Source of the DNA: Amorphus orientalis
GTDB taxonomy: Bacteria; Pseudomonadota; Alphaproteobacteria; Rhizobiales; Amorphaceae
DNA: 64,000 nucleotides
Direction: 5' to 3'
Assembly (NCBI RefSeq): GCF_030814015.1
Contig: NZ_JAUSUL010000001.1
Location: forward strand, 1 to 64,000
Shown here: positions 1 through 64,000 of the stretch, one piece after another
Position numbering within the stretch: the stretch's first letter is position 1
Layout of the letters: each line of letters opens with the position of its first letter
The notes under the pieces: generated by a model
Databases searched by the model: none
What the model was told of the DNA's origin: nothing
The model's input: only the letters and a program-made list of their open reading frames with translations
Made by a program: the position numbers and the translations under genes

Positions 1-2
1 AG

Positions 3-92
3 ATCGTTCGGGCCGCCTCCGACCTCTCCGACCAGGCCACCTCGCTGCGCGCCCAGGTCGACGCCTTCGTCTCCCGCGTCCGCGCGGCCTGA
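3..92 (+). CDS. C-terminal end of a methyl-accepting chemotaxis protein (partial)
   Basis: Only the last 29 codons and a TGA are inside the window. The peptide (A-S-D-L-S-D-Q-A-T-S-L-R-A-Q-V-D-A-F-V) is the usual tail of a chemoreceptor signalling domain: after the last methylation helix such proteins end with an L-x-x-x-V-x-x-F motif. The family transmits ligand binding to CheA/CheW. No domain upstream can be seen, so ligand and topology are unknown. The fragment could in principle end another coiled-coil signalling protein, but the tail is typical of alphaproteobacterial MCPs. Confidence 0.7.
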   Translation: MVRAASDLSDQATSLRAQVDAFVSRVRAA

Positions 93-119
93 TCGGCGCC
101 GAATCACCCTTAAGAAACA

Positions 120-154
120 GGGCCGGCCGATAGGTACCGGCCGGCCCAAAAAAC
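120..154. terminator. GC-rich hairpin between convergent genes
   Basis: A 10-bp perfect stem (120-129 with 138-147, arm GGGCCGGCCG) encloses an 8-nt loop, between the end of the chemoreceptor gene and the end of the host-attachment gene. Read on the minus strand the hairpin is followed by TGTTTCTT, a weak T-rich tail, so it more likely ends the minus-strand gene. On the plus strand it is followed by A residues, not T. Confidence 0.5.
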
Positions 155-171
155 AAATCGTCAGGCGCAGA

Positions 172-609
172 TCAGTCCGCCTTCAGGATCTTCTCCATCT
201 CCGCCACCGGATGGTTGGTCAGGTCCTTGGTCACCTCGCCGATCACGCACTGGGTGACTTCCTTGTGAAGAGCCGGCCGCATCTCGCCCATGACCTTGGG
301 CGGCGCCACCAGGATCAGCTTCGTCTCGGGATGATTGTGAACCATCTTCTGGAGCCTCTCGGCCAGATGATGGGCGAACCGCTCCTTCTCCAGCTCGTGC
401 CAGTCGGTATCGGCCACCGCACTGCGACCGGGGCCGGCGTCGTTGAATCGGCCCGGCTTGTCGGTTCCCTGCTCCCGGGTGGGCGGATTGTCGTGCTCCT
501 CGTTTTCGAGGACCGCCAGATCGATCATGGCGTCATCGCCCGCATTGCGCAGAAAGAGGGCGCGGGAGCCGTCGGCCACCACGATACGCGTGTCGTGCGG
601 AACCTTCAT
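172..609 (-). CDS. Host attachment family protein (Host_attach)
   Basis: The 145-residue product resembles proteins annotated 'host attachment protein', first linked to Agrobacterium attachment to plant cells and structurally related to the baeRF/eRF1 domain-2 fold. Visible family traits are the start with a T-R-I-V-V-A-D-G-S-R-A segment, the central F-A-H-H-L-A-E-R-L helix and L-I-L-V-A-P-P strand, and the K-D-L-T-N-H-P segment near the end. There is no signal peptide, so it is cytosolic. It is monocistronic; a GGAAC-N16-CATT element lies about 140 nt upstream (751-775). Its biochemical activity is not established, and members occur in many bacteria that have no plant host. Confidence 0.85.
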   Translation of the reverse strand: MKVPHDTRIVVADGSRALFLRNAGDDAMIDLAVLENEEHDNPPTREQGTDKPGRFNDAGPGRSAVADTDWHELEKERFAHHLAERLQKMVHNHPETKLILVAPPKVMGEMRPALHKEVTQCVIGEVTKDLTNHPVAEMEKILKAD

Positions 610-1033
610 GGACTCACTCTCCTGGTTGCCTCGTCGTCGAGGTCATTCTCTCTGGTCTCCGCTTCGCGCGGCGCGCCGCACCTGGGGCGCGAAGCCGGAG
701 GGATTGCGCCGCGCCGGATCGGGACGGACCGGGCAGCGGCTTCCCCTACCAATGCGGTCGGAGACATGTCGTTCCGTCGGCCGGGCTCGCGGGCGGGTTC
801 TGCGCATCGTCCGGAAGGTCGTCCAGTCTTTAATTATTCCAGTAAAAGCCTGGATCCTTTTGCTTTTCACCGCCTCCCTGCGCCGCTATGTAGCCCTTCT
901 TCGCGAGTTGATCCGTCGGTTCCGCGTCCGCCCTGGCGCTGCGGTGGCCGACCCGCGTACGGAGCTTCAGTTGACCGATTTGGCGCAGGAGATCGTCGCC
1001 ACGCCGGCATCCGGCCGGAGAAAGGCGCGGCCG
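610..1033. other. Intergenic region between divergent genes (424 nt)
   Basis: This spacer separates the host-attachment gene from the iron permease. It holds the candidate EcfG-type element at 751-775 and an AT-rich patch around 827-862 that could carry the permease promoter. No convincing small gene was found. The open frame running into the permease from upstream has coding-like residues only in the last 30 codons, so an N-terminal extension from a GTG at 944 cannot be excluded. Confidence 0.5.
751..775 (-). promoter_or_regulatory. Possible EcfG-type stress promoter (GGAAC-N16-CATT)
   Basis: On the minus strand, GGAAC (771-775) is followed after exactly 16 nt by CATT (751-754). The EcfG consensus of Alphaproteobacteria is GGAAC-N16/17-CGTT, so the -35 is perfect and the -10 has one mismatch. 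It points towards the host-attachment gene, whose start is about 140 nt downstream. This is the weakest of five such sites in the window. Confidence 0.35.
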
Positions 1034-2665
1034 ATGGCCCGGGTCGGCTGGCTCGCCTGGACGTCGCTTGCGCTGTCCATCCTGCTGCTCTCGCCGCTGG
1101 TGGCCGTCGTCGCGGCGGCCTTCGGGGTGGACTCCGGCACATGGGGCCACCTTCTGTCGACGGTCCTGCCCACCTATGTGCGCAACTCCGTGCTGCTCGT
1201 GCTGGCGGTGACCTGCGGCGTGTTCGTCACCGGCGTGGGCACGGCCTGGCTGGTCACCATGTGCCGCTTTCCCGGCAAACGGGTCCTGGAATGGGCGTTG
1301 ATCCTGCCGTTCGCGGCCCCCTCCTACGTGGTCGCCTACGCCTACACCGACTTCCTGCAGCATCCGGGGCCTGTGCAGACCTGGCTGCGCGCCGCGACCG
1401 GCTGGGGACCGAACGACTACTGGTTCCCGGAGATCCGCTCGCTTGAGGGCGCGGCGCTGATGTTCACCCTCGTGCTCTATCCCTATGTCTACCTGCTGGC
1501 CCGAACGGCCTTTCTCAACCAGTCGGCCTGTACGCTGGAAGTGGCGCGAACCCTCGGGCGCGGGCCCTGGCGATCCTTCCTCGGGGTCGCCCTGCCGATG
1601 GCGCGTCCGGCGATCGCCGTCGGCATCACGCTGGCACTGATGGAAACGCTCGCCGACTTCGGCACCGTCGCCCATTTCGGCGTGCAGACCTTCACGACCG
1701 GCATCTACCGCGCCTGGTTTTCCATGGGCGACCGGGTCGCAGCCGCGCAGCTCTCGCTGGCGCTGGTCAGCGTGGTTCTCCTGATCTTCCTGATCGAGCG
1801 CATCCAGCGCGGCGGGCGCGGGTTCGACACGGGACGGCGGTTCGACGCGCTGCCGGAATACCAGCTGCGCGGGGTCCGGGCGGGGCTCGCCACCGTCGCC
1901 TGCGTGCTGCCGATCCTGCTCGGGTTCGTCCTTCCGCTCCTGATCCTGGGCCGGCTGAGCTGGCTCAACGCCCATGCCCTGTTCGGCGAGCGGTATGTCG
2001 GGCTGATCCTGAACTCCTTCACGCTCGCGGGAAGCGGCGCCGCAGCGACCGTCCTGGTGGGTCTGATCCTGGCCTATGCCGCCCGGATGCGGCCCGGCGC
2101 CATGACCACGCTCTCCAACCGGCTGGTCAGCCTTGGCTACGCGCTGCCCGGCTCGATCATCGCGGTCGGATTGCTGATCCCGCTGACCACCTTCGACAAC
2201 GCGCTTGATTCCTGGATGCGCGCGACCTTCGACATCTCCACCGGCCTGCTCCTGACCGGCACGATCGCCGCGCTGGTCTTCGCCTACATGGTCCGCTTCA
2301 TGGCGGTCGGGCTGAACACGCTGGAGGCCAGCCTCGGCAAGATCACGCCATCGATCGACGCCGCCGCGCGGACCCTCGGCGCCGGACCCGGCGCCACCCT
2401 GTTCCGGGTGCACCTGCCGCTGATTTCCGGCGGGATGCTGACGGCCGCCCTGATCGTGTTCGTCGACATCCTGAAGGAGTTGCCGGCAACCCTGATCATG
2501 CGGCCGTTCAACTTCGACACGCTGGCGATCCAGGCCTACCGGCTCGCCTCCGACGAGCGGCTTGCCGAGGCCTCGACCCCGTCGTTGGTAATTATGGCGG
2601 TGGGGCTTCTGCCGGTGATCCTGCTCAGCCGCCAGATCGCCAGGAGCCGCCCCGGCGCGCGGTAG
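1034..2665 (+). CDS. Iron(III) ABC transporter permease (FbpB/SfuB type)
   Basis: The 543-residue inner-membrane protein has about twelve hydrophobic segments in two halves, each with the binding-protein-dependent transport signature (first near E-V-A-R-T-L-G-R-G-P-W, second near D-A-A-A-R-T-L-G-A-G-P). This duplicated layout is typical of Fe3+ permeases, which work with a periplasmic FbpA and an FbpC ATPase. The ATG at 1034 is chosen because GGAGAAAGG (1018-1025 region) lies 8 nt upstream and the hydrophobic domain starts directly after. The matching binding protein is encoded convergently at 3660-4682; no ATPase gene is in the window. Iron is inferred from family resemblance; related permeases move thiamine or phosphonates. 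Confidence 0.85.
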   Translation: MARVGWLAWTSLALSILLLSPLVAVVAAAFGVDSGTWGHLLSTVLPTYVRNSVLLVLAVTCGVFVTGVGTAWLVTMCRFPGKRVLEWALILPFAAPSYVVAYAYTDFLQHPGPVQTWLRAATGWGPNDYWFPEIRSLEGAALMFTLVLYPYVYLLARTAFLNQSACTLEVARTLGRGPWRSFLGVALPMARPAIAVGITLALMETLADFGTVAHFGVQTFTTGIYRAWFSMGDRVAAAQLSLALVSVVLLIFLIERIQRGGRGFDTGRRFDALPEYQLRGVRAGLATVACVLPILLGFVLPLLILGRLSWLNAHALFGERYVGLILNSFTLAGSGAAATVLVGLILAYAARMRPGAMTTLSNRLVSLGYALPGSIIAVGLLIPLTTFDNALDSWMRATFDISTGLLLTGTIAALVFAYMVRFMAVGLNTLEASLGKITPSIDAAARTLGAGPGATLFRVHLPLISGGMLTAALIVFVDILKELPATLIMRPFNFDTLAIQAYRLASDERLAEASTPSLVIMAVGLLPVILLSRQIARSRPGAR

Positions 2666-2767
2666 CAGCGATGCCGCCAGCCGGTTCGCCTTCCGATTGA
2701 ACCCCGGACGGATCTTTCCACCACCTTGGCGGTTTCCTCCCCTGACGCAAACGGGGAGCCCGACATC

Positions 2768-3598
2768 ATGTACGAAGCGGTCACGTTCGGCGGCGGGGGG
2801 ACCCGCTGCTTCTGGCAGGGTGGATTTCTGTCCGCGGTCTCCGAGGATATCGGGCTCAGGCCCAACAGGATCGCGGCGGTCAGCGGCGGCGCCTTGTCCG
2901 CCAGCGTCTACACCGCCGGCCTCGCCAACCGCCTGCTCGACATCATGACGGACCGGTTTTCCCGGCGCGATTCCAACATGGATCCGGAAGCGATCACCGA
3001 TCACAGGGACGTGCTTCCGCACCACTCGCTTTATCGCGACATCGTGGAGTCCACCTTCGCGGAAAAGGAGGCTGTCGAGGCAGTGGCCGAGGGGCCCGCA
3101 TTCTCCGTCCATCTGGCCCGTCCGCTGAAGGGACCCGGACGTCTCGGCGCCGTTGCGACCATCGCCGTCTACGAACTCGATCTGCACTGGCGCTCCTCGC
3201 CGCACCAGCTCTATGCGCGGCGGGCCGGCGCCGAGCCGATAATCGTCGATGGCCGCCAGGCGGCACGGGACGGACGGCTCGTCGACCTGATCGTGACGGC
3301 CGCCGCGGTGCCACCGCTGTTTCCGATCCGCCACTGGGACGGCGACAAGGTGATCGACGGCGGCGTGATCGACAATGCGCCGCGCCCGGACTGCAAGGAC
3401 GGGGAGACCTGTCTGATGCTCCTGACCCGGCGCTACCGCCATATCCCCGAGCGGGACGGCTGCGTCTACGTCTATCCGTCCGAAGAGGTGCCGACCGACA
3501 AGGCCGATTTCAGCGATCCGGACGGTGTCCGCCGGACGTTCGAGCTCGGCTGCGACGACGGCCACGCCTTCCTGCGGGCCCAACGGAAGGCTGCGTGA
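2768..3598 (+). CDS. Patatin-like phospholipase family protein
   Basis: The 276-residue cytosolic protein carries the patatin layout: a glycine-rich oxyanion loop G-G-G-G-T-R near residue 9, a nucleophile elbow A-V-S-G-G-A-L-S near residue 40, and a catalytic aspartate in D-G-G-V-I-D-N near residue 200. Patatins are Ser-Asp acyl hydrolases acting on phospholipids. The elbow is A-x-S-x-G rather than the usual G-x-S-x-G. The ATG at 2768 has GGGGAG nine bases upstream. The gene lies between the iron permease and its convergent binding protein and may be co-transcribed with the permease (102-nt gap). The substrate is unknown. Confidence 0.85.
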   Translation: MYEAVTFGGGGTRCFWQGGFLSAVSEDIGLRPNRIAAVSGGALSASVYTAGLANRLLDIMTDRFSRRDSNMDPEAITDHRDVLPHHSLYRDIVESTFAEKEAVEAVAEGPAFSVHLARPLKGPGRLGAVATIAVYELDLHWRSSPHQLYARRAGAEPIIVDGRQAARDGRLVDLIVTAAAVPPLFPIRHWDGDKVIDGGVIDNAPRPDCKDGETCLMLLTRRYRHIPERDGCVYVYPSEEVPTDKADFSDPDGVRRTFELGCDDGHAFLRAQRKAA

Positions 3599-3599
3599 C

Positions 3600-3636
3600 G
3601 AAAAAGGCCGGGCGCCTTTCGGCGCCCGGCCCAGAT
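3600..3636 (-). terminator. Rho-independent terminator of the iron-binding protein gene
   Basis: A 10-bp perfect GC stem (3607-3616 with 3621-3630) has a TTTC loop. On the minus strand it is followed by CTTTTTCG, the expected U-tract. It lies between the convergent patatin gene and iron-binding protein gene and fits termination of the latter. Confidence 0.8.
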
Positions 3637-3659
3637 GGAACAATCGGCAAGGGCCGATC

Positions 3660-4682
3660 TTACTTGTAGCCGACCCGGTCGTAGATCGCCTGGGCCGCAG
3701 CCTGGTTTTCGCCGAGCTTCGACAGGTTCATCTCGTCCTCCTTGAAGGTGCCGAGATCGGCCACCGGACCCGCGTTCTCGACGTCGGAGGACACCGGGAA
3801 TTCATAGTTGCCGGCCGCGAAATATTCCTGGGCGTCGGCGCTCGCCAGATATTCCAGGAAGGCCAGCGCGTTGTCCGGATGGGGAGCGTTCACCGCCATG
3901 CCCGCCCCGGAAATGTTCACGTGGGTGCCGGTCGTGTCCTGGTTCGGGAAGACGACGCCGATCTCGTCGGTGCTCCCGGTCAGGCCCGACACGTCTCCGG
4001 CGACGCCGCGGACGAAGTAGTAGTGGTTGGCCAGCACAATGTCGCACTCGCCCGAGACGATGCCGCGCAGCTGGTCGGTGTCGCCGCCCTGGGGATCGCG
4101 GGCCCGGTTGTTCCAGACGCCCTGCGCCCATTCCTCGGCCGCGTCCTCGCCCTCATTCTCGATGATGGAGGCGAGCAGCGACAGCATGTAGATGTTGGAG
4201 CTGGACCGGGTGCAGACCATGCCCTCATATTTCGGGTCGGCCAGATCCTGATAGGTCTCCGGCACGTCTTCCACGCCGTCCTTGTCGTAGAAGATGATCC
4301 GCGCCCGCTTGGAGTAGCCGGTCCAAAGGCCGTCCGGATGGCGGAAATGCTCGGGCACCCGCTCGGCGATCAGCTCGGAATGGGCCGGCTGCAGGAGGCC
4401 CGCCTCCTCGGCGCGCCAGAGACGGCCGGCGTCGGTGGCGATGAAGACATCGGCCGGGCTGTTGCGGCCCTCGCTCTTCATCCGCTCGATGAGAACGTCG
4501 GCGCTGTCCTCGATCCGATTGACCTTGATGCCGGTGGCTTCCTCGAACCCGCTGTAGAGCTGCTCGTCATTGTCGTAGTGGCGCGAGGAATAGATGTTCA
4601 CCTCGCCCTGCGCGGCGGCCGCGGCGGGGATCGACGCCACGATGGCCGCGGCAACCGTCAGCCGCAGAGTACTGCCCAGCAT
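3660..4682 (-). CDS. Fe(3+) ABC transporter substrate-binding protein (FbpA/FutA type)
   Basis: The 340-residue periplasmic protein begins with a signal peptide (M-L-G-S-T-L-R-L-T-V then A-I-V-A-S-I-P-A-A-A-A-A-Q). The mature start G-E-V-N-I-Y-S-S-R-H-Y-D-N-D is diagnostic of iron-binding FbpA/FutA proteins, where His and Tyr side chains help coordinate Fe3+. The C-terminal half holds N-H-Y-Y-F-V-R, supplying the tandem tyrosine iron ligands. The ATG at 4682 follows AGGAGGAAAC, a strong ribosome site; an upstream ATG at 4706 lacks one. It probably serves the permease at 1034-2665, although the genes converge. A Bfd-like ferredoxin gene upstream supports an iron role. Confidence 0.93.
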   Translation of the reverse strand: MLGSTLRLTVAAAIVASIPAAAAAQGEVNIYSSRHYDNDEQLYSGFEEATGIKVNRIEDSADVLIERMKSEGRNSPADVFIATDAGRLWRAEEAGLLQPAHSELIAERVPEHFRHPDGLWTGYSKRARIIFYDKDGVEDVPETYQDLADPKYEGMVCTRSSSNIYMLSLLASIIENEGEDAAEEWAQGVWNNRARDPQGGDTDQLRGIVSGECDIVLANHYYFVRGVAGDVSGLTGSTDEIGVVFPNQDTTGTHVNISGAGMAVNAPHPDNALAFLEYLASADAQEYFAAGNYEFPVSSDVENAGPVADLGTFKEDEMNLSKLGENQAAAQAIYDRVGYK

Positions 4683-4908
4683 TGTTTCCTCCTGGATCGA
4701 ATTCACACAGAAAGCAACCGCTCGACCTATCGCCAGCGGCCTCCCGCGGAGGAATGTTGTGCATTAGCCAGCAAAGTCAACAATAACCGAAAAGACAGTA
4801 AATAGAATAATTAAAATATACTACCCGGCTAAACCTGTTTCGGAAAACAATACGCCCCTATCGGCGATTAATCCCGACTCACGCAGCTCCAATTAGGACG
4901 GAAGATCT

Positions 4909-5193
4909 TCAGGCGGCGGCGCCGTCGACATCGAGAATGTCGGCCGCCTCGACCCGCTCGCAGCTCCAGCAGCGCGCACCCGGGCACTTGCAGCATTCGC
5001 CGCCACCGGCGGTGTCGTGCAGGCGGGCATGTTCGGTGGCGTGGCTGAGACAGTTCCCGCACTTCGGACGCTTGCCGAGCGCACGATAGAGCTGGCCGAC
5101 GGTGATCGGGCCGACCGGACGAACCGCTCGGACCCGTGAGACCGCCTCACGGATATCGTGGTGGGACAATGCGTTGCAGGAGCAAACGATCAT
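4909..5193 (-). CDS. Bacterioferritin-associated ferredoxin-like (2Fe-2S) protein with extra Cys-rich tail
   Basis: The 94-residue protein starts M-I-V-C-S-C-N-A-L, with C4 and C6 plus C45 and C48 (C-G-N-C) forming the four-cysteine 2Fe-2S site of Bfd/Fer2_BFD proteins. Bfd reduces bacterioferritin to release stored iron. Known Bfds end near residue 65-70; here a tail continues with C67, C68, C70, C75 and C78, a second possible metal site. The ATG at 5193 is chosen because it starts the conserved motif. The gene is upstream of and co-directional with the iron-binding protein gene (226-nt gap), and AT-rich palindromic sequences resembling iron-control elements lie upstream. Confidence 0.85.
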   Translation of the reverse strand: MIVCSCNALSHHDIREAVSRVRAVRPVGPITVGQLYRALGKRPKCGNCLSHATEHARLHDTAGGGECCKCPGARCWSCERVEAADILDVDGAAA

Positions 5194-5606
5194 GAACGCC
5201 TCAACACTCCGACCGGTCAACCTGCGATTGCCCGGCCGCATTCAGTGACCTGAGAAAACACAAGCCACCGCCTTCTCGTCAAGAAGAAAAAGACAAGTCT
5301 AAATTAGAACAAATCGCATCTAAGATGCCGGCAGGCGGCCGATTTCAAGTTAAAATAATTCTAAATTATGAATTCGGCTGAAAATACAACGGAGCCGACC
5401 CGGCAGTTCCCGCGATCTACCACGGGTAGGAGAAGACATGGGGAGACAAGGTGTCGCGATCAAGATCGGCCCACAACCGGCCACGATGCCGGACACGGCG
5501 GAGCGGCATGGTGCAATACGCCATTGTGCGCGGACGGATAGTGGAGTCATGGTCGACCCAGGCTGAGACGTGCCGGATCGCGCGGCCGATCATCGGAGAT
5601 GGGGCA
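5194..5606. other. Divergent intergenic region, AT-rich core
   Basis: The stretch separates the Bfd-like gene from the bactofilin-like gene. Positions 5260-5390 are strikingly AT-rich against a GC-rich background and contain TCTAAATTAGA-like and TTCTAAA elements (see the candidate iron element). No further gene is supported; the reading frame open on the plus strand from 5451 has atypical composition until about 5607. Confidence 0.5.
5349..5365. promoter_or_regulatory. Candidate Irr/ICE-like iron control element
   Basis: The 17-bp sequence GTTAAAA-TAA-TTCTAAA matches 12 of the 14 defined positions of the rhizobial iron control element (TTTAGAA-N3-TTCTAAA) bound by Irr. A second imperfect palindrome (TCTAAATTAGAA) lies at about 5298-5309, closer to the Bfd-like gene. 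Both sit in the AT-rich patch 100-170 nt upstream of that gene. Irr or Fur binding is inference only. Confidence 0.35.
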
Positions 5607-6887
5607 ATGGCACCGAAGCGGGCTGACGAGGGGTTCCGACCGACGCACCGGGGTGGGCGGCACCGGCCGGACGTGGAGCCCGACGGACGGCTGAGGCGTG
5701 CGGTCTGCCGGGGGCTGACCATTCGCAAAGCGGTTGCGGCGGCCCTTCAGGCGGGCGCGGTGATCGTCGCCGCCCTTTCCGGCGGCGCGGCGGCCCATGC
5801 ACAGACGGTCCCCGGCACGGGCGAGGAGGTGGTGCTCTCCGCGAGCAGGGACGACATGCAGTTCCTGGCCGGCCGCTCCGTCACGATTTCCGCCGACGTG
5901 CGCAACGATGTGGTGGCCGCCGGCCAGGACGTGACGATCGACGGAGCGGAAGTGGGGACCGCGATCATCGCCGGCTACGAGGTGTCGCTCGTCAGCGGGG
6001 CGGCCTCCGACCTGATCTCGGTGGCCGACCGGCTGTCCATTTCCGGCGAAGTCCAGGACGACATGATCGCCGCAGCCCGGCGCATCGCAATCACCAGCTC
6101 GGGCACCGTCACCGGGGACGCCCGGCTGGCCGCCGAAACGCTGCAGATCGATGGGCGGATGGCCGGCTCCCTCAAGGCGGCCGCACGGCGCATCGTGCTG
6201 AACGGCACCTTCGAAACCAGGATCGACGTGATCGCCCAACACATCGTGATCGGCGAAAACGCGCAGTTGCGTGGCGGACTGGAGTATCGAAGCCCCGATC
6301 CGCCTCAGATCGCCGAAGGCGCGCAGATCGACGGGGAGATCACCCGCAAGGAACTGAACCTGCCGGATCTGCGCAAGATCGGGCTCGCCCTGATCGGGAT
6401 CGGCCTGGTCCTCGCCGTCTCCTGGCTCATCTGCGTGATCGCCATGCTGAGCCTGATTCAGGCGGCGTTTCCGGGTCTCGGTCTGGGCGCCGCCACCCGG
6501 GCGCTGGACCGGCCCCTGGCCAGTCTGGGGCTCGGCGTGGCCGTGGTCCTCGGAGGACTCGTCCTCTCGATGACGCTCATCGTCTCGGTGCTCGGTCTCC
6601 CTGCCGGCCTGGCGCTGCTGCCGGCCCTTGCGATGATCAAGCTGTTCGGCCTCGCTGCCGCCTCTCTCGCCGTCGGACTTCTGCTGCGCCGCGCCCTGCG
6701 CGGGCCGGGGATCCCCGGCGTGGGCAGCCAGATCGGCTGGCTGATCGCCGGCACGATCGTGCTGGTTCTGGTGCTGTTCATCCCGTTCGTCGGCGGGCTC
6801 GTGGCACTCTTGGTCCTGCTGGCCGGCATCGGCGCCATGATGGCGGAGGCGTGGGTCAGGCTCCGACCGGGCGGCGAGGCGCAATAG
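5607..6887 (+). CDS. Polymer-forming (bactofilin-like) protein with C-terminal membrane domain
   Basis: The 426-residue protein has a basic N-terminus, a hydrophobic segment ending A-A-A-H-A-Q near residue 66 (likely signal peptide or anchor), then about 170 residues of short repeating beta units ([38 protein letters not shown]) like the right-handed beta-helix of bactofilin-type proteins. The rest has four or five membrane helices. This architecture is seen in uncharacterised 'polymer-forming cytoskeletal' membrane proteins. The ATG at 5607 has GGAGATGGGG upstream; the start is uncertain. The repeat region probably lies on the periplasmic side. Function unknown. Confidence 0.75.
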
Positions 6888-6917
6888 CCGCAGCCGCGAA
6901 AATCGGCGGGAGGTGCG

Positions 6918-6943
6918 GGAACGTCGTCCCGCCTTCCTTGGTT
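6918..6943 (+). promoter_or_regulatory. Candidate EcfG-type promoter of the catalase gene (GGAAC-N17-GGTT)
   Basis: GGAAC at 6918-6922 is followed by 17 nt and GGTT at 6940-6943, about 70 nt before the catalase ATG. The EcfG consensus is GGAAC-N16/17-CGTT, so one -10 position differs. Catalase genes are known members of this stress regulon, which supports the call. Confidence 0.5.
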
Positions 6944-7011
6944 TCTTTGGAACAGGTCAAGGGCTGAGGGGCTCCGACAGTCGACCTTCCGACGAAACCA
7001 GGGAGCCGCAG

Positions 7012-9135
7012 ATGGCCACTTCCAAGGCATCCGAACTCAAGGATACCGCCTTCGCCGACCAGAAGGTGCTCAGGGGCACCGGCGGCGAGACCCATCAGGT
7101 CGCGGGCGGCGACGTCAAACCGCTGACCACCCAGCAGGGAATGCCCGTCTCCGACGATCAGAATTCGCTGAAGGCCGGCGCGCGCGGCCCGACCCTGCTG
7201 GAGGATCAGCACTTCCGCGAGAAGATGTTCCACTTCGACCACGAGCGCATTCCCGAGCGCATCGTGCACGCCCGCGGCTACGGCGCCCACGGCTTCTTCG
7301 AGACCTACGAGTCGCTTTCCGACATCACCTCGGCCGACATCTTCCAGCGCGCCGGCGAGAAGACCGACGCCTTCGTCCGCTTCTCGACCGTTGCCGGCAA
7401 CAAGGGCTCGGCCGATCTCGCCCGCGACGTGCGCGGCTTCGCGGTGAAGCTCTACACCAAGGAAGGCAACTGGGACATCGTCGGCAACAACATCCCGGTG
7501 TTCTTCATCCAGGACGCGATGAAGTTTCCCGACCTGATCCATGCCGCCAAACAGGAACCGGACCGCGGCTTCCCCCAGGCCCAGACCGCCCACGACAATT
7601 TCTGGGACTTCATGTCGCTGATGCCGGAAGCGATGCACATGGTCATGTGGATCATGTCCGACCGCACGATCCCCCGCTCGCTGCGGTTCATGGAAGGCTT
7701 CGGCGTCCACACGTTCCGCATGATCAATGCGGAGGGCAAGTCGACCTATGTGAAGTTCCACTGGAAGCCGAAGCTCGGCATGCAGTCGGTTGTCTGGAAC
7801 GAGGCGCTGAAGCTCAACGGCGCCGACCCGGACTTCCACCGGCGCGACCTGTGGGACGCGATCCAGATGGGCGACTATCCGGAGTGGGAGCTGGGCCTGC
7901 AGCTCTTCGACGACGATTTCGCCGACAAGTTCGACTTCGACGTGCTCGACGCGACCAAGCTCATTCCCGAGGAGGATGTGCCGATCCGCACGGTCGGACG
8001 CCTTGTGCTGGATCGCTGCGTCGACAACTTCTTTGCCGAGACCGAGCAGGTCGCCTTCCATACCGCCAACATCGTTCCCGGGATCGACTTCACCAACGAC
8101 CCGCTGCTGCAGGGCCGCAACTTCTCCTATCTCGATACCCAGCTGAAGCGCCTCGGCGGTCCGAACTTCTCCCACCTGCCGATCAACGCGCCGCGCTGCC
8201 CGTTCCACCACTTCCAGCAGGACGGCCACATGGCCTTCACCAACCCGAAGGGCCGCGCCAACTACGAGCCGAACTCGTGGGGTCCGGAAGAAGGCGGTCC
8301 GCGCGAGGATCCGGAGCGCGGGTTCCGCTCCCATCCCGAGCCGATGGAAGGGGAGAAACGGCGTGTCCGCGCCGAGCTGTTCGCCGACCACTACAGCCAG
8401 GCCCGCCAGTTCTACATCTCCCAGACGGAGACCGAGCAGCGGCACATCGCCGATGCCCTGATCTTCGAGCTGTCCAAGGTGGAAACTCCGGCCATCCGCG
8501 CCCGGGTCGTGTCGCATCTCCTCAACATCGACGAGGATCTCGCCAAGAAGGTCGCCGGCGGCCTGCGGCTCAAGGAGATGCCCGCGCCCGCCGATGCGGC
8601 GAAGCCGACCAAGACCGACCTGAAAGCCTCGCCGAAGCTCTCCATCCTGCTGAACGGACCGGACAGCTTCAAGGGCCGCAAGGTCGGCTGCCTGGTGACC
8701 GACGGGGTCGATATCGATCTGGTGAAGGGCCTGAAGCAGGCGCTCGAGGCCGAAGGGGCCCTGATCGAGTTCGTCGCCCCGGAGGTCGGCGGCGTCGAGG
8801 CCTCCGACGGCACCTGGATCGAGGCGCAGCAGAAGGTGAACGGCGGCCCTTCGCTGCTCTACGATGCCGTCGCGATCCTCACCAGCGCCGAGGGCGTCCA
8901 GACGCTGGAGAACGAGGCCACCGCCAAGGACTTCGTCTCCGACGCCTTCGCCCACGCCAAGTTCATCGCCTACAACAAGCCGGCGACGTCGCTGTTCGAT
9001 CGCGCCGGCGTCGACGAACTGGACGGTGGCTTCTTCGCGCTGACGTCGGGGAGCGATGCCAAGGGGTTCGTCGAGGCCTGCCGCGGCGTGCGCTTCTGGG
9101 AGCGCGAACCGAAGGCCCACGCAGCCTCGGCCTGA
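7012..9135 (+). CDS. katE: Large-subunit catalase (HPII/KatE type)
   Basis: The 707-residue enzyme degrades hydrogen peroxide to water and oxygen. The haem catalase core shows the distal histidine H86 (R-I-V-H-A-R-G), the catalytic asparagine N159 (G-N-W-D-I-V-G-N-N) and the proximal haem ligand Y373 (N-F-S-Y-L-D-T-Q); their spacing equals that of E. coli HPII (H128, N201, Y415). Residues from about 540 form the flavodoxin/GATase-like C-terminal domain that marks clade 2 catalases. The ATG at 7012 follows AGGGAG. The gene is monocistronic, with an EcfG-like element upstream and a strong terminator downstream. It is cytosolic, with no signal peptide. Confidence 0.97.
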
Positions 9136-9160
9136 TCCATCGTCGCCTCCGCAAAAAGAA

Positions 9161-9192
9161 AGGCCGGCCGCAATTCACGGCCGGCCTTTTTT
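9161..9192. terminator. Strong terminator downstream of katE
   Basis: A 10-bp perfect stem (9161-9170 with 9178-9187) with a 7-nt loop is followed by a run of T to 9192 on the plus strand. On the minus strand the hairpin is followed by TTCTTTTTG, so it can also stop the convergent DUF4396 gene ending at 9218. Confidence 0.9.
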
Positions 9193-9217
9193 GTGTCCTG
9201 CGGTGCTGGCCCGGGAG

Positions 9218-9931
9218 TTACATCGCTTCCTTGATGCCGGAGCGGATCAGCCACCAGTTGACCGGATAGGCCGTCACGAAGCCGCAGATCATGGCAATCT
9301 GCATCATGAACCAGAACTCGATGGAGACAACCTCGAGCTTCGCTCCCAAAAGCGCTCCGAACAGCCAGAAATGGGCGACCGCCATGAAGCCGTACATGCC
9401 GACCTGCCAGGCGGTCAGCGACAGCGCGTCGGCCTTCACCGCGGCCACGAGCCCCTGCCAGGGCGACAGTCCGCGCATCGGCTTGATGGAATAGTACTGG
9501 AAGGCGATCCCGAACCCGAACGCGAACAGATAATCGACGATCCACACCGCAAACATCTTCTCGCTGAAGATCGAGCGGTAGCCGAACCAGACCGCGATCA
9601 CCGGAACCAGCACCACGAGCCATTCGGCGACGATGTCGCCCAGCGTGCAGCCGGCGCCGCAGTGCGAGGTGCCCTTGCCGACGGAGACCGGGAAGGAGCT
9701 ATCGCCGTGTCCGCCCTCTTGGCCGCCCTCGCCCGAGGAAACATTGCGGCCGATCCGGTGATAGGCCCAAAGGACGAAGAGGCTGCCGGACAGCGCCACC
9801 AGCGGCCAGACCAGGTTCATGATCCACATGTGCTGCGGATGTTTGCGCTCGTCGAGCGCGATCCAGACGGCGCAGACGATGCCGGCTGCGACCGAGACGA
9901 TTGCGAGCCAGTGAAGCCACATCGGGACCAT
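9218..9931 (-). CDS. DUF4396 domain membrane protein
   Basis: The 237-residue protein has about six membrane segments and matches the DUF4396 family (C-terminal F-G-F-G-I-A-F-Q-Y-Y-S-I-K-P-M-R-G and G-F-V-T-A-Y-P-V-N-W-W-L-I-R-x-G-I-K-E-A-M, typical of it). A short loop after the second helix holds S-H-C-G-A-G-C-T-L-G-D, a possible metal site also seen in relatives. The ATG at 9931 follows AGGAGACCCGA. It lies 61 nt downstream of the HhH-GPD gene and is probably in its operon. The function of the family is unknown; members often sit near copper or stress genes. Confidence 0.85.
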   Translation of the reverse strand: MVPMWLHWLAIVSVAAGIVCAVWIALDERKHPQHMWIMNLVWPLVALSGSLFVLWAYHRIGRNVSSGEGGQEGGHGDSSFPVSVGKGTSHCGAGCTLGDIVAEWLVVLVPVIAVWFGYRSIFSEKMFAVWIVDYLFAFGFGIAFQYYSIKPMRGLSPWQGLVAAVKADALSLTAWQVGMYGFMAVAHFWLFGALLGAKLEVVSIEFWFMMQIAMICGFVTAYPVNWWLIRSGIKEAM

Positions 9932-9992
9932 TCGGGTCTCCTTTTTTGAACCTTGCCAGATGGCGACCGCGCGCACCGCGCAGGCCGCAGGA

Positions 9993-10631
9993 TCAGGACC
10001 GGTTCTGTTTCGACAGGTCCGCGCGGACGAGCGCAGCGAGCAGGCGCGGAAACGTTTCCCGATCGACCAGCTTGGCGAGATCCTCGCCGGTTTCCGCCAG
10101 CCCCAGCTTCCGCGCGCTTTCGAGCGACTTCCGGTCGACATAGGGATGCAGTTCGGGCCATGCGAGCTGCGCTTCCCGGCAGAAGATGTCGACGCCGGTG
10201 TCGCCGATCCCCTTGAATTCCTTGAGGAGCCGGCGCTCCGTGGCCGGATCGCCGTCCGCCTTTTCGCGGAGCTTCCTCAGATCGCCGCCATAGTCCCGGA
10301 TCAGCTTGTCGGACAAGTCTTCGAGCCGCTCTGACGTGCTTTCGTCATAGCGAGCGTACCCGGCTTCGTTCAGAACGCGGGTGCGGTCTTCCCACGTCGC
10401 GGCCTTCATCTTCTGCGGCGTGGTCCAGCCTTGCCGGCTGAGAGCCTCGGCAGCGGACATGGCGAGATCGGCGGAAATCCGGGTGCTGAAGAGCAACGAG
10501 GCGACCAGCCAGCGGAACAGCGGCGAGGGCGTGTTGCGCGACAGATCGAGACCCAGCTCCTCGGAGTAGGTTCGGGCGCCGGAGATAAACCGCCGGGCCT
10601 GCGCTTTCCTGTCTTTGGCGTCGCTGCTCAT
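9993..10631 (-). CDS. HhH-GPD superfamily (endonuclease III-like) DNA repair protein
   Basis: The 212-residue protein has the HhH-GPD fold signs: L-L-K-E-F-K-G-I-G-D-T-G-V-D-I-F (hairpin-helix-hairpin, about residue 130-145) and then P-Y-V-D-R-K-S, where the aspartate matches the catalytic Asp of this glycosylase superfamily. The lysine of bifunctional glycosylases is not seen in the hairpin, and the four-cysteine FeS cluster of Nth is absent. It could be a monofunctional glycosylase or a diverged paralogue. The ATG at 10631 follows AGGAGGAAATC. An EcfG-like site lies 60 nt upstream. Confidence 0.7.
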   Translation of the reverse strand: MSSDAKDRKAQARRFISGARTYSEELGLDLSRNTPSPLFRWLVASLLFSTRISADLAMSAAEALSRQGWTTPQKMKAATWEDRTRVLNEAGYARYDESTSERLEDLSDKLIRDYGGDLRKLREKADGDPATERRLLKEFKGIGDTGVDIFCREAQLAWPELHPYVDRKSLESARKLGLAETGEDLAKLVDRETFPRLLAALVRADLSKQNRS

Positions 10632-10690
10632 GATTTCCTCCTGTCCAGAGGATCGCCGTCCCTGACGCAATTGGCGGAGCTTGCCCCGTC

Positions 10691-10715
10691 AACGATGCGA
10701 GGACGAAGAGGTTTC
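10691..10715 (-). promoter_or_regulatory. Candidate EcfG-type promoter (GAAAC-N16-CGTT)
   Basis: On the minus strand GAAAC (10711-10715), 16 nt and CGTT (10691-10694) match the EcfG consensus with one -35 mismatch. The -10 is 60 nt before the start of the HhH-GPD repair gene, a normal promoter distance. Confidence 0.5.
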
Positions 10716-10862
10716 CCGCTCGTCCGGCTTCTGCCGCCATGGCCCCGGACGGCGAAAGACCCGCCGACCGAGGGCCGACGGGTCCATTTCGACGCGGCGA
10801 TCAGGTCGATCGGCCCGATTGGGGCCCGATCAGCGACCGCGCGCCATGATCATGCGGGACGC

Positions 10863-11678
10863 TTACCCGGCGTTCTGCTCGTTGCCGAGCGAATTGAAGT
10901 AGTCGTCGTTCTGGGTGCGCCACTGTTCGTCACGGGTCCACTCGAAATTGCCCTGATCGAAGCGCGGCGCGTCTTCGAGCTGCTCTTCCGACATCGGCAG
11001 GTAGTAGACTTCATCGCCCTGCGCGACGTGGATCATCTCGAAGGGAACCGCGGAGGCTTCTTCGCCGAGGCCGAGAAAGCCGCCATAGGTCACGACCGCA
11101 TAGGTCGGATGACCCTGGTTGCCGAGAACGAGATCGTCGACTTCGCCGATCCATTCGTCGTCGCGGCTGCGCAGATCGGCGCCGAGAATGTTGTCGGCGC
11201 GCACCTGACCGTCCATCTCTCCGATCGCGGTGGCGTTCTGGAAGGTCGGCTGACCCTGGGCCTGAGCCTGGTCAGCGTTCATGTTCTGCTGCTGGCTGTT
11301 GCTGGCCTGCTGCTGGGTCTGCGCGTTCTGCTGGTTCCCGGACTGCTGATTGCCGGTCTGGTCCATCCGCGACTGCTTCGCATCCCCGGGATTCTCGGTG
11401 ATGTCGTGAACCGCATCGGCGATCGACTGGCAGGCTTCGGTCTTGCCGTAGGCCTGGAGCGTTTGGGCCGCATCCCGCAGCTCGCGCAGATCGCGCATCA
11501 TCTGACCGCTGTACTCGGCCCGCTGCTCGGGATTGTTGGCGAACTGCTGCTCGATCTGCTGATTGACGACGCTGCAGTCACCCGAGTTCATGTTGGAGTT
11601 GTCGCTCTGCGCCATGGCGGGAACGCTCATCCCGGCGAACAGCGCGACGGCGGCGACGGACGTGGTCTTCAAAAACAT
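10863..11678 (-). CDS. Secreted PRC-barrel domain protein
   Basis: The 271-residue protein starts with a signal peptide (M-F-L-K-T-T-S ... V-P-A-M-A-Q). A helical, charged first half with two cysteines is followed by a low-complexity Q/N linker (about residues 110-150), then a PRC-barrel domain: N-I-L-G-A-D-L-R-S-R-D-D-E-W-I-G-E-V-D-D-L-V-L and Y-A-V-V-T-Y-G-G-F-L-G. PRC barrels are small beta barrels found in RimM, photosynthetic reaction centre H subunit and many periplasmic stress proteins of Alphaproteobacteria. The second ATG at 11678 is favoured because AAGGAGG is 7 nt before it and only 1 nt before the ATG at 11684. A perfect EcfG-type promoter lies upstream. Confidence 0.85.
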   Translation of the reverse strand: MFLKTTSVAAVALFAGMSVPAMAQSDNSNMNSGDCSVVNQQIEQQFANNPEQRAEYSGQMMRDLRELRDAAQTLQAYGKTEACQSIADAVHDITENPGDAKQSRMDQTGNQQSGNQQNAQTQQQASNSQQQNMNADQAQAQGQPTFQNATAIGEMDGQVRADNILGADLRSRDDEWIGEVDDLVLGNQGHPTYAVVTYGGFLGLGEEASAVPFEMIHVAQGDEVYYLPMSEEQLEDAPRFDQGNFEWTRDEQWRTQNDDYFNSLGNEQNAG

Positions 11679-11800
11679 ATGCATGCCTCCTTTTCACAAA
11701 TGTGAATCGGCTTCCTCTTAGGGCGAGGTATTTCGGGCGCAAACCATCGACCGGCCGCCTTGACCGGACCACGGTTTACTTCCAATTCAGCTAAATTTCG

Positions 11801-11822
11801 CATATTCCGGATCTGGAATATG
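11801..11822. promoter_or_regulatory. 22-bp near-perfect palindrome, possible operator
   Basis: Arms CATATTCC (11801-11808) and GGAATATG (11815-11822) flank GGATCT; overall 20 of 22 positions are symmetric. It sits in the leader of the PRC-barrel gene, about 83 nt downstream of the EcfG-type -10. It could be an operator or an RNA hairpin; no family is assigned. Confidence 0.4.
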
Positions 11823-11904
11823 AATTCCCTTGATGAGATCGGTTTAACCTATCTCAATCTATCCTTCGACTTGCGAGCAATGCGCTCGCTTTGTCGTGTC
11901 GGCT

Positions 11905-11929
11905 AACGACGAATTCAGACCGTTGTTCC
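11905..11929 (-). promoter_or_regulatory. Perfect EcfG-type promoter (GGAAC-N16-CGTT)
   Basis: On the minus strand GGAAC (11925-11929) is separated by exactly 16 nt from CGTT (11905-11908), a full match to the alphaproteobacterial general-stress consensus. It points at the PRC-barrel gene, whose start is about 227 nt downstream. Confidence 0.65.
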
Positions 11930-11984
11930 AAAATTTCTGAGAAGAAATCTTCAAGGCATCGGGCGATGCCGGTCCGGGATGGCC

Positions 11985-12884
11985 TCATTCCTCCGCCAGG
12001 CCGGGCGGCAGAAACCGTTCCAGATGCCGCAGCTTGTCCGGATTGCGCGTCACGTACACGGCACGGATCCGCCCGTCCTCGATGTCGAGCGCCATCGTCT
12101 GGCGGGCCCCGTCCGCCTCCACCGAAAAGCGTCCGGCAAGCCCGTTGATCCGCATCGGCCGGACGAAGCGCGGCGGCCCGGCGCCCGCCTTTTTCGCCAG
12201 CCCGGCGAAGAAGCGGGCCACCCGGTCCCGGCCGGCGATGACGTTGAGGGCCGCCCGGGCGCGGCCGCCCCCGTCCGTCCGCAGGGTTGCGTCTTCGGCG
12301 AGAAGAGCCTGCAGGTGAGCTGCATCGCCGCTTCTGACCGCCGCGAAGAAGGCGTCGGCGATGCGGTCCCGATCAACGGCGTCGAGAACGAAGCGCGGCC
12401 GCTCCGAGCGCACCTGCGACCGGGCCCGGCTGGCAAGCTGGCGGCAGGCGGCGGGCGTCCGGCCGAGCGCCGTCGCGACCTCGTCGAAACCGATGTCGAA
12501 GACGTCGTGCAGGAGAAAGGCCGCACGCTCGAGCGGGGACAGCCGCTCGAGCGCCAGCATCAGCGCGATGGAGACACCTTCGCCGACCGGATCGAGGTCC
12601 GCCGAGGGATCGGGGTCCTCGACGATCGGTTCGGGCAGCCACGGGCCGACATAGGTTTCGCGCCTGCGGCTTGCACTCTTCAGCCGGTCCAGTGCGAGCC
12701 GGGTGACGACACGGGTGAGATAGGCCGCTGGCTCCGCGACCTTTTCCGTGTCGGCACCGTGCCAGCGCAGAAACGCGTCCTGGACCGCGTCTTCGGCATC
12801 GGCAACCGAACCGAGCATCCGGTAGGCGATCGAAAACAGGCGGACCCGATTGGCTTCGAACGCATCAAGTGCCGGCGTGGACAC
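11985..12884 (-). CDS. ECF41-family RNA polymerase sigma factor with SnoaL-like C-terminal domain
   Basis: The 299-residue protein has sigma regions 2 (Y-R-M-L-G-S-V-A-D-A-E-D-A-V-Q-D) and 4 (L-S-P-L-E-R-A-A-F-L-L-H-D-V-F), then a fused SnoaL-like domain in place of an anti-sigma factor. All three ECF41 hallmarks are visible: W-L-P-E-P in the linker, D-G-G-G-R and the terminal N-P-D-K-L. In this group the C-terminal domain controls activity. The GTG at 12884 is favoured because AGGAGG lies 5 nt before it; an ATG at 12911 lacks a site. It is 39 nt downstream of the AhpD-like gene, the standard ECF41 partner, and should be autoregulated through the promoter at 13459-13485. Confidence 0.95.
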   Translation of the reverse strand: MSTPALDAFEANRVRLFSIAYRMLGSVADAEDAVQDAFLRWHGADTEKVAEPAAYLTRVVTRLALDRLKSASRRRETYVGPWLPEPIVEDPDPSADLDPVGEGVSIALMLALERLSPLERAAFLLHDVFDIGFDEVATALGRTPAACRQLASRARSQVRSERPRFVLDAVDRDRIADAFFAAVRSGDAAHLQALLAEDATLRTDGGGRARAALNVIAGRDRVARFFAGLAKKAGAGPPRFVRPMRINGLAGRFSVEADGARQTMALDIEDGRIRAVYVTRNPDKLRHLERFLPPGLAEE

Positions 12885-12923
12885 CGATCCCTCCTGTGGC
12901 TCCAGAGTCATTCCGCCCGTCCG

Positions 12924-13388
12924 TCACTCCGCCGCGGCGGAGGCCGTCGCCACCGGGTGGATCGCCCGCATTCCGACCGCCAGCCGGTTCCACACATTGA
13001 TGGCGCCGATCAGATAGGTCAGATCCACGCGCTCCTTTTCGGTGAAGGCGTCTTCGATGGCCCGGTAGTCTTCGTCCGGTGCACCCGTCTCCGCAAGCCG
13101 GGTGAGTGCTTCGGTCCAGGCCAGCGCCGCCCGCTCGCGGTCCGTGTAGAGCGGGGACTCCCGCCAGGCGGACAGCAGATAGAGCCGCTCCTCGCTCTCG
13201 CCCTCCGCTCGGGCGTCGCTTGTGTGCATGTGGATGCAGTAGGCGCAGCCGTTGATCTGGGAGGCGCGGGTCTTCACCAGCTCGATCAGGCTGGTCTCCA
13301 GACCGCAATTGCGGACATAGGATTCGAAAGTCCGCATGGCCTTGAGGCCTTCGGGGGAGGCTTCGGCAAAGTTCAGTCGGGGATGCAT
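12924..13388 (-). CDS. Carboxymuconolactone decarboxylase / AhpD-like protein
   Basis: The 154-residue cytosolic protein contains C-A-Y-C-I-H-M-H-T near residue 50, the C-x-x-C-x-x-x-H core of AhpD-like alkylhydroperoxidases, preceded by the E-L-V-K-T-R-A-S-Q-I-N-G segment. Such proteins use the cysteine pair in peroxide or redox chemistry. It is first in an operon with the ECF41 sigma factor, the arrangement known for that sigma group. The ATG at 13388 follows GGAGAACGCAAG. The perfect ECF41-type promoter is about 70 nt upstream. Confidence 0.93.
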   Translation of the reverse strand: MHPRLNFAEASPEGLKAMRTFESYVRNCGLETSLIELVKTRASQINGCAYCIHMHTSDARAEGESEERLYLLSAWRESPLYTDRERAALAWTEALTRLAETGAPDEDYRAIEDAFTEKERVDLTYLIGAINVWNRLAVGMRAIHPVATASAAAE

Positions 13389-13458
13389 CTTGCGTTCTCC
13401 AGTCGGTATCGACACGGTCCGAACGGCCGGAGCCGTGGCGCTCGGCGCGCACGACCAT

Positions 13459-13485
13459 GACGAGACGAATGCGCCGATTGTGACA
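13459..13485 (-). promoter_or_regulatory. ECF41-type promoter (TGTCACA-N16-CGTC)
   Basis: On the minus strand TGTCACA (13479-13485) is followed after exactly 16 nt by CGTC (13459-13462). This is the motif reported for ECF41-dependent promoters. It lies directly upstream of the AhpD-like/sigma operon and explains autoregulation. Confidence 0.8.
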
Positions 13486-13518
13486 TGCGGGCGCCAGAAG
13501 GAGGCGAAGACGGAAAGG

Positions 13519-14352
13519 ATGACGAGCGAACCGAGGTCACCCGTCGCGCTGGCGCTCGCTCCCAACGGGGGCCGGAGGACCAGGGCGGACCATTCGGCCA
13601 TCCCGCTGACGCCCTCGGATCTGGCGGCGACGGCGGAAGCGGCCGCGGATGCAGGCGCCGCGATGATCCACGTCCACGTCCGCGACGGGAATGGCGGGCA
13701 CCTCCTCGATGCCGACGCCTATCGCGCGGCAACGACGGCGATCCGGGAGGCCGTCGGCGACCGTCTCGTCGTCCAGATCACGACCGAGGCGCTCGGCATC
13801 TATTCGCCGGAAGAGCAGATTGCCCTGGTGCGCGATCTCCGGCCCGAGGCGGCCTCGCTGGCGCTCCGCGAGATCTGCCCCGACGAGGCCGCGGTTCCCG
13901 CCTTCGCCGACCTGATGACCTTCATGGCGCGGGAGCGGATCGTCCCGCAGATCATTCTCTATGCGCCGGAGGACGCGGTCCGGCTGGCCGCCCTTCGCGA
14001 TCGGGGCGTTCTGGCGGCCGCAGACGTGCCGGTCCTTTACGTGCTCGGTCGCTACACGCCCGGACAGCGCTCTGCGCCGGCCGACCTGCTGCCCTTCCTG
14101 GCACCGGGCCAGCCCTCGTTCGGGCACTGGAGCGTTTGTGCGTTCGGGCCCCGGGAAGCGGCCTGCGTGGCCACCGGCGCCTTTCTCGGCGGCCACATGC
14201 GGGTCGGCTTCGAGAACAATCTGCACCTTCCGGACGGAACGACCGCGCCCGACAACGCGTCGATCGTCCGCGCCACGGCTGAGCTGGTCACGGCAGGCGG
14301 CCTGGAGCTCGCCACCGCCGACGACCTGCGCCGGGCGTGGCAGGCTGACTGA
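13519..14352 (+). CDS. 3-keto-5-aminohexanoate cleavage (BKACE/DUF849) family enzyme
   Basis: The 277-residue protein belongs to the zinc-dependent beta-keto acid cleavage enzymes, which condense a beta-keto acid with acetyl-CoA. Visible traits are the barrel start L-A-P-N-G-G-R-R-T, the zinc motif H-V-H-V-R-D near residue 55, V-Q-I-T-T-E-A and the C-terminal G-G-H-M-R-V-G-F-E-N-N segment. BKACE members act on many beta-keto acids, so the substrate is not predicted. It is divergent from the AhpD-like/ECF41 operon. AAGGAGG lies 14 nt before the ATG, a longer spacing than ideal. The gene ends 18 nt from the convergent repressor gene. Confidence 0.9.
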   Translation: MTSEPRSPVALALAPNGGRRTRADHSAIPLTPSDLAATAEAAADAGAAMIHVHVRDGNGGHLLDADAYRAATTAIREAVGDRLVVQITTEALGIYSPEEQIALVRDLRPEAASLALREICPDEAAVPAFADLMTFMARERIVPQIILYAPEDAVRLAALRDRGVLAAADVPVLYVLGRYTPGQRSAPADLLPFLAPGQPSFGHWSVCAFGPREAACVATGAFLGGHMRVGFENNLHLPDGTTAPDNASIVRATAELVTAGGLELATADDLRRAWQAD

Positions 14353-14370
14353 TCGCCGTCCCCGAGGTTC

Positions 14371-14688
14371 CTAAACGCCCTCCCCCGCGGCCGGCGGCGG
14401 ACAGAACGCCGAATGGAGCGCGTCGACGATGATCAGCACTTCCGGCCGGGTGATCCGGTAATACTGGGTGGTGCCCTCGCGGCGGGATTCCACGAGCCCG
14501 TCCGCCCTCAGCCGCATGAGCTGTTGGGACATGGGGACCTGCGCCACATCGAGCTCCGCCCGGAGCTGACTCACCGACTTTTCCTCCCGACCGAGCGCAC
14601 ACAGGACCAGGAGCCTCTGCGGGTGAGAGAGGCTGCGCATCAGTTCGGCCGCCTCGCCGGCGGCAGGCTTCATGTCCATTACATTCAT
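14371..14688 (-). CDS. ArsR-family sulfide/persulfide-sensing repressor (SqrR/BigR-like)
   Basis: The 105-residue winged-helix protein has an ArsR helix-turn-helix (S-V-S-Q-L-R-A-E-L-D-V-A-Q-V-P-M-S-Q-Q-L-M-R-L-R) and a beta wing (R-R-E-G-T-T-Q-Y-Y-R-I). Cysteines C30 (L-V-L-C-A-L-G) and C96 (A-F-C-P-P-P) are 66 residues apart, the same spacing as C41 and C107 of Rhodobacter SqrR, which form a polysulfide bridge and leave DNA when sulfide is present. It diverges from the sulfide:quinone oxidoreductase gene, as expected for its target. An AT-rich repeat overlaps its own start region. The ATG at 14688 is chosen; an in-frame ATG at 14679 is possible. Confidence 0.9.
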   Translation of the reverse strand: MNVMDMKPAAGEAAELMRSLSHPQRLLVLCALGREEKSVSQLRAELDVAQVPMSQQLMRLRADGLVESRREGTTQYYRITRPEVLIIVDALHSAFCPPPAAGEGV

Positions 14689-14694
14689 AGTATT

Positions 14695-14707
14695 GAATTT
14701 AGCATTC
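14695..14707. promoter_or_regulatory. Candidate operator of the SqrR/BigR-like repressor
   Basis: GAAT-TTAGC-ATTC forms a small inverted repeat inside an AT-rich island (14676-14735) just upstream of the repressor start and within the divergent region before the sqr gene. Regulators of this type bind AT-rich palindromes with such half-sites. Assignment is by position and composition only. Confidence 0.4.
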
Positions 14708-14886
14708 TCTAATGTTATATGCAACTCCACGGTGATCGGCGGATCGGTCATGGGCCGCGCCCCGTCCGACCCGCCAAATCCGCAACACCGGACGTTGCGT
14801 TCGCTCAAGGATACGCCGCGCGAAAGGCCGCAAGCTGGACGCTGGTTAACTGCCCAAAAAACGCAGAACCGTAGGGAGGAACGGCC

Positions 14887-16179
14887 ATGACAGAGGTCGT
14901 CATACTTGGTGCAGGTCTCGGTGGGGTCATCATGGCCTACGAGATCAAGGACAAGCTTCGCGGCGGCGGCAACGTCACCATCATCAACAACGGGCCGACC
15001 TATTCCTTCGTCCCGTCCAATCCCTGGGTCGCGGTCGGCTGGCGCAAAACGGCGGACGTGACCGTCGAGCTGGCGCCGATTCTCGCCAAGCGCGACATCG
15101 GCTTCCGCCCCGAAGGCGCCAGGCGCGTGCATCCGGAAGACAATCGGATCGAGCTCAACGACGGAACCGAGCTCAGCTACGACTATCTCGTGATCGCCAC
15201 CGGGCCGGATCTGGCGTTCGACGAGATCGAAGGGCTCGGCCCGGAGGGCAATACCCAGTCGATCTGCATGGTCGACCATGCCGAGCGCGCCAGGACCGCA
15301 TTCGACGAGCTCGTCCGCAAGCCCGGCCCGGTGGTGGTCGGCGCGGTGCAGGGCGCGTCCTGTTTCGGACCCGCCTACGAGTTCGCGTTCGTCCTCGATA
15401 CCGCGCTGAGGCAGGCGAAGGTCCGCGACCAGGTGCCGATCACCTTCGTCACGCCCGAACCCTATGTCGGCCATCTCGGCCTCGACGGGGTTGGCGACAC
15501 CAAGGGGCTCCTCGAGAGCGCCATGCGCGAGCATCACATCAAGTGGATCACCAACGCCCGAACGGCGAAGGTCGCCCCGGGGGTGATGCACGTGGAGGAG
15601 GTCGGCGACGACGGGGCCGTCAAGGCCGAGCACGAGCTGCCGTTCGCCTACTCGATGATGCTGCCGGCGTTTCGCGGCGTGGCCGCCGTTGCCGGCATCG
15701 ACGGGCTGACCAATCCGCGCGGCTTCATCCAGATCGACAAGCACCAGCGCAACCCGGCGTTCCCGAACGTCTTCGGGATCGGGGTGTGTGTCGCCATTCC
15801 GCCGGTCGGCAAGACGCCGCTGCCCGTCGGAGTTCCGAAGACCGGCTTCATGATCGAATCCATGGTCACCGCCACGGCCCACAACATCGCGGCCCTCGTG
15901 GCCGGCGAAGAGCCCCGTGCCGTCGCCACCTGGAATGCGGTCTGTCTGGCCGATTTCGGCGACAGCGGCATCGCGTTCGTCGCCCAGCCGCAGCTCCCGC
16001 CGCGCAACGTGAACTGGTCCTCCCAGGGCCGCTGGGTCCACGCCGCCAAGATCGGTTTCGAGAAGTACTTCCTGCACAAGGTGCGCCAGGGAAAGAGCGA
16101 GACCTTCTACGAAAATCTCGCCCTGGACCTTCTTGGCGTGAAGAAGCTCAAGGACATCCACATCGAACCCGCCGAATAG
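14887..16179 (+). CDS. sqr: Sulfide:quinone oxidoreductase
   Basis: The 430-residue flavoprotein oxidises sulfide at the membrane and passes electrons to quinone. It starts with the FAD-binding G-A-G-L-G-G motif and contains V-Q-G-A-S-C-F-G-P-A-Y-E typical of SQR. Cysteines at 127, 159 and 353 coincide in number with the three cysteines essential in Rhodobacter capsulatus SQR; a fourth is C301. The C-terminal amphipathic region (F-E-K-Y-F-L-H-K-V-R-Q-G) fits peripheral membrane attachment. A GGGAGGAAC ribosome site precedes the ATG. It leads an operon with a DUF2892 protein and an RND pump, opposite the SqrR-like repressor. Confidence 0.95.
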   Translation: MTEVVILGAGLGGVIMAYEIKDKLRGGGNVTIINNGPTYSFVPSNPWVAVGWRKTADVTVELAPILAKRDIGFRPEGARRVHPEDNRIELNDGTELSYDYLVIATGPDLAFDEIEGLGPEGNTQSICMVDHAERARTAFDELVRKPGPVVVGAVQGASCFGPAYEFAFVLDTALRQAKVRDQVPITFVTPEPYVGHLGLDGVGDTKGLLESAMREHHIKWITNARTAKVAPGVMHVEEVGDDGAVKAEHELPFAYSMMLPAFRGVAAVAGIDGLTNPRGFIQIDKHQRNPAFPNVFGIGVCVAIPPVGKTPLPVGVPKTGFMIESMVTATAHNIAALVAGEEPRAVATWNAVCLADFGDSGIAFVAQPQLPPRNVNWSSQGRWVHAAKIGFEKYFLHKVRQGKSETFYENLALDLLGVKKLKDIHIEPAE

Positions 16180-16206
16180 ACTTTCGGCCAACACCTGGAG
16201 ACTGAC

Positions 16207-16410
16207 ATGACCGTTGACCGCGCCGTGATGATGTTCGCCGGCTTCGTGATCCTCGTTTCGCTGGCGCTCGGCTTTTCCGTGTCGCCGTACTGGTACCTGC
16301 TGACGGCCTTCGTCGGTCTGAACCTGATCCAGGCCTCGATGACCGGCTTCTGCCCGGCCGCCATCATCTTCAAGCGGCTCGGCATCAAGACCGGCTGCGC
16401 CTTCCAGTGA
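16207..16410 (+). CDS. DUF2892 (YgaP-like) two-helix membrane protein
   Basis: The 67-residue protein consists of two hydrophobic helices and ends with G-F-C-P-A-A-I-I-F-K-R-L-G-I-K-T-G-C, the conserved pattern of the membrane part of the YgaP rhodanese family. There is no rhodanese domain here. Such stand-alone DUF2892 proteins are common beside sulfide and persulfide genes. CTGGAG precedes the ATG, and the gene is 27 nt behind sqr. The two cysteines may take part in sulfur transfer across the membrane, which is an inference. Confidence 0.88.
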   Translation: MTVDRAVMMFAGFVILVSLALGFSVSPYWYLLTAFVGLNLIQASMTGFCPAAIIFKRLGIKTGCAFQ

Positions 16411-16527
16411 CCGGCCGGCCGGACCGACCCGCGTCCGGCCGCCCCTCTTTCCGCAATGCCGGCTCCGCGCCGGCCCCATCCCTCGCCCGTTCCGGCACCC
16501 GCCGGACCGGACAACGCCGAGTTCGTG

Positions 16528-17523
16528 ATGATGCGCGCGTCCCTTCTCGCCTTGAGCCTGCTGGCGGCAACTCCCGCAGCCGCGGCAAACCTGGTGATCG
16601 AACCGGTCGTCGTACCGGAGATGAAGGCCGTCTTCGGCCGCGTCGAGAGCCGGACCGTGACGCCGGCCCGCGCCCGCATCGGCGGAACCGTCCGCGAGAT
16701 CCGCGTGACGGAGGGCAGCCAGGTCCGGAAGGACGACGTGATCGCGGTCGTGGTCGACGACAAGATCGCGATCGAGATGTCCGCCGCCGAGGCCCGGATC
16801 AAGGCGCTGGATTCCCAGATGACCAACGCCCGGACCGAACTCGGCCGGGCGAAGCAGCTCCTCGAACGCGGCGTCGCGGCCCAGAGCCGGCTGGACGAGG
16901 CGCAGACCGCCTATGACGTGATCGTCAATCAGGTCGCCGCCGCCCAGGCCGAAAAGGCCGTCATCGAACAGCGCGCACGGGAGGGCAACGTGCTCGCCCC
17001 GGCCAGCGGCCGGGTGCTGACCGTGCCCCTGACGGTCGGATCCGTCGTTCTCGCCGGCGAGGAGATCGCTCGGATCGCGAGCGGCGGCTACTTCCTGCGG
17101 CTGTCCCTTCCCGAGCGGCATGCCTCCGAGATCGAGGAAGGTCAGGCGGTCCAGATCGGACAGCGTGGCCTGTCGCCGGCGCAGGCGGCCCAGGTCGGCG
17201 CCGCCAAGGAAGGGCGGGTCGCCAAGGTCTATCCGGAAATCGAGGAGGGGCGCGTCATCGCCGACGTCGAGGTGACGACCCTCGGCGACTACTTCGTGGG
17301 CGAGCGCACGCTGGTGCGCATTCCCGTCGGCAAGCGCAGCGTCATCGCCGTGCCGCCCGGGGCCATCAAGACGGTCCACGGCATCGACTATGTGCGCATT
17401 GCCGGCGAGGCCGGCGAGCAGGATGTCGCCGTCATCATCGGCGAGCCCGTCACCATCGACGGTGCGGAGCGCATCGAGATCCTCACCGGACTGCACGCCG
17501 GCGATCAGGTGGTGCTGCCATGA
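16528..17523 (+). CDS. RND efflux periplasmic adaptor (membrane fusion) subunit
   Basis: The 331-residue protein has a signal peptide (M-M-R-A-S-L-L-A-L-S-L-L-A ... A-A-A), a lipoyl-like half (V-R-E-I-R-V-T-E-G-S-Q-V-R-K-D-D), a coiled-coil hairpin of about 90 residues, the returning lipoyl half (G-N-V-L-A-P-A-S-G-R-V-L) and beta-barrel regions. These are the HlyD/AcrA domains linking an inner-membrane RND pump to an outer-membrane channel. Its TGA overlaps the permease ATG by 4 nt. The start is uncertain because no clear ribosome site precedes 16528. No outer-membrane channel gene is nearby. Confidence 0.93.
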   Translation: MMRASLLALSLLAATPAAAANLVIEPVVVPEMKAVFGRVESRTVTPARARIGGTVREIRVTEGSQVRKDDVIAVVVDDKIAIEMSAAEARIKALDSQMTNARTELGRAKQLLERGVAAQSRLDEAQTAYDVIVNQVAAAQAEKAVIEQRAREGNVLAPASGRVLTVPLTVGSVVLAGEEIARIASGGYFLRLSLPERHASEIEEGQAVQIGQRGLSPAQAAQVGAAKEGRVAKVYPEIEEGRVIADVEVTTLGDYFVGERTLVRIPVGKRSVIAVPPGAIKTVHGIDYVRIAGEAGEQDVAVIIGEPVTIDGAERIEILTGLHAGDQVVLP

Positions 17524-20500
17524 AGCTCGGGATTGCCGGCGGCCTGACCAAGGCCTTCATCACATCGCCCCTCACTCCGCTTTTTCTGCTGGCCTCGTTC
17601 GCGCTCGGCATCGTCGCCCTGATCACGCTGCCGCGCGAGGAGGAGCCGCAGATCTCCGTGCCGATGGTCGAGCTCCACGTCCAGGCCAACGGTCTGAAGG
17701 CGGAAGATGCGGTCAAGCTGGTCACCGAACCCCTCGAGACGATCATCAAGAGCATCGACGGGGTCGAGCACGTCTATTCGCGCACCCAGGACGACGGGGC
17801 GGTGGTGCTGGCCCGTTTTCTGGTCGGGACCAGCCAGGACGCGGCCATCCTGCGCGTGCACGAGAAGGTGCGCGCCAACATGGACCGGATTCCAGTCGGG
17901 ATTCCCGAACCGCTGATCGTCGGTCACGGCATCGACGACGTCGCCATCGTCGTCGTCACGCTGACGCCGAAGCCGGAGGCGGCCGGGCGCTGGACCGAGA
18001 ACGGACTGACCCGTCTCGCCCGGGAACTCCAGATCGAGATGGCCAAGCTGCCGGATGTCGGCCTCACCTACATCGTGGGCGAGCAGCCGGAAGAACTGCG
18101 GGTGGAGCCGGATCCGGAAAAGCTCTCCCTCTACGGGGTGACGCTGCAGCAACTCTCCCAGAAGATCCGCGGCGCCAACCAGTCGGTCCAGATCGGCCGG
18201 GTGCGGGAGGAGCAGCAGCAGCGCGCGCTCGTGGCCGGGCAGACGCTGCAGACCGGCCCGGAGATCGGCAACCTGTTCCTGACCGCCCGCGACGGCCGCC
18301 CGGTCTATGTCCGCGACGTCGCCGAGGTGACGCTTGCCACCAGCCCCAATGAGGTACGCGTCAACGACGTGCGTGTGGGCGAGGGCGGCGACCTTTCACG
18401 CGTCCCCGCCGTGTCGCTGGCGATTGCCAAGCGCCCCGGCACCAACGCCGTCGTCATCGCCGAGGAGATCCTGCACCGGCTCGACCTGATGCGCGGCCAG
18501 ATCCTGCCCGAGGACATCGACGTCGCCATCACCCGGGACTATGGCGAATCCGCCAACGAGAAGGCGAACGAGCTCCTGTTCCACCTGGGCCTGGCCACCG
18601 TCTCCATCGTGGTGCTGATCGGCTTCGCGATCGGCTGGCGCGAAGCGATGGTGACGCTGGTCGTCATCCCGACGACGATCCTGCTGACCCTCTTCGCCGC
18701 CAACATCATGGGCTACACCATCAACCGGGTGAGCCTGTTCGCGCTGATCTTCTCCATCGGCATCCTGGTGGACGACGCCATCGTGGTGATCGAGAACATC
18801 GCCCGGCACTGGGCGATGCGCGACGGACGATCCCGGGTCCAGGCGGCGATCGAGGCGGTCGCGGAGGTCGGCAATCCGACCATCGTGGCGACCCTGACGG
18901 TCATCGCCGCGCTGCTTCCGATGCTGTTCGTGTCCGGGCTGATGGGTCCCTACATGGCGCCGATCCCGGCCAACGCGTCGGCGGCGATGGTCTTCTCGTT
19001 CTTCGTCGCCGTGATCCTGACGCCTTGGCTGATGATGAAGTTCGGGCCGAAGGAGCCGCACGCACACACCGGCGACACCCACGGCGGCGGGACGAGCGCC
19101 CTCGGCCGCGTCTATATCGCGGTCGCCCGCCCGATCATCCGCACCCGGGTGCGCGCCTGGCTGTTCCTGATCCTGGTCGGGATCGCGACGCTGGCCTCCA
19201 TGGCGCTGCTCTACACCAAGGACGTCACCGTCAAGCTGCTGCCGTTCGACAACAAGACGGAGCTGCAGGTGGTCGTCGATCTGCCGGAAGGCTCGTCCGT
19301 CGAGGACACGAACCGGGTCCTGCAGCAGGTCGTGGACCGGCTGGCGGACCTGCCGGAGGCCGTCTCTTTCCAGACCTATGCCGGCACGTCGGCGCCGTTC
19401 AATTTCAACGGCCTGGTGCGCCAGTACTATCTGCGCAGCGCGCCGGAAATGGGCGACGTCCAGGTCAATCTCCTGCCGAAGGAGGAGCGCGACCGCACCA
19501 GCCACGAGACCGCGCTGGAGATGCGTGCGCGGCTCGAGGGGCTCGACATGCCCGCCGGCACATCGCTCAAGGTGGTGGAACCGCCGCCGGGTCCGCCGGT
19601 TCTGGCGACGCTTCTGGCCGAGATCTACGGTCCGGACGCGGAGACCCGGCGCGCGGTCGCAGCCAAGGTGCGCGAAGCTTACGAGAGCGTCCCGTTCATC
19701 GTCGACGTGGACGATTCCTTCGGCACGCCGGCCGAACGGGTCCGCGTCGCCATCGATCAGGCCAATCTCGAATACTACAAGGTCGAGCAGGCCGACGTGT
19801 ACGACACCGTCGGCGCGCTGTTCGGCGGGCGGACCGTGGGCTATTCCCATCGCGGCGGCGGCCGGCAGCCGATCCCGATCACCGTCGCGCTCGACAAGAG
19901 CGGCAAGGTCGTCGACGAGCGCACGCTGGCCACGCCCGTCGCCGCCAACGCCCTGCCCGGCGACCGCTCGATCGTGGAGCTCGGCGACGTGGTGGAGGTG
20001 CACCGCGAGTCGGCGTCCTATCCGATCTTCCGGCATAACGGTCGCGCGGCGGAGATGGTGCAGGCCGAGCTCGCCGGGGAGTACGAGGCGCCGATCTACG
20101 GCATGCTCGCCGTCCGGGACGCCCTCGACGAGATCGACTGGGGCGACGTGCCGAAGCCGGCCATCAAGCTGCACGGCCAGCCGGAGGACGAGAGCACCCC
20201 GACGCTTCTGTGGGACGGTGAGTGGGAAGTGACCTGGGTGACCTTCCGGGACATGGGGGCCGCGTTCGGCGTCGCCATTCTCGGCATCTACATCCTGGTC
20301 GTGGCCCAGTTCGGATCGTTCAAGCTGCCGCTGGTCATCCTGACTCCGATCCCGCTCACCCTGATCGGGATCATGATCGGGCACTGGCTGTTCCAGGCTC
20401 CGTTCACCGCGACCTCCATGATCGGCTTCATCGCGCTGGCCGGCATCATCGTGCGCAACTCGATCCTGCTGGCCGATTTCATCCGCCACACCCGCGCGCC

Positions 20501-20765
20501 GGACCGGTCGCTGCTCGACGTGCTGCTGGAAGCCGGCGCCATCCGGTTCAAGCCGATCCTCCTGACCGCCCTTGCGGCGATGATCGGCGCAGCCGTGATC
20601 CTGACCGATCCGATCTTTCAGGGTCTGGCGATCTCGCTCCTGTTCGGGCTGGCGTCCTCGACCCTGCTGACGGTGCTGGTGATTCCGGCGATCTACGTGG
20701 CACTGCGCGGCGGACGGGATCCGGCGACCACCCCTTCGGCGAGCCCGCCCGAGACATCTGTCTGA
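17520..20765 (+). CDS. RND efflux transporter permease (AcrB/HAE family)
   Basis: The 1081-residue proton-driven pump has the full RND pattern: a first transmembrane helix, a periplasmic loop, helices 2-6 including the conserved G-I-L-V-D-D-A-I-V-V-I-E-N segment, a second large loop from about residue 560, and helices 8-12. The D-D pair is the proton-relay site. A cytoplasmic H/T/G-rich loop (H-A-H-T-G-D-T-H-G-G-G) lies near residue 515, a possible metal-binding stretch. It is the last gene of the sqr operon. The substrate is unknown; location suggests sulfur-related compounds or a role during sulfide stress. Confidence 0.95.
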   Translation: MKLGIAGGLTKAFITSPLTPLFLLASFALGIVALITLPREEEPQISVPMVELHVQANGLKAEDAVKLVTEPLETIIKSIDGVEHVYSRTQDDGAVVLARFLVGTSQDAAILRVHEKVRANMDRIPVGIPEPLIVGHGIDDVAIVVVTLTPKPEAAGRWTENGLTRLARELQIEMAKLPDVGLTYIVGEQPEELRVEPDPEKLSLYGVTLQQLSQKIRGANQSVQIGRVREEQQQRALVAGQTLQTGPEIGNLFLTARDGRPVYVRDVAEVTLATSPNEVRVNDVRVGEGGDLSRVPAVSLAIAKRPGTNAVVIAEEILHRLDLMRGQILPEDIDVAITRDYGESANEKANELLFHLGLATVSIVVLIGFAIGWREAMVTLVVIPTTILLTLFAANIMGYTINRVSLFALIFSIGILVDDAIVVIENIARHWAMRDGRSRVQAAIEAVAEVGNPTIVATLTVIAALLPMLFVSGLMGPYMAPIPANASAAMVFSFFVAVILTPWLMMKFGPKEPHAHTGDTHGGGTSALGRVYIAVARPIIRTRVRAWLFLILVGIATLASMALLYTKDVTVKLLPFDNKTELQVVVDLPEGSSVEDTNRVLQQVVDRLADLPEAVSFQTYAGTSAPFNFNGLVRQYYLRSAPEMGDVQVNLLPKEERDRTSHETALEMRARLEGLDMPAGTSLKVVEPPPGPPVLATLLAEIYGPDAETRRAVAAKVREAYESVPFIVDVDDSFGTPAERVRVAIDQANLEYYKVEQADVYDTVGALFGGRTVGYSHRGGGRQPIPITVALDKSGKVVDERTLATPVAANALPGDRSIVELGDVVEVHRESASYPIFRHNGRAAEMVQAELAGEYEAPIYGMLAVRDALDEIDWGDVPKPAIKLHGQPEDESTPTLLWDGEWEVTWVTFRDMGAAFGVAILGIYILVVAQFGSFKLPLVILTPIPLTLIGIMIGHWLFQAPFTATSMIGFIALAGIIVRNSILLADFIRHTRAPDRSLLDVLLEAGAIRFKPILLTALAAMIGAAVILTDPIFQGLAISLLFGLASSTLLTVLVIPAIYVALRGGRDPATTPSASPPETSV

Positions 20766-20770
20766 CGCCG

Positions 20771-20815
20771 AAAAAGAAAAAGGCCCGGACCGCACTTCTG
20801 CTTGGTCCGGGCCTT
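20771..20815 (-). terminator. Hairpin with T-rich tail on the minus strand
   Basis: A 12-bp stem (20780-20791 with 20804-20815, arm AAGGCCCGGACC) has a 12-nt loop. Read on the minus strand it runs into CTTTTTCTTTTTC, a good U-tract. On the plus strand no T-run follows, though it may still slow transcription from the RND operon. Confidence 0.7.
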
Positions 20816-21124
20816 GAGGAGGACGCCGCGCCACGTGGGGGAGGGGACACGGGCGACGTCCGGGTTGTTGGACCGCGCGCCTGGAGGGGGAAGCAGGCGC
20901 TGCGGTCTTTTTTTGCCGGATCCGCGCCGAGGGGGCGTCGCGGGCTCCGTTGCTTCAACACGATCAGTATTGCCAGCCAATGCTTGCGTGAGCCTTGCCT
21001 AAAACAACCTAAAAACGCGGGACGAATAGGGCATCGGCGTCAGGTATCTTAATGGTTCAACGAGAGAGCCGGCCCGAGGGTTCCCGAGCCCTCGGGAAGA
21101 TCAGGGCCCGTAACGCAAAACGAC

Positions 21125-21153
21125 CCGGGCATTGCGTGGGATGCCCGGGTCGC
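21125..21153 (-). terminator. Terminator of the chemoreceptor operon
   Basis: A hairpin with arms GACCCGGGCAT and ATGCCCGGGTC lies 31 nt beyond the chemoreceptor stop on the minus strand and is followed by GTTTTGC. It is the first likely stop for the PDC sensor/chemoreceptor transcript. Confidence 0.7.
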
Positions 21154-21183
21154 TCGCTTCTTGCAGACGTACGCGGCTGAGGA

Positions 21184-22836
21184 TTAGGCAACGTCGGCAA
21201 GAAAACGGTCAACGACGCTCCGCAGTTCGTCCGTCTGCGATGCGACGCCGCTGGACGTCGTTTCCACGGCGGCGGCCGCTTCCGTGGTCTGGGCGGCAAC
21301 CGCCGTCACCCCGGAAATCCGCTCGGCGGCGTCCCGGGTGCCCGAGGCTGCTTCCGCCACGTTGCGCGAGATGTCGGCCGTCGCCTGACCCTGCTGTCCC
21401 ACTGCGGCCGCGATGGCAGCGGTGCAGCGGATCACCTCCTCCATGATGTCGCTGATCGACTGGATCGCGGCGACGGAGTCATTGGTGGAGGTCTGGACCG
21501 CGGCGATCTGGGCACTGATCTCCTCGGTCGCCTTGGCGGTCTGGCTGGCCAGCGTCTTCACCTCGGCGGCGACGATCGCGAAGCCCTTCCCGTGTTCGCC
21601 GGCCCGGGCCGCCTCGATGGTCGCATTCAGCGCCAGGAGGTTGGTCTGGGCGGCGATGTCGGAGATGAGTTCCACCACCTCACCGATCTTCTGGGCGGAT
21701 TCCGCGAGCCCGGAGATCTTCTCGTTGGTGCTGCGGGTGCCTTCCGAGGCACGCGCCACCACGTCGTTGGTGTCGGCGACCTGCCGCCCGATCTCGCCGA
21801 TCGAAGCCGCAAGCTCTTCCGACGCGCTGGCGACGTTCTGGACGTTGTCGGAGGCGGACTGGGAGGCGGCCGCCGCCCCGGACGCCCCGTCACTGGCGGT
21901 ATCGGCAATGCCCATCAGCTCCGACGCGGTCGACTGCATCTGGCTCATGTTGGTGCCGATCTGGCCCAGCAGGCCCCGGATTTCCTCGCGGAAGCCGGCG
22001 ATCAGGGCATCTGTCCGCTGCTGACGGGCCTCGCGCTCGCGCTGCTCGATCTCCTGGGCCTCGGCGAGCCGACGCCGTTCGATCGCGTTCTCGCGGAACA
22101 CGGCCACGGATCGGGCCATCGTGCCGATCTCGTCGTTCCGCTCGGTTCCCTCCGGTTCGAAGTCGGTGTCACCCGAGGCGAGCCGATCCATCATGGCGAC
22201 GACGCCTGCGATCGGACGGCTCATCCAACGCCGCATGGCGAAGTCGATCAGAAGCGCCACGACGATGGCGATGATGATCGCCTCGCCGATGCTGAGGAAC
22301 GACCGGTTTCGGAGCGCAGCCCACGAAGCGCTGTTGTCCCAGGCGACGACAACGCTGCCGATCACGGCATCGTCCGCCCCGAAATACACCGGGGCAGCCG
22401 TGAAATGCATGACGCCGTCGACGAGATTGACCACCTGTTTCTCGGCAACAGCCCGCTCGGCGACCACGAGCCCAATTCCGGTCGCATCCTGGCCGACTTG
22501 CGTGATGGGCGCGCCATCCGCGGCGACGGACGCGACATAGTCCGCATAGCTTCCTTCACTGGCGATCAGCTTGTCGGCGGCTTCGTCGATTGCCTCCGCC
22601 TTGCCGAACCGCACGGCGCCGGAAAGCTGGGCGGCGAACAGGGACGTCATCTGCTTGTGCGTCTCAACGAGGTCGGCCTCCTTGCGGCTGGACTCGTTGA
22701 AATAGTTGAGCGCCGTCGTCAGCATGAAGCCGACGGCCACGGCCGCAAACACCACCAGCGCCACGCGGGTGCGAAGCGTCTTCCTCTTTGTGGGGGCATG
22801 CGCGCCCGGCGCAGCCCCAGTCTTCTCGTTCGACAT
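21184..22836 (-). CDS. Methyl-accepting chemotaxis protein with periplasmic sensor
   Basis: The 550-residue receptor has a first membrane helix (about 28-50), a periplasmic sensor of about 130 residues with a Cache-like pattern, a second helix (about 190-210), a HAMP domain ([15 protein letters not shown]) and a long signalling coiled coil. The hairpin tip is the conserved [17 protein letters not shown]. It passes ligand binding to CheA/CheW. The ATG at 22836 follows GGAGAG. It lies 60 nt downstream of a secreted PDC sensor gene, suggesting the two act together. No C-terminal methylesterase-binding pentapeptide is visible. Confidence 0.95.
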
Positions 22837-22896
22837 AACTCTCTCCGCCTGCCGGAAGGAGGTCGTGATCAATCGGCCGCCGTGCGACCGTCCGGA

Positions 22897-23472
22897 CTAC
22901 ATCATCAGATATTCGACGTTCACGCCCACGGTGAGCGCGCCGATGACGTCGCCGTTCTCGTCGACGACCGGTACGGAGACCTGGCTCTGGTAGGTCTGGG
23001 AGGACTCGTCGAGCTCGACGTCGGACAGGTGCAGGGAATCCGCACCCTTGCCGTAGGTCTCCTGCCACTTCGCCTCGTCGCCCTGCCAGTAGTCGGAGGT
23101 GACGTCGCTCTGAGCCACGTTCAGGCCCTTGGCGTCCATGACGAAGATCTCGGTGTAGAGGCCCGACGACCCGTCCTTCTTGGCCGCGAGGAACGAGGAG
23201 GCCGGGCGGGCGAGAACCGCGTCGATCATCGGGCTCGAACTCGCGGAAACCTCTTCCCGCCACGTGGCGTCGGCGGCGTCGATGGTCGCCTGATCATAGC
23301 CGGCAGTCTCTGCATTCTGAGCCTTCACGGCGGCGATGACTTCCGGGGCCGCGGCGATCGCGATGATTTCCGAATTGGCCAGTTCCTTGAGCGGAGCCTC
23401 GAATTCGTTCGCTGCAACAGGCGACACGAGGAGGGCCAGAGCACAGGCGCCGGCAAGCAATGAGCGTTTCAT
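22897..23472 (-). CDS. Secreted stand-alone PDC/Cache-like sensor protein
   Basis: The 191-residue protein starts with a signal peptide (M-K-R-S-L-L-A-G-A-C-A-L-A-L-L-V ... A-N-E) and is otherwise one sensor domain, with the PDC signature region Y-T-E-I-F-V-M-D-A-K-G-L-N-V-A-Q-S and the end V-P-V-V-D-E-N-G-D-V-I-G-A-L-T-V-G-V. Such domains usually sit in chemoreceptors and kinases; here it lacks membrane and output parts. It is first in an operon with a chemoreceptor, so it may be a periplasmic co-receptor for it. The ligand is not predictable. Confidence 0.85.
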   Translation of the reverse strand: MKRSLLAGACALALLVSPVAANEFEAPLKELANSEIIAIAAAPEVIAAVKAQNAETAGYDQATIDAADATWREEVSASSSPMIDAVLARPASSFLAAKKDGSSGLYTEIFVMDAKGLNVAQSDVTSDYWQGDEAKWQETYGKGADSLHLSDVELDESSQTYQSQVSVPVVDENGDVIGALTVGVNVEYLMM

Positions 23473-23676
23473 CAGTTGTTCCCTTCTTCTGTAAAAGACG
23501 CGAATTAGTAAGCGCTAATCAGCGTGCCTTGCGTGAAGCTGGACTCCGACGACACTTTTAGTTGCAGGCGCAACGACCCATCCGCAGACTCAGAATTTGT
23601 GTGCACTGCACCAAGGGCACCCGCTCGCTCGGGATCGGCACTCTCGAACCATCGTCACCGGGACCTCCGGCCAAAA

Positions 23677-23703
23677 AAAAGCCGGCGTTGCCGCCGGCTT
23701 TTT
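23677..23703. terminator. Bidirectional terminator downstream of proX
   Basis: A compact hairpin (GCCGGCG at 23681-23687, loop TTGC, CGCCGGC at 23692-23698) is flanked by eight A on the left and five T on the right, so it works in both directions. On the minus strand it ends the proVWX transcript. Confidence 0.9.
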
Positions 23704-23723
23704 CAGGTCATGCGATGCGCGGT

Positions 23724-24749
23724 TTACTGCGCTGCGGCACGCGCCTTGTCGAGCCACTGGTTCCAGGTGTCCTGGTGCGCATTGATCCAGGCGTCGGCGT
23801 GGCGCTCGATGTCGGCCTCGCTGTCCTGGCCCTGCTGCATCAGCAGGTTCTGGGCGCTGATGTCGTTGGCGGAGAGCTTCATGATGGAGAACAGCTCGGC
23901 CGCCGCCGGATTCTCTTCCGCCCACGCCTTGTTGGCGATGATGCGCTGATTGTTGGCCTGGAAGCCGTAGTTCGAGCCATCCGGAAGCGCCGTGTCCACG
24001 TCGGAACGCTCACCCGGCAGCGACGAGTACGGAACGTTCAGCCAGGTGACGTCCTTGCCCGGGACCATGACGCCCGACACCCAGTACGGGGTCCAGGTGT
24101 AGTAGAGCACCGGCTCGCCCTGCTCGTAGCGGGTGATCGTGTCGGCGATGATGGCGGAGTAGGAGCCCTGGTTGTGGGTGACCGTGTCGCGCAGGCCGAA
24201 CTCGTCCAGCTGATGCTCGATCACCTTTTCGCAGCCCCAGCCCGGCGTGCAGCCGGCGAGATCCGCCTTGCCGTCGCCGTTGTTGTCGAAGAGCTTGGCG
24301 ATCTCCGGATCCTTGAGCTGGCCGAGATTGGTAATGTTGTGCTCGTCGGCCGTCTTCTTGTCGATCAGGTAGCCCTGCAGCGCGCCCTGCGAGTAGACGC
24401 CCTCACGGTAGATCTTCTCGTCACCGCCGGCTTCCTCGAAGAAGTCGACGTGCAGCGGATCCCAGTGGTCCGCCATGAAGGTGCCGTCGCCATTGGCGAT
24501 CGCCACGTGTCCGGCGGCGTACTCGAGCTCCTTGATGTCTTCCACGTCGTAGCCGAGTTCTTCGAGCGCCTTCATGACGAGGAGGGTCTGGAAGGTCTCC
24601 TCGGCGATGGATGACTTGAGCGGCACGACGTTGGCGCCTTCGCCCGGCTGCGCGTCCTGGGCGGTGGCGGCACCGGCGGAAAGAAGCGCGGCGATGCCGG
24701 CCGACGCGGCCAGGCTCCTGAGGGTCGTCTTGCGGATCGGCTTGGTCAT
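23724..24749 (-). CDS. proX: Glycine betaine/proline ABC transporter substrate-binding protein
   Basis: The 341-residue periplasmic protein begins with a signal peptide ([10 protein letters not shown] ... A-A-T-A-Q-D). It is an OpuAC/ProX-type binding protein: [12 protein letters not shown] at the mature start, the A-D-H-W-D-P region, [10 protein letters not shown] with a cysteine pair likely to form a disulfide (also in E. coli ProX), and L-Y-Y-T-W-T-P-Y-W. The aromatic residues would box the quaternary ammonium group. AAAGGAGATCGAC precedes the ATG at 24749. It is third in proV-proW-proX, 118 nt after proW. Confidence 0.95.
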
Positions 24750-24867
24750 GTCGATCTCCTTTGCAGTGGTGAAAGAGAGGGCCGCGCCCGGAAGGCGCGC
24801 CCTGCGAGTTCGGCGGAAGGCGACCCGTATGGCACGAGCGCACCCGGTCCGCAGAAACGGTGTCAGG

Positions 24868-26079
24868 TCAGGCCTTTTCCGGCGCACCCGCGGCGTCGGT
24901 GTTCGCATCGCCCTTGCGCACCAGCCGCTTCACGAGCCCCGCCGGGCCGGTGTCGTGCCAGGCGAGATTGCCGCGGTCGCGCTTGGACACGCCGAGCGAC
25001 TGGGTCATCCGGTCGATGATGATCGCCAGGATGACGATGCCGATGCCGCCGATCGTCGCCAGCCCCATGTCGAGCCGGCCGATGCCACGCAGCACCATCT
25101 GGCCGAGACCGCCGACGGCGATCATGGACGCGATGACCACCATCGAGAGCGCGAGCATGAGCGTCTGGTTCAGACCGGCCATGATGGTCGGCATGGCGAT
25201 CGGAAGCTGCACCTTGTAGAGCAGCTGCCGGTCGGACGCGCCGAACGAGCGGGCCGCCTCCACCAGATCGACCGGAACCTGGCGGATGCCCAGGTTGGTC
25301 AGGCGCACGATCGGCGCCAGCGCGAAGATGATGGTCACCACCACGCCCGGCACGTTGCCGATGCCGAACAGCATGACGATGGGAACGAGATAGACGAAGG
25401 CCGGCGTGGTCTGCATGGCGTCGAGGATCGGTCGCACCGACCGGGCCGCCCGGTCGTTGCGGGCGAGCCATATGCCCGTCGGCAGGCCGATCAGGGTGCA
25501 GAAGAAGACCGCCGTGATCACCAGAGACAGGGTGATCATCGCCTCCTCCCAGGCGCCGATCAGCCCGACGAAGATCATCGACACGACGGCCCCGATGCCG
25601 AGGCGCGGCCCGGCCGCCTGCCAGGCCAGAAGGCCGATGATGATCAGCATCACCAGCGCGGGCGTGCCCAGAAGGGCCGCATCGACCCCGGAGAGGACCC
25701 CGTCGATCGGCCAGCGGATCGCCTGGAACACGGGCCGCAGGTTGGCGACGACCCAGTCGAGGACGTTTTCCACCCAAACGTCCAGCGGAATGACCGCGTG
25801 GTCGAACGGATGCAGGATATCGAAGCTCTGCTCTTCGGCCGGGGCGGCCTGGGTCAGCCAGTCCGGCGTCGCATCGCTGGCCGGAGCCCCGCCGCCGGTG
25901 TCGGATCCACCGCCGCCCCAGGGGTTCGAGCCGGCGTCCGCGCCCGCGTCGCCGCCACCGGCGCCGGCCGGTGCTTCGGAACCGGTCCCCTCGCCACCGG
26001 AAGCCCACGGATTGGAGCTGTCCTGGGCGAGAACGATCGGGCCGGCGGCGCCGTCGTTGGTCATGGCATGTTCAGGCAT
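24868..26079 (-). CDS. proW: Glycine betaine ABC transporter permease
   Basis: The 403-residue inner-membrane protein has the ProW permease domain with the binding-protein-dependent signature [15 protein letters not shown] and about six to seven helices. An unusually long soluble N-terminus precedes it: residues 20-70 are Gly/Ala/Ser-rich with two S-N-P-W units, then the conserved P-L-D-V-W-V-E-N region. AGGAGGG lies 8 nt before the ATG at 26079, which overlaps the proV end by 8 nt. It forms the channel of the ProVWX osmoprotectant importer. Confidence 0.95.
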
Positions 26080-27292
26080 CTTCGGTGCCCTCCTGGTCCA
26101 GGGCCTCGAGAAGAAGCGCGCGGGACAGGACGCCGAGATAGCGCCCCTGGTCGTCCACGACCGGGAGGCCGCACGGCGCCTGGGCAACAGTGCCGATGAT
26201 GGAGCCGATCTTGGTGTCGGCCTCGATCGGCGTCACCTCCGGCAGGAAGGCGTTCTGGATCCGCGGCTCGGATTTCTTGAGCTCGGCCTCCAGCGACGCC
26301 ACGGATACCACGCCGTGGAAATGCTGTTTCTTGTCGACGACGTAGGCAAAGTCCCGGTCCGCGTCGGCGATCCGCTGCAGCACGCTGCGCAGGTTGCCTT
26401 CGCGCTCGACCACCGTCACCTGCCGCTTCCGCGCCACGTCGCGCGCGGTCAGGACGCTGGAGACGTTCACGCCGCGGAAGAACGACTTCACGTAGTCGTT
26501 GGCCGGGTTGTTGAGGATCTCGTCCGGCGTCCCGACCTGAACGACCTCGCCGCCCTCCATGATCGCGATCCGGTCGCCGATGCGCATCGCCTCGTCGAGA
26601 TCGTGGGAAATGAAGACGACGGTGCGCTGGTGTTCGGCCTGCAGCGTCAGGAGTTCGTCCTGCATCTCGCTCCGGATCAGCGGATCGAGCGCGGAGAAGG
26701 CCTCGTCCATGAGCAGGATCGTCGGGTCGTTGGCGAGCGCACGGGCCAGACCCACGCGCTGCTGCATGCCGCCGGAGAGTTCGTTGGGATAGCTGTTCTC
26801 GTTGGCCGCGAGCCCGACCTGAGCGAGCGCGGCCCGGGCGCGCTCGTTGCGCTGGCCCATGGGGACGCCCGACAGCTCCAGACCGAAGGCGGCGTTCTGA
26901 AGCACCGTCAGGTGCGGCAGGAGCGCGAAGGACTGGAACACCATCGCGATGTGCTTGCGGCGGAACTCCTGCAGTTCGGTCTCCGACATCGCGGCGATGT
27001 CACTGCCGTTGGCGATGATCTGGCCGGCCGACGGGGTGATCAGGCGGTTCAGCATCCGCACCAGCGTCGACTTGCCGGAGCCGGACAGGCCCATGACGAC
27101 AAAGATTTCGCCTTCGCGGACAGTGAAATTGGCGGCGCTGACGCCCAGCACCATACCCGTCTTCTCGAAGATTTCGTCTTTGCTGAGGCCCTGCTCGCGC
27201 AGTTTGATCGCTTCCTTCGGATCATCTCCGAAGACTTTATACAGATCTTTTACGACGAGCGCGTCGCTCTCACCCAAGTGGTTGATCCTCAC
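26072..27292 (-). CDS. proV: Glycine betaine/proline ABC transporter ATP-binding protein
   Basis: The 406-residue ATPase has Walker [10 protein letters not shown] near residue 60, signature [13 protein letters not shown], Walker [10 protein letters not shown] and switch H-D. The last 120 residues are a pair of CBS motifs, which in the OpuA/ProV family sense ionic strength or cyclic-di-AMP. It energises betaine import with ProW and ProX. It heads the operon; a perfect EcfG-type promoter lies about 140 nt upstream, consistent with osmotic or general stress control. Confidence 0.96.
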
Positions 27293-27629
27293 GTATACGC
27301 GTTATGGCTGCTGCCGGATCGGCACCGGGAAAAAGCCGCAAAATAGGCCGATTTGTCAACCGCTCGATTATGAAATGTGAACCGAAAGGGAAACTCAGGG
27401 ACAACGTAGACTTTCGGATTACATCGGCCAACGCCGGCAGATCCGAAAGGTTCCTGATCCGAAGCCAATTTCCGGCTTTTGCCGCGCGTCACGGGTGAGA
27501 CACCGGCTCCACCCCTGCAGGTCCGGACACGAGCGACGAAGCGACGCAGCATGCGCTGCAAGCACGCAACCGGCCTCGAACCGGCCAATTGCGGCAGCCG
27601 GTCGGACGGGTCTCGGACATGTCAGGGTA
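27293..27629. other. Upstream region of proVWX (337 nt)
   Basis: The stretch between tRNA-Arg and proV carries the EcfG-type promoter at 27430-27454 and an implied leader of about 135 nt. No other feature was found. Confidence 0.5.
27430..27454 (-). promoter_or_regulatory. Perfect EcfG-type promoter of proVWX (GGAAC-N16-CGTT)
   Basis: On the minus strand GGAAC (27450-27454), exactly 16 nt, and CGTT (27430-27433) match the general-stress consensus completely. The -10 lies 138 nt before the proV start. Confidence 0.65.
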
Positions 27630-27706
<77 letters not shown>

Positions 27707-27884
27707 CCGGCGCGGAAATAGATCCCGCGCTTCGCAAGTGCCACGCGGCAAATCACGCGCGAGCCCCTTCCATATAAGAAGCCGACGCAGGCATCAACGC
27801 CATGCTGGCCCGAACCGCCGATTTCTGTCGGAAGGTCGCCGGATGCCGTTTCCACCAGAACCCATCAGCGTGGGTGGAACGGCC

Positions 27885-29189
27885 CTAGCCGCCCTCGGGC
27901 CGGCCGGCGATCGCGGTGGCGAAATCGTCGGCGGAGAACGGCGCCAGGTCGTCGACCCCCTCGCCAACGCCGACGAAATGGACCGGCAGCTGGTGCCGCG
28001 CGGAGATCGCCACCAGGATGCCGCCGCGGGCCGTGCCGTCCAGCTTGGTCATGACGAGCCCGGTCACGCCCACCGCCTTGGAAAAGATCTCCACCTGGTT
28101 GAGCGCGTTCTGCCCGGTGGTGGCGTCAAGCACCAGAAGCACGGCGTGGGGCGCGTCCGGCACCTTCTTCTTGATGACGCGGACGACCTTCTCCAGCTCG
28201 GCCATCAGCTCGGTGCGGTTCTGCAGACGTCCGGCGGTGTCGATCAGGAGCGCGTCGGCACCCGCGGCGGCCGCGTCCTCGAGTGCGTCGTAGACGAGGC
28301 CGGCCGCATCGGATCCGGTCTCCCGGGCGACCACGTGGCTCTTCGTCCGCTCGCCCCAGATCTTGAGTTGCTCGACGGCGGCGGCGCGGAAGGTGTCGCC
28401 GGCGGCAAGCACCACCTTTCGCCCGTCGCGGACCAGCTTGGCTGCGATCTTGCCGATGGTGGTGGTCTTGCCGGTGCCGTTGACGCCCACCACCAGCACC
28501 ACGAACGGCTTTTTGGTCCGATCGAGTTCGAACGGCTTCTCGACCGGCTCGAGCACCCGGGCGACTTCCTCGGCGAGGATCCTGCGCAGGGCGTCCGGCT
28601 CGATTCCCTTCTGGTAACGCGATTCCGACAGGCGGTCGGTCACGGCCATGGCCGTCTCGACGCCGAGGTCCGCCTGGATCAGGACGTCCTCCAGATCCTG
28701 CAGCGTCTCCGAATCCAGCTTGCGCTTGGTGAAGAGGCCGGTGACCCCTTCCGTCAGCGACGACGAGGTCCGGTCCAGCCCGCTCATCAGGCGACGGAAG
28801 AAGCCGGCCTTGGTTTCCGGTTCGGCGGGCGTCAGGACGTCTTCGGGCTCGGGGTCCGGATCCGCTTCCGTGCTCTCGCCGACGCGCGTCTCGATCGGGT
28901 CCGGGCCTTCGCTAGCCGTGGCGGGAGGGTCCGCCGGGGCTTCGCGCTCCGCGTCCACCGGCTCGGGCGCTGCCTCGGGCTCGAAGCCGGACGTGACCGG
29001 TTCGACGATCGCGTCGTCCGGGTCGGGGCCGCGCGGCTCTTCCCCGGAAGGCTCGCCCCCGGACGGATCCTCGGTTTCGATCGCGGCTGCCGCATCTTCC
29101 GGCGCTTCGGTTTCGGGCGCAGGCTCCTGGTCCTCGGCGCGCCGGCCGAACATGCGGCGCCAGAGGCCGCCCTTCTGGTCGCTGCTCAT
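27885..29189 (-). CDS. ftsY: Signal recognition particle receptor FtsY
   Basis: The 434-residue GTPase docks SRP-ribosome complexes at the membrane. An acidic, Pro/Glu-rich A domain (about residues 15-115) with a basic N-terminus is followed by the N domain and the NG GTPase: G-V-N-G-T-G-K-T-T-T (G1), D-T-F-R-A-A-A, D-T-A-G-R (G3) and T-K-L-D-G-T-A-R-G-G (G4). Its ATG overlaps the mtaB stop by 4 nt, so the two are co-transcribed in the dapF-mtaB-ftsY order common in Alphaproteobacteria. Confidence 0.98.
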   Translation of the reverse strand: MSSDQKGGLWRRMFGRRAEDQEPAPETEAPEDAAAAIETEDPSGGEPSGEEPRGPDPDDAIVEPVTSGFEPEAAPEPVDAEREAPADPPATASEGPDPIETRVGESTEADPDPEPEDVLTPAEPETKAGFFRRLMSGLDRTSSSLTEGVTGLFTKRKLDSETLQDLEDVLIQADLGVETAMAVTDRLSESRYQKGIEPDALRRILAEEVARVLEPVEKPFELDRTKKPFVVLVVGVNGTGKTTTIGKIAAKLVRDGRKVVLAAGDTFRAAAVEQLKIWGERTKSHVVARETGSDAAGLVYDALEDAAAAGADALLIDTAGRLQNRTELMAELEKVVRVIKKKVPDAPHAVLLVLDATTGQNALNQVEIFSKAVGVTGLVMTKLDGTARGGILVAISARHQLPVHFVGVGEGVDDLAPFSADDFATAIAGRPEGG

Positions 29190-30541
29190 GCCGCCTCCGC
29201 CATCGGCTCGCCCACGAGCGCGCCATCCCGGGCCGCAACCATGCGCGCGGCAATGAGGTCGCCCGCCCGACCGGGCAGGCTGACCGGAGTGAAGCCTTCG
29301 GTCCGGCCGAGCCCGTCGCGTTCGACCAGCACCTGGCGCACGCGCCCGATCTCCGTCGCCAGGTGGGCGGCAAAAGCGCGCTCGCCCTCCGCGCGCAGTC
29401 GCGCCGCGCGATCCTTCACCAGCTGGCGGGACAGCTGGGGCATGCGGGCCGCCGGCGTTCCGGGCCGGGGCGAGAAGGGGAAGACGTGCAAATGGGTCAG
29501 CCCGCAATCGGCGACCAGCGCCAGGGTGTTGTCGAACATCGCGTCGGTTTCGGTCGGGAAGCCGGAGATCAGATCGGCGCCGAACACCACGTCGGGACGC
29601 AGCGCGCGGACATCGGCGCAGAACCGGATCGCATCGTCGCGCAGGTGCCGGCGCTTCATCCGCTTGAGGATCATGTCGTCGCCGGCCTGGAGCGACAGAT
29701 GAAAGTGGCCGAGCAGGCGGGGCTCGCCCGCGATCGCCTCCATCAGTGCCGGATCGACCTCGATGGAATCGATCGACGACAGCCGCAGCCGTGGCAGATC
29801 CGGCACCAGCTTCAGGATGCGCTGGACCAGATCGCCGAGCTTCGGTGTGCCGGGCAGGTCCGGGCCGTAGCTGGTCAGGTCGACGCCGGTCAGCACGACC
29901 TCCCGATAGCCATTGTCGGTAAGGCGGCGGACCTGGTCGACGATCGCGCCCATCGGCACCGAGCGCGAATTGCCGCGTCCATAGGGAATGATGCAGAAGG
30001 TGCAGCGGTGGTCGCAGCCGTTCTGAACCTGGACGAAGGCCCGGGCCCGGCCCTCCAGGCCGTCGACCAGATGGCCGGCCGTCTCGCGCACGCTCATGAT
30101 GTCGTTGACGCGCACCCGCTCGCCGGCATCGACCCCGAAGCGGGCGAGATCGCGCCAGGTCTCCGGTTCCGTCTTGGCGTCGTTGCCGAGCACCAGATCG
30201 ACGGCATCGAGCCCCGCGAACGTCTCCGGCTCGGTCTGCGCCGCACACCCGGTCACCACGATCTTCGCGCCGGGGCGTTCCCGGCGGAGCCGGCGCACGG
30301 TCTGGCGCGCCTGACGCACGGCCTCGCTGGTGACGGCGCACGTGTTCACCACGACCAGATCGGAATGGCCGGCCGCCTCGGCCCCGCGGCGGATCATCTC
30401 CGATTCCAGAGTGTTCAGCCGGCAGCCGAGCGTCACCACGTCGACACCGGCGGTCGGCCGGGCCGGCGGGTCGCTCTCAGGCGCCTCGATGGCTGTGGTC
30501 GGAACGGTCAAACCCTGATCTCTCGTTTCGGCCGACTGCAA
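29186..30541 (-). CDS. mtaB: tRNA t6A37 methylthiotransferase MtaB
   Basis: This radical SAM enzyme (about 451 residues) adds a methylthio group to t6A37 of tRNAs reading ANN codons. The N-terminal domain binds an auxiliary 4Fe-4S cluster with C40, C68 (V-N-T-C-A-V-T) and C99 (V-T-G-C-A). The radical SAM motif C-D-H-R-C-T-F-C is at C176, C180 and C183. A TRAM-like end follows. The frame opens with a TTG at 30541, with another TTG 30 nt inside, so the exact start is unsure. The operon is dapF-mtaB-ftsY. Confidence 0.94.
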   Translation of the reverse strand: MQSAETRDQGLTVPTTAIEAPESDPPARPTAGVDVVTLGCRLNTLESEMIRRGAEAAGHSDLVVVNTCAVTSEAVRQARQTVRRLRRERPGAKIVVTGCAAQTEPETFAGLDAVDLVLGNDAKTEPETWRDLARFGVDAGERVRVNDIMSVRETAGHLVDGLEGRARAFVQVQNGCDHRCTFCIIPYGRGNSRSVPMGAIVDQVRRLTDNGYREVVLTGVDLTSYGPDLPGTPKLGDLVQRILKLVPDLPRLRLSSIDSIEVDPALMEAIAGEPRLLGHFHLSLQAGDDMILKRMKRRHLRDDAIRFCADVRALRPDVVFGADLISGFPTETDAMFDNTLALVADCGLTHLHVFPFSPRPGTPAARMPQLSRQLVKDRAARLRAEGERAFAAHLATEIGRVRQVLVERDGLGRTEGFTPVSLPGRAGDLIAARMVAARDGALVGEPMAEAA

Positions 30542-30587
30542 TGGGCGAGCGGCTCGACTAGTGGTCTCGACGGCGGCTTGCGTCGTG

Positions 30588-31475
30588 TCAACCCGCGGCG
30601 GCCGGCTCGGGGGTCCCGTCGAAAACGAAGGTGCCGGCCACGGGATCGAGCGCGCCGGTGAAATCGGTGGCGACAGGGCCGGCCATCAGGATGGACCGGT
30701 CATCGCCGATCGCGATCTCCAGATCGCCGCCCGGCAGGCCGATCGTGACCTGGCGTCCGGTCCGTCCCGTGTGCGCAGCCAATGCCGCGGTGGCGCAGGC
30801 CGCGGTGCCGCAGGCGCGCGTCAGACCCGCGCCGCGCTCCCAGACGCGGACATCGATACGGGCGCGGTCGACGACGTGAGCGAGCGTCGCGTTGATACGG
30901 TTGGGAAAAAGCGCGTCGTGCTCGATCTCGGGTCCGAGCCGGGCAAGGTCGATCGCGTCCGGATCCTCGACCCAGTACACGATATGGGGATTGCCGACAT
31001 TCGCCACCGATCCCGGACCGAGGCCTGCGGCCTCCGCCGCGGCGACCCCGCCGACCGCCATGGTGTCGTCCACCGGGCGGGCGAGCGGAATGTCCTGCCA
31101 GCCGAAGCGGGCGTGGCCCATGTCAACCGCCACGATGCCGTCGTCCCGCCTGCGGGCCGACAGGCGGCCGCCGAGCGTGTTGATCGACAGGGATGCCGCG
31201 CCGGTCTCGGCGAACAGCCGGTCGGCGATGCACCGGGCCGCATTTCCGCAGGCCTCGACCTCGCCGCCATCGGCGTTGGCGATCCGCATGAACACGTCCG
31301 CCCCGGCCGGATCCGGCTCCAGGGTGACCACCTGATCGAAGCCGATGCCGCCGGCCCGTGGAGAAAGCCGGCGGATCGCGTCGGCGGTCAGTCCCGTCGG
31401 CACGGTCCGTCCGTCGACCACGAGAATGTCGTTGCCGAGGCCGTTCATCTTCACGAAGGGGATCGAGGCGGTCAT
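30588..31475 (-). CDS. dapF: Diaminopimelate epimerase
   Basis: The 295-residue cytosolic enzyme converts LL- to meso-diaminopimelate for lysine and peptidoglycan synthesis. It begins F-V-K-M-N-G-L-G-N-D, the family signature, and has the two catalytic cysteines in E-A-C-G-N-A-A-R-C and R-A-C-G-T-A-A-C, which act as a general base/acid pair. It leads the dapF-mtaB-ftsY cluster with a 46-nt gap before mtaB. Length and motif order are normal. Confidence 0.97.
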   Translation of the reverse strand: MTASIPFVKMNGLGNDILVVDGRTVPTGLTADAIRRLSPRAGGIGFDQVVTLEPDPAGADVFMRIANADGGEVEACGNAARCIADRLFAETGAASLSINTLGGRLSARRRDDGIVAVDMGHARFGWQDIPLARPVDDTMAVGGVAAAEAAGLGPGSVANVGNPHIVYWVEDPDAIDLARLGPEIEHDALFPNRINATLAHVVDRARIDVRVWERGAGLTRACGTAACATAALAAHTGRTGRQVTIGLPGGDLEIAIGDDRSILMAGPVATDFTGALDPVAGTFVFDGTPEPAAAG

Positions 31476-31496
31476 GGGTCGCGTCCTGTTTCCCGG

Positions 31497-32171
31497 CTAT
31501 ATGGCCGATCTCGTGCGCCGGAAAAAGGGGCGCGCGCGCCGGCGCCGCACGGGACGGGCCACGGCGTCGATGTCGATCGGCCGGTTGCGGACGAGATGTG
31601 CCCCCAGCCGCCGCCAGGTTTCGCGGGGCAGGGCGACGCAGCCGGCCGTCGGCGTCAGCCCTTCCCGGCTGCAATGCAGAAACACCGCGCTGCCGTGCCG
31701 GCGAACCCTGGGCGTCCGGTTGTGGTCGGTGATCACGACGACGTCATAGAGATGGTCGGTCCGCATCAAGCGTTCGTGCGACAGCGTCTGGGGCAGCCGG
31801 ACGAACAGGTTGTAGAGGGCGGAGCCGGGATCGTCGGACCAGCCGTCGTCGGCACGGGTCGCGCGGATCGGTAGATCGCCCGCCGGCGGGGCCACCCGGT
31901 CGGCGCGGAAAAGCGCCGCCTTCAGCCAAAATCGACCGATCGGCGTGGCACCGTCTCCCTCGCGCTTCCGCACCGCAAGTCCGCCGCTGCCGAGGGCGCA
32001 CGGAAGGGTCCTCCCGTCCACCGACAGGAGTCCCTGGGTGGTCGTTCCGGGACGCCGACGCACCAGGATCGGCTGCGCCGGCCGCTTCTTTCTGGCCCGC
32101 GACCGGAGCCCGGGTACGACGGGTGCCCCTACCGGGCCTTGACTTGTGCGACGCACGTTGTCCTTTCGCAT
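31497..32171 (-). CDS. L,D-transpeptidase family protein
   Basis: The 224-residue protein carries a YkuD-like domain. The catalytic pattern is R-H-G-S-A-V-F-L-H-C-S then T-P-T-A-G-C-V-A-L, where the last cysteine is the nucleophile. These enzymes form 3-3 crosslinks or attach proteins to diaminopimelate in peptidoglycan. The N-terminus is strongly basic with no classical signal peptide, as in the short alphaproteobacterial YkuD group. It is 21 nt upstream of dapF on the same strand and may be co-transcribed. A perfect 14-bp palindrome lies just upstream, shared with the divergent response regulator gene. Confidence 0.88.
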   Translation of the reverse strand: MRKDNVRRTSQGPVGAPVVPGLRSRARKKRPAQPILVRRRPGTTTQGLLSVDGRTLPCALGSGGLAVRKREGDGATPIGRFWLKAALFRADRVAPPAGDLPIRATRADDGWSDDPGSALYNLFVRLPQTLSHERLMRTDHLYDVVVITDHNRTPRVRRHGSAVFLHCSREGLTPTAGCVALPRETWRRLGAHLVRNRPIDIDAVARPVRRRRARPFFRRTRSAI

Positions 32172-32181
32172 ATTAGGACTT

Positions 32182-32195
32182 GCATAGGCCTATGC
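32182..32195. promoter_or_regulatory. 14-bp perfect palindrome in a divergent promoter
   Basis: GCATAGGCCTATGC is fully symmetric and lies between the L,D-transpeptidase gene (starting 32171) and the response regulator gene (starting 32243). Position and symmetry suggest an operator, perhaps for the regulator itself. Confidence 0.4.
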
Positions 32196-32242
32196 CTCTC
32201 TTGATGATTCGTTGGGCATGCCGGCGCACCAGAGGACGTTCG

Positions 32243-32953
32243 ATGACCGCCCGCAAGATACTGATCGTCGACGATGACGAGGACCTCCGGGAGGGCCTCG
32301 CCGAGCAACTCGCCCTTTACGACGAGTTCCAGATTTTCACGGCCGCCAACGCTACTGCGGGAATCGAAACCGCAAAAGAGGAGCGCGCCGACGTCGTCCT
32401 GATGGATGTCGGCCTGCCCGACATCGACGGGCGCGAAGCGGTGAAGCTGCTGCGCAAATCCGGCTTCAAGGCGCCGATCATCGTGCTGACCGCCCAAGAG
32501 GGGGATTCCGACACGATCCTCGGGCTCGAGGCGGGTGCCAACGACTATGTCACCAAGCCGTTCAAGTTCGCGGTGCTCCTGGCCCGGATCCGTGCCCATC
32601 TGCGCCAGTACGAGCAGAGCGAGGACGCGACTTTCGCGATCGGGCGCTACAGCTTCCGGCCCGCCGCCAAGCTGCTCGTCGACGAGCGCGGCTCGAAGGT
32701 GCGGCTGACCGAAAAGGAAACCGCGATCCTCAAATATCTCTACCGGGCCGGCCAGCGTTCGGTGACGCGGGACGTACTGCTGCACGAGGTCTGGGGCTAC
32801 AACTCCGGCGTCACCACCCACACGCTGGAGACCCACATCTACCGGCTCCGCCAGAAGATCGAGCGCGATCCGTCAAACGCCGAGCTGCTGGTCACAGAGG
32901 GCGGGGGCTACAAGCTTGTCCCGCAACCGGGCGGCGAGGCAAGCGCCGTATGA
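32243..32953 (+). CDS. OmpR/PhoB-type response regulator
   Basis: The 236-residue regulator has a receiver domain with acidic pocket D10-D12, phosphorylation site D55 (V-V-L-M-D-V-G-L-P-D) and K near residue 105, then a winged-helix DNA-binding domain (L-T-E-K-E-T-A-I-L-K-Y-L-Y-R-A-G-Q and L-E-T-H-I-Y-R-L-R-Q-K-I). The ATG at 32243 follows AGAGGA. No histidine kinase gene is adjacent; instead it overlaps a cyclic-nucleotide-binding protein by 4 nt, suggesting that protein is a functional partner. Targets are unknown. Confidence 0.94.
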   Translation: MTARKILIVDDDEDLREGLAEQLALYDEFQIFTAANATAGIETAKEERADVVLMDVGLPDIDGREAVKLLRKSGFKAPIIVLTAQEGDSDTILGLEAGANDYVTKPFKFAVLLARIRAHLRQYEQSEDATFAIGRYSFRPAAKLLVDERGSKVRLTEKETAILKYLYRAGQRSVTRDVLLHEVWGYNSGVTTHTLETHIYRLRQKIERDPSNAELLVTEGGGYKLVPQPGGEASAV

Positions 32954-33435
32954 GCCTGTCCCGCGACATCGCGGTGATGCGCAAGACACCCATGCTCGCG
33001 GGGCTTGAGGAAGAGCACCTGCGCCTGCTCGCCTTCTCCAGCGAAACCCGGCATCTCGGTCCGGGCGAGGTGCTGTTCGAGATGAATTCCGCTGCACCGG
33101 GGGCGGGCGTCGTGGCCAGCGGCGCCATTGCCGTGACGGATCCCGGCAGCACCCGCCCGCGCCGCGACGCGCTCGGTCCCGGCGGGATGATCAACGGTGT
33201 GTCGCTGCTTCTGGAGAACCGCCCCAGCGTGCGCGCGGTGGCAACGGCGCCCTCGGAAGTGATCCTCCTGGGCCGCGCCCAGTTCCGCCGCATCCTGATC
33301 GAGTACCCGGAGACAGCCCGCGACCTCCAGGAGCGCCTGTCGCGCAATCTCATGGCCATGACCCAGGATCTCGACGCCGTCAGCACCCGCCTCTCGGAGG
33401 TCGACCGGCTCTTGAACGGCGGTCGGGACGAGTAG
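32950..33435 (+). CDS. Cyclic nucleotide-binding (Crp-like) domain protein
   Basis: The 161-residue protein is essentially one cNMP-binding beta-barrel: L-A-G-L-E-E-E-H-L-R-L-L-A-F, then G-P-G-E-V-L-F-E, and L-G-P-G-G-M-I-N-G-V-S-L-L near the phosphate cassette. The classic R-S of cAMP-binding cassettes is replaced by R-P-S-V-R-A, so the ligand is uncertain. A C-terminal helix replaces the helix-turn-helix of Crp. It is translationally coupled to the response regulator before it (ATGA overlap). Confidence 0.85.
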   Translation: MSLSRDIAVMRKTPMLAGLEEEHLRLLAFSSETRHLGPGEVLFEMNSAAPGAGVVASGAIAVTDPGSTRPRRDALGPGGMINGVSLLLENRPSVRAVATAPSEVILLGRAQFRRILIEYPETARDLQERLSRNLMAMTQDLDAVSTRLSEVDRLLNGGRDE

Positions 33436-33449
33436 AGGCACCGGATCGC

Positions 33450-33756
33450 CGGCTCCCGTTTTCCCGGGATCCGTCTTTTCCAGCGCAAATCCCGGACGGA
33501 AAACCGGTTCCCACTTTTCCTGGGATTTGTCTTTTCCTGCGCAACGCCCGGGCGGAAAACCACTACGCACTTTTCCTGGCGTTGCTGGTCAGCGCGCGAC
33601 CGCGCGCCGGCCGATCAAGAGGCGCGGAGCGAAGCGACCGGGACACCAAAAACGGCCGCCCTCGCGGAGCCACGAGCGAAGCGAGTTGGCGTGAGCGCTA
33701 CTCTTTCAACGCAAATCCCGGACGGAAAACCGGTTCCCACTTTTCCTGGGATTTGC
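33450..33756. repeat. Cluster of palindromic dispersed repeats (three full units and one partial)
   Basis: Units of about 45 bp lie at 33485-33529, 33541-33585 and 33711-33756, with a degenerate partial at 33450-33474. Each runs GCAAATCCC or GCAACGCCC, then GG-CGGAAAACC, an ACTTTTCCTGG core, and ends in the reverse complement of the start (GGGATTTG or GGCGTTGC), so each can form a hairpin. Units 1 and 3 are virtually identical. Spacing is irregular (11 and 125 nt), unlike CRISPR. They abut the 3' end of the GGDEF/EAL gene. They resemble the REP/RIME-like dispersed elements of rhizobia. Confidence 0.85.
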
Positions 33757-33757
33757 G

Positions 33758-35890
33758 TCAGCAGCTCGGGTTGGCCGGCTTGCCCGTATGGGACAGCAGA
33801 TGCGGGCTCACCTCGTAACCGCTGCGCAGGCCGGACCGGTTGAGATCGATGAAGTCCGAAAACGTCATCGGCCGAGCCAGAAAATTACCCTGGGCATGCC
33901 GGACGCCGAGCTGGCGAAGCGCGCGCACCTGATCCTCGCGTTCCACGCATTCGGCGACCACATCGATCCCGAGCGACGAACAGATCCGCAGAATCCCGTC
34001 CACAATCGCGAGCTTCTGGGAATCGATATTGATGTCGTCGACCAGCTTCCGGTCGATCTTCACCTGGCGCACCGAATAGGAGTTGATGTGGATCAGCGAG
34101 GAAAAGCTGTTGCCGAAATCGTCGAACGCGAAGCCGAGCCCCTTCTCGGCCAGATCGGCGAGACTGTCCGCGACCTGGAAGTGATCCCGTTCGACGACGG
34201 CGTCCTCGGAAATCTCGAGAATGAAATCGGAGAAGCCAATCTCGTCGTCGTTCAGGCTGGCCGCCACCAGCGCGACGAACTCCGGATTGCGCACCTGACT
34301 GCGTGAGACGTTCAGCGAAAACGGCACGGAGTCGGAGAACTCCGCCTTGTAGGCGGCCATGTCGGCGGCAGCCTGGCGAAGGATTCCGGCGCCCACCAGC
34401 GGCGCGGTCTCGTAGTCGTTGATGGCGGCGATGAACGACGCCGCCTCCAGGGTCCCCTCGGCCCGTCGCCAGCGCGCGAGAACTTCCGCACCGACGATCG
34501 CCCCGGTCTCCAGGTCGAACAGCGGCTGGTAGAACGGAACGATCAGATCGGCCTCGAGTGCCTGCCGGACGTCCCGTAGCAGCTCGTCCCGGGCCTGCAG
34601 CTCATAGCCGAAGCGGGACTCGTAAAGCGTCATCCGCCGGTCGTGATTGTTTTTGGTCCGGAACAAGGCAATGTCGGCGTTCCGGTAGAGATCCTCGCCG
34701 CTCTCGCCGTGGGTCGGGAACAACGCAACCCCCATGCTCATGCGCACCGGAATGACCGTGCCGCGATAGTCGAACTTGAAGTCCGTCGCCTGGCTGAGCC
34801 GTTCCAGTGGCGGATAGACATCGCCCTCGCCCCTGAGATCGCCGAGGATGACCGCGAACTCGTCACCTCCCAGGCGCGCGATGGAATCGGTGGCGCGAAT
34901 GGTGTCGAGCAGCACGTCGGAGATGTGCTTGAGCAGCAGGTCGCCGGCCTCGTGGCCGTAGACGTCGTTGACCATCTTGAAGTTGTCGACGTCGAAGATG
35001 ACGAGCCCGATTTCCTCGTCGAACCGTTTTGCGTGTTCGATTGCCCGGCTGAGGCGATCCTGGAACAGCATGCGGTTCGGCAATCCCGTCAGCGGATCGT
35101 GGTTGGCCGTCCACCACAGCCGGCGCTCGGCTTCCTTTTCTTCCGTCACGTCCTGGATGACACCGAACAGGGAGGCGGTTCCGCCGTCGACCTGCTCCGG
35201 CTCCGCCATCACGCGGACGAACTTGCGCGTCCCGGACGCGGTCTCGGCCGGCATCGCCAGCGTAAAGCCGGCGCCGGTTTGCATGGCTTCCTCGAACTTG
35301 CCGCGGAGGTTGGCCTGCGCCTCCTTGGGATAGAAGCTCAAGGCCCGTTCCAGCGAGATCGGGTCGCCGGGCTTCAGATCGAAGATGCGGTAGACCTCGT
35401 CGGACCAGGTGAGGGCCCGGGAGTCCAGGTCCAGTTGCCACCGCCCGGTCCGCGACATCGTTTCGAACCGGGTCATCACCGAAACGGTGCGCTGCAGGGC
35501 CCCGATTTCCTGAACTTTGCCAACCACCTGACGTACGAGGGCGCCGATGCTCGGCAACGCCCGCTCGAGGCTGTTCCCGGCATCCTCCGCATCGCCGTCG
35601 ACGGCGATCCGGACCGAAGCGCCCTCATCGGTCAGCTGCATGTCGCTCACCAGAAGGGAGCCGTCCGCTGCCGCCTCTTCCGGGGCCTCGGGCTTCAGGA
35701 CAAGCGCCGCTTCGATTTTGCCGGCGACTTGCGGATTGTCGGCATTCACACCGACCCAGACACGACCTTCCGCGGCAAGAGCAATTCCCGCGCCTGCTCC
35801 GCCCAGAACAGAACGGAGAACGGCAGCGACGGACTCCAGCTCGCCGAGTTCTTTCGGCGCGTCAGCTAGGTCACCCTTTGCATGTGTCAT
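33758..35890 (-). CDS. PAS-GGDEF-EAL cyclic-di-GMP signalling protein
   Basis: The 710-residue protein has an unassigned N-terminal 140 residues, a PAS fold (about 150-255), a GGDEF domain with intact G-G-D-E-F at 341-345 and an inhibitory I-site R-x-x-D at 332-335, and an EAL domain from about 440. The EAL motif is E-V-L (469-471); the metal and catalytic pattern L-N-V-S, L-E-I-S-E, F-D-D-F-G, K-I-D-R and V-A-E-C-V-E is largely kept, so both synthesis and hydrolysis of cyclic-di-GMP are possible. No membrane segment is seen, so it is cytosolic. It is monocistronic. Confidence 0.94.
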   Translation of the reverse strand: MTHAKGDLADAPKELGELESVAAVLRSVLGGAGAGIALAAEGRVWVGVNADNPQVAGKIEAALVLKPEAPEEAAADGSLLVSDMQLTDEGASVRIAVDGDAEDAGNSLERALPSIGALVRQVVGKVQEIGALQRTVSVMTRFETMSRTGRWQLDLDSRALTWSDEVYRIFDLKPGDPISLERALSFYPKEAQANLRGKFEEAMQTGAGFTLAMPAETASGTRKFVRVMAEPEQVDGGTASLFGVIQDVTEEKEAERRLWWTANHDPLTGLPNRMLFQDRLSRAIEHAKRFDEEIGLVIFDVDNFKMVNDVYGHEAGDLLLKHISDVLLDTIRATDSIARLGGDEFAVILGDLRGEGDVYPPLERLSQATDFKFDYRGTVIPVRMSMGVALFPTHGESGEDLYRNADIALFRTKNNHDRRMTLYESRFGYELQARDELLRDVRQALEADLIVPFYQPLFDLETGAIVGAEVLARWRRAEGTLEAASFIAAINDYETAPLVGAGILRQAAADMAAYKAEFSDSVPFSLNVSRSQVRNPEFVALVAASLNDDEIGFSDFILEISEDAVVERDHFQVADSLADLAEKGLGFAFDDFGNSFSSLIHINSYSVRQVKIDRKLVDDINIDSQKLAIVDGILRICSSLGIDVVAECVEREDQVRALRQLGVRHAQGNFLARPMTFSDFIDLNRSGLRSGYEVSPHLLSHTGKPANPSC

Positions 35891-36186
35891 AAGCGGGTCG
35901 CTAATGGTCTGTCAGGTGGGCAATCGAAAGCAGCAGCACTTCCAAGCGAAGCCGGACCCCTATATGTGCCGATATCATATCCGCCGCAGAGTCCGGTCGC
36001 CTACGGTCAACCGCCTGTTCGCGGAGGCCGTGCGCTTCCATTCGAATGTACGAATATGGCGGCAATTTATGAAAAATGGAACAGGCCATCCGTGAAAAAT
36101 CATGTCTAGAAGCGCTTTTTTTTGCCTCTCGCGCAAGCAGCATTACGTATTTGTAAGCTTCGATCCTGTCCTCGAAAGTCGAAACA
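35891..36186. other. Divergent intergenic region, AT-rich (296 nt)
   Basis: The spacer between the GGDEF/EAL gene and the methyltransferase gene is AT-rich from about 36045 to 36175, with an eight-T run at 36115-36122. It should hold both promoters. No palindrome or small gene stood out. Confidence 0.4.
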
Positions 36187-36882
36187 TTGATCAGTGAACC
36201 GGATACCCAGGTCTGTCCCATCTGCCAGGGAACCCGATTTGTATTGGGCCCCAAGGAAAGGCTGTCACCCGACGGGTCGCCGCCGCGCTGCGCCGACTGC
36301 GGGTCGCTGGAGCGGCACCGCGCCTATCGTACGGCTTTCCAGGCGCTCGATCCGGCTCGGTTTTCGGCGCTGTCCGCCCTCCAGTTCAGCCCGGACAAGG
36401 TCGTGGAGCCCGACTGGTTTGTCGCCCATGAAATTTCGGAGTTCGGAACGGAAACCGAGCTGGATCTCCAGGCGATCGAACGGCCCGACGACTGCTACGA
36501 CGTGATCGTGGTGAACCACGTTCTGGAACACGTGGAAGACGACATCGCCGCCGTTGCCGAGCTGCACCGGGTCGTCCGGGAAGAGGGCTTCGTCTTTCTC
36601 TCCGTGCCCGATCCCGCCCGCGTCGAGGCGACCCGCGAATATGGCCGCGCCCGGGAGGACAAGCACGGCCACTGGCGCATCTACGGTCCCGACGTCGTCG
36701 ACCGGTTCGCCCGGGCGGCCCCCGAAGGCCTGGTCGTCGAACTGCATCCGGTGGACCCTGTCACCCTGGCCCCCGACACCGCTTTTGTCCTCACGCAATC
36801 GCCCGCGGTGGCGAACGACACGGTCGACCGTCTGGCCGCAGCCGGCATCCCGAGCCGCCTGATCCGGTCTCAGGCGGCCTGA
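36187..36882 (+). CDS. Class I SAM-dependent methyltransferase with N-terminal zinc-ribbon-like motif
   Basis: The 231-residue protein begins with C-P-I-C-Q-G and C-A-D-C-G-S-L-E-R-H-R, a four-cysteine zinc-ribbon-like pair, followed by a Methyltransf_11-type core: D-V-I-V-V-N-H-V-L-E-H-V-E-D-D and V-P-D-P-A-R. This layout is found in methyltransferases of polysaccharide and secondary-metabolite regions, but the acceptor is unknown. The frame starts with TTG at 36187; no ATG or GTG fits before the cysteine motif and the ribosome site is poor. It stands alone between signalling and chaperone genes, with an AT-rich upstream region. Confidence 0.75.
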   Translation: MISEPDTQVCPICQGTRFVLGPKERLSPDGSPPRCADCGSLERHRAYRTAFQALDPARFSALSALQFSPDKVVEPDWFVAHEISEFGTETELDLQAIERPDDCYDVIVVNHVLEHVEDDIAAVAELHRVVREEGFVFLSVPDPARVEATREYGRAREDKHGHWRIYGPDVVDRFARAAPEGLVVELHPVDPVTLAPDTAFVLTQSPAVANDTVDRLAAAGIPSRLIRSQAA

Positions 36883-37026
36883 GCGGAAACCAGGCGTATC
36901 GGCGCTCCGGCGCGTCCTGCGGCGCCGTCGCCGCACGCACCCTCTGGACGAAGGCCCGCCCGATCTCCTAACTGACCCCTTAAGTGACGGCAGCATCCGG
37001 CCGGCCATTTTTGGGAAGGTGAGCCC

Positions 37027-37965
37027 GTGGCAGACAATCCCTACGAGGTTCTCGGCGTCGCTCCGGACGCGAGCCAGGACGAGATCCGCAAGGCCTATCG
37101 AAAGCTCGCGAAGCAGTTTCACCCGGATCTCAACCCGGGCAACGCCGCCGCGGCCGACCGCTTCAAGGCGGTGGCGAGCGCCTATGACATAGTCGGCGAC
37201 CCGGACAAGCGCGGCCGCTTCGATCGCGGCGAGATCGACGCCAGCGGCGACGAGCGGCCCCAGCACCAGTATTACCGCGACTTCGCCGATCAGGGTGCAG
37301 GGCATCACTACGCCTCGTCGGCCGGCTACGACGATCTCGGCGACATGTCGGACTTCTTTTCCGACATCTTCGGCCGCCGCGCCCAGGCGGGAGGAGGAGC
37401 CGGCGGGGGCCGCGTGCGCATGCCCGGGCCGGACGTGCGCTATCATCTGGAGATCGATTTCCTGGAGGCCGTGTCCGGCGCGACCAAGCGGGTCACCATG
37501 CCGGACGGCAAGACCCTCGATATCGCAGTTCCGGAGGGCCTGCGCGACGGACAGACGATCCGCCTGAAAGGCCAGGGCGGACCCGGCTTTGGCGGCGGCC
37601 CTGCCGGCGACGCCTATGTCGAGATCAGCGTCCGGCCGCATCCGCAGTTCGAGCGCCAGGGGGACGACATCGTCCTGACCCTGCCGATCTCCCTCGACGA
37701 GGCCGTGCTCGGCGCCAGGGTCGAGGTGCCGACGACGACTGGCCGGGTGACGATGACGGTCCCGAAGGGGGCGAGCGGCGGACAGACGCTCCGGCTGCGC
37801 GGCAAGGGGATCAAGCGGCGCCAGGGCGGCGGCCACGGCGATCAGCTCGTCCGCCTCCAGGTGCGCCTGCCGGAGACGATCGACGACGAGCTCGCCGCCT
37901 TCATGGAACGCTGGCGCGAGGGCCACGGCTACAATCCCCGCAAGTCGATGGAGGCGGGCCGATGA
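37027..37965 (+). CDS. cbpA: Curved-DNA-binding/DnaJ-type co-chaperone CbpA
   Basis: The 312-residue protein has an N-terminal J domain with the H-P-D motif (F-H-P-D-L-N-P-G-N, about residue 34-36), a Gly-rich linker near 120, and two C-terminal beta domains of class II DnaJ proteins. It lacks the zinc-finger of DnaJ. It stimulates DnaK and in E. coli also binds curved DNA. The GTG start at 37027 follows GGGAAGGTGAGCCC. Its stop overlaps the start of cbpM (ATGA), the usual cbpAM pair. Confidence 0.94.
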   Translation: MADNPYEVLGVAPDASQDEIRKAYRKLAKQFHPDLNPGNAAAADRFKAVASAYDIVGDPDKRGRFDRGEIDASGDERPQHQYYRDFADQGAGHHYASSAGYDDLGDMSDFFSDIFGRRAQAGGGAGGGRVRMPGPDVRYHLEIDFLEAVSGATKRVTMPDGKTLDIAVPEGLRDGQTIRLKGQGGPGFGGGPAGDAYVEISVRPHPQFERQGDDIVLTLPISLDEAVLGARVEVPTTTGRVTMTVPKGASGGQTLRLRGKGIKRRQGGGHGDQLVRLQVRLPETIDDELAAFMERWREGHGYNPRKSMEAGR

Positions 37966-38294
37966 GCTATACCGAGGATCAGGTCGTCGCCACGGTGGAG
38001 ACCCTGTCCGTCGAGCGGCTGCGCCGCTGGGTGGCGGAAGGATGGATCATCCCGGCCACCGGCGAGGCGGTGCTCACCTTCACCGAGATCGACGTCGCCC
38101 GGGTGCGGCTGGTGTGTCACCTGACCGACGAGCTGGACGTGGGCGAAGAGGCGGTCCCCGTCATCCTGTCGCTTCTGGACCAGGTCCACGGCCTGAGGGG
38201 CGAACTCAAGCGGCTGGCCGGCGCGATTGAACGGCAGCCGGAGACGGTCCGGGACGCCATTCGGCGTGAGCTTGAGCCGGACCGGACCGGCTGA
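37962..38294 (+). CDS. cbpM: Chaperone modulatory protein CbpM
   Basis: The 110-residue protein resembles CbpM/MerR-like modulators that bind the J domain of CbpA and block its activity. Visible are the MerR-like T-V-E-T-L-S-V-E-R-L-R-R-W-V-A-E-G-W-I and the helical end V-H-G-L-R-G-E-L-K-R-L. It is translationally coupled to cbpA. Confidence 0.9.
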   Translation: MSYTEDQVVATVETLSVERLRRWVAEGWIIPATGEAVLTFTEIDVARVRLVCHLTDELDVGEEAVPVILSLLDQVHGLRGELKRLAGAIERQPETVRDAIRRELEPDRTG

Positions 38295-38412
38295 ACGGCG
38301 TTCCGTCTCCGCCCGTCCGCCTGCGGCATTTGCCACCTATCCGATCTGAGCGCTTTTCATCCCGTCTTCGCAGATGCAGCATACGCATCGACGGTCCCTC
38401 GAAAGCAGATCC

Positions 38413-41151
38413 ATGACGTCGCACACACCTCACGAGCAAGGCCGTACACACGGCGCGCGCGCCGCGCCGGATGCCGCCAACTGGCACGCGCTGGCCGTCG
38501 AAGAGACGCTGACCCGTCTGTCGTCCTCCCGCGCCGGTCTCGATGCGGACGAAGCCGCGCGCCGCCTGGCGGAGGTCGGTCCGAACCGTCTCCCCGAAGC
38601 ACGCCAGCGCAGCACACTGGTCCGCTTCCTGCTCCAGTTCCACAATCTCCTGATCTACGTGCTTCTGGCCGCCGGGGTCGTCTCCGCCTTGATCGGCCAC
38701 GGCACCGACGCCGGCGTGATCTTCGCGGTGGTGGTCATCAACGCCGTCATCGGCTTCGTCCAGGAAGGCCGGGCCGAACGGGCGCTGGACGCGATCCGGA
38801 GCATGATCGACCCGCACGCCTCCGTCCTGCGCGGCGGGCAGCGGCTCAGTATCGCCGCCGACGAGATCGTGCCGGGTGACATCGTCCTTCTGGAGGCCGG
38901 CGACCGGGTCCCGGCCGACCTCAGGCTGATCCGGGCCCGCAACCTGAGGATCGACGAGGCCGCGCTGACGGGCGAGTCGGTGCCCGTCGACAAGACCACC
39001 GAAGCCGTCGACGCCTCCGCCGCTCTCGGCGACCGGCTGGACCTTGCCTTTTCCGGAACCTTCGTCACCGCCGGCTCCGGCATCGGCGTGACGGTGGCAA
39101 CGGGTGCGACGACGGAGCTCGGGCGCATCAGTGCGATGATCGGCGCCGTGGAACAGCTCGCCACGCCGCTGATCCGGCAGATGGACCAGTTCGCCCGCCA
39201 GATCACGCTCGCCGTTCTGGGGGTCTCGGCGCTGGTGTTCGCCTACGCCGTCTATGTCATCACCTACGGCCTCGACGACGCCTTCATGGCCGTCGTCGGC
39301 CTGGCCGTCGCGGCGATCCCGGAAGGCCTGCCGGCCGTCATGACGATCACGCTTGCCGTCGGCGTGCAGCGGATGGCCCGGCGCAACGCCATCATCCGGC
39401 GGCTGCCGGCCGTCGAAACGCTGGGCTCGGTCTCCGTCATCTGTTCCGACAAGACCGGCACCCTCACCCGCAACGAGATGACCGTCCGCGACGTGGTCAC
39501 CGCCGAAGAGCGCTTCACGGTCGAGGGCACCGGCTATGCCCCGCACGGCGGCATTGTGGTCGGCGGTATCTCCATCGACCCGCCCACCTTCCGGGTGCTG
39601 GAGGAACTCGCACTCGCCGGCCTCCTGTGCAACGACGCGCATCTGCGGGAAGGCGAGGCCGGCTGGCAGGTCGTCGGCGATCCGATGGAAGGCGCGCTCG
39701 TGGCGCTCGCCGCCAAGGCCGGGCACCAGCCCGACGCCGCCCGGGCCGAGATTGCCCGCCTCGACGAGATCCCCTTCGATTCCCGTCACCGCTACATGGC
39801 GACCCTGAACCGGCGGGAGGGATACGAGCCGACCATCTACGTGAAGGGGGCGCCGGAGCGGCTTCTGGAGATGTGCGACAGCGCCGCCAGCCCGGAAGGC
39901 CCGCGTCCGATCGACCGGGAGTACTGGGAGGCGCGGCTCGCGGACCTCGCCGCCGACGGCGAGCGGGTCCTGGCGCTCGCCCGAACCGTCGCACCGGCCG
40001 GCACCAGCGACATCGCACCGGAGAGCGTCGAACGGGACCTCTGCCTGCTGGGCTTCGTCGGCCTGATCGATCCGCCCCGGGAGGAGGCTGTCGCGGCGAT
40101 CGAGGAGTGCCGGCGCGCCGGCATTTCGGTCAAGATGATCACCGGCGACCATGCCGCCACAGCGCGCGCGATCGCGACCCAGCTCGGCCTTGCCGAGGAT
40201 CCGCGCACCGTCACCGGCCGCGACCTGGACGGGCTCGACGACGGCGCCTTCGCCGCGGAGGCGCGTCAGGCGTCAGTCTTCGCCCGCACCAGTCCGGAGC
40301 ACAAGCTGCGCCTCGTGCAGGCCCTGCAGGCGGACGGCTCCACCATCGCCATGACCGGCGACGGCGTGAACGACGCTCCGGCCCTGAAGCGCGCCGATGT
40401 CGGCGTGGCCATGGGCAACAAGGGGACGGAGGCGGCGAAGGAGGCGAGCGAAATGGTGCTCGCCGACGACAACTTCGCCTCGATCGTGGCCGCCGTACGC
40501 GAAGGCCGGACCGTCTACGACAATCTCACCAAGGTGATCGCCTGGACGCTGCCGACCAACGGCGGCGAGGCGATGACCATCATTCTCGCCATCCTGTTCG
40601 GGCTGACCCTGCCGGTGACCCCGGTCCAGATCCTCTGGATCAACATGATCACGGCCGTCGCCCTCGGTCTGACGCTCGCCTTCGAACCGACGGAGGCCGG
40701 CGCCATGTCGCGCCCCGCGCGCGCCGCGGGCCAGCGGCTGATCTCCGGACGGCTCCTGTGGCGGATCCTGTTCGTCTCCGGGCTGATGGTCGCCGGCGGT
40801 TTCGGCATCTACACCTGGGCGACCCTCAACGGCCACGACGTGGAAACCGCCCGCACCATGGTCGTCAACACCATGGTGGTGATGGAGATCTTCTATCTGT
40901 TCTCGGTGCGCTACGTCCACGGCGCCTCGATCACGCTGGAAGGCGTGCTCGGTACCCGCGCGGTGCTGATCGGGGTCGCGATCGTGGTGGTCGGCCAGTT
41001 CGCATTCACCTATCTGCCGCCGCTGCAGGCCGTGTTCGACAGCCGGCCTATCGGCCTCGCCGACGGCGCGCTCATCATCGCCATCGGGATCGCGCTGCTG
41101 GCGATCGTGGAGCTGGAAAAGCGGATCGCGGCCCGGATCTCCCGACCCTGA
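38413..41151 (+). CDS. P-type cation-transporting ATPase (P2-like)
   Basis: The 912-residue pump has an N-terminal cation-ATPase domain, the actuator T-G-E-S-V-P-V motif, the membrane P-E-G-L-P motif (P303), the phosphorylated aspartate D346 in S-D-K-T-G-T-L-T, the nucleotide-domain K-G-A-P-E-R and the hinge G-D-G-V-N-D-A-P-A-L-K, then four to six C-terminal helices. The P-E-G-L-P form and C-terminal domain point to the P2 group (Ca2+, Na+ or similar) rather than heavy-metal pumps. A start at 38374 is also possible; neither has a strong ribosome site. No operon partner is apparent. Confidence 0.93.
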   Translation: MTSHTPHEQGRTHGARAAPDAANWHALAVEETLTRLSSSRAGLDADEAARRLAEVGPNRLPEARQRSTLVRFLLQFHNLLIYVLLAAGVVSALIGHGTDAGVIFAVVVINAVIGFVQEGRAERALDAIRSMIDPHASVLRGGQRLSIAADEIVPGDIVLLEAGDRVPADLRLIRARNLRIDEAALTGESVPVDKTTEAVDASAALGDRLDLAFSGTFVTAGSGIGVTVATGATTELGRISAMIGAVEQLATPLIRQMDQFARQITLAVLGVSALVFAYAVYVITYGLDDAFMAVVGLAVAAIPEGLPAVMTITLAVGVQRMARRNAIIRRLPAVETLGSVSVICSDKTGTLTRNEMTVRDVVTAEERFTVEGTGYAPHGGIVVGGISIDPPTFRVLEELALAGLLCNDAHLREGEAGWQVVGDPMEGALVALAAKAGHQPDAARAEIARLDEIPFDSRHRYMATLNRREGYEPTIYVKGAPERLLEMCDSAASPEGPRPIDREYWEARLADLAADGERVLALARTVAPAGTSDIAPESVERDLCLLGFVGLIDPPREEAVAAIEECRRAGISVKMITGDHAATARAIATQLGLAEDPRTVTGRDLDGLDDGAFAAEARQASVFARTSPEHKLRLVQALQADGSTIAMTGDGVNDAPALKRADVGVAMGNKGTEAAKEASEMVLADDNFASIVAAVREGRTVYDNLTKVIAWTLPTNGGEAMTIILAILFGLTLPVTPVQILWINMITAVALGLTLAFEPTEAGAMSRPARAAGQRLISGRLLWRILFVSGLMVAGGFGIYTWATLNGHDVETARTMVVNTMVVMEIFYLFSVRYVHGASITLEGVLGTRAVLIGVAIVVVGQFAFTYLPPLQAVFDSRPIGLADGALIIAIGIALLAIVELEKRIAARISRP

Positions 41152-41163
41152 CGCGGACAGTCA

Positions 41164-41188
41164 CCGGCCGGGAACCCGACCCGGCCGG
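41164..41188. terminator. GC hairpin between convergent genes
   Basis: A 9-bp stem (41164-41172 with 41180-41188, arm CCGGCCGGG) with a 7-nt loop lies between the P-type ATPase and the monooxygenase genes. No U-tract follows in either direction, so termination strength is uncertain. Confidence 0.45.
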
Positions 41189-41196
41189 CACCAGAT

Positions 41197-42684
41197 CTAC
41201 TGCACCCTGTACTGGGGTGCCGACGCCAGGAAGTCGCCGTAGGCGGACGCGTTCGGATAGGAGAACTGCTCGGCGATCGGATTGGACCGCTTGCGCTTGC
41301 TGGCTCCGATATCGGCCAGAACCTCGTCGAAATGGCGGAAGTGGAACGGCGCCGAGCACAGGCCGCCATAGACCTGAGCCGCCGGCCGTTCGGCACGGCG
41401 CCAGGCGAGGTTGGCCTCGATGTCCGCCTCCATTTCCGCCCGGGTCGGCTGATGGGCCAGCTGGCCATCGGCGTAGCGCACCAGCCAGTTGGCGATCATC
41501 TCCGCCGACAGCACGCTGCAGAAGGACGAATTGAAGCCGACGAAGCCCATCTCCGGCAGGTCCGGGTTCACCGACAGCCGGTAGACCCGGTACTGGCCGT
41601 CCGCCTCGATCAGCTTCTCCCGATAGGCGGGATCGAGATAGGGCACGCCCAGCTTCCAGCCGACCGCCAGTACCACGATGTCCGCCTTCACCCGGTCGCC
41701 CGTGGTCAGCACCGCCGTGTCGACCTCGTAGCGATCGATCGTCCCGCGCACCGGCACCACCGACCCGTCCTTGAACGCTTCGAACAGGCCGGGCGTCACG
41801 ATCGGCAGCGAACAGGACACCGCCTTCTCGATCGGGGTGTCGGGCACCATGTCCCACTTCTTCAGCCCGAGCTGCAGCTTGAGCAGCGTTTCCAGGCCCC
41901 GGAAGTTGGCCCAGACCAGCGGCTTGGTGGCGGCGGCGAGCGCCCGGGCCAGTGGCCCCCGGCCCCAGCCGTTGAACTGGCTCTCCTGCGCCCGCATGTA
42001 GAGCAGCCGCTTGAAGTTGATGCCGCCCACGAAATAGGGCACCCGCCAGACATTCTCGCGATAGACGAGCGTGACGGCTTCCGCGCCGTTCTGCGCCGCG
42101 TTCACGGCGATGTCGGTGCCCGACTTGGACGCGCCGAGCACGATCACCCGCTTGCCGCGCACGATCTCCGGATCGGTGTATTCCGAGGAGTGCATCACCT
42201 TGCCGCCGGCCGCCACGAAGTCGTCCTGGCCGGGATGGGAGATGATGTTCTTGTCGGAAAACTGTCCGGTCCCGATCGCGACGAAATCGAAGTCTTCCGA
42301 GCGCTCCCCGTCGGGACCCTGAAGCGTCAGCGTCCAGCCCGGCTTGCCGTCCGCCCGGCGGGTCATCGACGCCACGTTGGTGTTGAGATGAAAGAGCGGC
42401 TTCAGATCGTGCTTGTCGGCATAGGAATGCAGATAGGCATGCACCTGCGGCCCTTTCGGCCACTCCGGATAGTCATCCGGCATCGGATGGTCGGTAAAAC
42501 GGTACAGATCCTTGGGCGATTGGGTCTGCACGCCCGGATAGGAGCGCGACGGCTCCCAGACCCCGCCGATGTCGTGGCTGCGCTCGAAGGCGTGGACCTC
42601 GTGGCCCCGCTCCTTGAACGCCTTGGCGGACGCAAGTCCGCTCACGCCGCCGCCGATCACGGCGACCTTCTTTTTCGTCACCAT
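41197..42684 (-). CDS. Flavin-containing monooxygenase (FMO/BVMO-like)
   Basis: The 495-residue enzyme has an FAD-binding G-G-G-V-S-G-L-A-S-A near residue 10, an FMO-type central stretch (Y-P-G-V-Q-T-Q-S-P-K-D-L-Y), and a second Rossmann motif for NADPH, V-L-G-A-S-K-S-G-T-D near residue 180. Such enzymes insert oxygen into N-, S- or ketone-containing molecules. The substrate is unknown. It is 38 nt downstream of a cupin gene on the same strand, and both diverge from an AraC-type regulator that probably controls them. Confidence 0.92.
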   Translation of the reverse strand: MVTKKKVAVIGGGVSGLASAKAFKERGHEVHAFERSHDIGGVWEPSRSYPGVQTQSPKDLYRFTDHPMPDDYPEWPKGPQVHAYLHSYADKHDLKPLFHLNTNVASMTRRADGKPGWTLTLQGPDGERSEDFDFVAIGTGQFSDKNIISHPGQDDFVAAGGKVMHSSEYTDPEIVRGKRVIVLGASKSGTDIAVNAAQNGAEAVTLVYRENVWRVPYFVGGINFKRLLYMRAQESQFNGWGRGPLARALAAATKPLVWANFRGLETLLKLQLGLKKWDMVPDTPIEKAVSCSLPIVTPGLFEAFKDGSVVPVRGTIDRYEVDTAVLTTGDRVKADIVVLAVGWKLGVPYLDPAYREKLIEADGQYRVYRLSVNPDLPEMGFVGFNSSFCSVLSAEMIANWLVRYADGQLAHQPTRAEMEADIEANLAWRRAERPAAQVYGGLCSAPFHFRHFDEVLADIGASKRKRSNPIAEQFSYPNASAYGDFLASAPQYRVQ

Positions 42685-42721
42685 GTCCTGTCCTCCGTCT
42701 GCGCTGCGCTGGGCCGGGTGC

Positions 42722-43168
42722 TCAGGCGGCGTCGGGCGGCGGAAGGAAGTCGACGTCGTGCTCGGCGGAAATGCGCACGAGCTCGGCCGGGTCGGTCACG
42801 TTATCGAGCTTGGTGAACAGCTCGTAGAGCCGGCCGGCGGGGGCGACCCCGAAGATGCAGGTCGCGGTGGCGCCGGAGCGGTTGAAGATCCCGTGCGCCT
42901 CGTTCTGCGGCATGCGCACCGTGTCGCCGGCCTTGGCGACGTGCTTGTCCGGGCCGAACTCGAGCTCGAGCTCTCCGTCCAGAACCACAATCCATTCGTC
43001 CTGGGTCGTGTGAATGTGCGGCGGCACGAAGGTTCCGTCCGGGATGACCGCGTGCCACACGAACGCGTTGTCCGACAGAAGCTTCGGCGTGTAGGTGTGA
43101 CCGACCACGTTCCACGCGGTGTCGTTCAGCCCGTCGGGGGCTTTGGTAACGCCTGCTTGCAGTTTCAT
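42722..43168 (-). CDS. Cupin domain protein
   Basis: The 148-residue protein is a single cupin barrel with the first motif P-P-H-I-H-T-T-Q-D-E-W-I-V-V-L-D-G-E-L and second motif G-D-T-V-R-M-P-Q-N-E-A-H-G-I. The His-x-His and Glu of motif 1 and His of motif 2 would bind a metal. It could be a small dioxygenase, isomerase or binding protein. It is first in an operon with the flavin monooxygenase, so it probably acts in the same oxidative pathway. Confidence 0.88.
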   Translation of the reverse strand: MKLQAGVTKAPDGLNDTAWNVVGHTYTPKLLSDNAFVWHAVIPDGTFVPPHIHTTQDEWIVVLDGELELEFGPDKHVAKAGDTVRMPQNEAHGIFNRSGATATCIFGVAPAGRLYELFTKLDNVTDPAELVRISAEHDVDFLPPPDAA

Positions 43169-43306
43169 GGATGAAGGCTCCCCTTTTTGGTTGTGGGTCG
43201 AACCTAACGGCGCAATGCGCGCGCCCGGTATCCGGAAAACGAATCAATCCGCACGTGCAGCTGCGGCCGCTTGACACGCCGCTGGCCAGCTCCGCATGAT
43301 TTTTGC

Positions 43307-44311
43307 ATGGCAACGACCGAGATCAGGCCCGGACCTGTCCCGCTTGGTGCGTTTCCGCACTTTGCGAGCAGCGATCTCGACGAGGCGCGCAGCTTCGTCG
43401 CCCGGACCTTCTGCGATCACAGCCTCGGCCAGACCCGCGCTGACGAGCGCCTGGACGCCTGCCACAATCACGTACGCGGCCAGACCCTGTCCCTGAACTA
43501 CATCCGCTACGGCGCCGACGTTTCGATCGAGCCGGGCGAGCTGGGATCGTTCTACCTGATCCAGATTCCGATCCGCGGCGAGGCAACCATCCGGCACGGA
43601 GGGCAGAACCTCGAGGCCACGCCGCGGCGGGCCAGCCTGCTCAACGCCGACCGTCACACCGCCATGCGCTGGCATTCCGGCTGCGAGAAGATCCTGATCC
43701 AGATCGACAAGGCGGCCCTGACCGGCCTGGTCGAGACGCTGTCCGGTCACGCCCTGGCAGGTTCCGTCCTGTTCGATCCCGAGCTGGATTTCACGCGGCC
43801 CGGCATGGGCCTCTGGGGACGCCGGGTGCGCGCCCTGTTCCAGGCCGCCGACCGGGGCGAAGCGTTCACCGGTCCGGGCGATCCCTGGCAGCGGATGCGC
43901 GAGGAAGAGCTGATGGGCGCGCTGCTCGCTCTCCAGCCCAGCAACGTGCGCCACCTGATCGACACGCCCGGCGACCGGCTGCATCCGCGCCACGTCAAGC
44001 GCGCCCTCGCCTATATGCGGGCCAACCTGGACCAGCCGCTGTCCCTCGGCGATATCGCTGCGTCAGCCGGCGTGACGGGACGCACCCTGCAGCTCGCCTT
44101 TCGCGACGCCTTCGCCATGACGCCGCTCCAGGTGCTCAGGCGCGAGCGGCTGAAGCAGGTCAGGTCCGCGCTCCTGACGCGACCCCCGGAGACCCCGATC
44201 GCCGACATCGCCACCCGGTGGGGATTTTCGCACATGGGCCGGTTCTCCGACCTCTATCGCCGGGAATATGGCTGTCTGCCGAGCGAGACCCGGCCGCTGG
44301 ACCGGGCCTAG
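43307..44311 (+). CDS. AraC-family transcriptional regulator
   Basis: The 334-residue regulator has an N-terminal AraC-binding-like (cupin) sensor domain and two C-terminal helix-turn-helix motifs: L-S-L-G-D-I-A-A-S-A-G-V-T-G-R-T-L-Q and I-A-D-I-A-T-R-W-G-F-S-H-M-G-R-F. It diverges from the cupin/monooxygenase operon with a 138-nt spacer and is likely its activator. The ATG at 43307 was chosen at the start of the conserved region. Its TAG shares the palindrome CTAG with the stop of the convergent XRE-cupin gene. Confidence 0.92.
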   Translation: MATTEIRPGPVPLGAFPHFASSDLDEARSFVARTFCDHSLGQTRADERLDACHNHVRGQTLSLNYIRYGADVSIEPGELGSFYLIQIPIRGEATIRHGGQNLEATPRRASLLNADRHTAMRWHSGCEKILIQIDKAALTGLVETLSGHALAGSVLFDPELDFTRPGMGLWGRRVRALFQAADRGEAFTGPGDPWQRMREEELMGALLALQPSNVRHLIDTPGDRLHPRHVKRALAYMRANLDQPLSLGDIAASAGVTGRTLQLAFRDAFAMTPLQVLRRERLKQVRSALLTRPPETPIADIATRWGFSHMGRFSDLYRREYGCLPSETRPLDRA

Positions 44312-44913
44312 GGCGCGTCGACGTTGGCGCAGACGACAAGAATGCGGGCCGGCTCGGATCCGGCGGATGCGTACAGGTGGCCGCGATTGCTGTCGAAATA
44401 GACGCTGTCGCCGGCCTCGAGCACCAGCGGCGGCCGGTCTTCGAAGGTGACGGTCAGCCGGCCCTCCAGCACCATCACGAATTCCTCGCCGCTGTGGCTG
44501 ACGAACCGATCGAAGTTCATGCGTTCCGACGGCTGCAGGGTGCCCAGCATGGGCACCATCGCCTTGTTCCACACGTCGGCGAACAGCATTTCGTAGACGT
44601 AGTTTTCGGTCACATGTTCGGCGAACTCGCCGCTGCGGGCGACGGCGACCTGGCCCGGCTGGAACCGGCTGCCTTCTTCTGAGAAAAGCTCGGCGACGTC
44701 GACGCCGAGACCATCGGCAAGCTGAGCAAACCGGTCGTAGGTCAGCGCCATCAGACCGCGCTCGACTTTGGAAACCGTGGACACGGCGAGGCCGGAGCGG
44801 GCGGCCACCTCGACAAGAGTGAGCCCCTGGGCATGACGAAGCGCCCGCAGCCGCTCTCCCATGCGGACACGGCGGGCGTCCGCTACCGATTTCACGCTTG
44901 CCGTCTCAACCAT
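44308..44913 (-). CDS. XRE-family regulator with C-terminal cupin sensor
   Basis: The 201-residue protein has an N-terminal helix-turn-helix (G-L-T-L-V-E-V-A-A-R-S-G-L-A-V-S-T-V-S-K-V-E-R, about 30-55) and a C-terminal cupin (about 120-195, with F-V-S-H-S-G-E-E-F-V-M-V-L-E-G and G-D-S-V-Y-F-D-S). This is the PuuR-like layout, in which the cupin binds a small ligand and controls catabolic genes. It diverges from the oxidoreductase/TRAP/M81 operon, and two tandem palindromes between them are obvious binding sites. It likely represses both itself and the operon until a pathway compound binds. Confidence 0.93.
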   Translation of the reverse strand: MVETASVKSVADARRVRMGERLRALRHAQGLTLVEVAARSGLAVSTVSKVERGLMALTYDRFAQLADGLGVDVAELFSEEGSRFQPGQVAVARSGEFAEHVTENYVYEMLFADVWNKAMVPMLGTLQPSERMNFDRFVSHSGEEFVMVLEGRLTVTFEDRPPLVLEAGDSVYFDSNRGHLYASAGSEPARILVVCANVDAP

Positions 44914-44955
44914 CCTTCGGTTCTAGCGGGTGCGGGACCGGCCCGTCCATCACGA

Positions 44956-44992
44956 TTTTCCGATTGGAAAAATTCCTTTTCCGATCGGAAAA
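44956..44992. promoter_or_regulatory. Tandem 16-bp palindromic operators for the XRE-cupin regulator
   Basis: Site A, TTTTCCGATTGGAAAA (44956-44971), and site B, TTTTCCGATCGGAAAA (44977-44992), are near-perfect and perfect palindromes. Their centres are exactly 21 bp apart, two helical turns, so dimers would sit side by side on one face. They fill the 99-bp space between the regulator gene and the catabolic operon. Confidence 0.8.
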
Positions 44993-45012
44993 AGCTTTGT
45001 TAGGCTGATCGG

Positions 45013-46155
45013 ATGATTGAGCCGTCCAAGTCCGCCGATATCGCCGTGATCGGTGCCGGGATCGCCGGCGCTTCTGTTGCCGCCGAGCTGTCCGCGACGC
45101 AGCGCGTGGTGCTGATCGAGCGCGAGGGACAGCCCGGCTACCATACCACCGGCCGGTCCGCGGCGCTGTTCACGGAAACCTATGGTCCGCCGGCGATCCG
45201 GGCTTTGAGCCGGGCCTCGGCTCCGTTCTTCGATGCCCCGCCCGGGGGCTTTTCCGACCATCCCCTGCTCACGCCTCGCGGCGTCCTGATGATCGCCCGC
45301 AAGGACCAGCTCGCGAGCCTCGACCGTCTCATCGCGGAGGTGGCGCCGCTGGGCGACGTGCGCCGGCTGAGCGCCGAGGAGACCCGCGCCATGGCCCCGC
45401 TTCTGCGCGCCGACTATGTCGCGGCCGCGATGCACGAGCCGGGCGCCCGCGACATCGACGTCCATGCGCTTCATCACGGCTACCTGCGCTGGTTCCGCGC
45501 CCATGGCGGCGATCTCCTGACCGATGCGGACGTGCGGGCGCTGACACGGGACGGTGCCGGCTGGCGGATCGAGACCAGCCGCGGCGAGGTCCGGGCGGAC
45601 GTGGTCGTCAATGCGTCCGGCGCCTGGGCCGATCAGATCGCCGGGCTCGCCGGGGCCGCGCCGGTCGGCCTCGTCCCGAAGCGGCGCACCGCCCTGACCG
45701 TCGCCGCACCGGAGGGCTCCGACCCCAATCCCTGGCCGATGGTGGTGGACGTCGACGAGGACTTCTACCTTAAGCCCGACGCCGGCCGCCTCCTGATTTC
45801 GCCGGCCGACGAGACACCGTCGCCGCCCTGCGACGCCCAGCCCGACGAATACGATGTCGCCCTGTGCGTCGACCGCGTCGAGACCGCGTTCGATCTGTCT
45901 GTCCGGCGCATCGAGAGCCGATGGGCGGGGCTCAGGAGCTTCGTCGCCGACAAGACGCCGGTGGTGGGCTTCGATCCGCACGTACCGGGCTTTTTCTGGC
46001 TCGCCGGTCAGGGCGGATACGGCATCCAGTCGGCCCCTGCCCTGGCCCGGCTTGCCGCTTCGGTGCTGCAGGGGCGGCCCATCCCCGCCGACATCGCCGA
46101 TCAGGGCGTCACCGAGGCCGACCTGCGGCCCGAACGGCTGGACCTGGCGGCATGA
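45013..46155 (+). CDS. FAD-dependent amino-acid oxidoreductase (DAO family)
   Basis: The 380-residue enzyme has an N-terminal FAD-binding motif V-I-G-A-G-I-A-G-A-S, R-S-A-A-L-F-T-E-T near residue 47, and the C-terminal G-F-F-W-L-A-G-Q-G-G-Y-G-I-Q, all typical of the DadA/glycine oxidase DAO fold. Members oxidise D-amino acids, N-methyl amino acids or similar amines. It is first in a tight operon (the next start overlaps its stop by 4 nt) under the tandem operators. Substrate is inferred only to be an amine or imino acid. Confidence 0.92.
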   Translation: MIEPSKSADIAVIGAGIAGASVAAELSATQRVVLIEREGQPGYHTTGRSAALFTETYGPPAIRALSRASAPFFDAPPGGFSDHPLLTPRGVLMIARKDQLASLDRLIAEVAPLGDVRRLSAEETRAMAPLLRADYVAAAMHEPGARDIDVHALHHGYLRWFRAHGGDLLTDADVRALTRDGAGWRIETSRGEVRADVVVNASGAWADQIAGLAGAAPVGLVPKRRTALTVAAPEGSDPNPWPMVVDVDEDFYLKPDAGRLLISPADETPSPPCDAQPDEYDVALCVDRVETAFDLSVRRIESRWAGLRSFVADKTPVVGFDPHVPGFFWLAGQGGYGIQSAPALARLAASVLQGRPIPADIADQGVTEADLRPERLDLAA

Positions 46156-47441
46156 TCGCGCTGGTCCCGGTCGCGGCGGTCGTCTTTCTCGCCTCGGGAC
46201 TGGCGATCGCCTACGTGATCGGCGGCTCTGCCGTGCTTGCCTTCCTGGCGGTGGAGAAGGGGCGCTATCTCGCGATCCTGCCGCAGCAGATCTTCTCCAA
46301 GATCGACGTCTTCGCGCTGATGGCGATGCCGCTGTTCATCCTGGCCGGCGAGATCATGAACCGGGGCGGCGTGACCCGCGCCCTGATCGACCTGTCGATG
46401 GCGCTGGTCGGCCGGCTGCGGGGCGGTCTCGGCCACGTCAACATCATGACCAGCGTCTTCTTCGCCGGCATTTCCGGGTCGGCCGTCGCCGATGCCGCAG
46501 CCCTCTCCAACACGCTGGTGCCGGCCATGCGCGAGCGCGGCTATTCCGACACCTATGCCAGCGCCATCACCGCGGCCTCCTCGATCATCGGACCCATCGT
46601 GCCGCCGTCGATCATCCTGATCTTCTACGGCGCGCTGATGCAGACCTCGGTGACCGCGCTCTTTCTCGCCGGCATCCTGCCCGGGCTGCTGCTGGCGTGC
46701 GCCCTGTTCGCCGTGAACGCGTTCTTTGCCTGGAAGGACAACCACCCGCGCATGGAGGCCCACGAGGCGCCGCCGCTCGGCCGCACGGTCCTGCGGTCCG
46801 CGCCGGCGCTGCTCCTGCCGCTGATCATCGTCGGCGGCATCGTGCTGGGCTGGATGACGCCGACGGAGGCCGCCGCCGTCGCCGTGTTCGTCGCCCTCGC
46901 CGCGACACGGGCCTATGACGGGCTGTCGTTTCCGGAACTCGCCGCGGGACTGCGGCGCACGGTGACCCTGTCCGGTTCGATCTTCATGATCATCACCGCG
47001 GTCGCCGCCCTCGGCTATCTCGGCGCGCTGGAACGTCTGCCCCAGGCGATCTCGTCCGGCGTGACCGAGCTTGGGCTCGGGCCGGTCGAGTACATGCTCC
47101 TGATCAATGTGCTCTTCATCCTGGCCGGAATGGTGCTCGACGTGCCGGTGGCGCTGGCGCTTCTGGTCCCGCTGCTTGCGCCGGTCGCGCTCGAACAGGG
47201 GGCCGATCCGGTCCATCTCGGCATCGTGCTCTGCTTCAATCTGTGCATCGGGCTGGTCTCGCCGCCGCTCGGCGGTTGTCTGCTCGTGGTCGCAGCGGTG
47301 ACGAAGACCAGCTACTGGCGCCTGGCCCGCGCCGTGCTGCCCTTCGTCCTGGTGGAGATCGTGGTGCTCGGTGTGTTGATCGCGGTGCCGGAGATCAGTC
47401 TCGCGATACCGCGGGCGTTCGGAGTTATCGGCGGCGGATGA
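46152..47441 (+). CDS. TRAP transporter large permease (DctM)
   Basis: The 429-residue protein has about twelve helices and DctM traits: M-A-M-P-L-F-I-L-A-G-E-I-M-N-R-G-G, F-F-A-G-I-S-G-S-A-V-A-D and P-P-S-I-I-L-I-F-Y-G. It uses a sodium or proton gradient to import an organic anion or zwitterion delivered by the binding protein. Its ATG overlaps the oxidoreductase stop. Here DctM comes before the binding protein and the small permease, the reverse of the usual P-Q-M order. Confidence 0.95.
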   Translation: MIALVPVAAVVFLASGLAIAYVIGGSAVLAFLAVEKGRYLAILPQQIFSKIDVFALMAMPLFILAGEIMNRGGVTRALIDLSMALVGRLRGGLGHVNIMTSVFFAGISGSAVADAAALSNTLVPAMRERGYSDTYASAITAASSIIGPIVPPSIILIFYGALMQTSVTALFLAGILPGLLLACALFAVNAFFAWKDNHPRMEAHEAPPLGRTVLRSAPALLLPLIIVGGIVLGWMTPTEAAAVAVFVALAATRAYDGLSFPELAAGLRRTVTLSGSIFMIITAVAALGYLGALERLPQAISSGVTELGLGPVEYMLLINVLFILAGMVLDVPVALALLVPLLAPVALEQGADPVHLGIVLCFNLCIGLVSPPLGGCLLVVAAVTKTSYWRLARAVLPFVLVEIVVLGVLIAVPEISLAIPRAFGVIGGG

Positions 47442-47492
47442 GGAGCCGCCGCCGGACCGATCATAAAAACCAAGGGGAACAGGAGAACCAAC

Positions 47493-48470
47493 ATGCAGAT
47501 GACCCGTCTTGCCGCCGCGGCGGCCCTTGCCGCCGCCCTCTCGGCGTCCGGCCCGGCCTTCGCCCAGATCAAGGTCGCCCTGGACAGTCCGCCCAGCGTG
47601 GAGGAGTCCGGCAGCTACGCCTGGGCGAACGCCTTCACGACATATCTGAACGCCAACGGCCTGGAGGCCGAGGAATACGAGCGCGGTGCGCTCGGTGGCG
47701 ACGACGAACTGTTTGACCAGGTCTCCCAGGGGCTCCTGGAGGTGTCGATGTCGCCGCTCGGCATCACGACCTCCGTCGACGATCTCATCTACGGCCTGCG
47801 CCTTCCCTACTTCTTCGAAAGCATGGAGGAGGTCGACCGCGCGCTCTACGAGGGCGGCATGCTGGAGAAGATCAACGAGAAGCTGACGCCCAGCGGCGTG
47901 CGCGTGCTGGCCGTCGATACGGTCGGTCAGCCGGTCGGCATCTTCAACACCAAGCATCCCGTCAATCAGATGTCGGACATGTCGGACCTGCGCATGCGCG
48001 CGCTCGATGAGAGCCAGATCGAGCTCTACAAGGCCTGGGGCACGACCGGCACGATCGTCAGCTGGGCGGAGGTGCCGAACGCGCTTCAGACGGGTGTCGC
48101 CGACGGCTATCTGAACCCGCCGATCGTGCCGCTGCTGTTCGGCCACACCGACTTCATCAAGTACTTCACCGACGCGAAGATCTCGCCCTCGCTGCGCGTC
48201 GCGATCGCCTCTGAGGACTGGTACCAGGGGCTGTCCGACGCCGACCGCAAGACCGTCGATGCCGCCGTCGAGGCGGCCAACAAGGCCAACCGGGACTGGC
48301 TGAAGCAGCAGGGCGGCACCTTCGACCGGCTGAAGGAGGCCGGCGTTGAGATCACCGAGCTGTCGCCGGAGGCCCGGGAAGCGTTCGAAAAGGCGTCCGC
48401 CACGACCTATGACAGCGGGCTGTTGACCGCCGAACAGGTCGAAATGTGGAAAGCCGCGAAGGGCGAGTGA
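47493..48470 (+). CDS. TRAP transporter substrate-binding protein (DctP)
   Basis: The 325-residue periplasmic protein has a signal peptide (M-Q-M-T-R-L-A-A-A ... A-F-A-Q) and the DctP fold, with the conserved L-R-M-R-A-L-D-E-S region that holds the ligand carboxylate through its arginine, followed by W-G-T-T-G-T-I-V-S-W-A-E-V-P-N-A-L-Q-T-G. A single carboxylate-bearing ligand is therefore likely. AAGGGGAACAGGAG precedes the ATG. It serves the adjacent permeases. Confidence 0.94.
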   Translation: MQMTRLAAAAALAAALSASGPAFAQIKVALDSPPSVEESGSYAWANAFTTYLNANGLEAEEYERGALGGDDELFDQVSQGLLEVSMSPLGITTSVDDLIYGLRLPYFFESMEEVDRALYEGGMLEKINEKLTPSGVRVLAVDTVGQPVGIFNTKHPVNQMSDMSDLRMRALDESQIELYKAWGTTGTIVSWAEVPNALQTGVADGYLNPPIVPLLFGHTDFIKYFTDAKISPSLRVAIASEDWYQGLSDADRKTVDAAVEAANKANRDWLKQQGGTFDRLKEAGVEITELSPEAREAFEKASATTYDSGLLTAEQVEMWKAAKGE

Positions 48471-49027
48471 GGCGCGTGCGGGCGGTCGCCACTCTCACCC
48501 GTCTCTCCGACGGTCTCAATCGGCTGGCGCTGATCGGGGCCGTGCTCGCACTCGTCGTGATGGCGGGGTCGGCGGGCTATCAGGTGATCGCCCGTTACAT
48601 CTTTGATTCGCCGCCGATCTGGACCGAGGAGCTGGCGCGAAGGGCCATGGTGTGGGCCGGCATGCTGGGGGCCTCGGTCGCCTTCCACGAGCGGTCGGAT
48701 CCGACGCTGTTTCCAGGGCTGGCCCGAACCGTCGGCAATCTCGGCCGGCTTCTGGCGGTGATCCGGGGTGTCGGCGTCACCGTCTTCGCGCTGCCGGTGC
48801 TCTACTATTCGCTGTTCGGACCGAACTGGACCCTTGCCCGCGGCTTTCTCGGGCGCAGCCTCGGCCGCGAGGCGGAAATGCTCGCCGTGCCGATGATCTG
48901 GTTCACCGCGGCGGTGCCCGCGGCTTTCCTGATCATCCTGGTCCACCTCGCCGCCTCCCTCACTCAGTATCTTGTAACCGGTGCCCCGCCCGACGAGCGG
49001 CACCATGCCGAAGACGAGCCCGCATGA
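48467..49027 (+). CDS. TRAP transporter small permease (DctQ)
   Basis: The 186-residue protein has four membrane helices and the DctQ features R-Y-I-F-D-S-P-P-I-W-T-E-E-L-A-R near residue 45. DctQ couples the large permease to the binding protein. The GTG at 48467 overlaps the DctP stop (GTGA); a second GTG at 48476 is also possible. Its stop overlaps the M81 gene start. Confidence 0.92.
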   Translation: MRRVRAVATLTRLSDGLNRLALIGAVLALVVMAGSAGYQVIARYIFDSPPIWTEELARRAMVWAGMLGASVAFHERSDPTLFPGLARTVGNLGRLLAVIRGVGVTVFALPVLYYSLFGPNWTLARGFLGRSLGREAEMLAVPMIWFTAAVPAAFLIILVHLAASLTQYLVTGAPPDERHHAEDEPA

Positions 49028-50478
49028 AGATTTTTCTCGCCAGCGTCTCCACCGAGACGAATTCGTTCTCGCCGTTGCCGACCGGTCACCTGAGCTTCGA
49101 GGAGGGAGCGATCGCCCATGGGGATGCCTCCCGGCACCCGGTCCAGTACTGGTCGGCCCAGATGAAGATCTGGCGGGATGCGGCCGAGGCCAAGGGATGG
49201 GAGGTCGTCGAAAGCCTGACCGCCCACGCCCAGCCGGCCGGGCCGACGGTGCAATCCGTCTACGAGGCCTTCCGCGAGGAGATCCTGACCGACCTGAAGG
49301 CCGCGCTGCCGGTGGACGTGATCCTGCTGTCGCTGCACGGGGCGATGATCGCGACCCGCACCGACGACTGCGAGGGCGACCTGATCGCCCACTGCCGTGA
49401 GGTGGCCGGACCGGACACGGTGATCGGCGGTCTGCTCGATCCCCACAGCCACCTGACCGAGGCCATGGTCGAGAAGGCCACGCTTCTGGTGGCCTACAAG
49501 GAATATCCGCACGTCGACATTCCCGATCGGGCCGACGACCTGTTCCGACTTGCCGCCGACGCCGCCGAAGGCCGGACGCACCCGGTCATGCGCGATTTCG
49601 ACTGCCGCATGATCCACGCGCTGCACACGCCCTTCGAACCCATGCGGGGGTTCGTCGACACCCTGCTCGATCGCGAGACGGAAGACGGCATCCTGTCGCT
49701 CTCGCTGATCCACGGCTTTCCGTGGGGCGACCACCCGCGCGGCGGGGCGCGGATGCTGGCCACCACCGACGGCGATCCGGAGAAGGCGGCCACTCTTGCC
49801 GAGGAACTCGGCCGCCACCTCTTCTCGCTGCGGACCGAGATCGCGCGGCCGTACCCGGACATCGCGGGGGCGCTCGACCGGGTGGAGGCGGCGACCGCGG
49901 GACCGGTGGTGCTGGCCGATACCGCCGACAACGCCGGCGGCGGCGCGCCGAGCGACGCGACCTTCCTGCTGCGCGCCATTCTGGAGCGCGGGATGACCGG
50001 CATCGCGACCGGCGTCTACTGGGACCCGGTGGCGGTGCGCATCTGCCGGGAAGCGGGCGAGGGGGCGACGCTGATGCTGCGCCTCGGCGGCAAGTGCGGT
50101 CCCATGTCGGGCGACCCGCTCGACCTGGAGGTGACGGTGAAGAAGCTCGCCAGCGGGCTGACCCAGCGCTTCGGCAAGCTGGAGTCCGCGCTCGGCGAAA
50201 CGGTCTGGCTCGAATGCCGGGGCGTCGACATCGTGATCAACGACAACCGCACCCAGACCTTCCATCCTCAGGCCTTCGAAGGTCTCGGCATCGATCTATC
50301 GACGCGCAAGGCGGTCTGCGTGAAGTCGTCCCAGCACTTCTATGCGGGCTTCGAGCCGATCGCCTCGGAGGTGATCCACGTGGCGACGCCGGGCGCGATC
50401 ACCCCGGACTATGCCAACATCCCCTACACACGGCGCGCGCCGACCTACTGGCCCAAAGTGGAGAACCCGTTCGCATGA
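49024..50478 (+). CDS. M81-family (MlrC-like) metallopeptidase
   Basis: The 484-residue cytosolic protein belongs to the family of MlrC, the enzyme that finishes linearised microcystin breakdown in Sphingomonas. Likely zinc ligands are the acidic and histidine residues of S-T-E-T-N-S-F-S-P, L-L-D-P-H-S-H and E-Y-P-H-V-D; the second domain carries D-T-A-D-N-A-G-G-G-A-P-S-D. MlrC-like proteins are widespread in bacteria that never meet microcystin and probably cleave other peptides or amides. It sits mid-operon with a TRAP importer and an OCD-family enzyme, so its substrate is probably the imported compound. Confidence 0.92.
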   Translation: MKIFLASVSTETNSFSPLPTGHLSFEEGAIAHGDASRHPVQYWSAQMKIWRDAAEAKGWEVVESLTAHAQPAGPTVQSVYEAFREEILTDLKAALPVDVILLSLHGAMIATRTDDCEGDLIAHCREVAGPDTVIGGLLDPHSHLTEAMVEKATLLVAYKEYPHVDIPDRADDLFRLAADAAEGRTHPVMRDFDCRMIHALHTPFEPMRGFVDTLLDRETEDGILSLSLIHGFPWGDHPRGGARMLATTDGDPEKAATLAEELGRHLFSLRTEIARPYPDIAGALDRVEAATAGPVVLADTADNAGGGAPSDATFLLRAILERGMTGIATGVYWDPVAVRICREAGEGATLMLRLGGKCGPMSGDPLDLEVTVKKLASGLTQRFGKLESALGETVWLECRGVDIVINDNRTQTFHPQAFEGLGIDLSTRKAVCVKSSQHFYAGFEPIASEVIHVATPGAITPDYANIPYTRRAPTYWPKVENPFA

Positions 50479-51329
50479 CCAATTCGCTGATCGCCGATCG
50501 CGACGCGTTTTCCCGCGAGCATCCCGAAGCCCGCGACGATCTCAACGGACGCGACTGGGGTGTTCTGGAGGTTGGAGACAGGGGTCCGGCGCTCCTGCTC
50601 GTGCCCGGCACCCTTGGCCGGGGCGACATCTTCTGGCAGCAGATGCGCGCGCTGATGGACCGGGTCCGGATCGTTGCCGTGAGCTATCCGGCAACCGGCG
50701 GTGTCGACGAGTGGGCCGACGATCTGGCCACGCTCCTGGACCGGCGCGGGATCGACCGCGCCACCGTGCTCGGCTCGTCGCTCGGCGGTCTGCTCGTCCA
50801 GTTTCTCGCGGCACGCCATCCCGACAAGGTCGAGCGGCTGTTGCCGGCGAACACGCTGGTGTCCACCGATGCCGCCCGCTCTCGGCCGCCCTACACGTCG
50901 GATCTCGACACCGCGCCCATCGAGGAACTGCGCGCCGGGTTCGCGATCGGCCTCGGCCAGTGGGGCGCCACTCATCCCGAGCAGGCGGACCTGGTGGAGC
51001 TGCTCCTCGGCGAGGTGTCGGGCCGCATCTCGGAGCCGGAACTCAGATCCCGGCTGAAGGGCATCAAGACCGCGCCGCCGCGGCCTGATCTCCCGTTTCC
51101 AAAGGACCGGATCGCGACGATCGAGGGCGACGACGATCCGCTGATCACCGCCGAGATACGGGAAGAGGCGCGCGCGCTGCTGCAGCCGGGGACTGCCTAC
51201 CACTTCAGCTGGGGCGGTCATTTCCCCTATGTCGTGCGGCCTGACCTCTACGTGTCGCTTCTGGAAACCGAACTCGGCCTGCCGCTGACCGGCGAGGCCT
51301 GGGGCGAGGGAGCGGTGCGGGTCAAATGA
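50475..51329 (+). CDS. Alpha/beta hydrolase
   Basis: The 284-residue protein has the nucleophile elbow G-S-S-L-G-G near residue 100, an oxyanion region L-V-P-G-T-L-G-R-G, a late acidic stretch I-E-G-D-D-D-P-L-I and the catalytic histidine in W-G-G-H-F-P-Y. The family includes esterases, amidases and C-C hydrolases; the exact reaction is not predictable. It overlaps both neighbours by 4 nt, so it is part of the same pathway. Confidence 0.9.
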   Translation: MTNSLIADRDAFSREHPEARDDLNGRDWGVLEVGDRGPALLLVPGTLGRGDIFWQQMRALMDRVRIVAVSYPATGGVDEWADDLATLLDRRGIDRATVLGSSLGGLLVQFLAARHPDKVERLLPANTLVSTDAARSRPPYTSDLDTAPIEELRAGFAIGLGQWGATHPEQADLVELLLGEVSGRISEPELRSRLKGIKTAPPRPDLPFPKDRIATIEGDDDPLITAEIREEARALLQPGTAYHFSWGGHFPYVVRPDLYVSLLETELGLPLTGEAWGEGAVRVK

Positions 51330-52306
51330 TCGTTCTTTCCGAAACCGATATCGCCGGCCTGCTGCCCATGACCGCGGCGATCGACATCGTCGCGGACGCG
51401 ATGATCACGGTCTCCAACGGCGGCGCGACCTTGCCGCTGCGCACGATCATGCCCGTCGGCGGGGCGAACAAGCTCGGCATGATGCCCGGCGCGATGACCG
51501 ATCCCGCCACCTACGGCATCAAGCTCGTCTGCCTGTTTCCCGACAATCCCGCCTCGGGCTACTCCTCGCATCAAGGCGCCATGGTCCTGTTCGAGCCGGA
51601 GCACGGGGCGGCCGTCGCGATGATGAACGCGGGGCATCTGACCGCCGTGCGCACCGCCGCCGCAAGCGGCGTGGCCACGCGGGCGCTCGCCCGCGCCGAC
51701 GCCTCGGTGCTGGCAATCGTCGGAACCGGCGAGCAGGCGGTCCATCATCTCGATGCCATGGCCGCCGTCCGGCCGATCCGCGAGGTCCGCGTCGTGGGCC
51801 GCCGGGCGGAGCGTGCCGAGGCGTTCGTGGCCGAGGCCCGCGCCCGCCATCCGGCACTGGCGTTTTCCGCCGGGACCGACGTCCGGGCCGCGGTCGACGG
51901 CGCCCACATCGTCTGCACGGTGACCTCCTCGGAGACGCCGGTCCTGTTCGGCGACTGGATCGGGCCCGGCACCCACGTCAACGCGGTCGGCGCCTCGGTA
52001 CCGGTGAAGACGGAAATCGACACGGCGCTCGCCGCCAAGTCCGCGCTCTTTGCCGACTATCGCCCCTCGCTGTTCGCCCAGGCGGGCGAGGTGATCGAGG
52101 CCATCAAGACCGGTCTGTTCGGCGAGGACCATGTGCGGGCCGAGATCGGGGAAGTTCTGGCCGGCACGGCGCCCGGCCGCACGGGCGACGACGAGATCAC
52201 CCTCTACCGCTCGCTCGGGATCGCGGCCCAGGATCTCGCCTGTGCCGACTTCTGCTACCGCCAGGCGCAGGCGCGGGGCATCGGCGTCGAGGCCCCTCTG
52301 GACTGA
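51326..52306 (+). CDS. Ornithine cyclodeaminase / mu-crystallin family protein
   Basis: The 326-residue protein has the OCD layout: an N-terminal L-P-L-R-T-I-M-P region, the conserved K-L-V-C-L-F-P-D-N-P and a Rossmann motif I-V-G-T-G-E-Q-A near residue 130. Members use NAD(H) to deaminate or cyclise amino acids or reduce imines; EutC-like members act in ectoine breakdown. The substrate here is unknown. It is the last gene of the operon, overlapping the hydrolase stop by 4 nt. Confidence 0.93.
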   Translation: MIVLSETDIAGLLPMTAAIDIVADAMITVSNGGATLPLRTIMPVGGANKLGMMPGAMTDPATYGIKLVCLFPDNPASGYSSHQGAMVLFEPEHGAAVAMMNAGHLTAVRTAAASGVATRALARADASVLAIVGTGEQAVHHLDAMAAVRPIREVRVVGRRAERAEAFVAEARARHPALAFSAGTDVRAAVDGAHIVCTVTSSETPVLFGDWIGPGTHVNAVGASVPVKTEIDTALAAKSALFADYRPSLFAQAGEVIEAIKTGLFGEDHVRAEIGEVLAGTAPGRTGDDEITLYRSLGIAAQDLACADFCYRQAQARGIGVEAPLD

Positions 52307-52315
52307 GGGACCGCT

Positions 52316-52353
52316 CGTCGGGCCGATCCGCGCGGACCGTTGCCGGCCCGACG
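52316..52353. terminator. Hairpin between the two convergent TRAP operons
   Basis: A 10-bp stem (CGTCGGGCCG at 52316-52325 with its complement at 52344-52353) encloses a loop with an inner TCCGCGCGGA palindrome. It lies in the 75-nt convergent gap. There is no U-tract, so efficiency is uncertain. Confidence 0.45.
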
Positions 52354-52381
52354 GATCCGGTTCCGGTGAACGGGAAAGGCT

Positions 52382-53686
52382 CTAGAACCCGAACAGGCGC
52401 GGCAGGTACAGAACCACCGCCGGGAACGCCACGAGGATTCCCACCCGAACGATGTCGGCCGTGATGAAGGGCAGGATCCCCTTGATCACGGTGCCGATGC
52501 TCAGGTTCGGCGTCACCGCCTGGATGACAAACAGGTTCATGCCGATCGGCGGGGTGATCAGGCCGATTTCGGCGACGGTCACCACCAGCACGCCGAACCA
52601 GACCCCGTCGAAGCCGATGCCGGTGGCAAGCTGGTAGAGCGGCACCACCGTCAAAAGCACCATGGACAGCGCGTCCATGAAGCAGCCGAGAATGACGTAG
52701 AACACGATCACCAGCAGCACGATGCCAAGCGGCGGCAGGCCGGACGCTTGGATCGCGTCGGTCAGCACGCCGGTCAGGTTGGAGAGTTCGATAAAGTAGT
52801 TGAACAGCGACGCCCCGATCAGGATCAGGAAGATCATGCCGGTCATGCTGGCGGTTTCGGCGAGGCCCTTGACCAGGATCGCGCCCGTCAGCTTGCCACG
52901 CAGCGCCGTGATCAGGAGCGCGCCGCCGGCACCGACGGCCGCCGCCTCGGTCGGCGAGAAGATGCGGCCGTAGATGCCGCCGATGACGAGCCCGATCAGG
53001 AGCAGCGCGTCCCACACCCGCGACAGGGCGACGAGCTTCTCCCTGAACGTGAAGCGCGTGCCGGCCGGGCCCAGCTCCGGCTTGCGCATGACCTGGACCT
53101 TGACCGCCGCCATGTAGAGCACGGTGCCGATCAGCCCCGGGATCAGGGCGGCCGCGAACAGGGCGCCGATCGATTCCCCGGTCATGATCGCATAGAGGAT
53201 CAGGATGATGGACGGCGGGATCAGCACGCCGAGGGTTCCGCCAGCCGCGACGGAGGCGGCGGCCAGGCTGTCGGCGTAGTTGCGCGACCGCATCTCCGGC
53301 ATCGCCACCCGGCCGATCGTCGCTGCCGTGGCGAGGGAGGAACCGCAGATCGCGCCGAAACCGGCCGAGGCGCCCACGGTCGCCATGGCGATGCCGCCGC
53401 GCCAGTGGCCGATCAGAGCCTGGACGCCGGCATAGAGGTTCTTCGAGAGGCCCGAATAGGTGGCGAACACGCCCATGAAGATGAAGAGCGGCACCACCTC
53501 CATGCCGTCGTTGGCGATCGCCTCGTAGGGGAGGTTGGACAGGACATAGGTCGCGCTCGACCATCCGCCGAGCAGGATCGATCCGACCACGCCGACCAGC
53601 GCCATGGCCAGCGCGATCGGAACGCGGACCGCGATCAGGAGGATGACGGCGACAAAGCCGATCGGACCGGCAAGTTCGGGACTCAA
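52382..53686 (-). CDS. TRAP transporter large permease (DctM), second system
   Basis: The 434-residue protein has the DctM helices and motifs F-I-F-M-G-V-F-A-T-Y-S-G-L-S-K and G-G-T-L-G-V-L-I-P-P-S-I-I-L-I-L-Y. The start is the TTG at 53686 whose sequence TTGA overlaps the DctQ stop; the first residues L-S-P-E-L-A-G-P-I-G-F-V lead straight into helix 1. It converges on the OCD-family gene. It is the third gene of a standard P-Q-M set. Confidence 0.94.
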   Translation of the reverse strand: MSPELAGPIGFVAVILLIAVRVPIALAMALVGVVGSILLGGWSSATYVLSNLPYEAIANDGMEVVPLFIFMGVFATYSGLSKNLYAGVQALIGHWRGGIAMATVGASAGFGAICGSSLATAATIGRVAMPEMRSRNYADSLAAASVAAGGTLGVLIPPSIILILYAIMTGESIGALFAAALIPGLIGTVLYMAAVKVQVMRKPELGPAGTRFTFREKLVALSRVWDALLLIGLVIGGIYGRIFSPTEAAAVGAGGALLITALRGKLTGAILVKGLAETASMTGMIFLILIGASLFNYFIELSNLTGVLTDAIQASGLPPLGIVLLVIVFYVILGCFMDALSMVLLTVVPLYQLATGIGFDGVWFGVLVVTVAEIGLITPPIGMNLFVIQAVTPNLSIGTVIKGILPFITADIVRVGILVAFPAVVLYLPRLFGF

Positions 53687-54231
53687 GACGACTGCTCCGG
53701 TTGCCCGCACAGGGCGGCATCGATGGCGCGGGCCAGCGCGGCGAGCACCGCAAGACCCAGCCCCGTCATGAAGATCGCCCAGTACCAGATGATGGGCAGC
53801 TGCAGGTTCAGGGTCGTGTCGCCATAGGCGTAGTAGAGCATCGCCGCCTGCCAGGAGAGCCACAGCAGGAAGGCCATCAGCGCGGCGGAGATGACGGAAA
53901 TGACGATGTCGATGACGTGGCGCAGACGCTTCGGGAACTTGTCGGCGACGATGTCCACGGTGATGTGGGCGCCCTGGGTGAAGCCGTAGGGGATCGACAG
54001 GGAGGCCGCGGCAACAAGGCACAGCTTGGTGATGTCGAAGGTGTCGACGAAGGCGCCCCCGACCAGACGGCGCCAGAGAATGTCGGCGCAGGTCAGCACG
54101 ATCGCGACGATCAGCGTGGCGACCCCCGCCAGGCCCAGCCAGAACGTCACGCGCGCGAGCGCGCGGGTCGCCGTCAGGTGCATACCGCCGGTCGAACGGA
54201 TGTCACCGTCCAGTTGATCGAGTTCACTCAT
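53683..54231 (-). CDS. TRAP transporter small permease (DctQ), second system
   Basis: The 182-residue protein has four membrane helices and the DctQ pattern (D-I-L-W-R-R-L-V-G-G and Y-G-F-T-Q-G-A-H-I-T-V-D-I). The ATG at 54231 is the first after an unlikely upstream extension. It lies 104 nt after DctP and overlaps DctM by 4 nt. Confidence 0.92.
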   Translation of the reverse strand: MSELDQLDGDIRSTGGMHLTATRALARVTFWLGLAGVATLIVAIVLTCADILWRRLVGGAFVDTFDITKLCLVAAASLSIPYGFTQGAHITVDIVADKFPKRLRHVIDIVISVISAALMAFLLWLSWQAAMLYYAYGDTTLNLQLPIIWYWAIFMTGLGLAVLAALARAIDAALCGQPEQSS

Positions 54232-54335
54232 CGCGGACGAAGGCCTCTTAAGACGCACGATGACCCTGGACCGGGTCCAGGGCCATCCGGTTGGCCGGCT
54301 CCGACAAGCGGAGCCGGGCTTTCAGTCCCGCGCGA

Positions 54336-55376
54336 TCAGGACTGGTACTTCTGCACCAGCTCGCGGGTCTTTTCGTAGAGCTCCTGCGGGTTCTCGACGC
54401 CCTCGGACTTGAGGCTCTCCAGATAGGAGTCGATCATCGGCTCGAGCTGCTGGCGCCATTCGTCGCGCTTGGCGTCGGAGATCTCGATGACCTCCTGCCC
54501 GCGATCGATGGCGTCCTGCTTGCCGGCGGCATCCCACTTGTCCCACCAGGGGCCGATCTTGGACTGCCAGGCTTCGCCGGTGGTCTCGTCGATCAGGGTG
54601 CGGAGGTTCTCCGGCATGTTCTGATAGGTGCGCGGGTTCATCACCACGTAGAACGCGGCCGCATAGACGCGGGCGTCGGTGTGGTACTTGAGCACCTCGT
54701 TCAGCTTGATCGCGCCGACCAGGTCCCAGGTGGTGGCCACGCCGTCGATCGCGCCCTTCTGCAGCGCCTCGTAGATCTGGGAGGGCGGCATGCCGATGGC
54801 GCTCGCGCCTTCGAACTCGAGCATGGCGTTGACCGCCGGGCCGGGCGAGCGGATGCGCAGGCCCTTGAGGTCGGACAGCTCGCGGATCGGCCGGTCCACC
54901 GTGTGGAACAGCGCGCCGTGGTGGGTCATCAGACCGAGCACCTTGAAGTCGTCGTACTCACCGCCGAGCTGGTTGGTCTGGTAGAGTTCCCACAGCGCGC
55001 GGCTGCCGGCTTCGGCCCGCTCCACAACGAACGGCAGCTCGATGATGGAAGTGTGCGGGAACCGGCCGCGCGGAATGCCGGCGAGACCCAGCGCCACGTC
55101 GGTAACGCCGGCGCGGACCTGGTCGGCCTGGCGCGGCAGCTTGCCGAGCGCGCTGTTGGCGGCATGGATCTCGAAGTCGATCTGGCCGTCGGATTTCTCG
55201 CGCAGCTCCTCGGCCCAGGGGCGGAGCATGTCCACCTCGAACCCGTGCGTCGGCGGCAGGTAGTGGCTGATGTCCAGCTTGATCGTCTCGGCACGCAGAA
55301 CGGCCGGCATGGCAAGCACGCCGGCGGCAGCGGCCGTTCCGGCCAGGAACGTTCTGCGGTTGGTCTTGAAGGCCAT
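54336..55376 (-). CDS. TRAP transporter substrate-binding protein (DctP), second system
   Basis: The 346-residue protein begins with a Tat-like signal (T-N-R-R-T-F-L-A-G then A-A-A-G-V-L-A-M-P-A-V-L-R-A), so it may be exported folded. The DctP fold includes L-K-G-L-R-I-R-S-P-G-P-A-V, with the ligand-binding arginine, and Q-K-G-A-I-D-G-V-A-T-T. It differs clearly from the DctP at 47493-48470, so the two transporters probably have different ligands or affinities. Confidence 0.95.
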   Translation of the reverse strand: MAFKTNRRTFLAGTAAAAGVLAMPAVLRAETIKLDISHYLPPTHGFEVDMLRPWAEELREKSDGQIDFEIHAANSALGKLPRQADQVRAGVTDVALGLAGIPRGRFPHTSIIELPFVVERAEAGSRALWELYQTNQLGGEYDDFKVLGLMTHHGALFHTVDRPIRELSDLKGLRIRSPGPAVNAMLEFEGASAIGMPPSQIYEALQKGAIDGVATTWDLVGAIKLNEVLKYHTDARVYAAAFYVVMNPRTYQNMPENLRTLIDETTGEAWQSKIGPWWDKWDAAGKQDAIDRGQEVIEISDAKRDEWRQQLEPMIDSYLESLKSEGVENPQELYEKTRELVQKYQS

Positions 55377-55748
55377 GTTCGGATCCTCCCGAGTTGGTCG
55401 CGCTCTCCGATGGTCGTCATCGGCGCACACGACTGTGGCACTCACTGGTCTGCGGGCCGGTGCGTCCTCGACGGCGGCGCGGCGGGAGCCGACTTGTCCC
55501 GGCGCGCGCCCGCGAACCTTGACCACGACCTGTTGCCCACCGGCGCGGATATTGCAACACTTGAGTCGTGCCGGATTGTCGCGTGTGCGGCGCGATTCGA
55601 TCATTCCGCGCTGCAAAATGCTTTCCGCATCCCGGAATCTGGCAGATCCCGGTTGGCTGCACGCGGGACGCGCCAGCGAACATCCTCGGTGCGCGGCGCG
55701 GTCGGCGCGTTCGACCGGCCCCGATGTCCGCGGCAGGGCGGGGATCCC
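55377..55748. other. Divergent intergenic region (372 nt)
   Basis: The spacer separates the second DctP gene from the His-tailed MFS gene. It contains GTTGC...GCAAC (about 55532-55558), a 5-bp inverted repeat with a long spacer, and otherwise nothing recognised. Both promoters should lie here. Confidence 0.4.
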
Positions 55749-57122
55749 ATGCTTCAGGTACTCGGCAACAGGACCTACCGCCACCTCTTCGCCGCGCAGG
55801 CGCTCTCCCTCGTTGGCACGGGGCTGACCACGGTCGCCCTCGCGCTGCTCGCCTACGATATCGCCGGACCGGACGCCGGGGCCGTGCTCGGCACGGCGCT
55901 CGCCCTCAAGATGATCGCTTATGTCGGCATCGCGCCGATCGCCGGTGCCTTCGCAGACCGGCTGCCACGCAGGACGTTCCTTGTCACGCTGGACCTCTGC
56001 CGGGCCGTGCTGGTGCTCCTGCTCCCTTTCGTGACCGAGGTCTGGCAGATCTACGCCCTGGTGTTCGCCTTCCAGTCCTTCTCCGCCGCCTTCACGCCGA
56101 CCTTCCAGGCCACCATTCCGGACATCCTTCCCGACGAGCGGGACTATACCAACGCGCTCTCCCTCTCCCGGCTCGCCTACGATCTGGAATCCCTGATCAG
56201 CCCGATGCTGGCCGGCCTGCTCCTGAGCCTCATCAGCTTCCACTGGCTGTTCGCGGGAACGGCCATCGGCTTTCTGGCCTCCGCCGCGCTCGTGGTGTCC
56301 GTGGCATTGCCCGCCGCGCAGAGGCTGGCCCATGAAGGCGGGGTCCATGCCCGCATAACCCGCGGCATGCGGATCTATCTGAAGACCCCCCGCCTGCGCG
56401 GCCTTTTGGCGCTGAGCTTCGCCGTCTCCGCAGCCGGCGCCATGGTGATCGTCAACACCGTCGTCTATGTCCGCGATGTCCTCGGCGGCACCGATCAGGA
56501 CGTGGCGGTTTATTTTGCCGCCTATGGCCTCGGCTCTATGGCTGTGGCCCTCGCCCTGCCACGCCTGTTGGACCGGCTGGTGCCGCGGACGGTGATGCTG
56601 GCGGGGGGAGCGGTGCTTGGCACCACACTGCTGGCAGCGACCGCCAACCCCTACCCGGCCGTGGCCTTCGGGCTCTGGTCGGTGCTCGGGGCCGGCGCAG
56701 CTCTGGTGCTCACCCCGTCCGGCCTCTTGTTGCGCCGCTCCGCCCACGCGGAAGACCGGCCGGCGATCTTCTCCGCTCAGTTTGCGCTGTCTCACGCGGG
56801 CTGGCTGGTCACCTATCCGGCGGCCGGCTGGATCGGTGCCCGGCTCGGGCTCGACACCGCCTTCGTGGTCATGGCGGCCGGGGCGCTTGCGGGAACGCTC
56901 GTCGCCGCCGTGCTGTGGCCCCGTCACGACCCGGAGGTGATCGAGCACGAACACGCCGAGATGCGGCACACTCATGCGCACGTTCACGACGATCATCACC
57001 AGCATGCCCACGACGGGTCGGAGAACGGAGAGCCGCATCGCCACGCGCACCGCCACGAGCCGCTGCGCCACGCCCATCCGTTCGTGATCGACGACCATCA
57101 TCCGCACTGGCCGACGGGCTGA
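55749..57122 (+). CDS. MFS exporter with histidine-rich tail (NreB-like, possible metal efflux)
   Basis: The 457-residue protein has twelve helices and a major-facilitator motif G-A-F-A-D-R-L-P-R-R-T in the loop after helix 2. The last 55 residues, after the final helix, hold about twenty histidines (H-T-H-A-H-V-H-D-D-H-H-Q-H-A-H and further). This tail is the hallmark of NreB-type nickel exporters, in which it binds metal. Nickel or cobalt efflux is therefore likely but not proven. No metal regulator gene is adjacent. Confidence 0.85.
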   Translation: MLQVLGNRTYRHLFAAQALSLVGTGLTTVALALLAYDIAGPDAGAVLGTALALKMIAYVGIAPIAGAFADRLPRRTFLVTLDLCRAVLVLLLPFVTEVWQIYALVFAFQSFSAAFTPTFQATIPDILPDERDYTNALSLSRLAYDLESLISPMLAGLLLSLISFHWLFAGTAIGFLASAALVVSVALPAAQRLAHEGGVHARITRGMRIYLKTPRLRGLLALSFAVSAAGAMVIVNTVVYVRDVLGGTDQDVAVYFAAYGLGSMAVALALPRLLDRLVPRTVMLAGGAVLGTTLLAATANPYPAVAFGLWSVLGAGAALVLTPSGLLLRRSAHAEDRPAIFSAQFALSHAGWLVTYPAAGWIGARLGLDTAFVVMAAGALAGTLVAAVLWPRHDPEVIEHEHAEMRHTHAHVHDDHHQHAHDGSENGEPHRHAHRHEPLRHAHPFVIDDHHPHWPTG

Positions 57123-57231
57123 CATCCGGCCAGATCAATCTCCGGATGCATTTTCCGGCGGCAGCCATTCAGGCTTTCAGACCGTCAAATGCTGCTACAC
57201 TGTCAGGGCTTCGCTTTCCGGGAGGGCTGAC

Positions 57232-58359
57232 ATGTCGCGCATTCCGAGGCTGCGTTCCGTGGTGACCAGCCGACTGATCGCCTGGGCGGTGGCAGCCGTG
57301 GCGGTGGGGTCGGGGCTCGGTCCCGCACCGCTGTCGGCCCAGGACCTCTACCAGGGCCGAGTCGCCACCCGTTTGAGCCCGGAATTCTACGACTGGCACC
57401 GCTATCAGGCCACGCCCTTCTTCACCCGCTACATGAAACCGGACGGGCGCATCTTCGACCCCGAGAACGGCGGGATCAGTCACTCGGAAAGCCAGGCCTA
57501 CGGCATGGCGATCGCGTTTGCCGCCGACGCACCGGAGACCTTCGATCTGGTGTGGGAGTGGACCCGCAAGACGCTGCGAAATCCCGACGGCCTGCACGCC
57601 TGGAAATACGATCCCTATCAGGGCGTCGTCGACCGCAACAACGCCACCGACGCCGACCTGATCATCGCGGCGATGCTGAGTCTCGCCGCGAAGCGCTGGA
57701 ACCGGGGCGACTATCTCGCTTTTGCCGCCGAGACCGCCCAGGCGCTCGGCAACGCCGTGCTGGTCGACCATCAGGGCTACGTGGTCATGCTGCCGGGCAG
57801 GCAGGGTTTCATGCCGCCCTCACAGCCCGACGGACCCGTGATCAACCTCTCCTATTATCACTTCGACATGATGCAGATCGTGGCCGACCTCGCGCCCAAC
57901 CAGCCGTGGCGTCAGGCGATCGAGGCGGGATGGGTCTTCTATGAACGGGTGCTTGCGGAGTGGAACCCGAGCGACTGGACGTCGGTCCGAGATCCGAACC
58001 ATCCAGTGCCGGCGCAGAATTTCGCCAAGCGGTCCTCCTATGATGCGATCCGGGCTCCCATCAACATCCTCTCGGTGGAATGGGCGGCGCACCCGCAGAT
58101 CCTCGACATCATCGACAACCGCTTTGAGCAGAACGGCGGCCTGCCCGGCATCTACGATCCCGTCAGCCGCCAGCGGACCGGAAACCTCACCAACAGCGGC
58201 TACCGGATCATCGCCGCCGCGATCGACTGCGTCGCGGACGGCAATCCGGTCCCGCTCGAGCTGCTCAACTTCCGGCCGGAGACCTATTTCGGCTCGGCGC
58301 TGCATCTGATGGTGATCCACCAGCTCTACACCAAGCACCCGAACTGCATCCGGCTGTGA
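57232..58359 (+). CDS. Glycoside hydrolase family 8 glucanase
   Basis: The 375-residue protein has a signal peptide (R-L-I-A-W-A-V-A-A-V-A-V-G ... L-S-A-Q) and a GH8 (alpha/alpha)6 domain. The proton donor lies in S-E-S-Q-A-Y-G-M (E near residue 87) and the conserved aspartate in N-A-T-D-A-D-L-I-I-A. GH8 enzymes cut beta-1,4-glucans, and BcsZ-like ones trim bacterial cellulose. No cellulose synthase gene is in the window; the convergent sugar-nucleotide operon suggests action on an exported polysaccharide. Confidence 0.93.
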   Translation: MSRIPRLRSVVTSRLIAWAVAAVAVGSGLGPAPLSAQDLYQGRVATRLSPEFYDWHRYQATPFFTRYMKPDGRIFDPENGGISHSESQAYGMAIAFAADAPETFDLVWEWTRKTLRNPDGLHAWKYDPYQGVVDRNNATDADLIIAAMLSLAAKRWNRGDYLAFAAETAQALGNAVLVDHQGYVVMLPGRQGFMPPSQPDGPVINLSYYHFDMMQIVADLAPNQPWRQAIEAGWVFYERVLAEWNPSDWTSVRDPNHPVPAQNFAKRSSYDAIRAPINILSVEWAAHPQILDIIDNRFEQNGGLPGIYDPVSRQRTGNLTNSGYRIIAAAIDCVADGNPVPLELLNFRPETYFGSALHLMVIHQLYTKHPNCIRL

Positions 58360-58378
58360 GATCCGGCGCCCTTGCCGC

Positions 58379-59329
58379 TCAGGTGGTCGCGGAAGTGCTC
58401 TCGCTCCGGACCCAGGTTTCCACTGCTTCGCGCCAGGGAGTGGGCGACCAGCCGAGAAGCTGTCGCGCCTTGTGCGTCGACCCGACGATGATGTCGGGTT
58501 CGCCCGGCCGCATCGGCCGCGCCCCGAACCGGCAGAGCGTGGGATCGGCCCCGAGCGTGTCGGCGATCGCCAGCACCACGTCCCTGAGGGCCGGCGCCTC
58601 TCCGGAACAGACATTGAAGAGATCGAACGTCGTCCGCGGCAGGTCATCGGCCAGCGCGAGATAGAGCGCGACCACGTCCTCGACCGGCAGGACGTCGCGG
58701 CGCTGCAGACAGGGCGACAGCGCGACCTCCCGCCCGTCCCGAAGGGCGGCCGCCACCGAGGGCAGCAGCTTTTCCGGCGCCTCCAGCGGGCCGAACGGCA
58801 GAAACAGCCGGGCCACCCGGGTGGGTACTCCGGTGCGCAGCGCAAGCTGCCGCGCGAACAGGGTTTCGGTCAGTTTCGACAGGCCGTAGGGCGTCGAGGG
58901 AAGACAGGCCTCGTCCTCCGTATGCGGTGCGTCGCCGTCGGCATATTCGGACACCGTCCCGGTCACGATCACCGCACCGCCGAGCTCCACCATCGCCGCG
59001 AAGATCGGGCCGAGGGGGGCGACGTTGAGCGCATGTCCCGCCGTCAGGTCGTAATCGGCGCCGGCGTAGTTCTTCGTGTATCCGGCATGCTGAATCCAGA
59101 GATCCGGCTGCACGGTCCGCGCCCGGTCCGCGATCTCCTCCGGCCGCGTCAGGTCGAGCGGCTCAAGCGGCACGCCGGCCGCCGCAAGGCGCCGGGTCCG
59201 CTCGCCCCGGATCCCCTCCAGCATTCCCGGACGGCTGACCGCCCCGATCACCTCGTGGCCTTCTGCGCGGAAGCCGGCCGCCAGATGGTAGCCGACGAAG
59301 CTCGTGACGCCGGTGATCAGAACCTTCAC
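58379..59329 (-). CDS. NAD-dependent sugar-nucleotide SDR (epimerase/reductase)
   Basis: The 316-residue extended SDR has the Rossmann motif T-G-V-T-S-F-V-G near residue 8 and the catalytic Y-G-L-S-K near residue 150, with the Ser/Thr in V-T-G-T-V-S. It probably reduces or epimerises the 4-keto sugar made by the RfbG homologue upstream. The GTG start at 59329 overlaps the preceding stop (GTGA). The exact product sugar cannot be read from sequence. Confidence 0.9.
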   Translation of the reverse strand: MKVLITGVTSFVGYHLAAGFRAEGHEVIGAVSRPGMLEGIRGERTRRLAAAGVPLEPLDLTRPEEIADRARTVQPDLWIQHAGYTKNYAGADYDLTAGHALNVAPLGPIFAAMVELGGAVIVTGTVSEYADGDAPHTEDEACLPSTPYGLSKLTETLFARQLALRTGVPTRVARLFLPFGPLEAPEKLLPSVAAALRDGREVALSPCLQRRDVLPVEDVVALYLALADDLPRTTFDLFNVCSGEAPALRDVVLAIADTLGADPTLCRFGARPMRPGEPDIIVGSTHKARQLLGWSPTPWREAVETWVRSESTSATT

Positions 59330-59769
59330 GCGGCCTCCCAGCGATAGGGAATCCGGTCGGTATCCGGCGGCAGGTCGTCGCCTTCCGCCGGATCGAACGG
59401 TTCCGTGGCGCAGTTGGCGATCAGGGACTCGCCCGCCCCGATCCCCCTGAAGCCGTACCAGACGCCCGGCCGGATGGTCAGCAGACCGTAGGTCTCCCGG
59501 CCGAGCCGGAGCTCCTGCGGATCTGCGTCCGGATGCCAGAGCACGACGGCGACTTCGCCGATCGGAACCGCCAGGTTCACCGTCTTGGAGCGGTGCATGT
59601 GCCAGGCCTTCACCACCCCCTGGCGGATCGTCGAGAAGTAGATTTCGCCGAACGCCTCGAAATGGGGGTCGGTCGCGCGCAGCATGTGCAGCACGGCGCC
59701 GCGATCGTCGGGAAACTGGCGGAGCGGCCGCAACGACCACCCCGCCCCCTCTCTCGGCTCCGCGCTCAT
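59326..59769 (-). CDS. dTDP-4-dehydrorhamnose 3,5-epimerase-like (RmlC-like) cupin
   Basis: The 147-residue cupin resembles RmlC: the R-Q-G-V-V-K-A-W-H-M-H-R-S-K-T strand carries the histidine corresponding to the catalytic base, and G-V-W-Y-G-F-R-G-I is the later aromatic site. It lies between a CDP-glucose dehydratase and an SDR, so it probably epimerises a CDP-4-keto-6-deoxy sugar instead of the dTDP form. It overlaps both neighbours by 4 nt. It is shorter than typical RmlC (about 180). Confidence 0.85.
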   Translation of the reverse strand: MSAEPREGAGWSLRPLRQFPDDRGAVLHMLRATDPHFEAFGEIYFSTIRQGVVKAWHMHRSKTVNLAVPIGEVAVVLWHPDADPQELRLGRETYGLLTIRPGVWYGFRGIGAGESLIANCATEPFDPAEGDDLPPDTDRIPYRWEAA

Positions 59770-60839
59770 GGGCGGCCGAGCTCCTTCCATGCCCACTCGT
59801 AGGCGGCGATCTGACCGCCGGTGAACTCCGGAACATCTGCCCCGTCGTTCCACGCCCGGTACCAGCCGACGGTCTCCGCCACCGATTCCTCGTAGCCCCA
59901 TACCGGCTCCCACTTCAGATAATGGCTCGCCCGGTCGGTGTTGAGCTGCAGCCAGTGGTCCTCGTGGGGCGCGTTGGGGTCGCGCTGGACCGACAGCTCG
60001 CCCGATCCCCAGATGTCGATGACCTTGCGGACCACCTCTTCGACCATCCGGTTCGCGCCATGTCCCGGCCCGAGGTTCCAGCTCTTGCAGAAGGCGTCGC
60101 CATCGTCCCCCTCCAGCTTGCGGCCGAGCAGCAGATAGCCGCCCAGGGGCTCCAGAACGTGCTGCCAGGGACGGGTCGCATCGGGGCTGCGGATGACGAT
60201 GGTCTCTCCGGCCCTGAGGAAGCGGATGCAGTCGGGGATCAGTCGGTCCTTGGCCCAGTCGCCGCCGCCGATGACATTGCCCGCCCGGGTGGTCGCCGCC
60301 CGCAGCTGCCCCTTCAGGAAGGAGTTCCAGTAGGCGTCGAAGACGATCTCCGCACAGCCCTTCGAGGCACTGTAGGGATCGCGTCCGCCGAGCGTATCGG
60401 TCTCCCGGTAGCCCCACTCCCAGTCGACGTTGCGGTAGCACTTGTCGGAGGTGATGAAGACGAGCGTGCGCACGCTGTCGCTCTTCCGGATCGCCTCCAG
60501 CAGGTTCACCGCGCCGCCGACATTGGTGTCGAACGTGCCCTTGGGATCGGCATAGGCCGGACGCACCAGGGCCTGGGCGGCCAGGTGGAACACGATCTCC
60601 GGACGGACCTCGTCGATCGCCCGGCTGATGGCGTCGGCGTCGCGCAGATCGCCCTCGATGTGGCGCATCCGGTCTTTCAGCCTGAGCAGCTCGAAATGGC
60701 TGTTCTCGTAGGCCGGGGGCAGCGCGAAGCCGGAGACGTCGGCACCCAGCTCCAGCAACCAGGCGCAGAGCCAGGACCCCTTGAAGCCGGTGTGCCCGGT
60801 GACGAGAACCCGCTTGCCGCGATAGATGTCGTCAAACAT
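59766..60839 (-). CDS. rfbG: CDP-glucose 4,6-dehydratase
   Basis: The 357-residue SDR has T-G-H-T-G-F-K-G-S-W near residue 14, the motif typical of RfbG/DdhB rather than RmlB, a T-S-D-K-C-Y-R-N active-site threonine/aspartate region and the catalytic Y-S-A-S-K-G. It converts CDP-glucose to CDP-4-keto-6-deoxyglucose. It overlaps rfbF by 8 nt and the RmlC-like gene by 4 nt, so these steps are transcribed together. Confidence 0.96.
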   Translation of the reverse strand: MFDDIYRGKRVLVTGHTGFKGSWLCAWLLELGADVSGFALPPAYENSHFELLRLKDRMRHIEGDLRDADAISRAIDEVRPEIVFHLAAQALVRPAYADPKGTFDTNVGGAVNLLEAIRKSDSVRTLVFITSDKCYRNVDWEWGYRETDTLGGRDPYSASKGCAEIVFDAYWNSFLKGQLRAATTRAGNVIGGGDWAKDRLIPDCIRFLRAGETIVIRSPDATRPWQHVLEPLGGYLLLGRKLEGDDGDAFCKSWNLGPGHGANRMVEEVVRKVIDIWGSGELSVQRDPNAPHEDHWLQLNTDRASHYLKWEPVWGYEESVAETVGWYRAWNDGADVPEFTGGQIAAYEWAWKELGRP

Positions 60840-61650
60840 CGAAGTGCCCCCGCGATTTGCGGGCGCTGCTGCTTTCCAGCGACCAGCGCTTCCAGGGCGC
60901 CTCGTCGGTGTCCCACATCTTGTTGAGATCATCGACGTCGCGCTTGGTGTCCATCGGCCGCCAGAAGCCGTTGTGCACGTAGGCCATGACCTCGCCCTCG
61001 GCGACCGCCCGCTCCAGCGGGTCGCGCTCCAGGATGGCGTCGTCGCCGTCGATGAATTCCAGGAAGCCCGGCTCCATGACGAAGAAACCGGCATTGACGT
61101 AGCCGGCGCTGTCCAGCGGCTTCTCCTGGAACGAGCGCACCAGACCGCCCTCCTCGAACTCCACGATGCCGAAGCGCGCGGCGGGCCGCGCCAGCGTCAT
61201 GGTCACCAGCTTGCCGTGGCTGCGATGGAACTCGAGAAGCGCGTTGATGTCGACGTCGGACACGCCGTCGCCGTAGGTGGCCATGAAGGTCTCGTCCGCC
61301 AGCCAGCTCGACAGGCGCTTGATGCGACCGCCGGTCATGGTGTTGAGACCGGTGTCGATCAGGCCGAGCTTCCAGTTCACGCCCGGACGCTCAACGGCTC
61401 GAGACTTGCCCGTCGCCATGTCCAGGATGAAGTCGGAGTGCAGCGTCTCGTAGTTGACGAAGAAGGATTTGACGTAGTCGGCCTTGTAGCCGAGCGCCAG
61501 AAGGAACTCGTTGTGCCCGAAGTGGGAGTAGATGCTCATGATGTGCCAGAGCATCGGCAGCCCGCCGACGGGCACCATCGGCTTCGGAATATCTTCGGTG
61601 TATTCGGACAGCCGCGTTCCGAAACCTCCGGCGAGAAGTACTGTTTTCAT
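60832..61650 (-). CDS. rfbF: Glucose-1-phosphate cytidylyltransferase
   Basis: The 272-residue enzyme makes CDP-glucose from CTP and glucose-1-phosphate. It begins V-L-L-A-G-G-F-G-T-R-L-S-E-Y, the nucleotidyltransferase signature, with K-P-M-V-P-V-G-G for sugar phosphate binding. The S-E-Y form is characteristic of RfbF. It is 2 nt from the MFS gene upstream and overlaps rfbG, so it is the first committed enzyme of the operon. Confidence 0.97.
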   Translation of the reverse strand: MKTVLLAGGFGTRLSEYTEDIPKPMVPVGGLPMLWHIMSIYSHFGHNEFLLALGYKADYVKSFFVNYETLHSDFILDMATGKSRAVERPGVNWKLGLIDTGLNTMTGGRIKRLSSWLADETFMATYGDGVSDVDINALLEFHRSHGKLVTMTLARPAARFGIVEFEEGGLVRSFQEKPLDSAGYVNAGFFVMEPGFLEFIDGDDAILERDPLERAVAEGEVMAYVHNGFWRPMDTKRDVDDLNKMWDTDEAPWKRWSLESSSARKSRGHFDV

Positions 61651-61652
61651 GG

Positions 61653-62870
61653 TCAGCCCCTGTTTTTGCGCAGTCCAGTGAGAAGAAGGGTCGACGCGGC
61701 CATGAGAATTGCCGCGAAGACGATCGGCCCGACCGCCGCGCCGCCGGCGATGACACCGCCGGCGAGTGAGGTGAGCCCGAAGGCGAGCGCGTTGATCGAC
61801 GCGGTCACGCCGAGAATGCCGCCCTCGTTGCCGTCCGCCTGGTCGGTGAAGAGCGAGATGACGGCACCGTAGGCAACGGCGACGCCGGTCGAAATCGGGA
61901 TGGCGAGCAGCCACTCCCAGTGAGCACTCTGGCCGGCGGCCGCGACGGCGATGCAGACAGTGGTGACGATCATCGCGCCGAGCGCGACGGGATAGGCCGC
62001 AAACGCCTTGCGCAGCAGCGGCGTCACCACGGCGAAGCTCAGGCAGAATCCGACGCCGAGCACGCCCATGAAATAGCTGACCTCGTAGTTGCTCATCGCG
62101 AAGCGGCTGATCAGGAAGGTCGCCATGAAGAAGAAGAAGCCGCCCCAGGCCAGCTGCTGCAGCAGGAAGATCGCCGACAGCCGGCGGAGCACCGGAGAGG
62201 CCACGGCGAGCCGGAGCTCACGCACGCTGCCCAGAAAATCCAGCGGATTGTCTTCCACACGCTCCGGCGCCCCCTTGTCGGGATAGCTGGTCGCGAGCCA
62301 TCCCAGCGTGACCGCCGCCAGCGCCATGACCGCCACCAGCGGCGCAATCCGGTCGAACTGGGCCGACCCGCCGAGCTGGGCCAGGACACCGGACAGAAGC
62401 GGGCCGAGCACGAAGCCAAGCGAGGAGGCCAGCAGCCCGAGATTGATGCGCGCGTCCTTGCTCTCGCGATCGCCGAGATCGGACAGGGCGGCCAGCGCAA
62501 GCGCCTGGGTCGCCGCCGTCAGGCCGCCGACGAGACGCCCGACGATCACCAGCGTCGGCGAGCCGACCTCGAATCCGATGGCGATCCCCGCGTAGCTGGC
62601 GATCAGCCCCGCGCCGCAAAGAAGCATGATCGGCAGACGCCCCTTCCGGTCGGACAGGACACCGAGGAGCGGCGCGGCGAAGAAGGTGGCGAGCGGATAG
62701 ATACCAACCGCGATGCCGTAGAGGATCGACTGCAGCAGCGGGTTGTCCGACAGCGGATTGGAAGCGAGGATCGGAACGATCATCGCAAAGCCCATGGCAT
62801 CGACGAACACAAGCAGGCACAGGGGCAGAAGCTGGCCGATCGGAAAAGCGCGCGTGGTCGTCTGGGTCAT
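61653..62870 (-). CDS. MFS transporter, TetA-like
   Basis: The 405-residue protein has twelve helices and the motif G-V-L-S-D-R-K-G-R-L-P-I near residue 75 with V-D-A-M-G-F-A-M-I-V-P-I-L in helix 1, both typical of TetA-like drug/proton antiporters. The ATG at 62870 has GAAAGG 7 nt upstream; one at 62876 is too close to it. Its stop is 2 nt from the rfbF start, so it leads the CDP-sugar operon. The substrate is unknown; a link to glycan or sugar export is possible but unproven. Confidence 0.88.
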   Translation of the reverse strand: MTQTTTRAFPIGQLLPLCLLVFVDAMGFAMIVPILASNPLSDNPLLQSILYGIAVGIYPLATFFAAPLLGVLSDRKGRLPIMLLCGAGLIASYAGIAIGFEVGSPTLVIVGRLVGGLTAATQALALAALSDLGDRESKDARINLGLLASSLGFVLGPLLSGVLAQLGGSAQFDRIAPLVAVMALAAVTLGWLATSYPDKGAPERVEDNPLDFLGSVRELRLAVASPVLRRLSAIFLLQQLAWGGFFFFMATFLISRFAMSNYEVSYFMGVLGVGFCLSFAVVTPLLRKAFAAYPVALGAMIVTTVCIAVAAAGQSAHWEWLLAIPISTGVAVAYGAVISLFTDQADGNEGGILGVTASINALAFGLTSLAGGVIAGGAAVGPIVFAAILMAASTLLLTGLRKNRG

Positions 62871-63011
62871 CAACATGCCTTTCGGGAGCCGGGCCGAGCG
62901 GCCCGCGGCCCCTTCCGACCGGCCGACGGCACACGGTCGAAGGGAAGTCTCCCGCCTCTACGGGTCATGGGGTCGTTCGATCGGTGTGCCGGCCTCCGCA
63001 ATCTGTTGAGG

Positions 63012-63968
63012 CTAGGTGGGCTTTTCGGTCCACTCGAAGCCTGCGTCCTGCCACCGCTGAAGATGCTCCGGCTCGTCGGACGACCCGAGGCCGTAGCGCC
63101 CTTCGCGATATTTCAGGTTCATCTCGCGCGTCCCGCCCGAAGTCAGCGCGATCTGCCCGGTCTTCTTCTGCTTGAAGTCGTCGCTGGCCCGGTGGACGAC
63201 GCCGAGCGGCGTGTGCGGCAGGAACGGCTCGACCAGACGATCGCGCTCGGCATCGAACTTGGGCAGCGCCTGGTGACAGACCCAGTTGCAGCGGGCGGGA
63301 AGAAGCTCCAGCCCCGCGGCCAGATCGTCATCGAGATGCTCGAAAACCTCGTAGTTCAGCGAGGCCTGCTCGATGTGGAAATTGCGGCCGTTGTGGAGGT
63401 TCTCCTCGATCCGCGTGGCCCAGCGGTCCCAAATCGGAGAGCCGGCCGGCACCGCGAAGACACCGGTGTTGAGGATCGGATAATTCCGGAATTTCTGGGC
63501 GGCCTCGGCTCCGCACAGGTCCGTGTAGACCTTCACGATGAAGGCCCGGTAGGAGTCCGCCGTGCCGTAGTTGGAGATGAAGGACCGGTCGATTTCCGGC
63601 GTGATCGCGAGCAGCCCGCGCGCCGCGCCCGCCCTGTAGAGCTCGATCGCCTCCCAGTCCTGGACCCAGGCGTCGGCGTCCATGTGCATGTAGATGTCGT
63701 GTCCCGGGAAGTAGCGGGGCAGGAGCGGGCGGGAGAGGATCGCCTTGAACGGCAGCGGCACCCCGGCTGACTCACTCAGTCCGTAGGGCCAGTCCGGAAC
63801 GACGGTCTCGACGCGTTGCTCTGCGAGCCAGACCTTCTGAGGTTCGGACAGGCCCAGATCGAAGCACCCGAGCGCAATCGCCGACCCTTCGGGCTTTTCG
63901 CGAATGGAGAGCACCATTCCCTGCAGGAAATGGAAGAACTCTGCAGAAGACGCACTGACGATAATCAT
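63012..63968 (-). CDS. GT-A fold glycosyltransferase-like protein
   Basis: The roughly 318-residue cytosolic protein has the GT-A/GT8-like pattern: an N-terminal I-I-V-S-A-S-S-A-E-F strand, and M-H-M-D-A-D-A-W-V near residue 95, the D-x-D metal/sugar-nucleotide site, followed by N-T-G-V-F-A-V-P-A-G, characteristic of GT8 acceptor-side regions. It probably adds a sugar to a glycan made by this cluster. An in-frame GTG 12 nt upstream (63980) is an alternative start. The gene is 141 nt upstream of the MFS gene. Confidence 0.75.
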   Translation of the reverse strand: MIIVSASSAEFFHFLQGMVLSIREKPEGSAIALGCFDLGLSEPQKVWLAEQRVETVVPDWPYGLSESAGVPLPFKAILSRPLLPRYFPGHDIYMHMDADAWVQDWEAIELYRAGAARGLLAITPEIDRSFISNYGTADSYRAFIVKVYTDLCGAEAAQKFRNYPILNTGVFAVPAGSPIWDRWATRIEENLHNGRNFHIEQASLNYEVFEHLDDDLAAGLELLPARCNWVCHQALPKFDAERDRLVEPFLPHTPLGVVHRASDDFKQKKTGQIALTSGGTREMNLKYREGRYGLGSSDEPEHLQRWQDAGFEWTEKPT

Positions 63969-64000
63969 TTTCGCTGCCACCCCGGCGCCGGTCAGATCTT

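Follow-up and report, generated by a model that had tools for sequence, protein, structure and literature searches.

The 64,000-nucleotide window (the whole stretch of DNA analyzed here) appears to carry a sulfide/persulfide-responsive operon with an RND pump as a dedicated part of the response, a reading to which we assign a probability of roughly two in three. Linkage assessed against control loci, retention through rearrangement, operator sites, and co-occurrence together make sulfide-responsive control of the pump well supported by comparison, as the first-pass annotation had proposed in placing the pump within the sulfide response, and on these sequence comparisons regulation by a sulfane-sulfur repressor is very probable. 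The occurrence of this kind of pump beside sulfide-sensing genes in many relatives suggests that it may export a product of sulfide oxidation, with sulfane sulfur as the leading idea for its substrate, unproven and held tentatively.

Gene content of the locus

The earlier description of the locus, in which a repressor gene lies divergent to sqr, a DUF2892 gene, and an RND adaptor/permease pair, was correct for all five genes and their positions. The SqrR-like ArsR repressor (14371..14688, minus strand, 105 aa) contains an ArsR winged helix (PF01022, 32.7 bits; cut-off 22) and only two cysteines, C30 and C96, with the diagnostic spacing of 66 residues that had been noted. Its ungapped alignment to a two-Cys ArsR chain of solved structure (u1067, e.g., 6o8l), which we take to be Rhodobacter capsulatus SqrR, has 39 of 93 residues identical (42%) and pairs both cysteines with cysteines of that chain. 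Against the NCBIfam BigR equivalog model (NF040642), the repressor scored 84.3 bits, below the cut-off of 155, and is therefore not filed as BigR itself.

The sqr gene (14887..16179, plus strand, 430 aa) encodes a sulfide:quinone oxidoreductase (SQR) with four cysteines (C127, C159, C301, and C353). Three of these, C127, C159, and C353, which had been likened to essential cysteines of the R. capsulatus enzyme, align to cysteines in the SQR structure 3sz0, presumably from Acidithiobacillus ferrooxidans, where we take them to be catalytic; these putative active-site cysteines, together with the FAD fold, place the protein among the SQRs. The genome also encodes two persulfide-dioxygenase-like proteins, which could offer sulfane sulfur a different exit. 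A SoxY search gave no match in this genome and likewise none in any control genome.

The DUF2892 gene (16207..16410, plus strand) encodes the YgaP-like transmembrane domain alone (PF11127); at 67 aa it has no room for a rhodanese domain, and the protein was accordingly rejected as a full YgaP. Its C49 is shared by all 44 rows of an alignment in which the window is counted twice and cluster members of other lengths are left out. The RND periplasmic adaptor (16528..17523, plus strand) and the RND permease (17520..20765, plus strand, 1081 aa) are both cysteine-free, and the coupling reported for the pair is borne out by a 4-base overlap, the adaptor stop ending at 17523 and the permease starting at 17520. 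An alternative adaptor start lies at 16456, but 16528 is more likely because, in our reading of the sequence, an apparent signal peptide follows it.

The permease and its possible cargo

The permease falls in an alphaproteobacterial subfamily with sharp limits. It has both features of a proton-driven RND exporter, namely, an AcrB-like fold and a TM4 aspartate pair (VDDAIV; D418 and D419, invariant in 23 rows), and it scored under the curated NCBIfam cut-off of every RND permease model that it matched. The candidates rejected in this way were the multidrug subfamilies RND_permease_1 and RND_permease_2 (337 and 407 bits; cut-offs 1250) and heavy-metal RND (TIGR00914; 243 bits, cut-off 701). The closest solved pumps by sequence were multidrug exporters, and in the fold comparison CusA, a metal pump, scored almost the same as multidrug pumps.

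The family signature is a periplasmic loop, PFNFNGLVR (residues 626-634; codons at 19395..19421, plus strand). The pocket-loop motif P[FIL][ND]FNG[LM]VR was found in 47 of 50 subfamily permeases and 15 of 20 distant members, compared to 0 of 34 controls, while cysteine-free permeases made up 38 of the 50 subfamily members and 5 of the 34 controls; these counts use 50 of 60 subfamily, 20 of 21 distant, and 34 of 40 control rows, incomplete or stop-containing ranges being left out. Since the motif is kept in the subfamily and absent from the controls, it favors, at the level of sequence, a single conserved class of ligand over the binding of a broad range of drugs.

The same distribution weighs on the strongest alternative, in which a sulfide-induced pump exports non-sulfane cargo, i.e., metal-sulfide complexes, metals, quinone or lipid damage products, or sulfide-potentiated antibiotics. 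In its fold and TM4 aspartates the permease matches general RND exporters, and in the available part of their report the authors of work on Azospira propose metal sulfide export for upregulated pumps (PMC5358917). However, the heavy-metal model score is far below its cut-off and the pocket-loop motif is absent from control pumps, and we consider such cargo unlikely, though by no means negligible.

Operator and candidate promoter

The deduced SqrR recognition pattern ATTC-N8-GAAT, taken from the accessible portion of PMC9774250, occurs exactly at 14683..14698, where it overlaps the sqrR start codon. It lies within a longer footprint, ACATTCAT..T.TTGAA.TTA..AT....(G/T)AATGTTA (14681..14717), which was kept in the window and five relatives. 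A candidate promoter toward sqr, TTGAAT-N17-TATATG (14693..14721, plus strand), overlaps the operator and agrees with 8 of 12 consensus positions; the automatic promoter scan, with its minimum of 9 of 12, gave none for the region.

Exact operator sites numbered 4 in the window vs. 0.58 expected, and none of 100 shuffles reached 4. With one mismatch, the window held 11 sites vs. 12.6 expected, which is the chance level, and our claims therefore rest on exact sites only. Across 60 loci (window included), the 57.5 kb around starts of component genes held 13 exact operators, compared to 9 in 944 kb elsewhere, while the control RND loci gave 0 in 19 kb near starts and 6 in 710 kb elsewhere; these densities are raw, set gene-start regions against all other DNA, and leave base composition to the leader shuffle test. 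In that test, 6 of 55 subfamily leaders carried an exact operator (shuffle mean 0.35, maximum 2; 200 shuffles), compared to 0 of 40 control leaders; the leaders of distant pumps gave 1 of 18, within the shuffle range (mean 0.14, largest 2). No SqrR-like gene was present in the stretch examined at 8 of the 13 loci with an operator near a component gene start, and in 7 of these 8 the operator lay just before, or at most 60 bases from, the start of the adaptor match.

These sites bear on whether the pump genes might be transcribed separately, from a promoter near 16417-16440 and free of SqrR-like control in this genome. Such a unit would fit the 117-base gap before the 16528 start and the strong GC-rich hairpin, lacking a T-run, between DUF2892 and the adaptor (16417..16440, plus strand), but it is improbable given that the scan listed neither a promoter in the region nor a terminator in the gap, that operators sit at the adaptor start of pumps lacking a local repressor, and that DUF2892 immediately precedes the adaptor in 11 loci (window included), 7 of which have the two matches overlapping or separated by no more than 16 bases. 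One transcript across all four genes is the likely arrangement, as predicted, and the hairpin is possibly a processing or attenuation point.

Linkage across relatives

A neighborhood analysis of this RND subfamily, put forward by the first-pass annotation as a check, revealed a sulfide-response linkage that is strong relative to control RND loci. We compared 59 subfamily and 21 distant loci, the best 80 of at least 586 confirmed places, with 40 control loci by Fisher test; the controls were hand-picked among listed RND rows of at most 30% identity, two genomes giving two each, and come from a different genome set than the subfamily loci. Among these best 80, DUF2892 lay near 39 of the 59 subfamily pumps (controls, 0 of 40), SQR near 24 (1 of 40), either of them near 40 (1 of 40), a two-Cys SqrR near 29 (0 of 40), and a thioredoxin gene near 15 (0 of 40), counts that lean high because the profiles behind them were built from the very loci that were then counted. 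Chance linkage of the pump with sulfide genes is ruled out by the 40 controls. Neither DUF2892 nor SQR was found at 19 of the 59 loci, and no SqrR-like gene in the stretch examined at 23, several of these loci being cut by contig ends.

An evenly drawn phylum sample of 33 loci, free of this circularity except for two duplicates, gave SQR in 24, DUF2892 in 25, and a two-Cys SqrR in 23 under a looser rule that accepted any cysteine pair in the match with a spacing of 62-68; 31 of the loci lay close to a sulfide-response partner or operator, and 2 did not. In an order sample, which shares loci L046 and L048 with the phylum sample, 5 of 17 loci had no sulfur link. The link was much weaker for the 21 distant pumps (41-44% identity, within the same best 80), with DUF2892 near 6, a SqrR-like gene near 3, and SQR, thioredoxin, and two-Cys SqrR near 1 each.

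Of 50 alphaproteobacterial rows, the 42 with 3 kb on each flank were used to score arrangements. A quick LG+G4 tree, in which the long outgroup branch L131 was flagged, gave by parsimony at least nine changes in the position of the repressor relative to the pump among 26 repressor-positive loci, and the repressor stays near the pump despite this repeated rearrangement. Among 289 Alphaproteobacteria, 13 genomes had this SQR and 10 of them also had the pump, compared to 16 of the 276 genomes lacking this SQR (p = 1e-8, own genome left out), so that 16 of the 26 pump genomes are without this SQR; in one genome (G530) the two co-occur with SQR on a separate contig.

Plasmid records with a pump copy numbered 37 at 60% identity or more and 54 with any copy at E 1e-100. 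A cluster on plasmid 1 of Paracoccus denitrificans PD1222 unites the pump with YeeE/YedE, a sulfur transferase, and ArsR, whereas a copy on a Shinella plasmid adjoins TetR and ABC genes. A search of one relative from the same genus and eight from the same family gave no close copy, suggesting possible acquisition of the cassette. That the pump is functionally unrelated and came to lie near sulfide genes through co-travelling islands would suit the 37 plasmid copies and the lack of a close copy in these relatives, but it is very improbable given the linkage retained through rearrangement, the operators at pumps without a local repressor, and the co-occurrence with SQR on a separate contig in G530.

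Proposed mechanism

In the sulfide-responsive operon that we favor, the SqrR-like protein would, without sulfide, occupy ATTC-N8-GAAT, which spans the start of its own gene and the promoter of the divergent sqr, and keep both repressed. Sulfide would give per- and polysulfides that, to judge from relatives, bridge C30 and C96 and cause the repressor to leave the DNA, upon which sqr, DUF2892, and the pump would be expressed together, co-transcription again being modeled on relatives. SQR would then oxidize sulfide to leave sulfane sulfur at the membrane, and the pump would clear a product of this chemistry from the inner membrane or periplasm via an unlinked TolC. The likeliest cargo would be sulfane sulfur (polysulfide or S8) or a sulfur-conjugated metabolite, which is a guess, as is a hand-off role for DUF2892. 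It is less likely than not, but a real possibility, that the subfamily is a dedicated sulfane-sulfur exporter. In that case it would collect polysulfide or S8 made by SQR from the membrane or periplasm, with DUF2892 (invariant Cys49) as the membrane hand-off, and pass it out via TolC.

If true, the exporter subfamily would supply a missing way for zero-valent sulfur to leave the cells of sulfide oxidizers; for the extracellular sulfur globules of Chlorobaculum, the available part of a 2025 paper called the mechanism unknown and proposed outer membrane vesicles (PMC12285230). A sulfide-sensing-linked pump family with an operator, a motif, and hosts such as P. denitrificans would make active export directly testable. 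It may also bear on how sulfide could alter drug tolerance, drug export being the function usually assigned to RND pumps.

Comparison with known systems

The permease shares its fold (Z 45.0-47.6, 19-22% identity, among the matches listed) and its TM4 aspartate pair with the HAE-type pumps AcrB, OqxB, AdeB, and MexK, but has its own pocket-loop motif and a mostly cysteine-free subfamily. Likewise, the DUF2892 protein has the transmembrane domain of Escherichia coli YgaP, whereas the rhodanese domain is absent. R. capsulatus SqrR resembles the repressor in being a two-Cys ArsR protein of equal spacing and 42% ungapped identity, and its regulon shares the ATTC-N8-GAAT pattern and sqr as a partner. 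In the accessible text of PMC10044876, R. capsulatus trxC is under sulfide and SqrR control, a parallel to the thioredoxin genes near 15 of the 59 related pumps, but lies away from sqr. Within the available portions of the SqrR literature compared, "RND" was absent from PMC9995734 and PMC9143464 and "efflux" from PMC10044876. A further SqrR/BigR homologue is E. coli YgaV, according to the part of PMC9774250 at hand. The BigR operons of Xylella, Agrobacterium, and Acinetobacter, as described in parts of PMC7315123 and PMC5823870, similarly pair an ArsR-family persulfide sensor with a sulfide-detoxifying output, but this is a dioxygenase/sulfurtransferase rather than an RND pump, and in Acinetobacter a dioxygenase with two other membrane proteins.

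A close parallel is Dsui_3440-3443 of Azospira suillum PS, compared through the available portion of its published description (PMC5358917), which likewise unites SQR, an RND permease, and an adaptor in one operon. It was highly expressed under H2S-oxidizing conditions, and deletion of the whole operon left the sulfide oxidation rate unchanged; its gene order differs, and that portion names neither SqrR nor DUF2892. Moreover, RND pumps are among the genes near two-Cys sulfane-sulfur regulators in a published survey, as far as its accessible text goes (PMC12423496). The claim that such a role is unusual for an RND pump needs tempering, both the association and a sulfide-induced operon having been reported; what is new here is the bounds of the subfamily, the controls, the operator evidence, and the pocket-loop motif.

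Results

Genes of the locus and bounds of the pump subfamily

The five genes of the locus (repressor, sqr, DUF2892, adaptor, and permease) all match their description in the first-pass annotation. Encoded on the minus strand (14371-14688), the SqrR-like repressor belongs to the ArsR winged-helix proteins; its C30 and C96 are, as claimed, 66 residues apart and align without gaps with the cysteines of a solved SqrR-type chain; the three SQR cysteines singled out earlier likewise occupy the same positions in the solved enzyme. The DUF2892 protein comprises a YgaP-like transmembrane domain and nothing else, and is the only PF11127 match in its genome, where no second SQR match was found at E 0.001. 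No cysteines were found in the protein sequences of the window's adaptor or permease. Elsewhere, the genome (G000) also codes for two persulfide-dioxygenase-like proteins (G000:C1:995147-996001 and C1:1377095-1377958), which match the dioxygenase part of NF040641 at 423 and 391 bits, below the cut-off of 625.

When this genome and 60 relatives were searched, a close permease (≥65% identity) was found in 18 of the 61, own included, followed by a group at ~39–50% identity and then by ordinary RND pumps at ≤30%. The same gap appeared in the scores from 398 phylum genomes, 34 of which reached at least 1622 bits with the permease, the next match being at 1147. No close copy was found in the one same-genus and eight same-family relatives searched.

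Linkage of the pump to sulfur genes

Gene neighbors were counted by profiles around 59 subfamily pumps from the genome collection, among the best 80 of at least 586 places, and near these we found an adaptor at 56, DUF2892 at 39, an SqrR-like gene at 36 (both cysteines at 29), SQR at 24, thioredoxin at 15, and DUF2892 or SQR at 40. In contrast, 40 control RND pumps drawn from the 61 genomes had DUF2892 or thioredoxin near none, an SqrR-like gene near 3 (both cysteines 0), and SQR near 1. Sampling the phylum evenly gave 33 subfamily loci besides the window's own, with SQR present at 24, DUF2892 at 25, two-Cys SqrR at 23, and any sulfur link at 31; some link was seen at 12 of 17 loci in an order sample. 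When 289 genomes were drawn evenly from the class, the pump was found in 26 (E 1e-300), this particular SQR in 13 (E 1e-60), and both in 10, in one case (genome G530) on separate contigs.

On a permease tree of 42 loci with 3 kb either side (from the best 80 of at least 586), the place, strand, or absence of the repressor changed at least 14 times, with at least 9 of these changes among the 26 repressor-bearing loci. Since the pump–repressor linkage outlasts so many rearrangements, these sequence comparisons point to a functional basis for it.

Individual loci vary in content. On Paracoccus denitrificans PD1222 plasmid 1, an MBL-fold hydrolase, DUF2892, YeeE/YedE, DUF6691, a TIGR01244 sulfur transferase, and ArsR are followed by two cytochromes, DUF2892, adaptor, and permease. 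In Azospirillum brasilense, the locus comprises TrxC, an FAD oxidoreductase, DUF2892, the pump, a rhodanese-like protein, and ArsR. A Shinella plasmid copy lies near an IS6 transposase, with no sulfur partner found in the stretch examined. One pump frame (L092:8001-11252) has a stop codon inside the matched range.

DUF2892 was also seen near 6 of 21 distant pumps (41–44% identity; among the best 80 of at least 586), namely, L128, L131, L134, L136, L137, and L143, from records labeled Acidobacteria, Terriglobia, Nitrospira, Opitutales, Deltaproteobacteria, and an archaeon; a DUF2892–RND tie may thus predate the alphaproteobacterial subfamily. In the Opitutales MAG, two-Cys SqrR, DUF2892, TolC, adaptor, and permease are contiguous (L136:1992-8389), and the leader carries an exact ATTC-N8-GAAT. 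The pump loci of L110 and L128 (labeled Candidatus Sulfopaludibacter [Acidobacteria] and Methanoregulaceae archaeon) seem out of place and are likely foreign contigs in MAG bins.

Operators at the pump and elsewhere

PMC9774250 gives ATTC-N8-GAAT as the deduced SqrR pattern. An exact copy at 14683-14698 covers the sqrR start codon and is overlapped by a candidate promoter, TTGAAT-N17-TATATG, on the sqr strand. A 37-base footprint around the operator is conserved between the window and five relatives, which we picked for similar layout. Two of these relatives, L067 and L040, showed no SQR between sqrR and DUF2892; their conserved region therefore directly faces DUF2892, adaptor, and permease.

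Across 60 loci including the window (from the best 80 of at least 586), 13 exact sites fell within the 57.5 kb around the starts of component genes, versus 9 in 944 kb away from them; control RND loci had 0 near gene starts and 6 elsewhere. Eight of the 13 loci with a near-start site have no SqrR-like gene in the stretch examined, and in seven of these eight, the site is just ahead of, or within 60 bases of, the adaptor match start. This placement is what in-trans control by an SqrR encoded elsewhere would give. Additional near-start sites were found at 8 of 33 phylum-sample loci (two of the 33 being duplicates) and 5 of 17 order-sample loci, one site-bearing locus being common to both samples.

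The 4.7-Mb genome contains 18 exact sites, 4 of them inside the 64-kb window. Two of these, intergenic by frame scoring, lie ahead of minus-strand genes: 5358-5373 precedes a BFD-like [2Fe-2S] gene (4909-5241) by ~117 bases, and 11804-11819 precedes a PRC-barrel gene (10863-11684) by ~120. The fourth, 36040-36055, precedes both a minus-strand GGDEF-EAL gene (33758-35890), which starts ~150 bases away, and a plus-strand methyltransferase-like frame ~130 bases away. Since the GGDEF/EAL gene rcc00645 of Rhodobacter capsulatus rises 119-fold in an sqrR deletion, according to a table in PMC9143464, this GGDEF-EAL gene could be a second SqrR target.

Permease structure and motif

The permease model (mean pLDDT 83.5) has an AcrB-like fold. 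Its PFNFNGLVR loop (residues 626-634, partly of low model confidence) lies between strands 614-621 and 644-651, and its position makes it the counterpart of AcrB's switch loop in the substrate pocket. When the motif is relaxed slightly, it is found in 47 of 50 permeases of the subfamily and 15 of 20 distant ones (among the best 80 of at least 586), compared to 0 of 34 controls. Conservation of this pocket loop suggests a narrow ligand range. Cysteine-free permeases number 38 of 50 in the subfamily and 9 of 20 among distant members (from the same best 80 of at least 586), compared to 5 of 34 controls; as a guess, cysteine avoidance would suit contact with sulfane sulfur.

Discussion

Together, these results support the notion that the pump takes part in the sulfide response. 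Search listings of the open-licence PMC literature yielded no functional study of this pump family. RND pumps are listed among genes near two-Cys regulators in section 2.1 of PMC12423496, whose Figure S2/Table S1 may name such loci. In R. capsulatus, as PMC9143464 describes, a tetrasulfide bridge in SqrR abolishes DNA binding, and by analogy the window repressor would release its DNA by the same step. A sulfide-induced operon combining SQR with an RND pump is described in PMC5358917, where its deletion had no effect on oxidation rate.
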